Virus record (IMG/VR): IMGVR_UViG_3300046543_000784
Span: 1 to 33,059 of that record
Length of the DNA: 33,059 bases
Reading direction: 5' to 3' (one strand)
Source: a virus
Made by a program: the position numbers and the translations under genes. This document shows positions 1 through 33,059 of the stretch, one piece after another (position 1 is the stretch's first letter; each line of letters begins with the position of its first letter). The notes under the pieces were generated by a model. The model was not told the origin of the DNA. It saw nothing but the letters and a program-made list of their open reading frames with translations, and searched no databases.

Positions 1-2
1 CA

Positions 3-506
3 AGCCCCAAGGTCGCGGGCGTGTACTACCAGGTGCAGGACGTTGATATCGGCGACCGTGTCGCTGTCACCGGCACTCCCACCTGGCTGCCGCCGGACGG
101 CATCAGTCAGATCGTCCTGGGCCAGATTGAGAACTGCTACGACTTCATCTTCACCGAGCAGTGGTCATGTGAGCCCGAGGCGCCGTATCGCGTAGGCATC
201 CTGGACGACCCGGTCCTGGGCCGGGGCGACACCGACGGCTCGACGCTGCACGCCGGAATCAGCAGCACCGCCACCTCGATGCAGGTGGACACCACCGACC
301 CGACGACGCCGCTGTGGACGACCAACGCCGCAGACTTCCCGTTGGACGTCGTCATGGGCGGCGAGCGCATCACCGTCGGCCTGATCACAGGCACGACGTC
401 GCCGCAGACCTTCTCCTCGCTGACGCGCTCTGTCAACGGCGTCGTCAAGTCGCAGAGCGCCGGGGCTGACGTGCGGCTCTTCCAGCCATCGATCTTGAGT
501 ATGTAA
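3..506 (+). CDS. C-terminal part of a tail-associated protein (5' end outside window)
   Basis: The reading frame is open from the first bases of the window, so the GTG at 21 is probably an internal Val and the gene starts upstream. The visible 160 or so residues are acidic and rich in Thr, Ser and Gly, with short beta-strand-like segments (for example ADFPLDVVMGGERITVGLIT), as in C-terminal domains of actinophage minor tail proteins. I recognise no catalytic motif. The stop codon overlaps the AAGGAG ribosome-binding site of the next gene, so the two are read in one operon. Assignment as a tail protein rests on this position just before a tail-fibre-like gene and the lysis cassette. Confidence 0.55.
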   Translation, partial: SPKVAGVYYQVQDVDIGDRVAVTGTPTWLPPDGISQIVLGQIENCYDFIFTEQWSCEPEAPYRVGILDDPVLGRGDTDGSTLHAGISSTATSMQVDTTDPTTPLWTTNAADFPLDVVMGGERITVGLITGTTSPQTFSSLTRSVNGVVKSQSAGADVRLFQPSILSM

Positions 507-516
507 GGAGGCTGGA

Positions 517-1083
517 GTGGCATTCAATGCCGGACAGCGGATCCTGGCGTCCTACCTGAACCAGGCCGTGCAGTTGATCCAGACGCAGCGGCTCAGCGCG
601 TCCCAGGCGTCGATCGTCTCGCCGGTCATCAGCGGATACACGCACGTCCGCGTGCTGTGGCAGGCGCGCACCACCTCCGGGAATTTGTCGGACGTCATGC
701 AGGTGCGCCTCAACGGCGACACCGGCAACAACTACGGCTGGCAGCGGCTGGAGGGGCAAGGTGCGGGGACCGCCGCCGCCTCGGCGGCAGTCTCCACCGC
801 CTCGGTCATCGTCTGCGGGACCGCGTCCGGCGGCGGCGCCGCGGCCGGGTACTTCGGCGGCGGCAGCTTTGACGTCGTCGGCTTCGGCCAGGCCGCGACC
901 GGCCACCAGGCGACGCTCGTCGGGACTGGCTACGTCGCCGCGGGCACCGGTGCCACGCAGCTCATCGCCGGCACCTACGCCGGCACCTACATTCCCTCGG
1001 CGACGCTCACCACGATCACGCTGCTGCCGGCGGCCGGGTCGTTCGCCGCGGGCACGTCCGTCTCCTTCTACGGCTACAACTGA
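517..1083 (+). CDS. Minor tail protein, probable receptor-binding or fibre component
   Basis: 188 residues, starting at GTG 517 with AAGGAG six bases upstream. The N-terminus (GQRILASYLNQAV) resembles the short helical start of actinophage tail proteins. The middle holds VRLNGDTGNNYGWQ, close to the N-G-D-[ST]-G-x-N-Y signature I know from lectin-like minor tail proteins of Streptomyces phages. The C-terminus (LLPAAGSFAAGTSVSFYGYN) looks like a terminal beta-barrel strand. The centre is Gly/Ala/Ser-rich. It probably sits at the tail tip and contacts the cell surface. This is inferred from motif similarity and position; it could also be a neck or decoration protein. Confidence 0.6.
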   Translation: MAFNAGQRILASYLNQAVQLIQTQRLSASQASIVSPVISGYTHVRVLWQARTTSGNLSDVMQVRLNGDTGNNYGWQRLEGQGAGTAAASAAVSTASVIVCGTASGGGAAAGYFGGGSFDVVGFGQAATGHQATLVGTGYVAAGTGATQLIAGTYAGTYIPSATLTTITLLPAAGSFAAGTSVSFYGYN

Positions 1084-1092
1084 GGATCCTGC

Positions 1093-2268
1093 ATGCGACC
1101 CTTCACCAAGCTCGCCGTACTGGCCGCGGCCGCGGCTCTCATCGCGGCACCGGCCACCGCCTCCACCGGGTCCCTGGTGTGCGTGCCCGGCGGCCCGTGG
1201 ACGCAGTCGTGGTCCACCTCCATCGACCACGGCCAGGCGGTCGGCCCCTGGTCGAATCAGACGCTGAGGATGGTCGAGCACACCTCGGCCGGTGGCAGCC
1301 AGCTGCGGCTGCACCTCTCGGCAGAGTTCGCCTCCGGCCCGGTCACCCTCGCACACGTCTCGGTCGGCCAGCAGCTCGACGGCGCGGCCACGGCCGGCGC
1401 TCCGACTGTGGTCACGTTCGGCGGTACCACCTCGGTCACGATCGCGGCCGGGGCCGAGACCGTCTCCGACGCCGTCGCGCTGCCGACGACCCCGGGCGAG
1501 CGGCTGCTGGTGTCGGTCTACTTCCCGTCCTCAGCCCCGGCGTCGTCGGTGGCGGTGCACACCTACTCGGGGGAGACCGAGTACAACATCGTCGGCTCCG
1601 ACGCGACGATGGCGCCGGCCCCGGCCGTCACCAACACCTTCGGCTTCAGCGCGGTCATCGCCGGCCTGGACGTGGACGCGTCCTCCGCACAGACCGTCGT
1701 CGCGGCCGGTGACAGCATCACGGACCTGGCGGACGTGCCGCAGGACTCCGATACCCGCTGGCCGGACTACCTGGCCCGCCGCACCGGGCTGGCCGTCGTC
1801 AACGCCGGGATCGCCGGGAACTGGGTCACGCAGGACAAGGGCACCGCCGGCGGCCCGTCGCTGGTGAACCGCTGGTCTCACGACGTCCTCAACGTCCCCG
1901 GCGTCCGGTCCGTCATCGACGAGGGCGGCATCAACGACCTGCGCGGCGGCGTCAGTGCGGCCACGCTGGAATCGGCACAGGCCGGGCTGATCGCCTCAGC
2001 GCATGCGGCCGGGATCCGGGTGCTGCTGTCCACGATCACGCCGTGCTCGGGCGACTCGCAGTGCACCAGCGCCTTCGAGACGCAGCGGCTGGCCTACAAC
2101 GCTTGGGCACGCAGCGGGGCGTCCGGCGCTGACGGAGTCGCGGACTTCGACTCGGCGGTCGCCAACGGCGCGGCGCTGGCCGGTATGTACAGCAGCGGCA
2201 GCCCGCTACACCCGAACGCCGCCGGGATGCTCTCCATGGCCAACGTCATCGACGTGAGCAGGCTGTGA
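1093..2268 (+). CDS. Secreted SGNH/GDSL-family esterase
   Basis: 391 residues with a clear signal peptide: Arg/Lys N-terminus, hydrophobic stretch 7-19 and an ATA-S cleavage region near 21-24. Residues 35-190 match the beta-rich N-terminal domain of Streptomyces secreted GDSL hydrolases. Block I is GDSIT 206-210 (nucleophile Ser208), block II GIAGN 239-243 and block III GGIND 278-282 (Asn281). Block V is LHPN around His373. The residue three before that His, normally Asp in the DxxH motif, is Ser370 here. GAGGA precedes the ATG. It lies directly before the lysin cluster. A released esterase acting on the host envelope or on extracellular polymers is plausible; a host-derived cargo gene is the alternative. 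Family assignment is firm, substrate unknown. Confidence 0.85.
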   Translation: MRPFTKLAVLAAAAALIAAPATASTGSLVCVPGGPWTQSWSTSIDHGQAVGPWSNQTLRMVEHTSAGGSQLRLHLSAEFASGPVTLAHVSVGQQLDGAATAGAPTVVTFGGTTSVTIAAGAETVSDAVALPTTPGERLLVSVYFPSSAPASSVAVHTYSGETEYNIVGSDATMAPAPAVTNTFGFSAVIAGLDVDASSAQTVVAAGDSITDLADVPQDSDTRWPDYLARRTGLAVVNAGIAGNWVTQDKGTAGGPSLVNRWSHDVLNVPGVRSVIDEGGINDLRGGVSAATLESAQAGLIASAHAAGIRVLLSTITPCSGDSQCTSAFETQRLAYNAWARSGASGADGVADFDSAVANGAALAGMYSSGSPLHPNAAGMLSMANVIDVSRL

Positions 2269-2699
2269 TGTCCTGGCACCGGCACCCCGGGGTGCGCTCC
2301 GACGGGCAGCTGACCCGCGGCGAGCGCGCGGCGGACCGGATGCGCAACTCCATGGGGTCCTGGGCGTTCGTCTTCGGCGCCCTGGCCTTCCTCTCCGTCT
2401 GGATGCTGATCAACCGAGGCAGCGGCTTCGACCCCTACCCGTTCATCCTGCTCAACCTGCTGCTGTCCTGCGTGGCGGCGCTCCAGGGCGCGATCCTGCT
2501 GATCGCCGCCAAGCGGTCGGACCAGATCTCCTCCGAGCTGGCGCAGCACGACTACGAGGCCGACTGCCAGTCCCAGGCGATGCTCGTGACCCTCACCGCC
2601 GAGTTCGCCACGCTGCGACGCCAGCACGCCGAGCAGTCCGCGATGCTCGCCGCGCTGCTCGGCCATCCACCTACTCCCGCCTCCGAGGAGGCTTCATGA
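2268..2699 (+). CDS. DUF1003-like membrane protein in the lysis cluster
   Basis: 143 residues from ATG 2268, which overlaps the preceding TGA (TGATG); GTG 2265 is the alternative start. Two membrane segments, about 29-47 and 57-79, are joined by FDPYPFILLNLLLS, the diagnostic DUF1003 signature. A charged C-terminal coiled-coil tail follows (ELAQHDYEAD onward). DUF1003 proteins have no established biochemical role that I know. Its position between the SGNH hydrolase and the endolysin, overlapping the endolysin start by four bases, suggests a part in lysis as a holin or accessory membrane protein. That role is inference. Confidence 0.7.
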   Translation: MSWHRHPGVRSDGQLTRGERAADRMRNSMGSWAFVFGALAFLSVWMLINRGSGFDPYPFILLNLLLSCVAALQGAILLIAAKRSDQISSELAQHDYEADCQSQAMLVTLTAEFATLRRQHAEQSAMLAALLGHPPTPASEEAS

Positions 2700-3712
2700 C
2701 GATCTTCGGACCAGACATCTCCTCCTACCAGCACGGGCTGAACCTGGCCGCGTTGGGCTCCGGCGCGTTCGTTATCGCCAAGGCCACCGAGGGCACCTAC
2801 TACACCGACGCCGACTACGAGGGATGGCGACTCCAGGCCGCAGCGCTGCACAAGCCGTTCGCCTGGTACCACTTCCTGTCCGGCGAGGACGCGACCGCTC
2901 AGGCCGCGCACACCGCGGCGAAGGTCGGCGACGAGTCGCTGCCCGGCATGCTCGATGCCGAGCCCGCGGGGAGCTTCCGGCCGACGCTCGCACAGATCTA
3001 CGCGTACATCGACGCCGCGCACGCCGCCGCGCTGAACCTGCGGCTGCTGTACCTGCCGCACTGGTACTGGGAACAGCTGGGCTCGCCGGACCTGTCCGGC
3101 CTGACCGCCCGCGGCGTGAGCCTCGTGTCGTCGGCATACCCGGGCGGTACCGGCTCGCCGGCCGCGCTGTACCCGGGCGACGGCGCCACGGGCTGGCAGT
3201 CCTACGGCGGTAAGACGCCGCTGATCTACCAGTTCACGAACCAGGCCACCGACGGCGGCCAGCCGCTGGACTACAACGCCTACCGCGGCACCGAGGCACA
3301 GCTGGTCGCCGACCTGAATCCCACGGCCCCGGCCCCCGCGCCTACTCCCGCACCACCATCTACCGACCCGGAGGACGACCTCATGCCCGCTTTCGCAACA
3401 GGAGAGATCAAGCCAGGCGCCAGCGCCGTGACCGTTGTGTGCCCGCCGCCGGCCAACGTGGGATCCGCAGGCTGGGGCAACGTCTGGTTCAGCCTGGGCT
3501 GCGACTTCGGCGACGCCGACGTGCGCGTGGCCGTCTACACCCACGGCGCCGGCTGGTCCGAGATCGACCAGGACATCAAGGTGACCGCCGCCGGGGACCG
3601 GGTCAACCCGCACGGCGGCCCGCTGCCGACCGGCGTTCAGAAGATCAGCATCACCCGGACCGCCAATCCGGACGTGCCGATGTCCTACCTGATCGAGGCG
3701 GCGCACCGATGA
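2696..3712 (+). CDS. Endolysin: glycoside hydrolase family 25 muramidase with C-terminal domain
   Basis: 338 residues. The GH25 domain covers about 4-205 and should cleave the beta-1,4 MurNAc-GlcNAc bond of peptidoglycan. Visible marks are GPDISSYQ (Asp7), the DxE pair in GMLDAEP (Asp87, Glu89), and the late strands WQSYGG (167-172) and LDYNAY. A Pro/Ala linker (209-222) leads to a C-terminal domain (230-338) rich in beta strands, probably for cell-wall binding. There is no signal peptide, so export depends on holins, several candidates for which lie nearby. The start overlaps the previous gene (ATGA). An in-frame ATG at codon 230 has its own Shine-Dalgarno site (see separate entry), so a short second product is likely. 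Confidence 0.9.
   Translation: MTIFGPDISSYQHGLNLAALGSGAFVIAKATEGTYYTDADYEGWRLQAAALHKPFAWYHFLSGEDATAQAAHTAAKVGDESLPGMLDAEPAGSFRPTLAQIYAYIDAAHAAALNLRLLYLPHWYWEQLGSPDLSGLTARGVSLVSSAYPGGTGSPAALYPGDGATGWQSYGGKTPLIYQFTNQATDGGQPLDYNAYRGTEAQLVADLNPTAPAPAPTPAPPSTDPEDDLMPAFATGEIKPGASAVTVVCPPPANVGSAGWGNVWFSLGCDFGDADVRVAVYTHGAGWSEIDQDIKVTAAGDRVNPHGGPLPTGVQKISITRTANPDVPMSYLIEAAHR
3370..3385 (+). promoter_or_regulatory. Internal ribosome-binding site and start codon within the endolysin gene
   Basis: GGAGG at 3370-3374 is followed by exactly 8 bases and an in-frame ATG at 3383-3385 (codon 230). It sits at the junction between the Pro-rich linker and the C-terminal domain. Translation from here would give a free 109-residue C-terminal domain. 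Internal starts making free binding domains are known in endolysins such as Enterococcus phage Lys170 and clostridial CTP1L/CD27L. Use of this site is inferred from spacing and position only. Confidence 0.6.
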
Positions 3713-4029
3713 GCGCCCCGTCGAAGCGCGCGGCCGAGGTGGAAGCCGAGCTCGGCGCGGCCTGGACGCGGTACCACGTCGGTGCACAGGCAGGCCGGTT
3801 CCTGGCTGGCGTCGTCGTCTCGCTGCTGCTGAGCCTCCACAGCGGCTTCAGCGACTGGACGGCGCTGCTCCCGCTGATTGCGGGTGCGGCCTGGACGACC
3901 GCCGCGCAGATGTGGCCGCAGGTGCCGTGGACGCTGGTCCGCGAGCACTTCGGCACCGCCGCACCCGCGCCCGCCGCCGTCCCGCCGCCCGTGGCCGGGA
4001 CCAACCCGGCGCCGCCGGCGAAGGGCTGA
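3709..4029 (+). CDS. Holin-like membrane protein with two membrane segments
   Basis: 106 residues starting at the ATG that overlaps the endolysin stop (ATGA). After a charged amphipathic N-terminus (1-28) there are two hydrophobic segments at about 30-46 and 51-68, then a Pro/Ala-rich tail (83-106). Size, topology and position immediately after the endolysin fit an actinophage holin that would let the signal-less muramidase reach the wall. No holin family is recognised by sequence, so the call is by topology and context. Confidence 0.65.
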   Translation: MSAPSKRAAEVEAELGAAWTRYHVGAQAGRFLAGVVVSLLLSLHSGFSDWTALLPLIAGAAWTTAAQMWPQVPWTLVREHFGTAAPAPAAVPPPVAGTNPAPPAKG

Positions 4030-4066
4030 TCATTGCGCGCCACGCGCGCGGGGACTGGGGTGCGCT

Positions 4067-4324
4067 GTGGCTGAGGAACGGATGTCCGACCGCGAGATCG
4101 AGCGGCGCTTCGAGGGCGTCGACAAGCGGGTGGACCGGATGGTTCCGATCGACATGTGGAACCAGGAGAACAAGCACATCTGGGAGAAGTTCGGCGAGAT
4201 CGATGAACGCGGACAAAACACATGGGTCCGCGCCCTGGGGATCTTCGGGGTCGTCGCCACGCTGGTCGCTGCCGTCGTCGCCGCCGTGCTGGCGGCATAT
4301 CTGAGTGCAAGGGGAGCCCATTGA
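4067..4324 (+). CDS. XhlA-like membrane protein, probable holin partner
   Basis: 85 residues from GTG 4067; ATG 4082 is possible but a GAGGA lies too close to it. The N-terminal half is a charged, amphipathic helix with heptad character ([17 protein letters not shown]), followed by a single membrane segment at about 56-79 and a short basic end. This layout, coiled coil then one C-terminal membrane helix, resembles haemolysin XhlA-type phage proteins that accompany holins. It lies 37 bases after the two-segment holin candidate. Function is inferred. Confidence 0.6.
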
Positions 4325-4325
4325 G

Positions 4326-4958
4326 ATGGCCGAACTGACGCACGCGGTCCGGGTCCGCCTCTGGCATATCCTGCTGGTGGCGATAGTACTGATCTTCGGC
4401 CTGGTCGTGTACACCATCTTTCAGCTGGATTCGATGCGGACCGCACAGTCGCGGCAGGACAAGGTTGTCGCAGCGCTGTCGTCGAATCTGGCCGGCGCGC
4501 AGTCGCAGCTTCGCCAGCACGGCATCGCACCGTCGCAGCCCGCACCGTCGCAGATCATCGCGCAGGTCGGGCCGCCGGGCGCGGCAGGTGCAATGGGCCC
4601 GGAGGGCAAGGAGGGGCCCTCTGGCCCGAGCGGACCGCCAGGACCGAGCGGAGCTGCAGGTGCGCCCGGCAGCCCGGGCAGTCCCGGGCCGACCGGCCCA
4701 TCGGGTGCTGCAGGTGATTCCGGCGCGCCAGGCACTGCAGGATCTGTGGGTACTGCAGGTCCCTCGGGACCCCCTGGCCCAACCGGTGCTGCAGGTCCAT
4801 CAGGTCCTGCAGGTGCGACCGGCGCGCCGGGACCGTCCGGACCGTCAGGTGCGCCCGGTCAGGACCCTTCGGGCTGGACGTACAAGGACGCCCTGGGCAT
4901 CACACACACCTGCGCGCCCGACTCGCAGACACCCGCGCCTCACTACACCTGTACGTAG
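4326..4958 (+). CDS. Membrane-anchored collagen-like (Gly-X-Y repeat) protein
   Basis: 210 residues from ATG 4326, with AAGGGGAG about nine bases upstream. A membrane segment spans about 12-33, followed by a short coiled-coil stretch (36-65). An almost unbroken Gly-X-Y tract of about 32 triplets runs from Gly82 to about 178, rich in GPS, GPP and GAAG. A short C-terminal domain (181-210) carries Trp183 and two Cys (196, 209). It should form a trimer anchored by its N-terminus. Phage collagen-like proteins are usually tail fibres without a membrane anchor; a single-pass form in the lysis cluster suggests a spanin-like or surface-exposed role instead. That role is speculative. Last gene of the rightward late operon. 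Confidence 0.8.
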
Positions 4959-4975
4959 CCTGCCCGCAAAGCCGA

Positions 4976-5009
4976 ACGCCCCGTCTCCTTCGGGAGGCGG
5001 GGCGCTTTC
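4976..5009. terminator. Terminator between convergent operons
   Basis: A GC-rich hairpin (CGCCCCGTCTCC paired with GGAGGCGGGGCG, one imperfect pair, TTCG loop) followed by CTTTCGT on the + strand. It sits between the last lysis gene (+) and the first - strand gene, whose stop begins at 5011, so it can serve both. Confidence 0.8.
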
Positions 5010-5010
5010 G

Positions 5011-5274
5011 TCATGCCGTCGGCGGTCCGGCGCTGGTCTCCGGCGCGGGGTCCGGCTCGCCGCGCAGCTTGCGCCGCTCAGCCTCGACCTCCTCGGCCCG
5101 GGCGGCGACGTAGGCCGGTGTCGGCTTCAGGGTGAGCGCAAGCAGGACGCCGAGGGGTCCGAGGAGCAGCCCGAGCAGGACGCCGTCACCTCCCCGGCCG
5201 CGGTTGGAGCCGATGGCCCCGGCGATGACGAGGCAGATTATTGCGTCCACGATGACGAACTGGATGGTCGGCAT
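5011..5274 (-). CDS. Small membrane protein, unknown function
   Basis: 87 residues. I chose the ATG at 5274 (MPTIQFVIVDAIICL) because a GGGGGAG precedes it and the longer upstream frame is Arg-rich and non-protein-like. Two hydrophobic segments, about 5-22 and 31-49, are separated by a basic Gly/Arg loop (SNRGRGGDG). A charged tail follows. The gene lies between the lysis operon and attP, a common place for genes expressed from the prophage. No family recognised. Confidence 0.6.
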   Translation of the reverse strand: MPTIQFVIVDAIICLVIAGAIGSNRGRGGDGVLLGLLLGPLGVLLALTLKPTPAYVAARAEEVEAERRKLRGEPDPAPETSAGPPTA

Positions 5275-5350
5275 GTCTCCCCCTGGTGCCCGATGGTGCG
5301 CTGAGGCTACGCCCGCCCTGCGCGTGATCGCCAGATGCCGGACGCGGTGA

Positions 5351-5374
5351 CGCCCGGTCCGCATGGACCGGGCG
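5351..5374 (-). terminator. Hairpin downstream of the 5388-5747 gene
   Basis: Perfect 10-bp stem (CGCCCGGTCC with GGACCGGGCG) and a four-base loop, 13 bases past the stop of the - strand gene. It has no T tract, which is usual for actinobacterial terminators. Confidence 0.65.
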
Positions 5375-5387
5375 TCCCACGGTGCGG

Positions 5388-5747
5388 CTACTTCCCGCGC
5401 CACGACCGCACCGTCATGCGGTCCACCCCGGCCTCGCGGGCGAATCCGGCCTCGGTCTGGCGGTGGGCGTCGATCAGCATGTTCGCGGCCTGCTTGAGTC
5501 CGGCGATGGCCAGCAGCTCGGCGCGTCGCGCCGAAGTGAGCTGTGCGGACAGCTCTTGCACGACGGACGCCTGGTCCTCGACGAGGAGGCGGTAGGCGGC
5601 GATCAGCGCGGCTTGCGCCTCGTCCTGGTCGTCGGGGTCCGGGTAGCGCTGCTCGATTTCGATGGCGACGGTGGTGAACTCGTCGAGCTGGTCGTAGGTC
5701 AGGGCGTGGTCGTCGCCGAGCCAGGCAAGGATTTCGTGGCGCTGCAT
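5388..5747 (-). CDS. Small helical protein with C-terminal HTH-like end
   Basis: 119 residues, ATG at 5747 preceded by AAGGGAG with 8-base spacing. The protein is helical and acidic in its first half. It ends in EAGFAREAGVDRMTVRSWRGK-like sequence (100-119; key residues Ala103, Gly107, Val108, Thr112, Trp116), the pattern of a helix-turn-helix with its recognition helix at the extreme C-terminus. A well-formed promoter covered by two palindromes lies upstream (5783-5822), so it is probably regulated and may regulate itself. Located among accessory genes between lysis and attP. Real function unknown. Confidence 0.65.
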   Translation of the reverse strand: MQRHEILAWLGDDHALTYDQLDEFTTVAIEIEQRYPDPDDQDEAQAALIAAYRLLVEDQASVVQELSAQLTSARRAELLAIAGLKQAANMLIDAHRQTEAGFAREAGVDRMTVRSWRGK

Positions 5748-5782
5748 GGTGGTGCTCCCTTCGCGGGCGACCTCCGCCCTTC

Positions 5783-5822
5783 TGTAGAGAACTCTACATC
5801 GGATCTGTAGAGCTGTCTACAG
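5783..5822 (-). promoter_or_regulatory. Promoter with two palindromic operators
   Basis: Leftward -35 TAGACA (5819-5814), 17-bp spacer, -10 TAGAGT (5796-5791), driving the gene that starts at 5747. Each box lies inside a palindrome: TGTAGAG-AA-CTCTACA at 5783-5798, and CTGTAGA-GCTG-TCTACAG at 5805-5822, with centres 23 bp apart. A dimeric repressor bound to both would occlude RNA polymerase. The binding protein is unknown. Confidence 0.75.
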
Positions 5823-5834
5823 TTCACGCAAGAA

Positions 5835-5861
5835 CGCCCGGCCGCGCAATGCGGCCGGGCG
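5835..5861 (-). terminator. Terminator downstream of the 5873-6232 gene
   Basis: Perfect 11-bp GC stem (CGCCCGGCCGC with GCGGCCGGGCG) and loop GCAAT. It separates the - strand gene ending at 5873 from the regulated promoter at 5783-5822. Confidence 0.75.
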
Positions 5862-5872
5862 TCTCGTCGTGC

Positions 5873-6232
5873 TCAACTACGGCCAACCGGGCATGGCGGC
5901 GGCGTCGGGAAGCCCGGGATGACGCGCGGCGGGCACGGGATCAACGTCACCGCGATCACCTCGCCGCCGGACCAGAACGCGTCCATGGTGTCAGTGCCGT
6001 GCTCCAGCTGCCTGCGCGTGTGCTCCAGGAGGCGCGGCCTGCGCGCCTCCTCGCCGTCCTCGCCCCAGCAGCCGGCCGGGCGCTTGACCTCGCCGATCCA
6101 CTTTTCGTGCCACGCCACGGCGTCGTCGACAGTGTCGAACGTCCGCCGGGGCTTCTGGCGCAGCCGGTCCCGGACGAGTTCGCTGCTGCGGGGCTGGGGC
6201 TCCCGGTACTCGTACTGGTGGTAGTGCTGCAT
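5873..6232 (-). CDS. Hypothetical protein, accessory region
   Basis: 119 residues, ATG at 6232. The N-terminus is rich in His, Tyr and charged residues. The stretch RTFDTVDDAVAWHEKWIGEV (about 30-49) looks like a small conserved alpha/beta fold, followed by a charged helix and a Pro-rich end. No family recognised. It is flanked on both sides by hairpin terminators, so it is probably a stand-alone transcription unit, as is common for phage cargo genes. Confidence 0.55.
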   Translation of the reverse strand: MQHYHQYEYREPQPRSSELVRDRLRQKPRRTFDTVDDAVAWHEKWIGEVKRPAGCWGEDGEEARRPRLLEHTRRQLEHGTDTMDAFWSGGEVIAVTLIPCPPRVIPGFPTPPPCPVGRS

Positions 6233-6291
6233 TCGAGTTCCACCGGTGTCATAGGCACACTTCCGTAGGATGAGCCCACGGCCGAGCCGGG

Positions 6292-6318
6292 CGCCCGACG
6301 AATTCTGCGCGTCGGGCG
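6292..6318 (-). terminator. Hairpin downstream of the 6334-6741 gene
   Basis: Nine-bp perfect stem (CGCCCGACG with CGTCGGGCG) and a nine-base loop, 15 bases past the - strand stop. Confidence 0.6.
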
Positions 6319-6333
6319 TCCGGCGTCCGGCCG

Positions 6334-6741
6334 TCAGGCTAGGACGTAAACCGGGGTGTCGGGCTCGCCGATCAGCCAGCCTGTGGTGGCTCCGTCGCCG
6401 TCGAGACGCAGCAGCACAAACCGATGGCTGCGGGTGGCCTCGCTGGACAGCTCGAAGTCCTTCAGGTCGCCGAGGCGCATGTGGCGGGCGTTGGTGACCG
6501 CCAGGAGGCTGCGGTTACACCAGGCGCGCATGCCGACCTCGACCTGGCAGGCGTTGAGCTCGATGACGTGCTGTCCGTCGGCGGCGGCGCAGGCGGCGTC
6601 GTAGGCGCGCTTGTCGCGCGGTCTGGGCGTGCAGCCCGGGTACATGGTGAGGATGCCGGGCGCGAGCCCCGGCGGTTGGGCGGTGGGAGAAGGCTCGACT
6701 CCGCCGGAGCCGAAAGGCCTTCTCCGCAATGTCTGCGACAT
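6334..6741 (-). CDS. Hypothetical protein, accessory region
   Basis: 135 residues from the ATG at 6741 (MSQTLRRRPFGSGG), with AAGGGA five bases upstream. The longer open frame upstream crosses attP sequence and is not credible. After a Pro/Gly-rich start there is a globular part with a basic middle (TPRPRDKRAYDAACAAADG) and three Cys. Its ordered C-terminal half reads RFVLLRLDGDGATTGWLIG, like a small beta-rich domain. No known family. It may be expressed in lysogens because it would lie at the prophage edge. Confidence 0.55.
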   Translation of the reverse strand: MSQTLRRRPFGSGGVEPSPTAQPPGLAPGILTMYPGCTPRPRDKRAYDAACAAADGQHVIELNACQVEVGMRAWCNRSLLAVTNARHMRLGDLKDFELSSEATRSHRFVLLRLDGDGATTGWLIGEPDTPVYVLA

Positions 6742-6875
6742 CGCGGTCCCTTCGTGGTCTGTGGAATTGTGATCACCCACCGATGCAGCAGGCTCACCTA
6801 CCGTATTCCCGCCAGGGCTCTGACGGAAGCCCGGCGCGCCGATTCCCTGGCGCGCGGGGAGGATCCGCGCGCCCG

Positions 6876-7067
6876 TCAGTCCTCGACGACGCGGTACAGC
6901 GTGTGCCCGACCATCACCTCGCCGGCGCCCTTCCCGATGTGCATCAGGGCGCGGGCGAACTCGTGGGCCTTCTCCGGCTTGCCCTGCTCGGCGCGGTCCT
7001 TCCCGTACTGTTCCAGCTCGGCCAGGATCTCCTCGCGAATGCCCTCGGCAACTCCGTAGCGTTTCAT
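6876..7067 (-). CDS. Small charged helical protein
   Basis: 63 residues starting at the ATG at 7067 (MKRYGVAEGIREE). There is no Shine-Dalgarno site; instead TACCCT lies exactly six bases before the start codon, as in leaderless actinobacterial transcripts. The protein is one or two amphipathic helices rich in Glu and Lys, then a short strand-like end (VMVGHTLYRVVED). It is the gene closest to attP on the lysis side. Function unknown. Confidence 0.5.
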   Translation of the reverse strand: MKRYGVAEGIREEILAELEQYGKDRAEQGKPEKAHEFARALMHIGKGAGEVMVGHTLYRVVED

Positions 7068-7073
7068 GGGGCC

Positions 7074-7079
7074 AGGGTA
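7074..7079 (-). promoter_or_regulatory. Candidate -10 box of a leaderless promoter
   Basis: TACCCT on the - strand, six bases before the ATG at 7067, would place the transcription start on the start codon. I see no convincing -35 box at 17-18 bp. Confidence 0.35.
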
Positions 7080-7139
7080 GGGCGGCGAACAGGCGTCGGC
7101 GAGCAACGCTGAGTGACCAGCGTGTTTGTGTGATCTTGG

Positions 7140-7163
7140 TTGGGAGAGGAATGGGGATGATCA
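7140..7163 (+). repeat. attP arm-type direct repeat, left copy
   Basis: A 24-bp sequence beginning TTGGGAGAGGAATGGGG recurs perfectly and in the same orientation at 7415-7438, 275 bp away. The pair brackets the tRNA-derived core. This is the layout of integrase arm-binding sites. Confidence 0.75.
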
Positions 7164-7230
7164 TGGCACAACTCATGATCAATCAAGTCGTCTAGTGTCG
7201 TGTGGAGTCGTGTACGTCATCCACATACAG

Positions 7231-7295
7231 AAGGCCCCTCTGACTCGTCTCCGCAGCTCACGCCACGGAGAACGAGGTCAGAGGGGCCTCTTTTC
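7231..7295. terminator. Branched hairpin terminator next to the att core
   Basis: A perfect 13-bp stem (AGGCCCCTCTGAC 7232-7244 with GTCAGAGGGGCCT 7277-7289) encloses a small TCTCCG/CGGAGA hairpin and is followed by TTTT on the + strand. It begins right beside the 3' end of the tRNA-like fragment, so it may be the tRNA gene's own terminator carried with the att sequence. Confidence 0.7.
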
Positions 7296-7297
7296 GA

Positions 7298-7343
7298 GAG
7301 CCGCTGAGGGGACTCGAACCCCTAACCGCCTGTTTACAAGACA
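7298..7343 (-). other. attP: attP core: 3' half of a tRNA-Thr(UGU) gene
   Basis: Read on the - strand this 46-bp block gives the anticodon loop CTTGTAA (anticodon TGT), the 3' side of the anticodon stem, a perfect T-arm (AGGGG-TTCGAGT-CCCCT) and the acceptor 3' strand CAGCGGC plus discriminator. Upstream of it the sequence stops pairing: the 5' anticodon strand and D-arm are not formed, and the acceptor-like GCCGGTG has a G-G mismatch. It is therefore a tRNA fragment that would rebuild the host gene on integration, not a working tRNA. Integrase lies 46 bp away and arm-type repeats flank it. The host tRNA identity is inferred from the fragment. Confidence 0.75.
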
Positions 7344-7388
7344 CCCGGTCGGAACCTAAGCCACCGGCGAAATCAGTGGCCAGAGCTA

Positions 7389-8744
7389 TCAACTAGCTGA
7401 TAGGTACCCCGTTTTTGGGAGAGGAATGGGGATGATCAAGGCTTCAGAGCCCGTCCCCCGCCGCTCGATCTGAAGCGCGCGCGAACCCGCCAGATACACC
7501 TCGGCCACCCCGTCGCTCCACCACAGGTCCTCCAGCAGATCCACGCGGCGCTTGCGCATGCCCGGCGTCGGATGCTCGTAGACCCCGGCCATCCCCGCAA
7601 CCTTCTGCCCGAGGATCCCGCGGCGCAGAACGTCCGGCAGGCCCCAGTCCGCCATCATCGTTGCGTGGCCATGCCGGTTCCCCTGGGATGCCAGGCCCGG
7701 CAGGATCGGCGGCGCCGCTGGCCGCCCGGCGGTCCCCCGGCGCCTGGGCGACTCCGGCCAGCCCTCAGCCGCAGCCTTGATCTTCTTGTCGAAGTTGCTG
7801 TAGTGCCGGAACTCACCCGTGGCCGTCGCGAACACATGGTCGTGCGGCCAGTCGACAAGGTGTAGGTCCGCCAGGTCGCACAAGAACGGCGGGATGTCCA
7901 CCTCGCGCGCGCTGTACTTGTTCTTGGGCGGTGCGGGCCGGAGCCGGCGGCGCGTGCGCCCGGTCTCGTCCTGGACCTCGACCTCTTCCAGCGATCCGTC
8001 CTCCTCGCCGACAAGCATCACGCGGCGGGTCCACGGCCGGCCGTCGACCACGTCGGTCCGCACGGCGAACGAGCGCTCACGGTGCAGCGCCAGCATCTCG
8101 TTGACCCGCGGGCCCATGAACGTCTGCCACAGCTGCATCAGGCCGTCGATGGTCGGCATGCGGGCGGCGATCGCTGCCGATGCCGGCGCGGTCGTCCACA
8201 CGACCTTCTTTGGTGCGAGGTTCGCCGGCTTCTTCACGCCGGAGTGTCGCTTCCGGCCGAGCAGCGGATTGGCCTCGATCATGCGCGCGTCGGCCGCGCT
8301 GGTGAGCATCGTGGACATGAGGCCGACGGCGTGATCGACGGTGTTTTTCGGCAGCACCAGCGAATTCGCCCACTCGCGGACCTCGTCCCAGTTGATCTCT
8401 GCGAGAGCGGTGGCGGACCAGCGTGGCAGCAGGACCGCATCGAGGAGGTACCGCCGGTTGTCGTTGGTGGAGATCGAGCGCTTGTGGCTGGCCAGCCAGC
8501 GCTCGGCGTACTCGCCGTAGGGGGTGGCGGCCTTGCGCGGGTCTATCCAGCTGCCGTTTTTGGCGGCGAGCATCTGCTCATAGCCGTACTCAAGAGCGCT
8601 GTCTTCGTCGGCGAACCCGGAGGCTGAGGGCCAGTGGACATTCCCGTTTGCGTCGGGCGGGAGTGGCCACCGGACGCGGTAGGGGTATTCTCCGTCGCCG
8701 CGTTTCTCGGTGTATGGCTTCTTGGCCCTTGGTCGTCTTGCCAC
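7389..8744 (-). CDS. int: Tyrosine recombinase (phage integrase)
   Basis: 451 residues from GTG 8744 (GAGGGA five bases upstream); the longer frame to 8981 is Arg/Pro-rich noise overlapping the next gene. An N-terminal arm-binding region (1-65) and core-binding domain (about 72-165) precede the catalytic domain. Catalytic residues visible are Arg213 (GPRVNEML), Arg357 (QGNRHGH) and the nucleophile Tyr389 (GVYEH). The first His of HxxR is Gln354, and the His usually found in LGH is Gln380. The last 50 bases or so of the gene contain the right attP arm repeat (7415-7438), encoding LIIPIPLP. It should insert the phage at a tRNA-Thr gene and, with a directionality factor, excise it. Confidence 0.9.
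   Translation of the reverse strand: MARRPRAKKPYTEKRGDGEYPYRVRWPLPPDANGNVHWPSASGFADEDSALEYGYEQMLAAKNGSWIDPRKAATPYGEYAERWLASHKRSISTNDNRRYLLDAVLLPRWSATALAEINWDEVREWANSLVLPKNTVDHAVGLMSTMLTSAADARMIEANPLLGRKRHSGVKKPANLAPKKVVWTTAPASAAIAARMPTIDGLMQLWQTFMGPRVNEMLALHRERSFAVRTDVVDGRPWTRRVMLVGEEDGSLEEVEVQDETGRTRRRLRPAPPKNKYSAREVDIPPFLCDLADLHLVDWPHDHVFATATGEFRHYSNFDKKIKAAAEGWPESPRRRGTAGRPAAPPILPGLASQGNRHGHATMMADWGLPDVLRRGILGQKVAGMAGVYEHPTPGMRKRRVDLLEDLWWSDGVAEVYLAGSRALQIERRGTGSEALIIPIPLPKTGYLSAS
7415..7438 (+). repeat. attP arm-type direct repeat, right copy
   Basis: Perfect copy of 7140-7163, lying inside the 3' coding end of the integrase gene and 72 bp from the tRNA-derived core. Confidence 0.75.
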
Positions 8745-8821
8745 GTCAGTCCCTCTGTGTGGGTGGCAGGGTCGCGCCCGGGGAAGTGGCGCGTCCCCAC
8801 ACAGTACGACTTGAGACGACT

Positions 8822-9193
8822 CTAGGTGCCTGTACGCCCGTGCCGGTCGGGGAGGGACGTTACGACGCCGAGCGAGGGGCGCACTTCGTTCAGGGCGTCG
8901 GCGTGGCCAGCCTGGTAGCCGAGTTCGAACTTGCGGTCGTCTCGGCGCTGCGGCTCGATGACGAGGTACTGCATCAGCCACGCAATCAGGGTGATGCTGG
9001 CCGCCGAGACCAGCAGCAGCGTGACGTTCTGCATCGCGCGGCTGACGGCGTTGCCGTGGTCACCGGTGAACGGGCCGATGACGATCCAGAGGGCTGCTAA
9101 TCCCCAGAGGGCTGCCACTACTCCCCAGTGGATCTTTCTGCAACGTTGGAAACTGGAGGCTTGATCTTGGCCTGATGCTGACGTCGTTGTCAT
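8822..9193 (-). CDS. Membrane protein between integrase and repressor
   Basis: 123 residues from the ATG at 9193; a TTG at 9211 would add six residues. Two hydrophobic segments at about 28-46 and 61-82 flank a short polar loop (GPFTGDHGNAVSRAMQN). The C-terminal 40 residues are cytosolic and charged. It lies in the leftward lysogeny cluster between repressor and integrase, where superinfection-exclusion membrane proteins are often found in temperate phages; that role is only suggested by position. Confidence 0.6.
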   Translation of the reverse strand: MTTTSASGQDQASSFQRCRKIHWGVVAALWGLAALWIVIGPFTGDHGNAVSRAMQNVTLLLVSAASITLIAWLMQYLVIEPQRRDDRKFELGYQAGHADALNEVRPSLGVVTSLPDRHGRTGT

Positions 9194-9281
9194 TTCCCCT
9201 CGCCCGGTCAATCGTACGGAGGCTGGTTGGAGCCCTGAGTCAACTCCCGGGTAAAGGGAGAGTCAAGAGTCAAGGTCCTGA

Positions 9282-9725
9282 TCAGGCCCGGCGACGGCGT
9301 CCGCTCTCTTCGGGCGGTGACCTGCGCTCACGCAGCGCGTGAAGCGTATGAATTAGGACACTCTTGTCTTCGTCGGACAGAAGGTCGTCAGCCATGATGC
9401 GTTCTTCGGGTGTCGGAGGCCCCTTCGGCGGCTCCGGCTCTCCGGTGCGACCAGCCTCCTCGGGGAGTACCTGCCCGGAGGCGACGAAAAGATCTATGGG
9501 CAGCAGTCCCAAAGCCGGGGCCACCTGGCGCAAATTCGGCAGGCTCGGGTCGCCGCCCTCGTTCAACCAGCGGCGCAGTACGGGGTCCGGGACGCTGCTC
9601 ATTCGGCTTAAGCCCGGCACGTCGAGGTCCCCGGTGGAGCGCACGTAGCCGGCAGCTCGCATTGCCTGATCGAGGTACGTCGCGAAGCGTTGCCGACGCA
9701 GCTTGTCTTCATCCGTGATGGGCAC
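9282..9725 (-). CDS. Probable immunity repressor (XRE-type helix-turn-helix)
   Basis: 147 residues from GTG 9725. I prefer this start because TACAGT lies exactly six bases before it, fitting a leaderless transcript, and the extra 14 residues upstream overlap the operator region. Residues about 12-82 form an XRE/Cro-CI type fold, with VPDPVLRRWLNEGGDPSLPN as the probable turn and recognition helix, followed by LRQVAPALGLLPIDLFVASG. The C-terminal part (90-147) is Pro- and charge-rich, without a visible LexA-like peptidase. It faces a Cro-like gene across a region with inverted repeats, so it is probably the lysogeny repressor and autoregulated. Confidence 0.75.
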   Translation of the reverse strand: MPITDEDKLRRQRFATYLDQAMRAAGYVRSTGDLDVPGLSRMSSVPDPVLRRWLNEGGDPSLPNLRQVAPALGLLPIDLFVASGQVLPEEAGRTGEPEPPKGPPTPEERIMADDLLSDEDKSVLIHTLHALRERRSPPEESGRRRRA

Positions 9726-9731
9726 GGAGCC

Positions 9732-9825
9732 ACTGTATCGCCATGCATGTCGGACGGACAGACGCATAGAACTTTCCTCACGCAGGTCATATGCCTAGCG
9801 CTCTGAGGCATACCCGACATGCATG
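9732..9825 (-). promoter_or_regulatory. Repressor promoter with candidate operators
   Basis: The leftward -10 box TACAGT (9737-9732) sits six bases before the repressor GTG. CATGCATGTCGG (9742-9753) and its exact inverse CCGACATGCATG (9814-9825) form a 12-bp inverted pair. Between them lies TATGCCT-N9-AGGCATA (9790-9812). The first element would cover the spacer of the leftward promoter. Together they look like operators for the repressor or the Cro-like protein. Confidence 0.6.
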
Positions 9826-9939
9826 TCACCGGCCGTTCGGCCTGTTCATCGGAGCGTGACCAGGCGGTTACCCGTCTAGCGATCTCCGTGACCGTCAACA
9901 CGCCTACGCATCACGCGTAAAGAAGAATCGTCTAGAGTC

Positions 9940-9969
9940 TTGTCATGCATGAGGAATGAGGGCTAGTCT
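9940..9969 (+). promoter_or_regulatory. Rightward early promoter (leaderless)
   Basis: -35 TTGTCA (9940-9945), 18-bp spacer, -10 TAGTCT (9964-9969), then six bases to the ATG at 9976, so the transcript should begin at or next to the start codon. ATGCAT, also present in the operators, lies at the start of the spacer. Confidence 0.7.
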
Positions 9970-9975
9970 CACTGC

Positions 9976-10257
9976 ATGACGACAGCGAACGAGGCGGCCC
10001 CCGCGCCCCGCGAAGCCATGACCATCGAGCTGAACCTGAGCATGTTCGAGAAGGTCGCCAGGTCCAACGGATGGGACAGCAGCATCGAGATCGCGGAGGC
10101 CATCGGCATCTCCGAACGGCAGGTCGAGCGCATCCGGAACGGCCACAGCCGCCCGGGCGTCGACTTCATCGCCGGACTGCTCGACGCGGCCGAGGAGGCC
10201 GGGTTCCGTCGCCTGTTCCGCATCGTCCCCAAGTCCGAATCGATCGGAAGGGACTGA
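9976..10257 (+). CDS. Cro-like DNA-binding protein
   Basis: 93 residues, first gene of the rightward early operon, apparently translated from a leaderless transcript because the -10 box ends six bases before the ATG and no Shine-Dalgarno site is present. The core EIAEAIGISERQVERIRNGH (about 37-56) is a typical helix-turn-helix of the XRE/Cro type, followed by a helical stretch ending in FRRLFRIVP. It faces the repressor gene. It probably acts as Cro, repressing the lysogeny promoter during lytic growth. A general regulator is the alternative. Confidence 0.7.
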   Translation: MTTANEAAPAPREAMTIELNLSMFEKVARSNGWDSSIEIAEAIGISERQVERIRNGHSRPGVDFIAGLLDAAEEAGFRRLFRIVPKSESIGRD

Positions 10258-10258
10258 G

Positions 10259-10495
10259 ATGACCAGCAGCACTGTCACGGTGTACACGGCCGAGGAGGTG
10301 GCGCAGAAGCTGCAATGCAGCAAAGAGAGCGTCTACCGCTGGGCCCGCAAGCGCCTGATCGGCGACGGGCCTCTGCCCGGCAGCCGGGTCTACCGCTTCA
10401 CCGACCAGCACATCGAGGACTTCGTGAGCGGCAAGACCAAGACCGTCGCCGTCGCGCCGAAGCCGTCGCGCCACCCGAAGTACGCCGGCAAGTAG
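10259..10495 (+). CDS. Excisionase-like HTH protein
   Basis: 78 residues, starting one base after the preceding stop, with GAAGGGA upstream. The N-terminal 55 residues (VYTAEEVAQKLQCSKESVYRWARKR) match the small winged helix-turn-helix of the excisionase/MerR-like (HTH_17) family, including the wing residues SRVYRFTDQHIEDFV. A basic tail follows. With the integrase and attP about 1.5-3 kb away, a role as recombination directionality factor is likely; a transcription factor is also possible. A strong terminator follows, closing this two-gene unit. Confidence 0.7.
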   Translation: MTSSTVTVYTAEEVAQKLQCSKESVYRWARKRLIGDGPLPGSRVYRFTDQHIEDFVSGKTKTVAVAPKPSRHPKYAGK

Positions 10496-10496
10496 C

Positions 10497-10527
10497 GACC
10501 CCGCGCCTGCGCAAACAGGCCGGGGTC
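10497..10527 (+). terminator. Terminator after the Cro/excisionase genes
   Basis: Stem GACCCCG/CGGGGTC continues, after a one-base bulge, into GCCTG/CAGGC with a CGCAAA loop. It starts one base after the stop codon. Confidence 0.75.
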
Positions 10528-10571
10528 CGGACCAACCGAGATCCATCAGCAGAGACAGAGGGTTGATCACA

Positions 10572-10982
10572 GTGAGAGTACTGCAACATCCGTCCACCCC
10601 GCGCCCGCCGCTGCCGCTCGGCGCCCCGGCCCGCTCGGTCGCCGTCCTGGTCGACCTGCGCGCCGCCGACGGCCTGCTCGGCATGACCCGGCCGACCGCG
10701 GCCGTCCCGCCGCGCCCGATCGCCCTGACCGACTGGCAGGCGCGGATCGCCAACGACTGGAAGCACCTGAACGCCCGCCACGACGCCTTCGCCAAGGCGA
10801 CGGCACGCGAGTTCATCAGCTTCCGCTTCGCCGCCGAGTACGCCTCGCGCGCTCTGGTCTCGGCGCAGCTGGCGGAATTGGTCGACCTGACGAAGGTTCG
10901 ACTGCCGGAGTGGCGCCGGGCCCTGACCGTGCACGCCGACGCGGAGCTGGCGCTGTACGGCGCGAAGGCGGTAGCGCTGTGA
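10572..10982 (+). CDS. Early protein of unknown function
   Basis: 136 residues from GTG 10572, chosen because GAGGG lies nine bases upstream; TTG 10563 would leave no spacing. The first 50 residues are Pro-rich. The rest is helical and charged (DWKHLNARHDAFAKATAREF, about 60-79), ending in an Ala-rich helix. No known family. It opens the long early operon in which almost every following gene overlaps by one to four bases. Confidence 0.6.
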   Translation: MRVLQHPSTPRPPLPLGAPARSVAVLVDLRAADGLLGMTRPTAAVPPRPIALTDWQARIANDWKHLNARHDAFAKATAREFISFRFAAEYASRALVSAQLAELVDLTKVRLPEWRRALTVHADAELALYGAKAVAL

Positions 10983-11233
10983 GCGCCTGGGACGAGGTTG
11001 AGCTGGCCGCCGACACGGCCGCCATCATCCTGAAGCAGCTCCGCGACCAGGCGTACCTCGCCGAGCGCGACGCGCAGGACGCCTACGACGCTCTGCACGC
11101 CGGAGCCAGTGCCGGAGAGTACGCCAGCGCGCTGGCCTCCGAGGTCGCCTCCACCTGGGAGCGGCTCATCAAGGGCATCGAGAACGGGCTGCTTGACTGC
11201 CTCAGCGACACCGGCGAGGTGACGGTGCGATGA
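10979..11233 (+). CDS. Small acidic helical early protein
   Basis: 84 residues; the GTG start overlaps the previous stop (GTGA). Almost wholly helical, rich in Ala, Glu and Asp, with one Cys. No family recognised. Translational coupling to both neighbours supports it as a real gene. Confidence 0.6.
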   Translation: MSAWDEVELAADTAAIILKQLRDQAYLAERDAQDAYDALHAGASAGEYASALASEVASTWERLIKGIENGLLDCLSDTGEVTVR

Positions 11234-11574
11234 CCGCCTTCGACACCCTCATCCCCGCCGACCAGCAGCACGCCGCCGCCGTCCTGGCCGCGATCCTGGC
11301 CGTGCCCGGCCTGCCCGACGCCTCCTGGACCGTCTACGCGCCCCAGCAGTCCGGGAAGCTCCCGAAGATCTCCGGCCAGGTGCAGAGCCGTCCCATCGCC
11401 GACGCCCGCGCCGCCATCGACACCTACGTCCTCGCGTTCAGCAGGCTGAGCCACGACAACGAGCAGCACCTCGCCGCGACTGACTACTGCGAGGCGTTCA
11501 CGCAGATCAGCGCCTTCGGCGACATCGACGGCGTCAGCGTCACGGTGTGGTGCGCGGGGCGTGATGCCCGATGA
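11230..11574 (+). CDS. Early protein of unknown function
   Basis: 114 residues, ATGA overlap with the previous gene. A short helix is followed by a mixed alpha/beta region (SWTVYAPQQSGKLPKISGQV) and a C-terminal strand pair (GDIDGVSVTVWCAGRD). The GKLPKI string also occurs near the start of the Rad52-like protein downstream, which may be chance. Function unknown. Confidence 0.6.
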   Translation: MTAFDTLIPADQQHAAAVLAAILAVPGLPDASWTVYAPQQSGKLPKISGQVQSRPIADARAAIDTYVLAFSRLSHDNEQHLAATDYCEAFTQISAFGDIDGVSVTVWCAGRDAR

Positions 11575-11837
11575 GCACCCTCACCATCAACGGCGTCGAG
11601 CTGACGCAGACCACGGCCGCCGAGCTGCTGTACCTGGCGCCCGTCGAGCCCACGGCGGAGATGTCCAACGACGACGCCCTGTCGGCGATCCACCTGATCC
11701 TCATCGCGCACCACTGCAACCTGGCCGAGTGCTCGGATGACCTGTGGCAGCGCTACGTCGAGGACCCCGCCTACACCTCGGCGCGGATGTCCCGCTGCGT
11801 GGTCATCGCGGCGCGGCTCGTGGGGACGGTGGCTTGA
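11571..11837 (+). CDS. Small early protein of unknown function
   Basis: 88 residues with ATGA overlap. Starts with a strand-like TLTINGVELT and then becomes helical and acidic, with three Cys. No family recognised; read from the same operon as its neighbours. Confidence 0.6.
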   Translation: MSTLTINGVELTQTTAAELLYLAPVEPTAEMSNDDALSAIHLILIAHHCNLAECSDDLWQRYVEDPAYTSARMSRCVVIAARLVGTVA

Positions 11838-12073
11838 TGACCGCCGAGAAGATCGCCTCCGACCGTGCCCTGGCGCTGCTGTTCTCGCAGGCCTCCGGGC
11901 AGCGCGTCCTCGCCACCGAGATCCACGGCGGCGCCAAGGAGCTGGCCGCGTCCCACCACCGCACCGCCGAGCGGCTGAACCAGCTCGCCCGCCGCGCCTC
12001 GGAGATCTGGGCCGACGCCGACCGGCTGGCCGCGCTCGCCGCGAACGCCGCGAACGCCGAGGAGGCGCCGTGA
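11837..12073 (+). CDS. Small helical early protein
   Basis: 78 residues from the ATG in TGATGA. Helical throughout, rich in Ala, with Arg/Glu heptads (HHRTAERLNQLARRASEI) suggesting a coiled coil. No family recognised. Confidence 0.6.
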   Translation: MTAEKIASDRALALLFSQASGQRVLATEIHGGAKELAASHHRTAERLNQLARRASEIWADADRLAALAANAANAEEAP

Positions 12074-12318
12074 AGACCCTGACCGGTGACGCGCTCGTGA
12101 CCGCGCTGGACAACGAGGCGTGGAAGTGCGCGCGCAAGGAAGACCAGCTGTCGGCCGACCCCATCAAGTGCGTGTACATACCGCTGCTGACCGAGGCCGT
12201 CGCGTTCTGGCGAGAGCTGACCGCCGCCGTCGAGCACGGCCGGCCGCTGACACGCGAGCAGCAGTACGCCGCCGACGTCGTCGCGTCCGGCGCGCTACGA
12301 GGAGGGCCGAGACGATGA
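12070..12318 (+). CDS. Small early protein of unknown function
   Basis: 82 residues from GTG 12070, overlapping the previous stop. Predicted helical, with a central FWRELTAAVEHGRPLTREQQ segment. It ends four bases into the Rad52-like gene and is probably translated together with it. No family recognised. Confidence 0.6.
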   Translation: MKTLTGDALVTALDNEAWKCARKEDQLSADPIKCVYIPLLTEAVAFWRELTAAVEHGRPLTREQQYAADVVASGALRGGPRR

Positions 12319-13097
12319 GCGCTGAGACCACCGATCGGGCCGCCGCCGTGGCCATCCTGCGCAAGGAATTCCCCGAGGACCAGATCGGCAAGCTGCCGAA
12401 GATCACGTGTCGGGACTGCTCATCCGTGCGCGGTGCGTGCGGGAAGAACGATCACCAGCTCCAGTGGTGCGAGGGCTGCCGAAACAAGATCACAAAGGCT
12501 CACACCCACATCGGCTACGTCGGGCACGCCGAGGTGACCAACCGTTTGCTGGAGTCCGACCCGATGTGGTCCTGGCGTCCGATGGCGTTCGACGCCGATG
12601 GCTTGCCGAAGTTCGACGGCCACGGCGGCCTGTGGATCCACCTCACCGTCGCCGGTGTCGAGCGTCCCGGCTACGGCGCGGCCGATGGCAAGGGCGGCCC
12701 GAACGCCATCAAAGAGGCCATCGGCGACGCCCTGCGCAATGCGGCGATGCGGTTCGGCGTGGCGCTGGACCAGTGGGCCAAGAGCGACATTCACGCGCCC
12801 GTGCTCGACGACCCCGAGGACATCCCGGCGACCTCCGAGCAAATCAACGGCGTCCTGATCAAGCTCGACACGGTCCGCGGCATACACGACCGCGAGAGCG
12901 CCCGGCAGGCCATGCGAATCCTGATCGGACGCCCGATCAACGGGCCGTCGGAAATGACCTCGGCCGAAGCCGAGCTGGTGCTGTCCAGGCTGGCCGCCGA
13001 GGAGGGCTCCCGGGCGCCGGCGCCCGGCGGTGCCGAGACGATCACCTCGATAATGGGCCGCGGGCAAAGCGCCCCCGCCGTCAAAGGGGCGCTCTGA
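12315..13097 (+). CDS. Rad52-like single-strand annealing protein with N-terminal zinc finger
   Basis: 260 residues. Cys32, Cys35, Cys42, Cys52 and Cys55 form a CxxC...CxxC zinc-ribbon-like head. The following 66-157 region carries the pattern of the Rad52/22 family: a start like GYVGHAEVTNRLLE, aromatic-rich strands (MWSWRPMAF; GGLWIHLTVAGV), then AIKEAIGDALRNAAMRFGVA, matching the conserved A-x-T-D-A-x-K-R-A-x-R-x-F-G helix. A flexible tail (165-260) follows. Such proteins anneal single strands during phage recombination and replication. No paired exonuclease is recognisable nearby. Family assignment is by motif memory, with moderate certainty; the protein type is widespread in actinophages. 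Confidence 0.65.
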   Translation: MSAETTDRAAAVAILRKEFPEDQIGKLPKITCRDCSSVRGACGKNDHQLQWCEGCRNKITKAHTHIGYVGHAEVTNRLLESDPMWSWRPMAFDADGLPKFDGHGGLWIHLTVAGVERPGYGAADGKGGPNAIKEAIGDALRNAAMRFGVALDQWAKSDIHAPVLDDPEDIPATSEQINGVLIKLDTVRGIHDRESARQAMRILIGRPINGPSEMTSAEAELVLSRLAAEEGSRAPAPGGAETITSIMGRGQSAPAVKGAL

Positions 13098-13552
13098 TGG
13101 CCGGCGTGTACGCCCGCAGCCGCTTCGCGCCGAAGCCGCGTGCGGTCCCGGCCCCGATGCCCGTCCGGCCCGAGCGCACCGTCCACGATGGGCAGAACCT
13201 CACCGACGTCGCGTGCATCCGCATCACCGCCCACGGCTTCGCGAGCGGCGGCCAAATTCGGCACACGATCGAGGCGTTCAACAGCAGGCATCGGAGCATC
13301 CTGCTCAGCCCCGACCCGACTCGGGAGGTCGCCGAGCGCAACTGCCTGCTGGCCGCTGTCTTCGAGCAGTTTCCGGGCATCGACTGGGACCGCAGCCACC
13401 AGGTACTCATCGGGCCCGACGGCTCCAAAGTCTGGGCAGTTCCCGACGTGGGCGAACGCGGATCCATCCCCGAGGACGACGAAACGTTCGGTGCCTTGAG
13501 GCCGCCGACCTACATCACCGTGCAAGCCGCCACAAGGAGGGCAGCAGCATGA
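13097..13552 (+). CDS. Early protein of unknown function
   Basis: 151 residues from the ATG in TGATG. Basic, Pro-rich start (RSRFAPKPRAVPAPMPV), then an ordered domain (CIRITAHGFASGGQIRHTIE; FEQFPGIDWDRSHQVLIGPDG). It follows the Rad52-like gene directly and may share its role in recombination, but no catalytic motif is visible. Confidence 0.55.
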   Translation: MAGVYARSRFAPKPRAVPAPMPVRPERTVHDGQNLTDVACIRITAHGFASGGQIRHTIEAFNSRHRSILLSPDPTREVAERNCLLAAVFEQFPGIDWDRSHQVLIGPDGSKVWAVPDVGERGSIPEDDETFGALRPPTYITVQAATRRAAA

Positions 13553-14004
13553 CCCGCCCGCACCCCGCCCTCACCGCGCTGGTCGCCCTCGCCCTGGCCG
13601 CCGACGCCGTCATGGCGACCGTCACCGCCTGGCACTCCACCGCGCTGGCCGTGTGGCTGGCCGCGATCGTGCTCGCCTACGCCTCGGCACTGGCGCTGAT
13701 CTACGCGGCCGGGACCATCTGGCACAGCACCCGCAACGCCGCCTTGCACCGGGCCCGCAGACGCCTGTACGCGCCGGACGGGCGCCCGCGTCCCAGTGAG
13801 GGCAGCCGGCCTGTCGCACCGGTCGACGGACGCCACGCGCGGGCCATGGCCGCGGTCGCTGCGGAGATGCCGCCGAGCAGGCCTCGCACGTCGGTGTACG
13901 GCGCATCGCAGGCCGCCCGCAGCGCCACGCAGCTGCCGCAGACGCAGCCGCTGCCGGCGCTGGACGACACCGTGGTGATGGCGGCGGTCGGGGGCGGGAG
14001 GTGA
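13549..14004 (+). CDS. Membrane protein, early operon
   Basis: 151 residues; AAGGAGG eight bases before the ATG. Two hydrophobic segments (about 8-25 and 32-54) are followed by a basic stretch (RNAALHRARRRLYAP) and a long low-complexity cytosolic tail. It overlaps the methyltransferase gene by four bases. Function unknown. Confidence 0.6.
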   Translation: MTRPHPALTALVALALAADAVMATVTAWHSTALAVWLAAIVLAYASALALIYAAGTIWHSTRNAALHRARRRLYAPDGRPRPSEGSRPVAPVDGRHARAMAAVAAEMPPSRPRTSVYGASQAARSATQLPQTQPLPALDDTVVMAAVGGGR

Positions 14005-15104
14005 GCCTCCGCATTGGCTCGCTGTGCGCCGGCATCGGCCTGCTTGACCTGGCCGTCATGGACGCGCTCGGCGGCGAGGTCGCCTGGCACGCCCAGCACG
14101 ACCCCGACGACCCCAAGCAGTACGCCGCGAAGATCCTGGCGCACCGCTTCCCGGGCGTGCCGAATCTCGGCGACATCACCGCCATCGACTACGCCGACGT
14201 GGAGCCGGTCGACGTGCTCACCGCCGGCTGGCCCTGCCAGGACATGTCTCTGGCCGGCCTCGGCGCCGGCCTGATGCCCGGCACCCGCTCGGGACTCTGG
14301 TACCACGTCGCCCGCGCCATCGCCGCCCTGCGGCCGCCCATCGTCATCCTGGAGAACGTCAGGAGCCTGACCAGTGCCCGAGCACATAGCGACGTGGAAC
14401 TCTGCCCGTGGTGTATGGGAGACCTCGACGACCGGCCTGTTCTGCGGGCACTTGGTGCCGTTCTTGGAGACCTGGCCGACCTCGGGTTCGATGCGGAATG
14501 GCTCTGCCTTCCTGCATCCGACATCGGAGCCCCGCACCAGCGATGGCGAGCCTTCGTCCTCGCCTGGCCTTCCGACGCCCCGCGCCCGGGACTGGAAGAC
14601 CGGCGGCAAGGATGGCCTGGAGGAGGCGATGCTTCCGACGCCGATGGCAGCGGACGGTGGCGCGGGCCGGGGTTCGTCGGCGGGCCATGGGCTCAGGAAC
14701 ACCTCGCGGGCGATCGCCCGGCAGTCGTCGCTCTCGGCGCCGGTGCTCCTACCAACGCCGACAGTCTCGGACGCGAACGGTGCGGGCAGCCACGGGGACG
14801 GCGGATCGGATCTCCGCACGACGATCAGCGCGCTGACGTCGACTGGGGACCGTACACCGCCGCCGTCCGTCGCTGGGAGCGCCTGACCGACGTGGCCGCG
14901 CCGGCACCGACCGCGCCCGGCAAGAACGGTCCGCGCCTGTCGCCCGCGCTGCCCGAGTGGATGATGGGCGCCCCGGCCGGCTGGGTCACCGACGTGCCCG
15001 ACATCCCGCGCAGCGCGCAGTTGAAGGCGCTGGGCAACGGCGTGGTGCGGCAGCAGGGCGCGGCCGCGGTGCGGATCCTGATGCGCCGCCTCGCCGCCCC
15101 GTAG
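14001..15104 (+). CDS. DNA (cytosine-5) methyltransferase
   Basis: 367 residues with the ordered C5-methyltransferase motifs: I, LCAGIGLLDL (8-17), SAM binding; IV, GWPCQ with catalytic Cys79; VI, ENVRSL (118-123); VIII, HQRWRAFVLA (179-188); and X, KALGNGVVRQQ (342-352). The region between VIII and X (about 190-310), where the target-recognition domain lies, is Gly/Arg/Asp-rich and low in complexity. Phage methyltransferases commonly protect their DNA against host restriction; no cognate nuclease is seen. Codons 126-295 or so share their DNA with a second reading frame (14374-14886). There, third positions in this frame are much poorer in G/C than elsewhere in the gene. Two strong hairpins follow the stop. 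Confidence 0.9.
   Translation: MSLRIGSLCAGIGLLDLAVMDALGGEVAWHAQHDPDDPKQYAAKILAHRFPGVPNLGDITAIDYADVEPVDVLTAGWPCQDMSLAGLGAGLMPGTRSGLWYHVARAIAALRPPIVILENVRSLTSARAHSDVELCPWCMGDLDDRPVLRALGAVLGDLADLGFDAEWLCLPASDIGAPHQRWRAFVLAWPSDAPRPGLEDRRQGWPGGGDASDADGSGRWRGPGFVGGPWAQEHLAGDRPAVVALGAGAPTNADSLGRERCGQPRGRRIGSPHDDQRADVDWGPYTAAVRRWERLTDVAAPAPTAPGKNGPRLSPALPEWMMGAPAGWVTDVPDIPRSAQLKALGNGVVRQQGAAAVRILMRRLAAP
14374..14886 (+). CDS. Nested overlapping gene: LPTP-repeat protein
   Basis: 170 residues in the +1 frame inside the methyltransferase gene. GTG 14374 has AGGAG eight bases upstream. The start reads like a globular domain (HIATWNSARGVWETS; HLVPFLETWPTSGSMRNG). Three repeats follow: GLPTPRARDWKTGG, MLPTPMAADGGAG and LLPTPTVSDANGAG. 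By hand count of the first 90 codons, about 18% end in A or T in this frame and about 37% in the methyltransferase frame, so codon bias favours the nested frame here. I recall similar LPTP-repeat proteins in actinophages, without a known function. Both frames look genuine, so this is probably true overprinting. Expression is unproven. Confidence 0.7.
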   Translation: MPEHIATWNSARGVWETSTTGLFCGHLVPFLETWPTSGSMRNGSAFLHPTSEPRTSDGEPSSSPGLPTPRARDWKTGGKDGLEEAMLPTPMAADGGAGRGSSAGHGLRNTSRAIARQSSLSAPVLLPTPTVSDANGAGSHGDGGSDLRTTISALTSTGDRTPPPSVAGSA

Positions 15105-15108
15105 AGCC

Positions 15109-15145
15109 CCGGTGCGGCGTCGTTGGTGACTCACCGCCGCACCGG
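15109..15145 (+). terminator. Hairpin directly after the methyltransferase gene
   Basis: Perfect 11-bp stem CCGGTGCGGCG (15109-15119) with CGCCGCACCGG (15135-15145) and a 15-base loop, starting five bases after the stop codon. Confidence 0.65.
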
Positions 15146-15232
15146 CCGCCGTGCAGCGCCGTCCCCCCTTGCGGCTGCTGTACGGCACCGCCCCGGCGAG
15201 TCGTCCCCTCGGCTCGTCGGGGCCCTGAGACC

Positions 15233-15267
15233 GGCCGCCGCGCCTTGTGAGGCGGGGCGCGGCGGCC
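15233..15267 (+). terminator. Second GC hairpin in the gap before 15306
   Basis: Perfect 12-bp stem GGCCGCCGCGCC (15233-15244) with GGCGCGGCGGCC (15256-15267), 11-base loop. With the hairpin at 15109 it fills the only sizeable gap (about 200 bases) in the first half of the early operon. Terminator, attenuator or processing site are all possible. Confidence 0.5.
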
Positions 15268-15305
15268 GACCAGACACAGACTTCGAATCGAAAGCAGGAA
15301 TCGAT

Positions 15306-15467
15306 ATGGGCACCCGAGGATTCGTCGGCTTCGTCGCCGAGGGCAAGGTGTGGATCGCCAGCCGCACCGCCGCGCATCCCGGCGGCACCACGTTCGAGCC
15401 GGGCCAGCAGCTGGTCGTCGAGCGCGACGGCACGTGGCGCATCGAGGACGCGGCGGTGACGGCGTGA
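15306..15467 (+). CDS. Small beta-rich protein
   Basis: 53 residues from ATG 15306, with AGCAGGA seven bases upstream. The sequence (GFVGFVAEGKVWIASRTAAH; QQLVVERDGTWRIED) looks like a compact beta sheet. First gene after the double hairpin, so perhaps the start of a separate transcript. No family recognised. Confidence 0.55.
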   Translation: MGTRGFVGFVAEGKVWIASRTAAHPGGTTFEPGQQLVVERDGTWRIEDAAVTA

Positions 15468-15835
15468 GCCACGACTCGCAGCGCCTGACCGTCATCGACT
15501 ACGAGGCGCTCAAGGACGTTACGGCCACCGAACGGGAACACGCCGAGCGGCTCGTCGAGCGGATGGCCCGCGACGAGGCAGACCGGCAGCTACTGCTGGA
15601 CGTGCTGTTCGGTGAGCCCCAAGTCAAGGCGCCGCGCGGACTCAAGGGACCCGAGCGGCGCGACCCCGACACCTACCAGCCGTGCGGCACCGAAGCGCGC
15701 TACCAGCGCCACAGGAGGCACGGGGAGTACATCGACGAGGCCTGCCGGAAAGCCGCCAGCCAGTCACGCATGGAATCGCAGCGCCGGACGCGCGCGCGAC
15801 GCAAGGCCGAGACGGCAGCGAAGGAGGCGGCCTGA
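15464..15835 (+). CDS. Early protein with PCGT...RH..G..C motif
   Basis: 123 residues from GTG 15464 (GTGA overlap). An acidic helical N-terminal half is followed by QPCGTEARYQRHRRHGEYID and EACRKAA (about 75-100), a short Cys/His-containing motif I recognise from many actinobacterial and actinophage proteins, then a very basic tail. It may bind nucleic acid. It is translated just before the LuxR-type HTH protein (AAGGAGG within its end). Confidence 0.6.
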   Translation: MSHDSQRLTVIDYEALKDVTATEREHAERLVERMARDEADRQLLLDVLFGEPQVKAPRGLKGPERRDPDTYQPCGTEARYQRHRRHGEYIDEACRKAASQSRMESQRRTRARRKAETAAKEAA

Positions 15836-16314
15836 TGGCCAGGAAGCCGGTCAAGAAACGCCCGCTGCACGACCACGAGATCGAGATGATCCGCCTGATC
15901 GCCGCCGGATACACCAACACGCAGCTGGCAGCCGAGTTCGACGCCTCCACCGAGACCATCCGCAGCCGCATCTACGTCGTCCACAGGCTGATCGGCACCA
16001 ACTCCGCTGACGGCAGCGACGGCGCGGCCCGGGTGCGGATGGTGGCGTGGGCCTACGACAACCGGATCGTGCGCCCGGCCGGCGAGCCCGAGTTGCCGAA
16101 GCCGACGGTGCCGCTGCCGCAGGAGCGGATCCCCGCGGAGCTGGCCGCGCCGATGATCCGGCTGGCGATCAGCATCCTGTCGGATGAGCCGCGCGGGGAT
16201 TTGAAGCAGTGGGCGCGGCGTGTGATGGACGCGGCACGGCTGCGGGTGCCGGGTGCGCTCGGGCGGCCGACGGCGGTTGCCGAGCTGTGCGACGACGGGC
16301 GGGCGGCGACGTGA
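15835..16314 (+). CDS. LuxR/GerE-type HTH regulator
   Basis: 159 residues, ATG overlapping the previous stop and preceded by AAGGAGG. Residues about 11-45 (LHDHEIEMIRLIAAGYTNTQLAAEF and ASTETIRSRIYVVHRLIG) form the helix-turn-helix of the LuxR/GerE family, placed at the N-terminus with no receiver domain. The remaining 100 residues contain a Pro-rich linker and a helical C-terminal domain. A phage transcription regulator, possibly for a mid or late switch, is likely; target unknown. Confidence 0.7.
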   Translation: MARKPVKKRPLHDHEIEMIRLIAAGYTNTQLAAEFDASTETIRSRIYVVHRLIGTNSADGSDGAARVRMVAWAYDNRIVRPAGEPELPKPTVPLPQERIPAELAAPMIRLAISILSDEPRGDLKQWARRVMDAARLRVPGALGRPTAVAELCDDGRAAT

Positions 16315-16787
16315 CGGTGCACGACGTGAGCGACCTTAGCGAGCGGCTGTTACGGCGTGTCGCGGTGAACGCGGTTACGGCCTGCTGGGAATGGACCGGG
16401 TACAAGATCAATGATGGCTACGGACGACTGTACGACTCGGCGACGAAAAAGAAGCAGCTGGCGCACAGGCTTGCCTACGAAGAGCTACTCGGCCCGGTAC
16501 CGGCTGGCCTCCAGCTCGACCACCTGTGCCGGAACCGTGCGTGTATCAACCCGGCGCACCTGGAGCCGGTGACGCACTGGGAGAACACGCGACGGTCGCC
16601 AATCCACTTCGCCGCCATCTGCGCCCGCAAGACGCATTGCGTTCACGGGCACGAGTTCACGCCGGAGAACACACGCATCGAGGTCAGGGCGGATGGCCGG
16701 CGGCACCGAAAGTGTCGCGAATGCGGACGGCTGAAGGATGCTCGGCGCACCGAGAGGCGCCGAGCCGCAGCGAAGGCCGCCGCGTGA
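16311..16787 (+). CDS. HNH endonuclease, homing type
   Basis: 158 residues from GTG 16311. A central HNH motif reads AHRLAYEELLGPVPAGLQLDH (key Asp70-His71), then CRNRACINPAHLEPV (Cys73, Cys78, Asn80, His83) and a WENTRR helix. The C-terminal part has a second Cys/His cluster (THCVHGHEF; RKCRECGRLKD) as in zinc-binding HNH_3 enzymes. The Ala/Lys-rich end is short. Free-standing genes of this type are usually mobile; it lies at a break in the operon, just before a gene on the opposite strand. Confidence 0.85.
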   Translation: MTVHDVSDLSERLLRRVAVNAVTACWEWTGYKINDGYGRLYDSATKKKQLAHRLAYEELLGPVPAGLQLDHLCRNRACINPAHLEPVTHWENTRRSPIHFAAICARKTHCVHGHEFTPENTRIEVRADGRRHRKCRECGRLKDARRTERRRAAAKAAA

Positions 16788-16798
16788 CCCGGGCCGCG

Positions 16799-17017
16799 TC
16801 AGTCGCCGGAGGACTCGCGGGCGATGCGGCGCTGCTCGTCGTCGCACAGTGCAACTTTTGCGGCCACGTACCAGTCGACGGGCACCAGCACGGCGGCCAG
16901 TTTGCCGTTCCGCGTGACCTTGATGTGCTGCCCCTGGAACTGGGCCTCGGAGACGTACTCCGACAGGCGCGCCTTCAGCTCGCGCGTACCCACGGTGTTA
17001 CCGGTCGGTTCGGCCAT
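16799..17017 (-). CDS. Phd/YefM-family antitoxin-like protein
   Basis: 72 residues from the ATG at 17017. The start GTRELKARLSEYVSEAQFQG and HIKVTRNGKLAAVLVPVDWY match the Phd/YefM antitoxin fold (strand, helix, strand pair that binds DNA), with a short charged C-terminus where the toxin would bind. TACGCT lies exactly six bases before the ATG, indicating a leaderless transcript. No toxin gene is recognisable on either side. It is the only - strand gene inside the early region. It may neutralise a host toxin during lysogeny, act purely as a repressor near the replication origin, or be a remnant. Confidence 0.75.
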   Translation of the reverse strand: MAEPTGNTVGTRELKARLSEYVSEAQFQGQHIKVTRNGKLAAVLVPVDWYVAAKVALCDDEQRRIARESSGD

Positions 17018-17023
17018 GGGGTC

Positions 17024-17052
17024 AGCGTACAGCCGAGTGGTCGCTGTGACCA
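17024..17052 (-). promoter_or_regulatory. Promoter of the antitoxin-like gene
   Basis: Leftward -35 TGGTCA (17052-17047), 17-bp spacer and -10 TACGCT (17029-17024), six bases from the ATG. Confidence 0.5.
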
Positions 17053-17057
17053 CATCG

Positions 17058-17097
17058 GTAGTTGCAATGACTACCGCAGTGTGGCCATTGCAACTAC
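17058..17097. repeat. 12-bp perfect inverted repeat upstream of the replication gene
   Basis: GTAGTTGCAATG (17058-17069) and CATTGCAACTAC (17086-17097) with a 16-base spacer, next to the antitoxin promoter. It could be an operator for the antitoxin-like protein or part of the replication origin. Confidence 0.65.
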
Positions 17098-17152
17098 AAT
17101 TAGAGCAGCACCCCAGGCGAGCTGCGGCTAAGCCGCAAAACCCCAAGTCGGC

Positions 17153-17208
17153 ATAGCAACTTGCCAATGGCAACCGATGGCAAAGGATGGCAAAGCGAAA
17201 AATGGCAT
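17153..17208 (+). repeat. Iteron cluster 1 at the start of the replication gene
   Basis: TTGCCA at 17161 and TGGCAA at 17168, 17178 and 17188 (exactly 10-bp steps), plus TGGCAT at 17203. The cluster is opened by ATAGCAACTTGCCA (17153-17166), which recurs perfectly at 17602-17615. Regular spacing of one helical turn is typical of initiator-binding iterons. The presumed start codon (17187) lies within the third TGGCAA unit. Confidence 0.65.
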
Positions 17209-18107
17209 GGGCTCGCCTCGATGACGGCTTCGGAGACCACCCGAAGGTCCTCGAACTCATCGACACACTCGACGAAATGGCCGGCGCTGCGGCCGTCGGG
17301 CTGTGGACGCTCGGGCTCGTCTACGCCCACCGGACGATGCGGACGGCGAAGATCCCGGGCTACGTCCCGCGTTCTTTCGCTCGAAGCGCGCGTGTTCCGG
17401 CGACCTACGGGGACCTCCTTTGTGACGTTGGCCTGTGGGAACACGGCGACAACGGAGGCTGGGTCATTCACGACTTTGACCAGTACTTGCCATCAGAGGG
17501 TTTGCGGTCCGCTCGCTCGGAAGCCGGAAAGCGGGGCGCGGCGGCCCGTTGGGGTAAAGCCGCAGCTCAGAACACGTCTACAGACAAACCCGCAGGTGGC
17601 GATAGCAACTTGCCATCGGTTGCCATCATGGCAAATGGCAAATTATGCCCCGAACCCGAACCCGAACCCGAACCTATGAAGAGGACTACGTCCTCTTCTA
17701 CGTCGGCGATGCCGACGCGCGACGACGTGGAGCGGATCTGCCGCCATCTGGCCGACCGCGTCGAGGGCAACGGCAGCAAGCGACCGCCGATCACCAAGGG
17801 ATGGCGTGACGCTGCCCGACTGATGATCGACCGCGACGGCCACAGCGAAGACGAAATCCACGGCGCCATCGAGTGGTGCCAGAACAGCGATTTCTGGCAC
17901 AGCAACGTTTTGTCGCTGCCGAAGCTCCGCGAGAAGTACGACCAGATGCGGCTTCAGGCCAACCGGCAAAAGAACAACCCGCCCCGCAACGGCCCCGACT
18001 GGGAAGCCGTCATGGCCCGCGCCGCCGCGCGCGACGAAGCCGAAGCTGCGCACACCCCCACCGAAGATCCCGAAGACGTCCCGCTGTGGAAGGTCATCCA
18101 GTCATGA
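17187..18107 (+). CDS. Phage replication initiator / replisome organiser
   Basis: 306 residues. The N-terminal domain (1-105: AWARLDDGFGDHPKVLELID, AAVGLWTLGLVYAHRT) matches winged-helix DNA-binding domains of phage replication proteins. A low-complexity linker (120-175) includes PEPEPEPEP. The C-terminal domain (176-260: GHSEDEIHGAIEWCQNSDFW and VLSLPKLREKYDQM) resembles DnaD-type helicase-loading domains. TTGCCA/TGGCAA iterons lie around the start and again within the linker coding region, the arrangement known from lambda O. No Shine-Dalgarno site is clear; ATG 17187 or ATG 17202 could be used. It precedes a helicase-loader-like gene with a four-base overlap. Confidence 0.75.
   Translation: MAKRKMAWARLDDGFGDHPKVLELIDTLDEMAGAAAVGLWTLGLVYAHRTMRTAKIPGYVPRSFARSARVPATYGDLLCDVGLWEHGDNGGWVIHDFDQYLPSEGLRSARSEAGKRGAAARWGKAAAQNTSTDKPAGGDSNLPSVAIMANGKLCPEPEPEPEPMKRTTSSSTSAMPTRDDVERICRHLADRVEGNGSKRPPITKGWRDAARLMIDRDGHSEDEIHGAIEWCQNSDFWHSNVLSLPKLREKYDQMRLQANRQKNNPPRNGPDWEAVMARAAARDEAEAAHTPTEDPEDVPLWKVIQS
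17602..17641 (+). repeat. Iteron cluster 2 inside the replication gene
   Basis: TTGCCA at 17610 and 17620 and TGGCAA at 17629 and 17636, again opened by ATAGCAACTTGCCA. It encodes the linker residues about 139-152 and runs into an AT-rich stretch (AAATGGCAAATTATG), a possible unwinding element. Confidence 0.65.
17649..17672 (+). repeat. CCCGAA hexanucleotide repeat, four units
   Basis: Four perfect CCCGAA units encode the Pro-Glu run in the linker of the replication protein, next to iteron cluster 2. Copy number of such repeats can change by slippage, in two-residue steps without a frameshift. Confidence 0.8.
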
Positions 18108-18622
18108 ACAACAAGGAAACCGCCAAGCTCGTCGGCCTCATAGCTCAGCTCTGGCCCGCCATGAAGATCAACGAGTTCACCGCCGACGCCTGGCACATGG
18201 TTCTGTCCGACCTGCCGCTGGACGTGGCCCAGACCGCCGTCGCCAACCTCGCCAAGGCGAAGCTCGGCTACATCGGCGTCGCCGACATCCGCCACCAGGC
18301 CGCCGAAGACGCCGGTCTGCTGTACGTCGAGCAGGGCATTGCCTACGACATGGCCGCGAAGGTCGGCCTCAACGCCGGCACCGGCGCCCGCATGCTGCCC
18401 GGCCCGGTCGGCGACGCCTACTGGCAGATGGGCGGCGCACCGGCATTCGAAGGCGACGCCGCGATGGTCCGCTCCCGCTGGAACAAGATCTACGACGCCT
18501 GCTGCGAGAAACGCCAGAAGGAACTGCTGTCCGGCGACCTCGGCGCGTCCATCGCGATCGCCCGCGCCTCGGCCGCCATCGACGCGCCGCGCCGGCAGGA
18601 GATCGAGGGCGGCGAGCGGTGA
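18104..18622 (+). CDS. Probable helicase loader (G39P-like)
   Basis: 172 residues, ATGA overlap with the replication initiator. The first 75 residues (NNKETAKLVGLIAQLWPAMK, WHMVLSDLPLDVAQTAVANL, GYIGVADIRHQAAE) follow the pattern of the SPP1 G39P loader/inhibitor family: helix, Trp in the second helix, and an ADI-type motif in the third. The C-terminal half has aromatic residues and a Cys pair (DACCEKR). It probably brings host DnaB to the phage origin. No phage helicase is seen in the window, which supports use of the host enzyme. Confidence 0.65.
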   Translation: MNNKETAKLVGLIAQLWPAMKINEFTADAWHMVLSDLPLDVAQTAVANLAKAKLGYIGVADIRHQAAEDAGLLYVEQGIAYDMAAKVGLNAGTGARMLPGPVGDAYWQMGGAPAFEGDAAMVRSRWNKIYDACCEKRQKELLSGDLGASIAIARASAAIDAPRRQEIEGGER

Positions 18623-18834
18623 GCGAGATAGGCGCCGCGTTCGGACACGACTGTGCCGAGTTCCTGAAGAACAAGGCGACCGGGCACGGCCTCGACGTCC
18701 ACGTCAGCACCCAACCGCCGATCGTCGCAGGCCCGTACACCACCGACCCGTTCATGTGCCCGCACGGCACCACCTACTGGATCGAGCCCACCGGCGAATG
18801 GATCGCCTGGGCCGTCGAGAACGGGATTGAGTAG
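18619..18834 (+). CDS. Small early protein, unknown function
   Basis: 71 residues from GTG 18619 (four-base overlap). Contains a Cys/His-bearing segment FMCPHGTTYWIEPTGEWIAW (about 46-65), common in small Streptomyces phage proteins. Possibly metal-binding. Function unknown. Confidence 0.6.
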   Translation: MSEIGAAFGHDCAEFLKNKATGHGLDVHVSTQPPIVAGPYTTDPFMCPHGTTYWIEPTGEWIAWAVENGIE

Positions 18835-19124
18835 TGGACATCACCGAGACGCGTCCGTGGATCATCGCTGCCCGAGCAGCACGGCAGCAGAGCATCGAGC
18901 AGGTGAAGATGGTCATGCGCTACCCGGACCTGCGCGACAAGCTGTGCCTGCCGCCGATCGGCTACGCCAAGCCCGAGCAGTGGAACGGCTTCGTCCCGCC
19001 GGCATTCGATCCCGAGTCCGAGGGCGGCGTGATCCGGCTGAACGACTCCCCGCGCCGTACCGCGCTGCTGGCGCTGCTCGAGGAAGCCGCGGAACGCGCG
19101 GACGGCGAGCGGGGTGGGCCATGA
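18834..19124 (+). CDS. Small early protein, unknown function
   Basis: 96 residues from GTG 18834, sharing one base with the previous stop. A helical start (ITETRPWIIAARAARQQ) is followed by a Pro/Gly-rich middle and a C-terminal helix (RTALLALLEEAAERAD). No family recognised. Confidence 0.6.
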   Translation: MDITETRPWIIAARAARQQSIEQVKMVMRYPDLRDKLCLPPIGYAKPEQWNGFVPPAFDPESEGGVIRLNDSPRRTALLALLEEAAERADGERGGP

Positions 19125-19318
19125 CCGCCCCGCGCACCACCGTCCGCTGCCCCGACAAGCGGTTCCGTACCCGCCGCTACGCCAAACGCTGGGCCTGGGG
19201 CCAAGAGCCAGACCCCAGCAAGCGGCCGGTGCCGGTGGAGTGCCCGGACTGCACGGCGTGGCATCTGGCCGCGCCCGACGAAGCCAAGACGACCACCGAC
19301 GACCAGCCAGGAGGCTGA
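19121..19318 (+). CDS. Small zinc-ribbon-like protein
   Basis: 65 residues, ATGA overlap. RCPDKRFRTRRYAKRWAWG and VECPDCTAWHLAAP match a small protein common in actinophages: one Cys, a basic helix, then a CxxC-x3-H motif. It probably binds zinc and nucleic acid. Its end carries the Shine-Dalgarno site (AGGAGG) of the next gene. Confidence 0.65.
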   Translation: MTAPRTTVRCPDKRFRTRRYAKRWAWGQEPDPSKRPVPVECPDCTAWHLAAPDEAKTTTDDQPGG

Positions 19319-19320
19319 CC

Positions 19321-19674
19321 ATGACCGACCAACTCACCGCGGCACTCGAAGCCACCGCCAAGGCCGTGGGCATGCTCAGCGACACCTACCGCGAACGCGC
19401 CTTCCTGGTGGCGCTGCTCGCTGCCGAGTACCCGTCCCTGTGGACGCCGGACCCGAGCGCCGGTCCCGACTGGCGCGTGGTGTACGTGGACCTGCCGACC
19501 GGACAGGCGAGCTGGCACATCAGCCCGGCCGACTGGGACCTGTTCGGGTTCGTTCCGCAGGGCGATGCCGGGATTTGGGACGGCCACACGACCGTGGAGA
19601 AGTACAAGCGCGTCCACGACCTGACCGTGAACACCCACCTGCGCAAGATGACCGGTGGGGAGCAGACGCGATGA
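19321..19674 (+). CDS. Conserved actinophage hypothetical protein
   Basis: 117 residues with AGGAGG upstream. A helical N-terminus precedes a beta-rich domain: WRVVYVDLPTGQASWHISPA, then DLFGFVP and WDGHTTVEKYKRV. The WDGHTT-x-EKY-x-R string is one I recognise from many actinophage early proteins of unknown function. It might bind a small ligand, but nothing catalytic is evident. Confidence 0.65.
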   Translation: MTDQLTAALEATAKAVGMLSDTYRERAFLVALLAAEYPSLWTPDPSAGPDWRVVYVDLPTGQASWHISPADWDLFGFVPQGDAGIWDGHTTVEKYKRVHDLTVNTHLRKMTGGEQTR

Positions 19675-19781
19675 CCGACCCCTACCGCCATCCCGCCGGC
19701 CGCAGCTGCGCCGGTTCCGTGACGCTGCTGACCGCGTTCGCCGCGCTGCTGGCGGCACTCGTGCGGAGGTGCGGACGGTGA
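19671..19781 (+). CDS. Very small membrane protein
   Basis: 36 residues, ATGA overlap. One hydrophobic segment (16-31) between a polar start and an Arg-rich end. Supported by its perfect overlaps with both neighbours. Confidence 0.45.
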   Translation: MTDPYRHPAGRSCAGSVTLLTAFAALLAALVRRCGR

Positions 19782-20119
19782 GCACGGCCACGCTCGGCCC
19801 GAATGACGAACCGCAGTACTCCGGTGCCGTGGTCGCCGTCGACTACGGCGACCACCACGCCCAGGAAATCTGGGTCCGCAGCTGCGCGAACATCGGCGCC
19901 TGGTACCTGCTCGGCGGCGAGTTCGGCCGCGTGATCAACGATGGCATTCCGAGACCGCCGCAGCACCCGCACTGGGAGCACGTGCTTGCCCGTGGCCCGG
20001 TGACGCTGCTGACGCGCGGCGATGCGGCTACCTACGCCGCTGGCTGGCGTAACGGACGCAGGCACTTGGTGGAGCAGATGGAGCCGCTGATTGACGACTA
20101 CCCGAGGGAGGGGCAGTGA
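19778..20119 (+). CDS. Early protein of unknown function
   Basis: 113 residues from GTG 19778. Beta-rich N-terminal half (SGAVVAVDYGDHHAQEIWVR; GAWYLLGGEFGRVINDG) and a helical end (YAAGWRNGRRHLVEQMEPL). No family recognised. Four-base overlaps on both sides. Confidence 0.6.
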   Translation: MSTATLGPNDEPQYSGAVVAVDYGDHHAQEIWVRSCANIGAWYLLGGEFGRVINDGIPRPPQHPHWEHVLARGPVTLLTRGDAATYAAGWRNGRRHLVEQMEPLIDDYPREGQ

Positions 20120-20304
20120 CCACCGGCGAAGTGCACGAGGCGGCCGAGCAGCCGCAGGACGACGGCGACGTGCGGGCGGCGGCGGCGCTGCTGGCCGCCA
20201 AGGCCCCATGCTGCGGCGGACCGCACGCGGGCTGGATCCACACCGCGGAGTGCGCCACCCCGCAGCAGCCCGCGCGCGACACGGCGGACGGCGGTGCGGA
20301 GTGA
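20116..20304 (+). CDS. Small Cys-containing early protein
   Basis: 62 residues from GTG 20116. Low complexity apart from APCCGGPHAGWIHTAEC (about 30-46), a possible metal site. It overlaps the PP-loop enzyme gene by four bases. Confidence 0.55.
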   Translation: MTTGEVHEAAEQPQDDGDVRAAAALLAAKAPCCGGPHAGWIHTAECATPQQPARDTADGGAE

Positions 20305-21092
20305 GCACTCACGTCGTCCAGTTCTCGTCCGGCATCGGCTCCTGGGCGACCGCCCGCCGCGTTGCCGAACGCCACGGCACCGACAACCTGGTGCTCCTGT
20401 TTGCCGACACCCAGGACGAAGACCCCGACAACTACCGCTTCGCCATCGAGGCCGCCGCCAACATCGGCGTTCCGCTGACCACCGTCGCCGACGGCCGCGA
20501 CGTCAAGCAGGTTATGCGTGATGAGCGGTTCCTCGGAAACTCCCGCATCGCGCCCTGCTCCAAGCTGCTCAAGCAGGTCCCGTGCCGGAACTGGCTCAAG
20601 GCCAATACGGACCCCGCTGACACGGTCCTGTGCGTCGGCATCGACTGGACCGAACTCCATCGCACCCCAGCAATCCGTGCCGGATGGGCGCCCTACCCGG
20701 TCGAGTTCCCGATGACGGAAGCCCCGTACATCGACAAGAACGCAATGCAGGCAATGGCCAGGGCCGAGGGTCTCGAACCGCCGTCGATGTACCGCGACGG
20801 CTACCCGCACGCCAACTGCGGCGGCTGCTGCGTTCGGCAGGGACAGGCCGGCTGGGCGCTGACGCTGCGCGTGCACCCCGATCGGTACGCCGCCATGGAG
20901 GCATTCGAGAACGAGATGCGGGGCGAACTCGGCGACGTAGCGATGCTGCGAGATCGCACGGGCGGCGAGACGCGGCCGTTGACCCTGGCCACGCTGCGCC
21001 AGCGGATCGAGTCCACACCGCAGCAGGACGCGCTCTTCGATTCATACGACTTCGGTGGCTGCGGCTGCCTGACTGAAGGGTTGGCCGCGTAA
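20301..21092 (+). CDS. PP-loop (PAPS-reductase-like) ATP pyrophosphatase family enzyme
   Basis: 263 residues from GTG 20301. The N-terminal FSSGIGSWATA (8-18) is a variant PP-loop (usually SGGxxS), followed by LVLLFADTQDEDPDNYRF and FLGNSRIAPCSKLLK. This is the layout of phage members of the PAPS reductase/DndC family, which activate a substrate with ATP, often in sulfur transfer. Cys86, a CxxCC set (173, 176, 177) and a CxC pair (254, 256) could bind an iron-sulfur cluster or carry sulfur. A role in DNA or tRNA modification is plausible, given the methyltransferase in the same operon, but the substrate is unknown and no other dnd-like gene is seen. Confidence 0.8.
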   Translation: MSTHVVQFSSGIGSWATARRVAERHGTDNLVLLFADTQDEDPDNYRFAIEAAANIGVPLTTVADGRDVKQVMRDERFLGNSRIAPCSKLLKQVPCRNWLKANTDPADTVLCVGIDWTELHRTPAIRAGWAPYPVEFPMTEAPYIDKNAMQAMARAEGLEPPSMYRDGYPHANCGGCCVRQGQAGWALTLRVHPDRYAAMEAFENEMRGELGDVAMLRDRTGGETRPLTLATLRQRIESTPQQDALFDSYDFGGCGCLTEGLAA

Positions 21093-21751
21093 TGACTGAT
21101 CACGGCGTTGAGCACGAGAGCGCGGCACTCGGCAATCCGCTGAGCGACAGCGAGATCGACGGCTTGACCGAGATGACCATGGCTGCTGTTGCGGTGGGCA
21201 TGCCGGTCCCGACTGCCAGCCGTCGGATCCTGGCGACGGTCTTGGCCCAACGCACCGAGCTGTCCGCCGCGAACGAGCGGGCGGAGAAGGCGGAGGCGCG
21301 GCTGGCGAAGCTGGATGCCGGTTTTGACGTCCACGTCGCAGCCCTCGCTCTTACCCAACAGAACCGCCGCGAACTCGACGCCGTTATCCAGCAGCACGTC
21401 GAGCAGGTCGGCATCGAGAACTGCGAGCTGCGGACTCGCGCCGAGCAGGCCGAAGCCGACCGTAACCAGGCGCGGGCGCGGCTGGCGGAGCTGCGCACCG
21501 AGTGGGGCTACCGCTTCGATGGGAACTGCGGCGAGGACGGCTTCGACAGCGAGCGCACAGCCCGCCTCATCGCCGCCGCAGGCGACAGGATCGTGTGGCG
21601 CCTCGTTGGTGAGTGGCGCGACGCAGAGACCGCCGATGCCGTACAGGACGGCCGGAGCGGGCCCGTGGAGCCCTCCGAGGCGGGCGACGGGTCGTTTCAA
21701 GGGAACACCAGTGCGAGCGCGTCACAGACGCCACAGGAGGCGACGGAATGA
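21092..21751 (+). CDS. Coiled-coil early protein
   Basis: 219 residues from the ATG overlapping the previous TAA. Residues about 48-135 form a long Ala/Glu/Arg coiled coil (AANERAEKAEARLAKLDAG; RAEQAEADRNQARARLAEL). A small C-terminal region (RTEWGYRFDGNCGEDGFDS) precedes a Ser/Thr-rich tail. No family recognised. Confidence 0.6.
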   Translation: MTDHGVEHESAALGNPLSDSEIDGLTEMTMAAVAVGMPVPTASRRILATVLAQRTELSAANERAEKAEARLAKLDAGFDVHVAALALTQQNRRELDAVIQQHVEQVGIENCELRTRAEQAEADRNQARARLAELRTEWGYRFDGNCGEDGFDSERTARLIAAAGDRIVWRLVGEWRDAETADAVQDGRSGPVEPSEAGDGSFQGNTSASASQTPQEATE

Positions 21752-22305
21752 GCGAGCCCATGAACGACGCCACCCTCGACGAGATCCGCCGCCGCAACGA
21801 CTACCTCAGCGGCATCCCGTTCGACACGCACGGCCCGGACGCCACACACGGCGACGGCTGCCCGCCATGCGGCATGGTCCGCAGCATCGGCGACGTGACG
21901 GCGCTGCTCGGCGAGGTCGAGCGGATGCGGGATGAGCTCGCCGAGGAACGCGCCGGCCATAACCCGCTGCTGCGCTGCCTGCTCATCAAAGCCGCACCCG
22001 ACCGCGACCTGTACGTGGGCTGGTCCAACAGCGTCGAAGCACCCACCGGCATCTGGACCCGGGCCGAAGCGCTCGCCTACGGCTTCCCGCGCTCCCGCCT
22101 CGACCGCGCCGACAAGAACGGCAGCGCCGCCATCGCGTACAAGGACGGCCACTGGGACGACACCGGATTCATCGCCGAACAGCGCGGATGGCTCCGACGG
22201 GACCGCCTCGGCGACTACGCCCAGGCCTACGCCCGTGAGGACTACAACGCCGCCTGGGACCTGCTGGAGCCGTTCGAGGGCGAGACCGAGGTGCGGCGTG
22301 ACTGA
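21748..22305 (+). CDS. Early protein of unknown function
   Basis: 185 residues, ATGA overlap. A CPPCGM motif lies near residue 40, then a coiled-coil helix, then an ordered domain (RDLYVGWSNSVEAPTGIWTR; LDRADKNGSAAIAYKDGHWD) with charged surfaces. The Cys pair may bind metal. Function unknown. Confidence 0.6.
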   Translation: MSEPMNDATLDEIRRRNDYLSGIPFDTHGPDATHGDGCPPCGMVRSIGDVTALLGEVERMRDELAEERAGHNPLLRCLLIKAAPDRDLYVGWSNSVEAPTGIWTRAEALAYGFPRSRLDRADKNGSAAIAYKDGHWDDTGFIAEQRGWLRRDRLGDYAQAYAREDYNAAWDLLEPFEGETEVRRD

Positions 22306-22408
22306 CGTCATCCAGGCCTACTTCAGCCTCAACCTCGTCGCCGTCGCGCTGTGGGTGGCGTGGGTCGAGTACCGCAGGCTGCTGCGGGGGGAGGTGGGGC
22401 GGCGGTGA
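22298..22408 (+). CDS. Very small single-pass membrane protein
   Basis: 36 residues from GTG 22298, overlapping the previous gene by eight bases. One membrane helix (about 9-24, LNLVAVALWVAWV), then a basic end. Overlapping neighbours and GTGA coupling to the next gene support it. Confidence 0.45.
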   Translation: MTDVIQAYFSLNLVAVALWVAWVEYRRLLRGEVGRR

Positions 22409-22614
22409 CGAAGTACTTCTACGTTGTCAGCATCTTCTGGGCCGTCGGCTCCGTACCGCACAACGGCACCTATTCGGGAGTCGCCGATGTTGCGGAAGGT
22501 GAAACGCAAGAGACGGTCTACCGGGCCCTTTTCGCCATAGCCTGCGAGCAGCACGGCGCACCGCCAGAACGTACTGGCGTAAGGCACTACTACCTGGTGA
22601 GGAACGAGCTGTGA
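22405..22614 (+). CDS. Small early protein
   Basis: 69 residues from GTG 22405. Strand-rich (KYFYVVSIFWAVGSV) with a helix (ETVYRALFAIACEQHG) and a final strand (GVRHYYLVRNEL). This looks like a small alpha/beta sandwich. No family recognised. Confidence 0.55.
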   Translation: MTKYFYVVSIFWAVGSVPHNGTYSGVADVAEGETQETVYRALFAIACEQHGAPPERTGVRHYYLVRNEL

Positions 22615-23264
22615 CCGCCTGCACCATCTGCCGCCGGCCCACGGACGACCGCGACCCGATCCGCCACGAGCGGTGCGCCGAGCGGCTGCGCACCGACCTC
22701 GCCGACATTCCCGGCCACTACGCGCTCATGGGCGCCGTCCTTGCACCGGGAACGGCCGGTGGCGGCGCGCACGTCTCCGGGACGCGCACAGCACCGCTGC
22801 CGGTGAGGCTGGAGCCGCTGAGCCTGCGCGCACGCGGCGGCATGGTCACGATGATGGCCAGCTGGGAAGTGGACTGGCGCGAGACGCGCGGACTGACCCC
22901 GGCTCAGCGCGGCGGCAGCGAACGGGATCTGGCGGCGATCGTGCTGTGGCTGCGGGCGCACCTGCCGTGGGCGATTGACGAACACCCCGCGGTCGACGAG
23001 TTCGCTACCGAGCTGCGGGACATCCTGCATGCGTGCCGGGCTGCGGCGGGACTGCTGCCGCGCATGATGCGGATCGGGGACTGCCCGGCACTGGACGGCG
23101 AGGAAGTGTGCGGTGCGGCGCTGCATGCGGATCCGATGGCTGAGGAGATCCGGTGTCGGAAGTGCCGGACGTCGTGGCCCCGGTCGCGCTGGATGCTGCT
23201 GGGGAAGACGTTGCGCGGCGAAGACAAGACCGAAGCTGTTGAAGATGAGAGGCTGAGCGCGTGA
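22611..23264 (+). CDS. Protein with zinc-finger motifs at both ends
   Basis: 217 residues from GTG 22611. The N-terminus has CTICRRP and RHERCAERL (Cys4, Cys7, His19, Cys22), a treble-clef-like knuckle. The C-terminus has CPAL, CGAAL and IRCRKCRTSW, a second four-Cys ribbon. Between them is a helical domain (about 85-150). The layout is common in actinophage early proteins of unknown role; nucleic-acid binding is likely. Confidence 0.65.
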   Translation: MTACTICRRPTDDRDPIRHERCAERLRTDLADIPGHYALMGAVLAPGTAGGGAHVSGTRTAPLPVRLEPLSLRARGGMVTMMASWEVDWRETRGLTPAQRGGSERDLAAIVLWLRAHLPWAIDEHPAVDEFATELRDILHACRAAAGLLPRMMRIGDCPALDGEEVCGAALHADPMAEEIRCRKCRTSWPRSRWMLLGKTLRGEDKTEAVEDERLSA

Positions 23265-23884
23265 ACGAGAAGTTTGCACCTACCACGGCCGCTGAATACG
23301 CCCATTGGGTCAGGCTGCACCTTCAGGAAGGCGGGATCATCACGCACTTCTACGACTACGACTACCCAATGCACCAACGCGAGTTCCTGACCGCACTGCT
23401 CCCGTTCGCCCTCGGCGCCGAATGTGGAGCCAGCTCCCGTCACATCCTCGTTCCGGAAGGCATCGACTGGAGCCCTGGCATTGGCATGGGTCACAACACG
23501 GTTCATCTGGCCGATGGCAGCGTGAAGGGCGACCACGTGCCCGTCTACGCTGACGAGGTGTTCCACGGCTTGCCCGGCTACGAGGAAGGCATGGCCGCAG
23601 CGCGCGCGGCTAGGGCAAAGATCCTAGAGCGGTCTGCGCGGCTGCATCGGAGTGAGCCCCATTCGGATCTGACGCGCTACGCCCAGGACGCGCCGAATCC
23701 TGAAAGCGCAGCCCGAACAGCCCCGGCGCTGAGCGCAAGCGTGTCCGTCTTGGGCGGCAAGGTGCGACTGATTCCGTCGAGCATGCCGCTGGACATGACT
23801 TCGGATGAGGCGCTGGCGCTAGCGGAGGACTTGCGCGCCGCTGCGCTTGGGGCATCTCGCCAGAGTGGGGAGCCGAGCGCATGA
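23261..23884 (+). CDS. Early protein of unknown function
   Basis: 207 residues from GTG 23261. The N-terminal half is a mixed domain with aromatic-rich GGIITHFYDYDYPMHQREFL and an ordered stretch with HNTVHL and GDHVPVYADEVFHG. The C-terminal half is Ala/Ser-rich and less ordered. No family recognised; ATGA overlap with the DUF6221 gene. Confidence 0.6.
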   Translation: MNEKFAPTTAAEYAHWVRLHLQEGGIITHFYDYDYPMHQREFLTALLPFALGAECGASSRHILVPEGIDWSPGIGMGHNTVHLADGSVKGDHVPVYADEVFHGLPGYEEGMAAARAARAKILERSARLHRSEPHSDLTRYAQDAPNPESAARTAPALSASVSVLGGKVRLIPSSMPLDMTSDEALALAEDLRAAALGASRQSGEPSA

Positions 23885-24300
23885 CCGACATCGTCGAGTT
23901 CCTGACCGCGCGGCTGGATGAGGACGAGGCGGCGGCCGAGCTGCACCTCAATGAGGCGGCATTGGCCATCTACAACAGGGCCACCGCACACCCACGGCGC
24001 AAGCCGTGCGAGGACTTCACAACGCTGCCTTCGCCAGTGCAGGAACGCTATCGAGCCCTTGCGATCGAAAGTCAGCCCGGCCTCGCGCGCGTGCTGCGGG
24101 GGGTGGCGGCTAAGCGGGCGATCGTGGCTCTGCATCGACCCGTAGAAAACATGCGCATTCCCAGGACTGAGTTTTGCGACTGCCAGACGTACGTGCTTTA
24201 TGTGCGCGGTCTCAAATGGCCATGCGACACGCTGAAGTACCTCGCTGCGGTCTACGCCGACCACCCCGACTACAAGCAGACGTGGAGGATCGAAGCGTGA
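23881..24300 (+). CDS. DUF6221-like protein, copy 1
   Basis: 139 residues. The start (TDIVEFLTARLDEDE), a middle VLRGVAAKRAIVALH and the end YLAAVYADHPDYKQTWR are the characteristic pieces of the DUF6221 family found across actinobacteria and their phages; function unknown. The next gene is a diverged duplicate: 37 bases near the starts are identical and a second identical block lies in the middle. This copy has a Cys pair (FCDCQTY) that the second lacks. Confidence 0.75.
   Translation: MTDIVEFLTARLDEDEAAAELHLNEAALAIYNRATAHPRRKPCEDFTTLPSPVQERYRALAIESQPGLARVLRGVAAKRAIVALHRPVENMRIPRTEFCDCQTYVLYVRGLKWPCDTLKYLAAVYADHPDYKQTWRIEA
23889..23925 (+). repeat. 37-bp direct repeat shared by the DUF6221 pair
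   Basis: Bases 23889-23925 recur perfectly at 24305-24341 and encode the same IVEFLTARLDED start in both genes. A second identical block, GGTGGCGGCTAAGCGG, occurs further into each gene. Confidence 0.85.
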
Positions 24301-24779
24301 CGGGCATCGTCGAGTTCCTGACCGCGCGGCTGGATGAGGACCAGGCGACCGCTGTGGCGGCAAGAGACAAGCACGCGGGTCGCTACCCGGCTGAGAACGA
24401 TGCCGAATGGCGGCACACCGTCCCGGGCAGCAATGGCGTCTACACGGAATCGCGCTCGAACGCTGTTGTGATCGGCAGCTACGAGCACCCCCTTGACGAC
24501 GAAACCGCGAACCACATCGCCCGCCACGACCCCGCGCGCGCACTGCGGGAGGTGGCGGCTAAGCGGAAGCTGATCGAGACCTACGTTGAGACGTGCGCCG
24601 CGCGGAAGTACGCCCTTGAGGACGATGAGACGGACGAATCCGAACGGCGCGCCCTGGCCGCAAGCGAAGCAGCACTGCACTACGCGCTATGCGTGGCCGT
24701 GCTGCCTTATGCCGACCACGTGGATTACGAGAGCGTGAGCTTCGCTACCGATGTGGTCATGGTCGAAGGGCTGTTGTAG
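24297..24779 (+). CDS. DUF6221-like protein, copy 2
   Basis: 160 residues from GTG 24297. Shares its first 15 residues almost exactly with copy 1, and has the ALREVAAKRKLIETY core and a VLPYADHVDYESV end, so it is a tandem paralogue. The C-terminal part has an insertion (EDDETDESERRALAASEAAL) and lacks the Trp-Arg ending. Last gene of the early operon; its stop is followed by a TTGACA element and a terminator. Confidence 0.7.
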   Translation: MTGIVEFLTARLDEDQATAVAARDKHAGRYPAENDAEWRHTVPGSNGVYTESRSNAVVIGSYEHPLDDETANHIARHDPARALREVAAKRKLIETYVETCAARKYALEDDETDESERRALAASEAALHYALCVAVLPYADHVDYESVSFATDVVMVEGLL

Positions 24780-24788
24780 GCAGGCAAC

Positions 24789-24822
24789 TTGACACCGTGA
24801 CCTGCACCGAAGACCATAGATC
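24789..24822 (+). promoter_or_regulatory. Candidate late promoter
   Basis: A consensus -35 box TTGACA (24789-24794) lies in the gap after the early operon. The -10 is less clear: CATAGAT around 24815-24821 gives a spacer of about 20-21 bases. It would read through the hairpin at 24847 into the packaging genes. Confidence 0.35.
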
Positions 24823-24846
24823 TCATCGTGGTGAACGTGTGCCACC

Positions 24847-24873
24847 AAGCCCCGCGCATTGGCGGGGCTTTCG
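24847..24873 (+). terminator. Terminator at the end of the early operon
   Basis: Perfect 9-bp stem AAGCCCCGC/GCGGGGCTT, six-base loop, followed by TCG. It separates early genes from packaging genes. Confidence 0.8.
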
Positions 24874-24892
24874 CATTCCCGGAGGTGGTCGC

Positions 24893-25075
24893 ATGCAGGC
24901 CTTCTCAGTAGCCGACCTAGCCCGGCACTACGGCAAAGCACCCGGCACGATCGGGCGGTGGATCTCAGAAAGCCACATCGAAGGCAGCAGAGACCCGCTG
25001 AACAAGCGCCGCAAGCTGTACCCGCTGGATGCTGTACAGCGCGCCTACGACAAGCGCCATGCGCTCTGCCGGTAG
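24893..25075 (+). CDS. Small HTH protein before the packaging genes
   Basis: 60 residues with GGAGG seven bases before the ATG. FSVADLARHYGKAPGTIGRW (about 4-23) is a helix-turn-helix of the MerR/excisionase-like kind, followed by RKLYPLDAVQRAY, typical of the wing and last helix. It may regulate late genes or bind near cos. Ends 17 bases into the HNH gene. Confidence 0.65.
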   Translation: MQAFSVADLARHYGKAPGTIGRWISESHIEGSRDPLNKRRKLYPLDAVQRAYDKRHALCR

Positions 25076-25433
25076 GCAGCAGCGACTCACCGTCTGCACA
25101 GTGGCAGGCTGCCCAACACTGTGCACAGGCGGACGCTGCACAGAGCACAAGCGCGTAGCAGATAGGCAGCGTGGCAGCGCAGCAGAGCGCGGCTACAGCG
25201 GCAAGGCATGGCGCTTCGCACGTCGTGCCGTACTCAGGCGAGACCCGATCTGTGTGCTGTGCAAGCGCGGCTTCGCCACCGTCGCAGACCACTGGCCGGT
25301 CAGCCGGCGCGAGCTTGTCGAAAGTGGCGTGCGCGATCCTGACGCACCGCACAGACTGCGCGCCCTGTGTGCCAGGTGTCACGGCAAGGAGACAGCGCGC
25401 GAGCAGCCTGGCGGCTGGAACCGGCGCGACTGA
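25059..25433 (+). CDS. HNH endonuclease of the packaging module
   Basis: 124 residues from ATG 25059; no clear Shine-Dalgarno site, so another start is possible. An N-terminal zinc knuckle (Cys13, Cys18, Cys22, Cys27, His30) precedes the HNH core: DPICVLCKRGFATVADHWPV (Asp77-His78) and LCARCHGKETARE (Cys104, Cys107, His108). HNH proteins beside terminase genes are needed with the large subunit for cos cleavage, as known for HK97 gp74. Its position just before the terminase genes fits that role. Confidence 0.85.
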   Translation: MRSAGRQQRLTVCTVAGCPTLCTGGRCTEHKRVADRQRGSAAERGYSGKAWRFARRAVLRRDPICVLCKRGFATVADHWPVSRRELVESGVRDPDAPHRLRALCARCHGKETAREQPGGWNRRD

Positions 25434-25621
25434 CCCAGACCGCTCGACCGACGGCCGTGGCGGCACCCACCCCGGGTGGGGGGGTTACCCGATCTTGGGA
25501 CTTCCAGGACCGCCGGGGAGGTCGCTCGCCGCGCGCACGGGTCTGGAGATCCAATCGATCATGGCGCAACGCCTTGATCACCTTCGAGCCGCAACGGCTC
25601 AACGAGGGAGAGTGACCGCTC
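25434..25621 (+). other. Intergenic region, probable cos site
   Basis: About 190 bases without a credible gene between the HNH and small terminase genes. It contains a palindrome-like GC block (CACCCCGGGTG, then seven G) near 25468-25485 followed by GTTACCCGATC. In cos-type actinophages the cohesive ends lie at this place. The exact nick cannot be seen. The end of the region carries GAGGGAGAGTGACC before the ATG at 25622. Confidence 0.4.
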
Positions 25622-26074
25622 ATGGCCGGCATGGGACCGCCACCGAAGCCCGCAGCTCAGCGCCGTCGTACCAACGCCACCGTAGCCATGACCCGGCTGC
25701 CCTCCGAGGGCCGCAAGGGCGAGGCGCCGGAGTGGCCGCTGTCCTCGTCCGCCGCCTACGACCCGGACCTGTGGGCCGAGCTGTGGTCGACGCCTCAGGC
25801 CGTCGCCTGGGAGCGTCTCGGCGCCGGCACCATCCGCGTCGTCGCCCGCTACGTGGTCCTGCTCGCTGAGGCTGACGTCGGTGAGCCGAAGGCCGCGATG
25901 GAGGTCCGGCAGATTGAGGACCGCCTGGGCCTGTCGCCGCTGGCGATGCTCCGGCTCCGCTGGGAGATCGCTCCCGACGAGGTGGCCGAGCAGCGCGACC
26001 AGCACACCGCGGCGAAGGCTCAGACCGACGTCCGGGCCCGGCTGCGGATCGCCGCTTCCGCCTCAGGGCAGTAA
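25622..26074 (+). CDS. terS: Terminase small subunit
   Basis: 150 residues. The basic MGPPPKPAAQRRRTNATV start, the LPSEGRKGEAPEWPLSSSA stretch and the following DLWAELWSTPQAVAWERLG are the recognisable pattern of actinophage small terminase subunits (P27-like group). The C-terminal half is helical with charged repeats. It should bind the packaging site and load the large subunit. Its TAA is directly followed by the GTG of the large subunit. Confidence 0.85.
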   Translation: MAGMGPPPKPAAQRRRTNATVAMTRLPSEGRKGEAPEWPLSSSAAYDPDLWAELWSTPQAVAWERLGAGTIRVVARYVVLLAEADVGEPKAAMEVRQIEDRLGLSPLAMLRLRWEIAPDEVAEQRDQHTAAKAQTDVRARLRIAASASGQ

Positions 26075-27649
26075 GTGCCTTGGCGCGGCCCGAGCTACGC
26101 AGGCGAGTTTCCGTCTCTCGGGTGGGAGGTCGGGGCATGGATCCAAGAATTCTGCGTCATCCCCGACGGCGATCACCTCGGCGAGCCGTACAAGCTCACC
26201 GACGAGATGTGGACCTTCCTCGTCTGGCACTACCGGCTCAAGGCCGGCGCCACGGCCGAGGACTGGGCCGCAGCCTGGGCCTACCGCCGCTCGCAGCTTG
26301 TCCGCCCGCAGAAGTGGGGCAAGGGCCCGCTGAGCGCCGCGCAGGTCTGCGCTGAGGCAGTCGGTCCGGTCCGCTTCGCCGGCTGGGATGCCGCCGGGGA
26401 GCCGGTCGGCCAGCCGTGGGCCACCCCGTGGATCCAGATCACGGCGACCAGCGAGGACCAGACGGACAACGTCTACCGCGCGCTCCAGCCGATGATCGAG
26501 GAGGGTCCGCTCGCCGACGCCATCCCGGACACCGGGATCACGAGGATCAACGTCCCGGGCGGTGGCCTGATCGAGCCGGTCACGTCCTCGAAAAACGCCC
26601 GTCTCGGCCAGCGCATCACCTTCAGCGTGCAGGACGAGACGCACTGCTGGCTTCAGGCGAACGGCGGCTGGGCGATCGCCGCGACACAGCGCCGGAACCT
26701 GTCCGGCGTCGGCGGCCGGTCGGTCGAGACCACGAACGCGTGGGACCCCTCCGAGCAGTCCGTGGCTCAGCGCACGTCGGAGTCGACGGCCCAGGACATC
26801 TACCGCGACCACCGCATGGCGCCGCCGGTGCCGCTGACGAACCGCGCGGAGCGGCGCCGGGCCCTGAGGATCGCCTACGGCGACTCGGCCAAGCGCCCCG
26901 GCGGCTGGGTCAGCATCGACCGTATCGACGGCGAGCTGCTGGAGATCGCCGAGAAGGACGAGGCTCAGGCCGAGCGCTTCTATCTCAACCGCATCGTGGC
27001 CGGCACCGGCTCGTGGATCGACCGCGACGAGTGGGACGCGCTGGCCGCGCCCCGCCAGCTCGACCGGAAGCCGCGCGTGGTGCTCGGCTTCGACGGCTCC
27101 GAGGTGGACGACTGGACCGGGATCCGCGCCGAGACGATGGACGGCTACCAGTTCACGCCGACTTACGGCCCGGACGCCCGGCCGTGCTACTGGAACGCGG
27201 CGGACTGGGGCGGCCGGATGCCGTACTCCGAGGTCAACGCGGCCATGGATCACGTGATGCGCCACTACGACGTGGTCCGTGCCTACTGCGACCCGCGGTA
27301 CTGGGAGACCGAGATCGACAACTGGGCCGCGGCATACGGCGCGGAACGGGTCGTGCGCTGGTTCACCCATCGCGACGTCCCGATGCACGCGGCGGCCGAA
27401 CGGTTGCTGACCGACGTCACCAAGCAGGACACCAACTTCCGGCACGACGGGTGCAAGACCACGGCGATCCACGTCGCCAACGCCCGCAAGGCGGCCCGGC
27501 CCAAGGACCGCTACGTCCTGAAGAAAGCCTCGACCGCTCAGAAGATCGACCTGGCGATGTGCTCGATCCTCGCCCATGAAGCCGCCGGTGACGTCATCGC
27601 CGCCGGCCTGGCACAGCCGCGCAAGCGCGGCCGGATCGTCGTCATGTGA
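26075..27649 (+). CDS. terL: Terminase large subunit
   Basis: 524 residues from GTG 26075. The ATPase half shows a Walker-A-like RPQKWGKGPLSA (77-88) and Walker B ITFSVQDETH (Asp187, Glu188). The nuclease half has the RNase-H-type acidic set: VVLGFDGSEVDD (Asp340), RAYCDP (Asp406) and QKIDLAM (Asp492). It powers DNA translocation into the prohead and cuts concatemers at cos, probably with the HNH protein upstream. Length is normal for the family. AAGGAGG for the portal gene begins at its last codon. Confidence 0.9.
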   Translation: MPWRGPSYAGEFPSLGWEVGAWIQEFCVIPDGDHLGEPYKLTDEMWTFLVWHYRLKAGATAEDWAAAWAYRRSQLVRPQKWGKGPLSAAQVCAEAVGPVRFAGWDAAGEPVGQPWATPWIQITATSEDQTDNVYRALQPMIEEGPLADAIPDTGITRINVPGGGLIEPVTSSKNARLGQRITFSVQDETHCWLQANGGWAIAATQRRNLSGVGGRSVETTNAWDPSEQSVAQRTSESTAQDIYRDHRMAPPVPLTNRAERRRALRIAYGDSAKRPGGWVSIDRIDGELLEIAEKDEAQAERFYLNRIVAGTGSWIDRDEWDALAAPRQLDRKPRVVLGFDGSEVDDWTGIRAETMDGYQFTPTYGPDARPCYWNAADWGGRMPYSEVNAAMDHVMRHYDVVRAYCDPRYWETEIDNWAAAYGAERVVRWFTHRDVPMHAAAERLLTDVTKQDTNFRHDGCKTTAIHVANARKAARPKDRYVLKKASTAQKIDLAMCSILAHEAAGDVIAAGLAQPRKRGRIVVM

Positions 27650-27661
27650 AGGAGGTGGACC

Positions 27662-29086
27662 ATGGCCGTGAACCTGGACCCCGACCAGTGGCTCACCCGC
27701 CTGACCAAGGCTCATGACTCCGACTTGCCGGAGCTGAAGCGGCTGGACGGCTACTACGAGGGCAGGCAGACCCTGGCGTACATGGCGCCGGAGCTGATGC
27801 GGGAGCTGAACCAGCGCCTTCGCCAGCTGGTCATCAACTGGCCCCGGCTGTGCGTCGACGCCATCGAGGAGCGGCTCGACGTCGAGGGCTTTCGCTTCTC
27901 CGATGACGCCGAGGCCGACTCCAAGCTGTGGGGCATCTGGCAGGCGAACGACCTCGACGAGGAGTCGCAACTCGGCCACGTTGACGCGCTGGCCCTTCGC
28001 CGCTCGTTCGTCATCGTCGGCGCGAACGAGGCTGACGAGCAGAACCCGCTCATCACCGTCGAGTCGCCGCTGGAGGTGTACGCCGAGCGCGACCCGCGTA
28101 CCCGCGAAGTCGTGGCCTCGGTGAAGCGCTGGGAAGAGGACGTCCCGAACGCCGAGAGCATCAAGCACGCCACCCTCTACCTGCCCGGTCTCACAACGTG
28201 GTACATCAAGAAGGACGGGACCTACGTTCCCGATCCGGACATCCCGCCGGACCGGACCGGTCTTGACAGGCCGCCGGTCGAGCCGCTGGTGAACCGGGCC
28301 CGGGTGCGTGACCGCGGCGGCGTCTCGGAGCTGGCGGACATCATCCCGGTGTCCGACGCCCTGTGCAAGATCGCCACCGACATGATGGTCAGCGCGGAGT
28401 ACCACGCGATTCCGCGCCGCTGGGCTGCCGGGATGACGGAGGAGGACTTCGTCGGCCCCGACGGCACGAAGACCTCCACTCTCTCCGCGCGCATCGGCGC
28501 CATGTGGCTGAGCGAGAACGTGGAGACGAAGTTCGGGCAGTTCGCCGAGGCCGACCTGAAGAACTTCCACGACACGATCGACACGCTGGCTCGCGTCGTC
28601 GGCGGCCTGACCGGTCTGCCGCCGCACTTCCTCGGCTACGTCGGCGGCGAGCCGGTCAGCGCCGACGCCATCCGCGCATCCGAAGCGCGGCTCATCAAGC
28701 GAGCCGAGCGGCGCCAGCGCGCTTTCGGCGGGTCGTGGGAGCGCGTGATGCGCCTGGCGATGCAGATCCGCGACGGCTCCGTCCCGGCGAACGCCGCGCG
28801 GCTGGAGACCATCTGGCGCGACGCCTCCACGCCGACGCTCGCTCAGACGTCCGATGCTGTGGTGAAGCTGCACGCCGAGAACCTGCTCCCGGACGAGATG
28901 GCCTGGGAGATGATGGGCTTCTCGCAGACGCAGATCGCCCGCATGCTCGATATGCAGCAGCGGCAGGCCGACCGCGGCCTGGGTGCCGAGTTCTCCGCGC
29001 TGATCGGCGCACAGCGGCAGCCAGGTGTGCCGGGCCCCGAGGTCCCCGTCCCGACAGCGCCCGTTCCAATCCCGCAGATTCCGTGA
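27662..29086 (+). CDS. Portal protein, SPP1 gp6-like
   Basis: 474 residues with AAGGAGG before the ATG. The N-terminal DLPELKRLDGYYEGRQTLAY and INWPRLCVDAIEERLDVEGF are characteristic of SPP1-gp6-type portals, as are the central PLEVYAERDPRTREVVASVK strands. The later GGLTGLPPHFLGYVGGEPVS and AIRASEARLIKRAERRQRAF correspond to the stem and channel helices. A Pro-rich tail follows. The protein forms the ring at the capsid vertex through which DNA passes. The next gene starts four bases before its stop. Confidence 0.9.
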   Translation: MAVNLDPDQWLTRLTKAHDSDLPELKRLDGYYEGRQTLAYMAPELMRELNQRLRQLVINWPRLCVDAIEERLDVEGFRFSDDAEADSKLWGIWQANDLDEESQLGHVDALALRRSFVIVGANEADEQNPLITVESPLEVYAERDPRTREVVASVKRWEEDVPNAESIKHATLYLPGLTTWYIKKDGTYVPDPDIPPDRTGLDRPPVEPLVNRARVRDRGGVSELADIIPVSDALCKIATDMMVSAEYHAIPRRWAAGMTEEDFVGPDGTKTSTLSARIGAMWLSENVETKFGQFAEADLKNFHDTIDTLARVVGGLTGLPPHFLGYVGGEPVSADAIRASEARLIKRAERRQRAFGGSWERVMRLAMQIRDGSVPANAARLETIWRDASTPTLAQTSDAVVKLHAENLLPDEMAWEMMGFSQTQIARMLDMQQRQADRGLGAEFSALIGAQRQPGVPGPEVPVPTAPVPIPQIP

Positions 29087-30033
29087 CCGACCTGCGCGGC
29101 GTCGCTCGGGCGTGGCGCCAGCATCAGGCGCTGATCGTCCGCTCCGCTACGGACCGCACCGCGGCGGCGTGGGCCGGGCTGGACTCCGCGGACCTGTCCG
29201 GCTCGTGGGCCGCATCCGTCGGTCCGGCGATGGTCCGGACCCTCGCCGCGGCACAGCGACTCACCACTGCCGGTGCCAGCCAGTACGTCTCAGCCGCCGT
29301 GGATGCCCAGAACGGCGATCCGGCGGCCGATGGCACGATCAACGCCTCGGCGTTCTCCGGCACCGCGGCCGACGGCCGGTCGCTGGCCGGGCTGCTGTAC
29401 ACGCCGGTGCTGAAGACGAAGACCGCGATCGCCGCCGGCCTGTCCGTGCCTGAGGCCCTGGCCTCTGGCGCCGCCGAGCTGTCGATGCTCGTCGGTACCG
29501 AGGTCGCCGACGCCGGCCGGGAGGCGGCCGGCGCGGCGATGACCGCGACCCGCTCCGTCCACGGCTACGTCCGCATGGTCTCCGGCTCGGCCTGCTCACG
29601 CTGCATCATCCTGGCCGGCAAGCACTACAGGTGGAACGCGAATTTCCAGCGCCACCCGCACTGCGGATGTACGGCCATCCCGACCGTCGAGAACCTCCCG
29701 GGCCATCTGACGACCGATCCGCACGCCTTTTTCGATCATCTCTCGCCCGCGCAGCAGGATGCCCGGTTCGGCAAGGCCGACGCCCAGGCGATCCGCGACG
29801 GCGCGGACATCAACCAGGTCGTCAATGCCCGGCGCGGGCTGTACCGGACGCAGGTCTTCGGCAAGGACGTGCAGGCCACCACGGAGGGCATGACCCGGCG
29901 CGGTCTGGCCGGGCAGCGCCTGGCCGGGTCCACCAAGGGCCTGCGTCTGACCGTCGGCCAGATCTACGCCGACGCCGCCGGGGACCGCGACCTGACCATC
30001 AGTCTCCTTCGCCGCTACGGCTACCTGGTCTGA
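29083..30033 (+). CDS. MuF-like minor head protein
   Basis: 316 residues from GTG 29083. A helical N-terminal half is followed by ACSRCIILAGKHYRW (Cys171, Cys174) and FQRHPHCGC (Cys194, Cys196), a Cys/His cluster of the MuF-type head morphogenesis domain of actinophages. The C-terminal part (210-316) is charged and contains no further enzyme motif that I recognise. Such proteins sit inside the capsid with the portal. Position between portal and scaffold is canonical. Confidence 0.85.
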   Translation: MTDLRGVARAWRQHQALIVRSATDRTAAAWAGLDSADLSGSWAASVGPAMVRTLAAAQRLTTAGASQYVSAAVDAQNGDPAADGTINASAFSGTAADGRSLAGLLYTPVLKTKTAIAAGLSVPEALASGAAELSMLVGTEVADAGREAAGAAMTATRSVHGYVRMVSGSACSRCIILAGKHYRWNANFQRHPHCGCTAIPTVENLPGHLTTDPHAFFDHLSPAQQDARFGKADAQAIRDGADINQVVNARRGLYRTQVFGKDVQATTEGMTRRGLAGQRLAGSTKGLRLTVGQIYADAAGDRDLTISLLRRYGYLV

Positions 30034-30086
30034 CCTCAGATTTCCGACCGCGCAAGGCGGCCGGACGACCCCGCAACGGAGTCACC

Positions 30087-30650
30087 ATGAACATCCTTCC
30101 GAAGCCGTGGCGGTTCCAGCTGGACCGGCACGACGACCCGCAGCCCGACCCGACGCCCGATCCGGACCCCGCTGCCGACCCGGCGCCGGAACCTGAGGAC
30201 AAGCCCCTCGGCCCGGCGGGCGAGAAGGCGCTCAACGCCATGAAGGAGCGTGCCCGCGCCGCCGAGGCTGCCCGCAAGGCAGCCGAGGACAAGGTCCGCG
30301 AGTTCGAGGACCGCGACAAGTCCGAGCTGGAGAAGGCACAGGAGACCGCCGCAAGGGCGACCGCCGAAGCCGCCGCCGCACGGACCGAGCTGGCCCGCAC
30401 TCGCATCCTCGCCGAGCACGGCCTGTCTGAGGCCGACGCGGAGTTCCTGCCCGCAGGCTCCGAGGACGAGATGCGTGCAGCTGCCTCCAGGCTGGCTGGC
30501 CGCCTCGCTGCCGCGGCGCCACCCAAGGGCCCGCGCCCCGACCCGTCGCAGGGATCCGGCCGCCCGGTCGCCCCGACCGACTACCGCACCGCGCCCAAGG
30601 GCGACGTACAGGCCTACCTGCGCGAGCACGGCGTGCGCTCCTACAAGTGA
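30087..30650 (+). CDS. Scaffolding protein
   Basis: 187 residues, ATG 30087. A Pro/Asp-rich start (15-40) precedes a long, highly charged coiled coil (ALNAMKERARAAEAARKAAE through RILAEHG, about 48-125), then a short linker and a basic C-terminal end (AYLREHGVRSYK) of the kind that binds capsid protein. Composition, length and location directly before the capsid gene identify it. It is followed, with a four-base overlap, by the Prp-like protease gene, so it is a candidate substrate. Confidence 0.85.
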   Translation: MNILPKPWRFQLDRHDDPQPDPTPDPDPAADPAPEPEDKPLGPAGEKALNAMKERARAAEAARKAAEDKVREFEDRDKSELEKAQETAARATAEAAAARTELARTRILAEHGLSEADAEFLPAGSEDEMRAAASRLAGRLAAAAPPKGPRPDPSQGSGRPVAPTDYRTAPKGDVQAYLREHGVRSYK

Positions 30651-30835
30651 TCAGCATCCACGCACGGCTCGGCGACGGGCTGACGCGCATCGAGGTGACG
30701 GGTCACGAGGAGCACGCCGAGGACGGCCGCGTGTGCGCCGCCATCTCGGCGATCACACAGACCGCCTTGCTCGGCCTGGCCGCGGTCGCCGAGCAACACC
30801 CCGACCTCGTCACCATCGACATCACAGAGGACTGA
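30647..30835 (+). CDS. Prp-like cysteine protease, small form
   Basis: 62 residues from GTG 30647. VTGHEEHAEDGRVCAAISAI (18-37) matches the catalytic region of Prp (ribosomal-processing cysteine protease, DUF464), where GHAxH and VCA carry the His and Cys of the active site; here His20 and Cys30. The rest (LLGLAAVAEQHPDLVTIDI) fits the family's second helix and strand. Staphylococcus Prp (about 106 residues) trims ribosomal protein L27 and also cleaves phage 80alpha scaffold and capsid proteins. Lying between scaffold and capsid genes, this protein is a good candidate prohead protease. It is shorter than known Prp, so activity is unproven. Confidence 0.7.
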   Translation: MISIHARLGDGLTRIEVTGHEEHAEDGRVCAAISAITQTALLGLAAVAEQHPDLVTIDITED

Positions 30836-30837
30836 CC

Positions 30838-32139
30838 ATGAAGACTCTGAGCCGTTTCCGGTTCGACCTGGGCCGCCACGACCTGCGTGGTGTGCTGCCC
30901 GCCGCCCTCCAGCCGATCATGCAGAACGGGATCCTGGACCGGATCTTCCGGGACGCCCTGCTGCCGCAGTTCCTGTTCCCGGCGACCGCGTCCGTCGAGC
31001 CGATCGCGCAGGGCATCGGCGCCACGGTGACGTTCACCCGCGACGGCCTGCTGGCGGTGGCGACCACGCCCACCACCGGCTCGGACCCGTCCCCGCAGAC
31101 GCTGAGCTACGAGCAGTGGTCGCTGTCCATGGAGCAGTACAGCAACACCATGGACACCAACCGGCTGACCGCCCGCGCGACGCTGGCCGACACCTTCGTC
31201 CGCAACGTGCAGAAGCTCGGCCTGAACGCCGGCCAGACGCTGAACCAGCTGGCGAGGAACAAGCTCTACGCGGCCTACGGCGGCGGCCTGTCCTGGGTGG
31301 TCACCCCTCAGGGCTCGGCTTCGACCACCTGCGTCGTCAAGAGCGCGGCCGGTTTCGACACGGTCCTGGTCAACGGCGTCCCGACGGCCGTCTCGGGTAC
31401 GAACCCGCTGACCATCACCCTCGCTGGCGTGGCGAACACCGTGGTCGCGTGCAACCTGGCCACCAACACCCTGACGCTGGGCACTGCGGTGACGCAGGCC
31501 GTCGGCGACACTGCGGTCGCGGCCACCTCCCCGTACTCGCTGCGGGCCGGCGCCCGCGCCTCCCGCTACGCGCTGACCGGCGCGGACGTGATGACCGCGG
31601 CGCTGGCCCGCTCGGCCGTTCAGCGGCTGCGGACCATGAACGTCCCGACCATCGGCGGCAACTACGTCTGCCACATGGACCCGACCACCGAGGGCGAACT
31701 CTTCGCGGACGCCGACTTCAAGCAGGCGTACCAGGGCCGCGGCGACTCGACCGTGTTCGGCGAGATGTCCATCGGTACCTTCCTGGGCGTCGACTGGGTC
31801 CGGAACAACGAGTCCCCGTCGACCACCGACGGCGGCAGCTCCGGCACCCTGACCGTGCACCGCCCGATCTTCATGGGCGCCGACGCCCTGATGGCCGGCC
31901 CGTTCGAGGGCATCGCCGACCTGCTCGCCGACACCGGCGTCGAAGAGGTGCCGATGATCTCGATGATCGGCCCGGCGAACGGCGTCGAAGTCGCGATGAT
32001 CATCCGTCCGCCCCAGGACCGGCTCCAGCAGATCATCTCGGCGACCTGGTCCTGGGTCGGCGACTTCGCGGTGCCTTCGGACACCACCACCGGTGACTCG
32101 GCCCGCTTCAAGCGCGCCGTGGTCATCGAGCACGCCTGA
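30838..32139 (+). CDS. Major capsid protein
   Basis: 433 residues, ATG 30838 with GAGGA seven bases upstream. The N-terminal arm (1-30) is basic and amphipathic, as in proteins that interact with scaffold. The body resembles the N4-gp56-like major capsid family: SYEQWSLSMEQYSNTMDTNR in the centre, AALARSAVQRLRTMNVPTIG, and GTFLGVDWVRNNESP. An inserted beta-rich Thr/Val domain (about 155-235) may be a surface domain. Position after scaffold and before head-tail connector agrees. Confidence 0.85.
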   Translation: MKTLSRFRFDLGRHDLRGVLPAALQPIMQNGILDRIFRDALLPQFLFPATASVEPIAQGIGATVTFTRDGLLAVATTPTTGSDPSPQTLSYEQWSLSMEQYSNTMDTNRLTARATLADTFVRNVQKLGLNAGQTLNQLARNKLYAAYGGGLSWVVTPQGSASTTCVVKSAAGFDTVLVNGVPTAVSGTNPLTITLAGVANTVVACNLATNTLTLGTAVTQAVGDTAVAATSPYSLRAGARASRYALTGADVMTAALARSAVQRLRTMNVPTIGGNYVCHMDPTTEGELFADADFKQAYQGRGDSTVFGEMSIGTFLGVDWVRNNESPSTTDGGSSGTLTVHRPIFMGADALMAGPFEGIADLLADTGVEEVPMISMIGPANGVEVAMIIRPPQDRLQQIISATWSWVGDFAVPSDTTTGDSARFKRAVVIEHA

Positions 32140-32153
32140 TCGGAGGTGCGAAC

Positions 32154-32432
32154 ATGCGCGTCTACGTCGAGCACGACATGACCGTCTGCCACGTGTCCCA
32201 AGTGATCGAGCTCAAGGCCGGGACCGTCGTCGACAGTCCGCTCGCGGACTACCTCGTCGAGTCCGACTGCGATGTCACGATCGAGCAGGACGACAGTCCG
32301 GCCCCTGCGCCGGTCGCTGTCCCTGCCTCCATCGAGACCGTCACGCCGCCGGCCGAGGAGTCGCACACTCCCGGCAGCGGCGAGCAGGACGAGGCCCCCG
32401 AGTCAGCCGCCGAGCCCGGGCCGGCCGAGTAG
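32154..32432 (+). CDS. Small head-associated protein
   Basis: 92 residues, ATG 32154 with GGAGG upstream. An ordered first half (RVYVEHDMTVCHVSQVIELK, GTVVDSPLADYLVESD) is followed by a Pro/Glu/Ala-rich acidic tail. Small proteins after the capsid gene are often decoration or head-tail joining proteins; neither is proven here. Confidence 0.6.
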   Translation: MRVYVEHDMTVCHVSQVIELKAGTVVDSPLADYLVESDCDVTIEQDDSPAPAPVAVPASIETVTPPAEESHTPGSGEQDEAPESAAEPGPAE

Positions 32433-32435
32433 CCC

Positions 32436-33059
32436 ATGGCTGCCGAGCTGGTCACCGCGGCCGAGCTGTCGTCCTGGGTCGGGCAGACGATCCCGCAGGC
32501 CCAGGCCGACCTGTTCATCGCCGCGGCGACCGCCCTGGTCGTGGCCGAGGTCGGCCAGACGCTGACGCAGGTCATCAACGACACGATCGTGCTGGACGGC
32601 ACCTCCTCGGAGTGGCTGGCGCTGCCTCAGCGCCCTGTCACGGCCGTGCACTCGGTGACGATGCAGGACGCGAACCTGTCGCCGGTCACGCTGGACACCT
32701 CGCAGTACTCGGTGCGGGGGAACCGGCTGTGGCGCCCGTGGGGCTGGCAGTTCTCGGCGGTTTTCCTGCCGCCGGTGCGGATGCTCGGCTACCAGTACAT
32801 GACCTACCCGCCGCCGTCGCAGGTGAGCATCGTCTGCGACCACGGCTACCCCTCGGGCGATCCCGGGCTGGAGCTGGCGCGGATGGCCGTGTTCACGCTC
32901 GGCGCGAGCGTCTTCGCCAACCCCTCCGGTTCCCGGTCGGTGACGGTCGACGACTACACCGAGACCTTCGCCGACGCCTACGCCGGGATGCAACTGCCGC
33001 CGGGGACCCGCATGGCGCTTCGCCGCCGCTACGGTCACTCGGTCGGGTCGGTGAAGCCG
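32436..33059 (+). CDS. Head-tail connector protein (3' end outside window)
   Basis: Open from ATG 32436 to the window end, 208 codons without a stop. The start AAELVTAAELSSWVGQTIPQ and the following ADLFIAAATALVVAEVG, then RPVTAVHSVTMQD and LELARMAVFTLGASVFANPS, follow the pattern of gp6-like head-tail connector proteins, which bind below the portal ring. The RRRYGHSVGSV end is close to the usual C-terminus, so little is likely missing. Translation was done by hand. Confidence 0.7.
   Translation, partial: MAAELVTAAELSSWVGQTIPQAQADLFIAAATALVVAEVGQTLTQVINDTIVLDGTSSEWLALPQRPVTAVHSVTMQDANLSPVTLDTSQYSVRGNRLWRPWGWQFSAVFLPPVRMLGYQYMTYPPPSQVSIVCDHGYPSGDPGLELARMAVFTLGASVFANPSGSRSVTVDDYTETFADAYAGMQLPPGTRMALRRRYGHSVGSVKP

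Follow-up and report, generated by a model that had tools for sequence, protein, structure and literature searches.

A conserved +1 reading frame nested in a phage C5-cytosine methyltransferase gene and its probable role as a second subunit of the same enzyme

Long same-strand gene overlaps that are conserved across bacterial phyla are, to our knowledge, very rare, and it is usually their reality that is in question. Bacillus phages SPR and phi3T encode multispecific C5-cytosine DNA methyltransferases with modular target-recognition domains (TRDs). Lee, Kam and Shaw reportedly found in 1995 that M.EcoHK31I needs both of its chains and that beta is translated from a different frame within the gene for alpha. 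M.EcoHK31I consists of two polypeptides, of which alpha holds motifs I-VIII and X and beta holds motif IX (PMC3404938). M.AquI is also made of two polypeptides, its small chain carrying the distal variable region and motifs IX-X (PMC3404938). An out-of-frame HNH endonuclease, the ShiLan domain, has been described in an actinophage DNA methylase (PMC11855218).

The stretch of DNA analysed here (the window) is a whole IMG/VR virus record (IMGVR_UViG_3300046543_000784) of 33,059 nucleotides. Its genes include those for an integrase, a terminase, a portal protein and an endolysin, and it therefore probably comes from a temperate phage. Actinobacteriophages are its closest annotated relatives in the methyltransferase gene, ORF1. 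The ORF1 product was matched to Pfam PF00145 (3.5e-28), to phrog_363 (3e-58) and, with Foldseek, to M.HhaI (2.3e-14), and it has the invariant PCQ and ENV and the C5 fold of the PF00145 family. In the AlphaFold (AF2) model the pLDDT was mostly 95 or higher for residues 1-200, except for a dip at residues 131-150, and 96 for residues 283-365. Between these confident flanks the model gave residues 202-272 no structure, and the same residues are near-neutral in relatives; no folded TRD is found between motifs VIII and IX of this chain. The low-pLDDT gap lies where the TRD sits in C5 enzymes of known structure (M.HhaI). Elsewhere in the window, positions 20091-21092 encode a phosphoadenosine phosphosulfate reductase-like protein (phrog_424, 4e-46), possibly a second DNA-modification or sulfur-metabolism gene.

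A first-pass annotation had reported a 170-codon frame, shifted by +1, within the methyltransferase gene. This frame, ORF2, was located exactly at 14374-14886 with its GTG start, and the AGGAG described eight bases before the GTG is present (Table 1). The hand counts of A/T third positions over the first 90 codons were reproduced: A/T makes up 17.8% of these positions in the nested frame and 36.7% in that of the methyltransferase. Outside the overlap the third-position A/T content of ORF1 is 4.1% upstream and 2.8% downstream, so that in the shared DNA third positions are not free in either frame. As annotated, translation placed motif VIII within the shared DNA and motif X beyond it; motif IX lies beyond it as well. 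The three LPTPxxxDxxxG repeats had to be qualified: the boxes are found at nested residues 66, 87 and 126, and two of them fit the pattern, the third (LPTPTVSDANG) only loosely.

The signals for starting the nested frame are written into ORF1 with rare codons. The arginine after ENV is AGA or AGG in 42 of 64 loci, as against 123 of 1070 overall, and a start codon, a Shine-Dalgarno sequence and an upstream stop occur jointly in 31 of 81 loci, where 2.0 would be expected. About half of the loci sampled by methyltransferase motif IV have no start codon exactly at the conserved place and must begin upstream. The N-terminal domain of the nested protein has five invariant residues (W8, W15, S37, G38 and G43). 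The nested protein was matched to phrog_1008 (7.9e-25, positions 71-230 of 329) and the C-terminus of ORF1 to positions 200-320 of the same family; searches of Pfam, NCBIfam and the PDB gave no match for the nested protein. Foldseek with the ORF2 model against the PDB found nothing significant (best E 0.62), with weak matches to C5-methyltransferase C-termini only, and a fold search among viral models returned only kin. For a close homologue, the nested chain of the nearest relative (L014), AF2 predicted a small beta domain of five short strands with a pLDDT of about 90 over most of residues 1-50, whereas the pLDDT was about 50 over the LPTP array and mostly 73-88 in the C-terminal part.

Table 1. 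Features of the overlapping methyltransferase locus (window positions)
Feature	Position	Strand	Remarks
ORF1, C5-cytosine DNA methyltransferase (proposed alpha chain)	14001..15104	+	GTG start, 367 aa; motifs I-VIII, linker, motifs IX-X
Putative AGGAG ribosome-binding site of ORF2	14361..14365	+	Written inside ENVRSL codons (Arg AGG)
ORF2, nested +1 frame (proposed beta chain)	14374..14886	+	GTG start, 170 aa
ORF2 N-terminal domain, ~50 aa, IATWN..W..E..LF...LETWPTSG.MRNG	14374..14523	+	Overprinted on ORF1 motif VI-VIII
Motif VIII of ORF1 (GAPHQRWRAFVLA)	14526..14564	+	Translation; inside shared DNA; selection on both frames
ORF2 array of LPTP modules, a putative modular region for target recognition; boxes start at 14569, 14632 and 14749	14569..14883	+	Selection in relatives; cis modules in L226
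ORF1 residues 202-272, near-neutral linker with no predicted structure, read from the DNA of the LPTP array	14604..14816	+	AF2 pLDDT 30-40; frame open
Motif IX block of ORF1 (RLSPALPEWMMGAPAGWVT)	14934..14990	+	ORF1 frame here; ORF2 frame in relatives L014/L093
Motif X block of ORF1 (LKALGNGVVRQQ)	15021..15059	+	Translation

Relatives of the nested protein were detected by tblastn in 305 phage records. In a scan with the nested profile, the domain was found in the +1 frame of the methyltransferase, over motifs VI-VIII, in all of at least 90 loci. A DNA pattern for WPxSGMxRxG, which is blind to the methyltransferase, gave 120 stretches, and all but 6 of them lie over a C5 methyltransferase at that same offset. 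A stand-alone nested copy was looked for among these 120 matches and none was found, the 6 off the methyltransferase being chance matches. The first 210 loci were found via the nested motif, and the counts were therefore repeated on loci chosen by methyltransferase motif IV alone. Of the loci with a recognised motif VIII region, 62 of 76 from viruses and 75 of 75 from bacterial genomes have the nested N-terminal domain at this offset; the counts held, and ascertainment bias was rejected as the source of the co-occurrence. The first-pass annotation had named, as evidence against a nested gene, homologous methyltransferases whose nested frame holds stops or random sequence; this was not the outcome, since of the 151 loci chosen by motif IV alone 148 lack a stop across the final 36 codons of the motif VIII region. 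The expectation that both frames occur together at one offset was thus borne out in hundreds of loci sampled in several ways. In a divergent form, found in phages of Salmonella, Klebsiella, Acinetobacter, Pseudomonas, Vibrio, Microcystis and others, the nested frame opens four bases past the ORF1 start and spans almost the entire ORF1.

Some copies of the gene depart from the common form. In two loci from Gordonia-type phages (L036 and L045, both at 2498-2994) about 460 bases are inserted between ENV and the region of the nested start, the kind of place reported for the ShiLan/HNH insertion (PMC11855218). In phages Polka14 (L005) and GigiOuiOui (L008) ORF1 shifts frame at GTRSGLW, near 1765-1780 and upstream of the overlap; in the near-identical RitaG (L006) it is intact. 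Mycobacteriophage Tweety (L010) has two copies of the gene (161-946 and 1501-2613), and in the first of these motifs I-VIII and the nested domain were detected and motifs IX-X were not. An E. coli prophage copy (L383, 1201-1962) is annotated as a pseudogene, and stops break both of its frames.

Selection over motifs VI-VIII was measured in 66 independent pairs with a simplified OLGenie-type count by effect in both frames, not with the published program. The nested dNN/dNS was 0.25 (0.19-0.32) and the methyltransferase-frame dNN/dSN 0.12 (0.09-0.15). In the controls this selection was weak in DNA lying upstream in these genes (nested ratio 0.70) and absent when the +2 frame was scored (2.31). 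For loci with the layout of the window (class A, below) it was 0.22 (0.16-0.29). Position-wise differences moved as expected, falling at third positions and rising at first positions. In 206 of 210 related loci the score of the nested domain was above that of all 100 synonymous-codon shuffles of ORF1, and no stop was observed in the nested stretch of the 210 loci, where codon shuffles gave an expectation of about 213. For the window itself the nested profile score was 110 bits, and its shuffles averaged 32 (z = 8.2). By selection, the nested frame is coding. The frame-specific check proposed in the first-pass annotation, done here with the simplified count, thus showed purifying selection in both frames over motifs VI-VIII. 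The broader statement that both frames are under constraint stands for these motifs and fails for the LPTP part: there selection acts on the nested frame alone, and the methyltransferase frame, near-neutral, is only kept open.

This difference was seen in 106 independent aligned stretches of relatives. In the LPTP region the nested frame is strongly conserved, with a dNN/dSN of 0.11 (0.09-0.13), whereas the ORF1 frame has a dNN/dNS of 0.77 (0.60-1.01) and a dSN/dSS of 1.04. In class A, where motifs IX-X can be reached only by reading through, ORF1 is nevertheless kept open across the array, with 13 stops observed against 179 expected and an open frame in 169 of 170 loci against 78 expected. 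In class B, where ORF1 need not be read through, 432 stops were observed against 416 expected. Being near-neutral yet free of stops, the part of ORF1 that shares the DNA of the array in class A behaves like a linker that is tolerated. LPTP modules also occur in the ORF1 frame in 33 of 74 class A loci. One relative (L226) has a single ORF with motifs I-VIII, four LPTP modules, motif IX and motif X in that order, nearly without the nested N-terminal domain (profile score 7.4); its modules are repeated between VIII and IX, which is the position and the modularity of modular multi-TRD methyltransferases. This one-frame order makes the LPTP array a part of the same enzyme, situated between its motifs VIII and IX.

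The relatives were assigned by profile and regular expression to three layout classes. Class A is the layout of the window, with motifs IX and X both in ORF1 and no methyltransferase motif in the nested chain. In class B (for example L002, L003, L004 and L014/L093) motifs IX-X are on the nested chain, together with the nested domain and the LPTP array. In class C (for example L096, L107 and L110) the nested chain has motif IX (LNPTWVEWLMGFPLGWT) and ORF1 has motif X; over the DNA of motif IX, ORF1 reads EPDVGRVAHGVPxRVDRL, and the nested ATG lies 4 nt after the ORF1 start. At motif IX both frames are selected in class C (nested 0.04, ORF1 0.16; few pairs) and only the nested frame in class B (ORF1 1.12; few pairs). 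A tree built from 187 ORF1 sequences has class C as one clade, and changes between A and B number 15 by parsimony and at least 10 by well-supported branches. The window and its nearest relative (L014/L093) differ in class, A against B, at 85% identity over motifs I-VIII. A run of nine G in the LPTP array of L093 (about 3340-3380), near the change of frame relation to IX-X, is a possible slippage or phase-variation site.

Based on these results we propose, with a probability of roughly 0.7, that the gene encodes a two-chain C5-cytosine methyltransferase in which the nested ORF supplies a trans-acting target-recognition subunit of the same enzyme. The alpha chain (ORF1) would contribute the catalytic motifs I-VIII and motifs IX-X, with only a low-complexity linker in the usual TRD stretch. 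The beta chain (ORF2) would be translated from its own GTG, with its own ribosome-binding site inside ORF1, and would consist of a small N-terminal beta domain as a putative docking part and of the LPTP array, for which position and modularity suggest the role of TRD. We infer that the two chains assemble and that beta provides the sequence specificity in trans. If the LPTP modules can be swapped or lost, a temperate phage could change the sites that it methylates, and this might plausibly counter host restriction. Several points speak against this proposal: the low AF2 confidence of the LPTP modules, the lack of a significant PDB match for ORF2, the LPTP modules found in the ORF1 frame of some class A relatives, the loci with no start codon exactly at the conserved place, and the case of M.EcoHK31I, in which it is the larger of the two chains that holds the predicted TRD (PMC3404938).

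The nested ORF had been described as a second gene. A second conserved coding frame is indeed overprinted here, and we read it as a subunit of the same enzyme rather than as an unrelated gene because the LPTP array stands in cis between VIII and IX in L226 and because the nested frame carries IX, or IX-X, in other lineages. The opposite reading, that ORF2 has a job of its own, for example as a regulator or an anti-restriction protein, and was overprinted on the methyltransferase by chance, would fit its own start signals, its confidently predicted small N-terminal domain with no Pfam or PDB match, and the lack of a methyltransferase motif in the class A nested chain. It does not account for the same chain holding methyltransferase motifs in classes B and C, nor for the failure to find a stand-alone copy among the 120 pattern matches. 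We regard it as unlikely.

Alternatively, a programmed ribosomal frameshift or transcriptional slippage could fuse the frames into one chain (I-VIII, LPTP, IX-X), and no free nested protein would be made. The occurrence of LPTP, IX and X in different frames among relatives and the run of nine G in L093 would agree with such a chain. However, the nested frame is under protein-level selection before the end of motif VIII, where a shifted chain would still be reading ORF1, and this selection ahead of any useful shift point makes a single frameshifted chain less likely than two chains. Also the conserved ribosome-binding site, GTG and upstream stop, and the nested ATG so close to the ORF1 start in class C, are at odds with a fusion, which in class A would moreover need two shifts. 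We therefore consider this explanation quite improbable.

That the nested frame is an untranslated shadow of a conserved methyltransferase and its codon bias is very improbable. High G+C makes long alternative frames common, and the nested frame of the window stays open in 0.94 of the synonymous shuffles, so that its openness alone is unremarkable. Against this stand the profile scores, the dNN/dNS ratios and the start signals far above expectation, together with the selection on LPTP, which tracks the nested frame and not ORF1; the codon shuffles and the two-frame selection tests, with their upstream and +2-frame controls, refute it. An assembly or indel artefact of a broken split gene, which the class B layout of the nearest relative might suggest for the window, is hardly credible, since no layout is commoner than class A (118 of 187 tree rows), whose ORF1 is free of stops across the array.

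Returning to the two-chain enzyme, we lean, if only slightly, towards a wider reading in which most phage C5 methyltransferases of this lineage would be two-frame enzymes. In these a swappable LPTP array would act in trans, the linker of the large chain would be the unselected second reading of that array, and motifs IX-X would move between frames, giving a subunit family born by overprinting. The same principle may have arisen elsewhere too. Three loci (L284, L289 and L293) belong to another methyltransferase lineage, of the FGVAQRRRR / FGVPQRRRR type, and have a long +1 frame that covers motif VIII, extends past it and has words in common (CSLSDILE...YSLSPKACAGILRRAAKRG in L284 and RYYLSAKAAEGILRRA in L289 and L293); in L284 this frame continues to RRLTPAECERLQGFPDGWT, which looks like motif IX.

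For this overlap, hundreds of natural sequences answer the question of reality statistically, and the function is suggested by a known enzyme class, the two-polypeptide C5 methyltransferases. Many phage proteins now called 'hypothetical' or 'DNA methyltransferase' would be the other half of a methyltransferase that they overlap, and annotating such genes as single, split or broken would often be wrong. A large chain cloned alone may yield an inactive or mis-targeted enzyme. The system also makes the birth of a new protein by overprinting testable, and likewise the repeated change of frame of a catalytic block without loss of function. No description of the conserved nested frame was found in the literature, as covered by open-access texts. 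Two-polypeptide C5 enzymes are already known; the present layout, its breadth and the frame swapping appear to be new.

Several known systems resemble this locus in part. The PHROG family phrog_1008, labelled 'DNA methyltransferase', mixes the nested chain with the methyltransferase C-terminus, and its label is silent on its being the second frame of another gene. ShiLan concerns the same gene family and likewise an overlapping frame; it is, in contrast, a mobile insertion that brings its own frame and not a conserved nested chain. Enzymes of the SPR/phi3T type have arrays of modules of about 30-40 aa between VIII and IX, as in L226, whereas the array here is usually on a second chain and in another frame. 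The layout of M.EcoHK31I (YGGCCR) is that of the class C relatives, with IX in the +1 frame; the window differs in having IX in alpha, so that beta has only the N-terminal domain and the LPTP array. When the M.EcoHK31I sequence was sought in E. coli genomes only prophage relatives were found, and the likeness is drawn from its described layout. M.AquI has the layout of class B relatives (L002, L003 and L014), whereas the window keeps IX-X in the large chain and its overlap is long and conserved in both frames. The window is not strictly of either layout, because IX and X are both in ORF1, and its gene would work like M.EcoHK31I and M.AquI rather than being one of them, with both of these layouts seen among its relatives.

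Follow-up and report, generated by a model that had tools for sequence, protein, structure and literature searches.

Staphylococci trim a ribosomal protein, L27, with the protease Prp. In Staphylococcus phage 80alpha, the host Prp removes 14 residues from the scaffold protein and 13 from the capsid protein (PMC5744158), and the initial annotation of the DNA described here had pointed to this host-dependent processing (PMC5744158, PMC9405229). Cleavage of capsid or scaffold is dispensable for 80alpha while the scaffold N-terminus is essential, and a common chaperone has been proposed (PMC5744158). The two 80alpha sites are ENKLKFNLQFF'A and QKLKLNLQHF'A (here and below, the apostrophe marks the cleaved bond); P1 stacks on the catalytic His of Prp, and Asp31 is essential in the S. 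aureus enzyme, the D31A mutant being inactive (PMC9405229). In Streptococcus phage Cp-1, a protease trims the major head protein with the loss of 48 residues, according to the account of Martin et al. 1998 given in PMC12445089. By family match, this protease (MEROPS C108) is probably orf13 (L186:3806-4120; 104 aa), which scores 18.5 bits with Pfam Prp, below the cut-off of 27. A 48-residue loss from the Cp-1 head protein (L186:411-1508) puts His at P1 (INH'ATV). Phage-encoded Prp-family head proteases are therefore already known (since Cp-1), and gp6 of Streptomyces phage Kromp carries the label 'protease'. What appears to be new is a half-size Prp, a defined site on both scaffold and capsid, and a protease-site package in hosts that lack Prp. 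A literature search indicates that these are undescribed; it found no publication on actinophage Prps or on either Kromp gp6 or A0A6J5LQL6, and no substrate site reported for the latter two.

The window, meaning the whole stretch of 33,059 nucleotides that was analysed (IMG/VR record IMGVR_UViG_3300046543_000784), carries head genes on the plus strand. The terminase large subunit (26075..27649; phrog_19179, E 2.6e-90), an SPP1 gp6-like portal protein (27662..29086; PF05133, 169.8 bits) and a MuF/VG15-like minor head protein (29083..30033; PF25310 VG15, 29.2 bits, cut-off 26) are followed by a 187-aa head scaffolding protein (30087..30650; phrog_1793, E 3.4e-19) and a 433-aa major capsid protein (30838..32139; phrog_1357, E 5.5e-30), the latter with a profile match to NCBIfam TIGR04387 (71.5 bits, cut-off 60). 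Between these two lies the gene for a putative 62-aa cysteine protease of the Prp family (30647..30835), hereafter mini-Prp, with the sequence VISIHARLGDGLTRIEVTGHEEHAEDGRVCAAISAITQTALLGLAAVAEQHPDLVTIDITED. Its core reads ...G19-H20-E-E-H23-A-E-D-G-R-V29-C30-A-A..., with His20 (30704-30706) and Cys30 (30734-30736) as the predicted catalytic residues. The GTG start codon and the scaffold stop (30648-30650) overlap as GTGA, and 2 nt separate the mini-Prp stop codon from the capsid ATG at 30838. Values of dN/dS of about 0.17-0.27 against eight relatives indicate purifying selection. Translation of the open reading frame agrees with the initial annotation, which had reported a GHxxH...VCAA signature with His20 and Cys30 in a 62-residue product. 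The position directly between scaffold and capsid, which it had also reported, is borne out by PHROGs and TIGR04387, and mini-Prp lies there in every relative whose neighbouring genes could be read.

Assignment to the Prp family held up in profile searches. Pfam Peptidase_Prp (PF04327) matches mini-Prp at 33.9 bits (gathering cut-off 27; E 3.8e-8), spanning only profile positions 1-57 of 90, and is the sole Pfam family to match; the divergent relatives L013, L074 and L078 likewise exceed the PF04327 cut-off. The phrog_4478 profile ('peptidase') also matches, and the best three matches in a PDB sequence search are all Prps, each weak (E 0.015-0.18). No Pfam match to an HK97-type prohead serine protease was found for mini-Prp or for the other head genes tested. 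We aligned 64 sequences: 62 mini-Prps (one of them from the window), a divergent 73-aa form from locus L013 and one full-length phage Prp. Identity falls to 40% in this set, in which G19, H20, V29, C30, A31 and A32 are invariant. By curated HMM and this conserved His/Cys pair, mini-Prp is a Prp-family (PF04327 / MEROPS C108) protein. It is not of the cellular, L27-processing type: against the NCBIfam equivalog PRK14553 mini-Prp reaches 23.5 bits at best (cut-off 133), and it lacks both the full length and the Asp31 of the cellular enzymes. In the alignment, mini-Prp has nothing that corresponds to Asp31 of S. aureus Prp (GxDxVCA). Its loop between His and Cys is shorter by 2 residues, and the closest acidic residue, D26, is variable.

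An AlphaFold2 model of mini-Prp (pLDDT 88.4, pTM 0.65) has strands at residues 3-9 and 12-18 and a helix at 27-50. Among viral models (BFVD), Foldseek gave one clear match, A0A6J5LQL6 (probability 1.0, TM 0.69, E 1.1e-3), a UniProt 'Cysteine protease Prp' that is similar in size (61 aa), 34% identical to mini-Prp, and known as an annotation only. Searching the PDB by fold and running VIA-align, both with the 62-residue model, returned weak, unrelated matches with no Prp among them, but a hairpin plus helix of 62 residues is too small for such searches to say much. For residues 44-60 of mini-Prp, the best-matching stretch of a full-length phage Prp is its very C-terminus in 8/13 cases. This suggests an internal deletion, mini-Prp being a full Prp minus about 35-45 internal residues rather than a simple truncation.

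One named relative is Kromp gp6 (AYD81607.1), an orthologue in the same position that is 74% identical to mini-Prp and is known from annotation only, with no substrate site described. The capsid protein is 49% identical to Kromp gp7, and the scaffold is homologous to Kromp gp5 by gene order and sequence. Scans of viral and bacterial genomes yielded 79 loci at which the flanking genes could be read; the collected loci contain 63 distinct mini-Prp sequences. Searching with the capsid protein brought in a further 34 Prp-bearing loci, for about 113 viral or prophage loci in all, some phages being counted twice because two collections contain them. Where a host is named, it is Streptomyces, Catenulispora, Nonomuraea, Sphaerimonospora or another actinobacterium. 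In a profile search, PF04327 was absent from 197/199 Streptomyces genomes. Each of five prophage-carrying genomes has exactly one PF04327 match, whose coordinates are those of the prophage locus. The L27 protein of those five genomes starts MAHKKGASS, with no cleavable N-terminal extension, and a role for mini-Prp in L27 processing is very unlikely in the hosts examined. Since these hosts lack Prp and their L27 needs no trimming, the phage's own proteins are the obvious substrates. The claim of the initial annotation that the phage carries its own, very short Prp is thus supported by the PF04327 score, the conserved His/Cys pair and the lack of Prp in the examined hosts.

Scaffold and capsid, otherwise unrelated proteins, begin with MNILPKPWRFQLDRHDD and MKTLSRFRFDLGRHDL, respectively, and have in common an N-terminal motif (W/F)-x-F-x-L-x-R-H-D, which we define to take in the related form x-W-F-x-L-x-R-H-D. 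The predicted scaffold site is W-R-F-Q-L-D-R-H'D (residues 8-16; 30108..30134, plus strand), with 15 N-terminal residues predicted to be removed; the predicted capsid site is F-R-F-D-L-G-R-H'D (residues 7-15; 30856..30882, plus strand), with 14 predicted to be removed. A six-frame search of the whole window finds the strict pattern twice, at these two N-termini. The same is true of the 48 kb of Kromp, where the scaffold has ...GWFQLTRHDD and the capsid ...SWFRLDRHDI. Across all loci (2.56 million six-frame codons) there are 294 strict matches, every one at a scaffold or capsid N-terminus and none on the minus strand. These counts rule out coincidence as the source of the motif.

The strict pattern is present in both proteins at 76/79 loci. 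The remaining three are L053 and its genome-collection twin L093, where the scripted start was out of frame (L053 was read by hand), and one locus with a contig-cut scaffold. At the 34 added loci, all 34 capsids carry the site or a close variant of it, and 29 scaffolds carry the site; four contigs end first and one scaffold has a variant (L176, WTFNLACFD). Where the site varies, it can vary in both proteins together: P2 is Leu instead of Arg in scaffold and capsid alike in mini-Prp phage L208, P1 is Phe in both proteins of L074, and P6 is Leu in both proteins of L169. Two other departures at capsid N-termini were seen. In L047, L048 and L087 the motif occurs in tandem (WFRLDRHD...WFDLGRHD). 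The divergent 73-aa mini-Prp of L013 (L013:108-329; GHQGSGDGGDGKVCAAV), which has a longer His-Cys loop, adjoins a capsid gene with an altered N-terminus (WLRVPFQRAAVASHD), possibly reflecting a different specificity; this contig ends before the scaffold.

Aligned to the 80alpha sites, the motif gives Phe at P6, Leu at P4, His at P1 and Asp at P1'. The two systems share a protease family, a His/Cys dyad, an N-terminal site common to scaffold and capsid, hydrophobic P6 and P4, and an aromatic P1 (F in 80alpha, H or F in mini-Prp phages), in keeping with the stacking on the catalytic His that has been reported for P1. The number of residues removed is also close (13-14 in 80alpha, 14-15 predicted here). 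The differences lie in the enzyme, which 80alpha takes from its host, where this protein of about 106 aa is the essential L27 protease, and which here is a 62-aa product of the phage head operon; in the site, FxLxRH'D here and LxLQxF'A in 80alpha; and in the hosts, since that of 80alpha has both Prp and a long L27 and those of the mini-Prp phages have neither. L27 sites have small residues at P1', unlike the Asp here, but F'D also occurs in L014, a phage with a full-length Prp. Cp-1 resembles the mini-Prp phages in having a phage-encoded Prp-family head protease and His at P1, but its orf13 sits away from the scaffold and capsid genes.

Taken together, we give a probability of roughly 80% to the reading that mini-Prp is a phage-borne cysteine protease dedicated to head assembly, trimming scaffold and capsid at their shared site. 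We infer catalytic activity, the exact bond and the timing as follows. Translationally coupled between scaffold and capsid, mini-Prp would be made along with the scaffold and would bind the hydrophobic N-terminal peptide on both proteins. His20 and Cys30 would then cut (W/F)-x-F-x-L-x-R-H'D, most likely at the His/Asp bond, shortening the scaffold by 15 residues and the capsid by 14. Self-association, or the scaffold or procapsid, may compensate for the central part of the fold that mini-Prp lacks. The N-terminal peptide may act in assembly before the protease removes it; given that cleavage is dispensable in 80alpha and the scaffold N-terminus essential, having the peptide may be more important than removing it.

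The absence of an Asp31 counterpart, the shorter loop and the loss of about 35-45 internal residues count against proteolysis. Mini-Prp could instead be catalytically dead, a binder or chaperone of the shared peptide that coordinates how scaffold and capsid fold or assemble together. The losses of Asp31 and the fold middle would suit such a protein, as would the 80alpha results, in which the scaffold N-terminus and not its cleavage is essential and a common chaperone was proposed (PMC5744158). However, a pure binder would not need His20 and Cys30, which are invariant across the 64 diverged sequences, and we regard a dead enzyme as improbable compared to an active head protease.

Relatives without the protease also lack the site. 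The N-terminal extension is absent from the capsid homologues of about 50 phages in which no Prp was detected (Komagataeibacter phage phiKX1, L178, L179, L182 and L219-L266; absence of Prp was judged from the DNA near the capsid gene). These capsids, which are 37-55% identical to the motif-bearing ones, begin with the conserved (L/F)PAxxQ that would follow the extension, and the predicted capsid site falls just before this start point. The scaffolds of L178, L179 and L182 are likewise without the motif. Of these phages, the 48 or so other than phiKX1, L178, L179 and L182 gave one motif match, an out-of-frame chance occurrence in L241; in the same scan, L208 proved to be the Prp-positive variant described above and L246 had too little upstream sequence.

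Other phages have a full-length Prp (phrog_4478), among them Oenococcus phage Krappator27, Dorea phage DO134P1 and L267-L278. As here, the Prp gene is in the head operon; unlike mini-Prp, the proteins are 95-118 aa long and include both the middle region and the Asp31 position. Their hosts are probably Firmicutes, which possess a Prp of their own. Each has one L27-like site common to scaffold and capsid, for example LNLQRFA/INLQRFA in Krappator27, FDLQMFA/FNLQMFA in L270, MWLQMFA/FDLQMFA in L276, ANLQVFA/LGLQVFA in L274 and MNLHLFD/FNIRLFD in L014. P2 is identical within the phage in 7/9 full-length-Prp phages (2.4 expected; permutation p 0.0014); a wider set of 14 phages, in which some variants had been chosen by hand, was left out of this statistic. 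A viral scan with the Oenococcus Prp as query gave no matches. Two further observations concern this group. In L268 (5001-6401), one reading frame of 466 aa joins a full-length Prp to the scaffold, with the L27-type site MNLQLFAD separating the two, apparently a self-processing protease-scaffold polyprotein. L27-like sites also occur at N-termini beyond scaffold and capsid, on a putative tail protein in L278 (+3927 from Prp), a MuF-like protein in L269 (-1832) and a portal-like protein in L273 (-2076).

These comparisons bear on whether the motif is an assembly signal unrelated to the protease, the two being paired by shared ancestry. The motif-bearing phages all belong to one capsid lineage, with the Prp-less capsids as its 37-55% identical relatives, so co-occurrence could stem from one ancestral gain. 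Yet the unrelated, Firmicutes-type Prp phages pair their protease with a site of another, L27-like kind, scaffold and capsid of one phage tend to have the same P2 residue, and the register and length of the motif match the 80alpha Prp site. We therefore consider an assembly signal unrelated to the protease to be quite unlikely.

The remaining candidate for head maturation cleavage is the upstream MuF/VG15-like protein, which would leave some other role to mini-Prp. Its Kromp counterpart, gp4, is labelled 'capsid maturation protease', and phrog_1522 ('head maturation protease') matches at E 3.2e-72, but the match is confined to positions 23-347 of this 591-position profile. Pfam finds VG15 and no protease family in this product, which has an invariant, metal-site-like CxxC...HxxCxC cluster and a mainly helical model of middling confidence (mean pLDDT 74.7) with no structure match in the PDB. 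We reject this protein as the protease, a role that has very little probability left to it, and consider it probably a MuF-like minor head protein with a propagated protease label.

A more specific form of the head-protease reading is that mini-Prp is a minimal, 62-residue protease with the middle deleted, activated as an oligomer or by the procapsid, acting on a new site, FxLxRH'D, and forming with it a portable package for Prp-less hosts. We favor this version by a modest degree. Protease and sites would arrive together with the phage, since its actinobacterial hosts lack both Prp and a long L27. If this is correct, the 80alpha case, in which one phage borrows a host enzyme, would widen to a self-contained phage system, present at more than 100 loci, whose known hosts are without the enzyme. 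The model makes an exact and cheap-to-test cleavage prediction for Kromp on Streptomyces lividans. A half-size Prp would also be a means to ask what the minimal catalytic unit of a drug-target family is, and the mini-Prp phages may bear on the 80alpha question of why one cleavable peptide is found on both scaffold and capsid.
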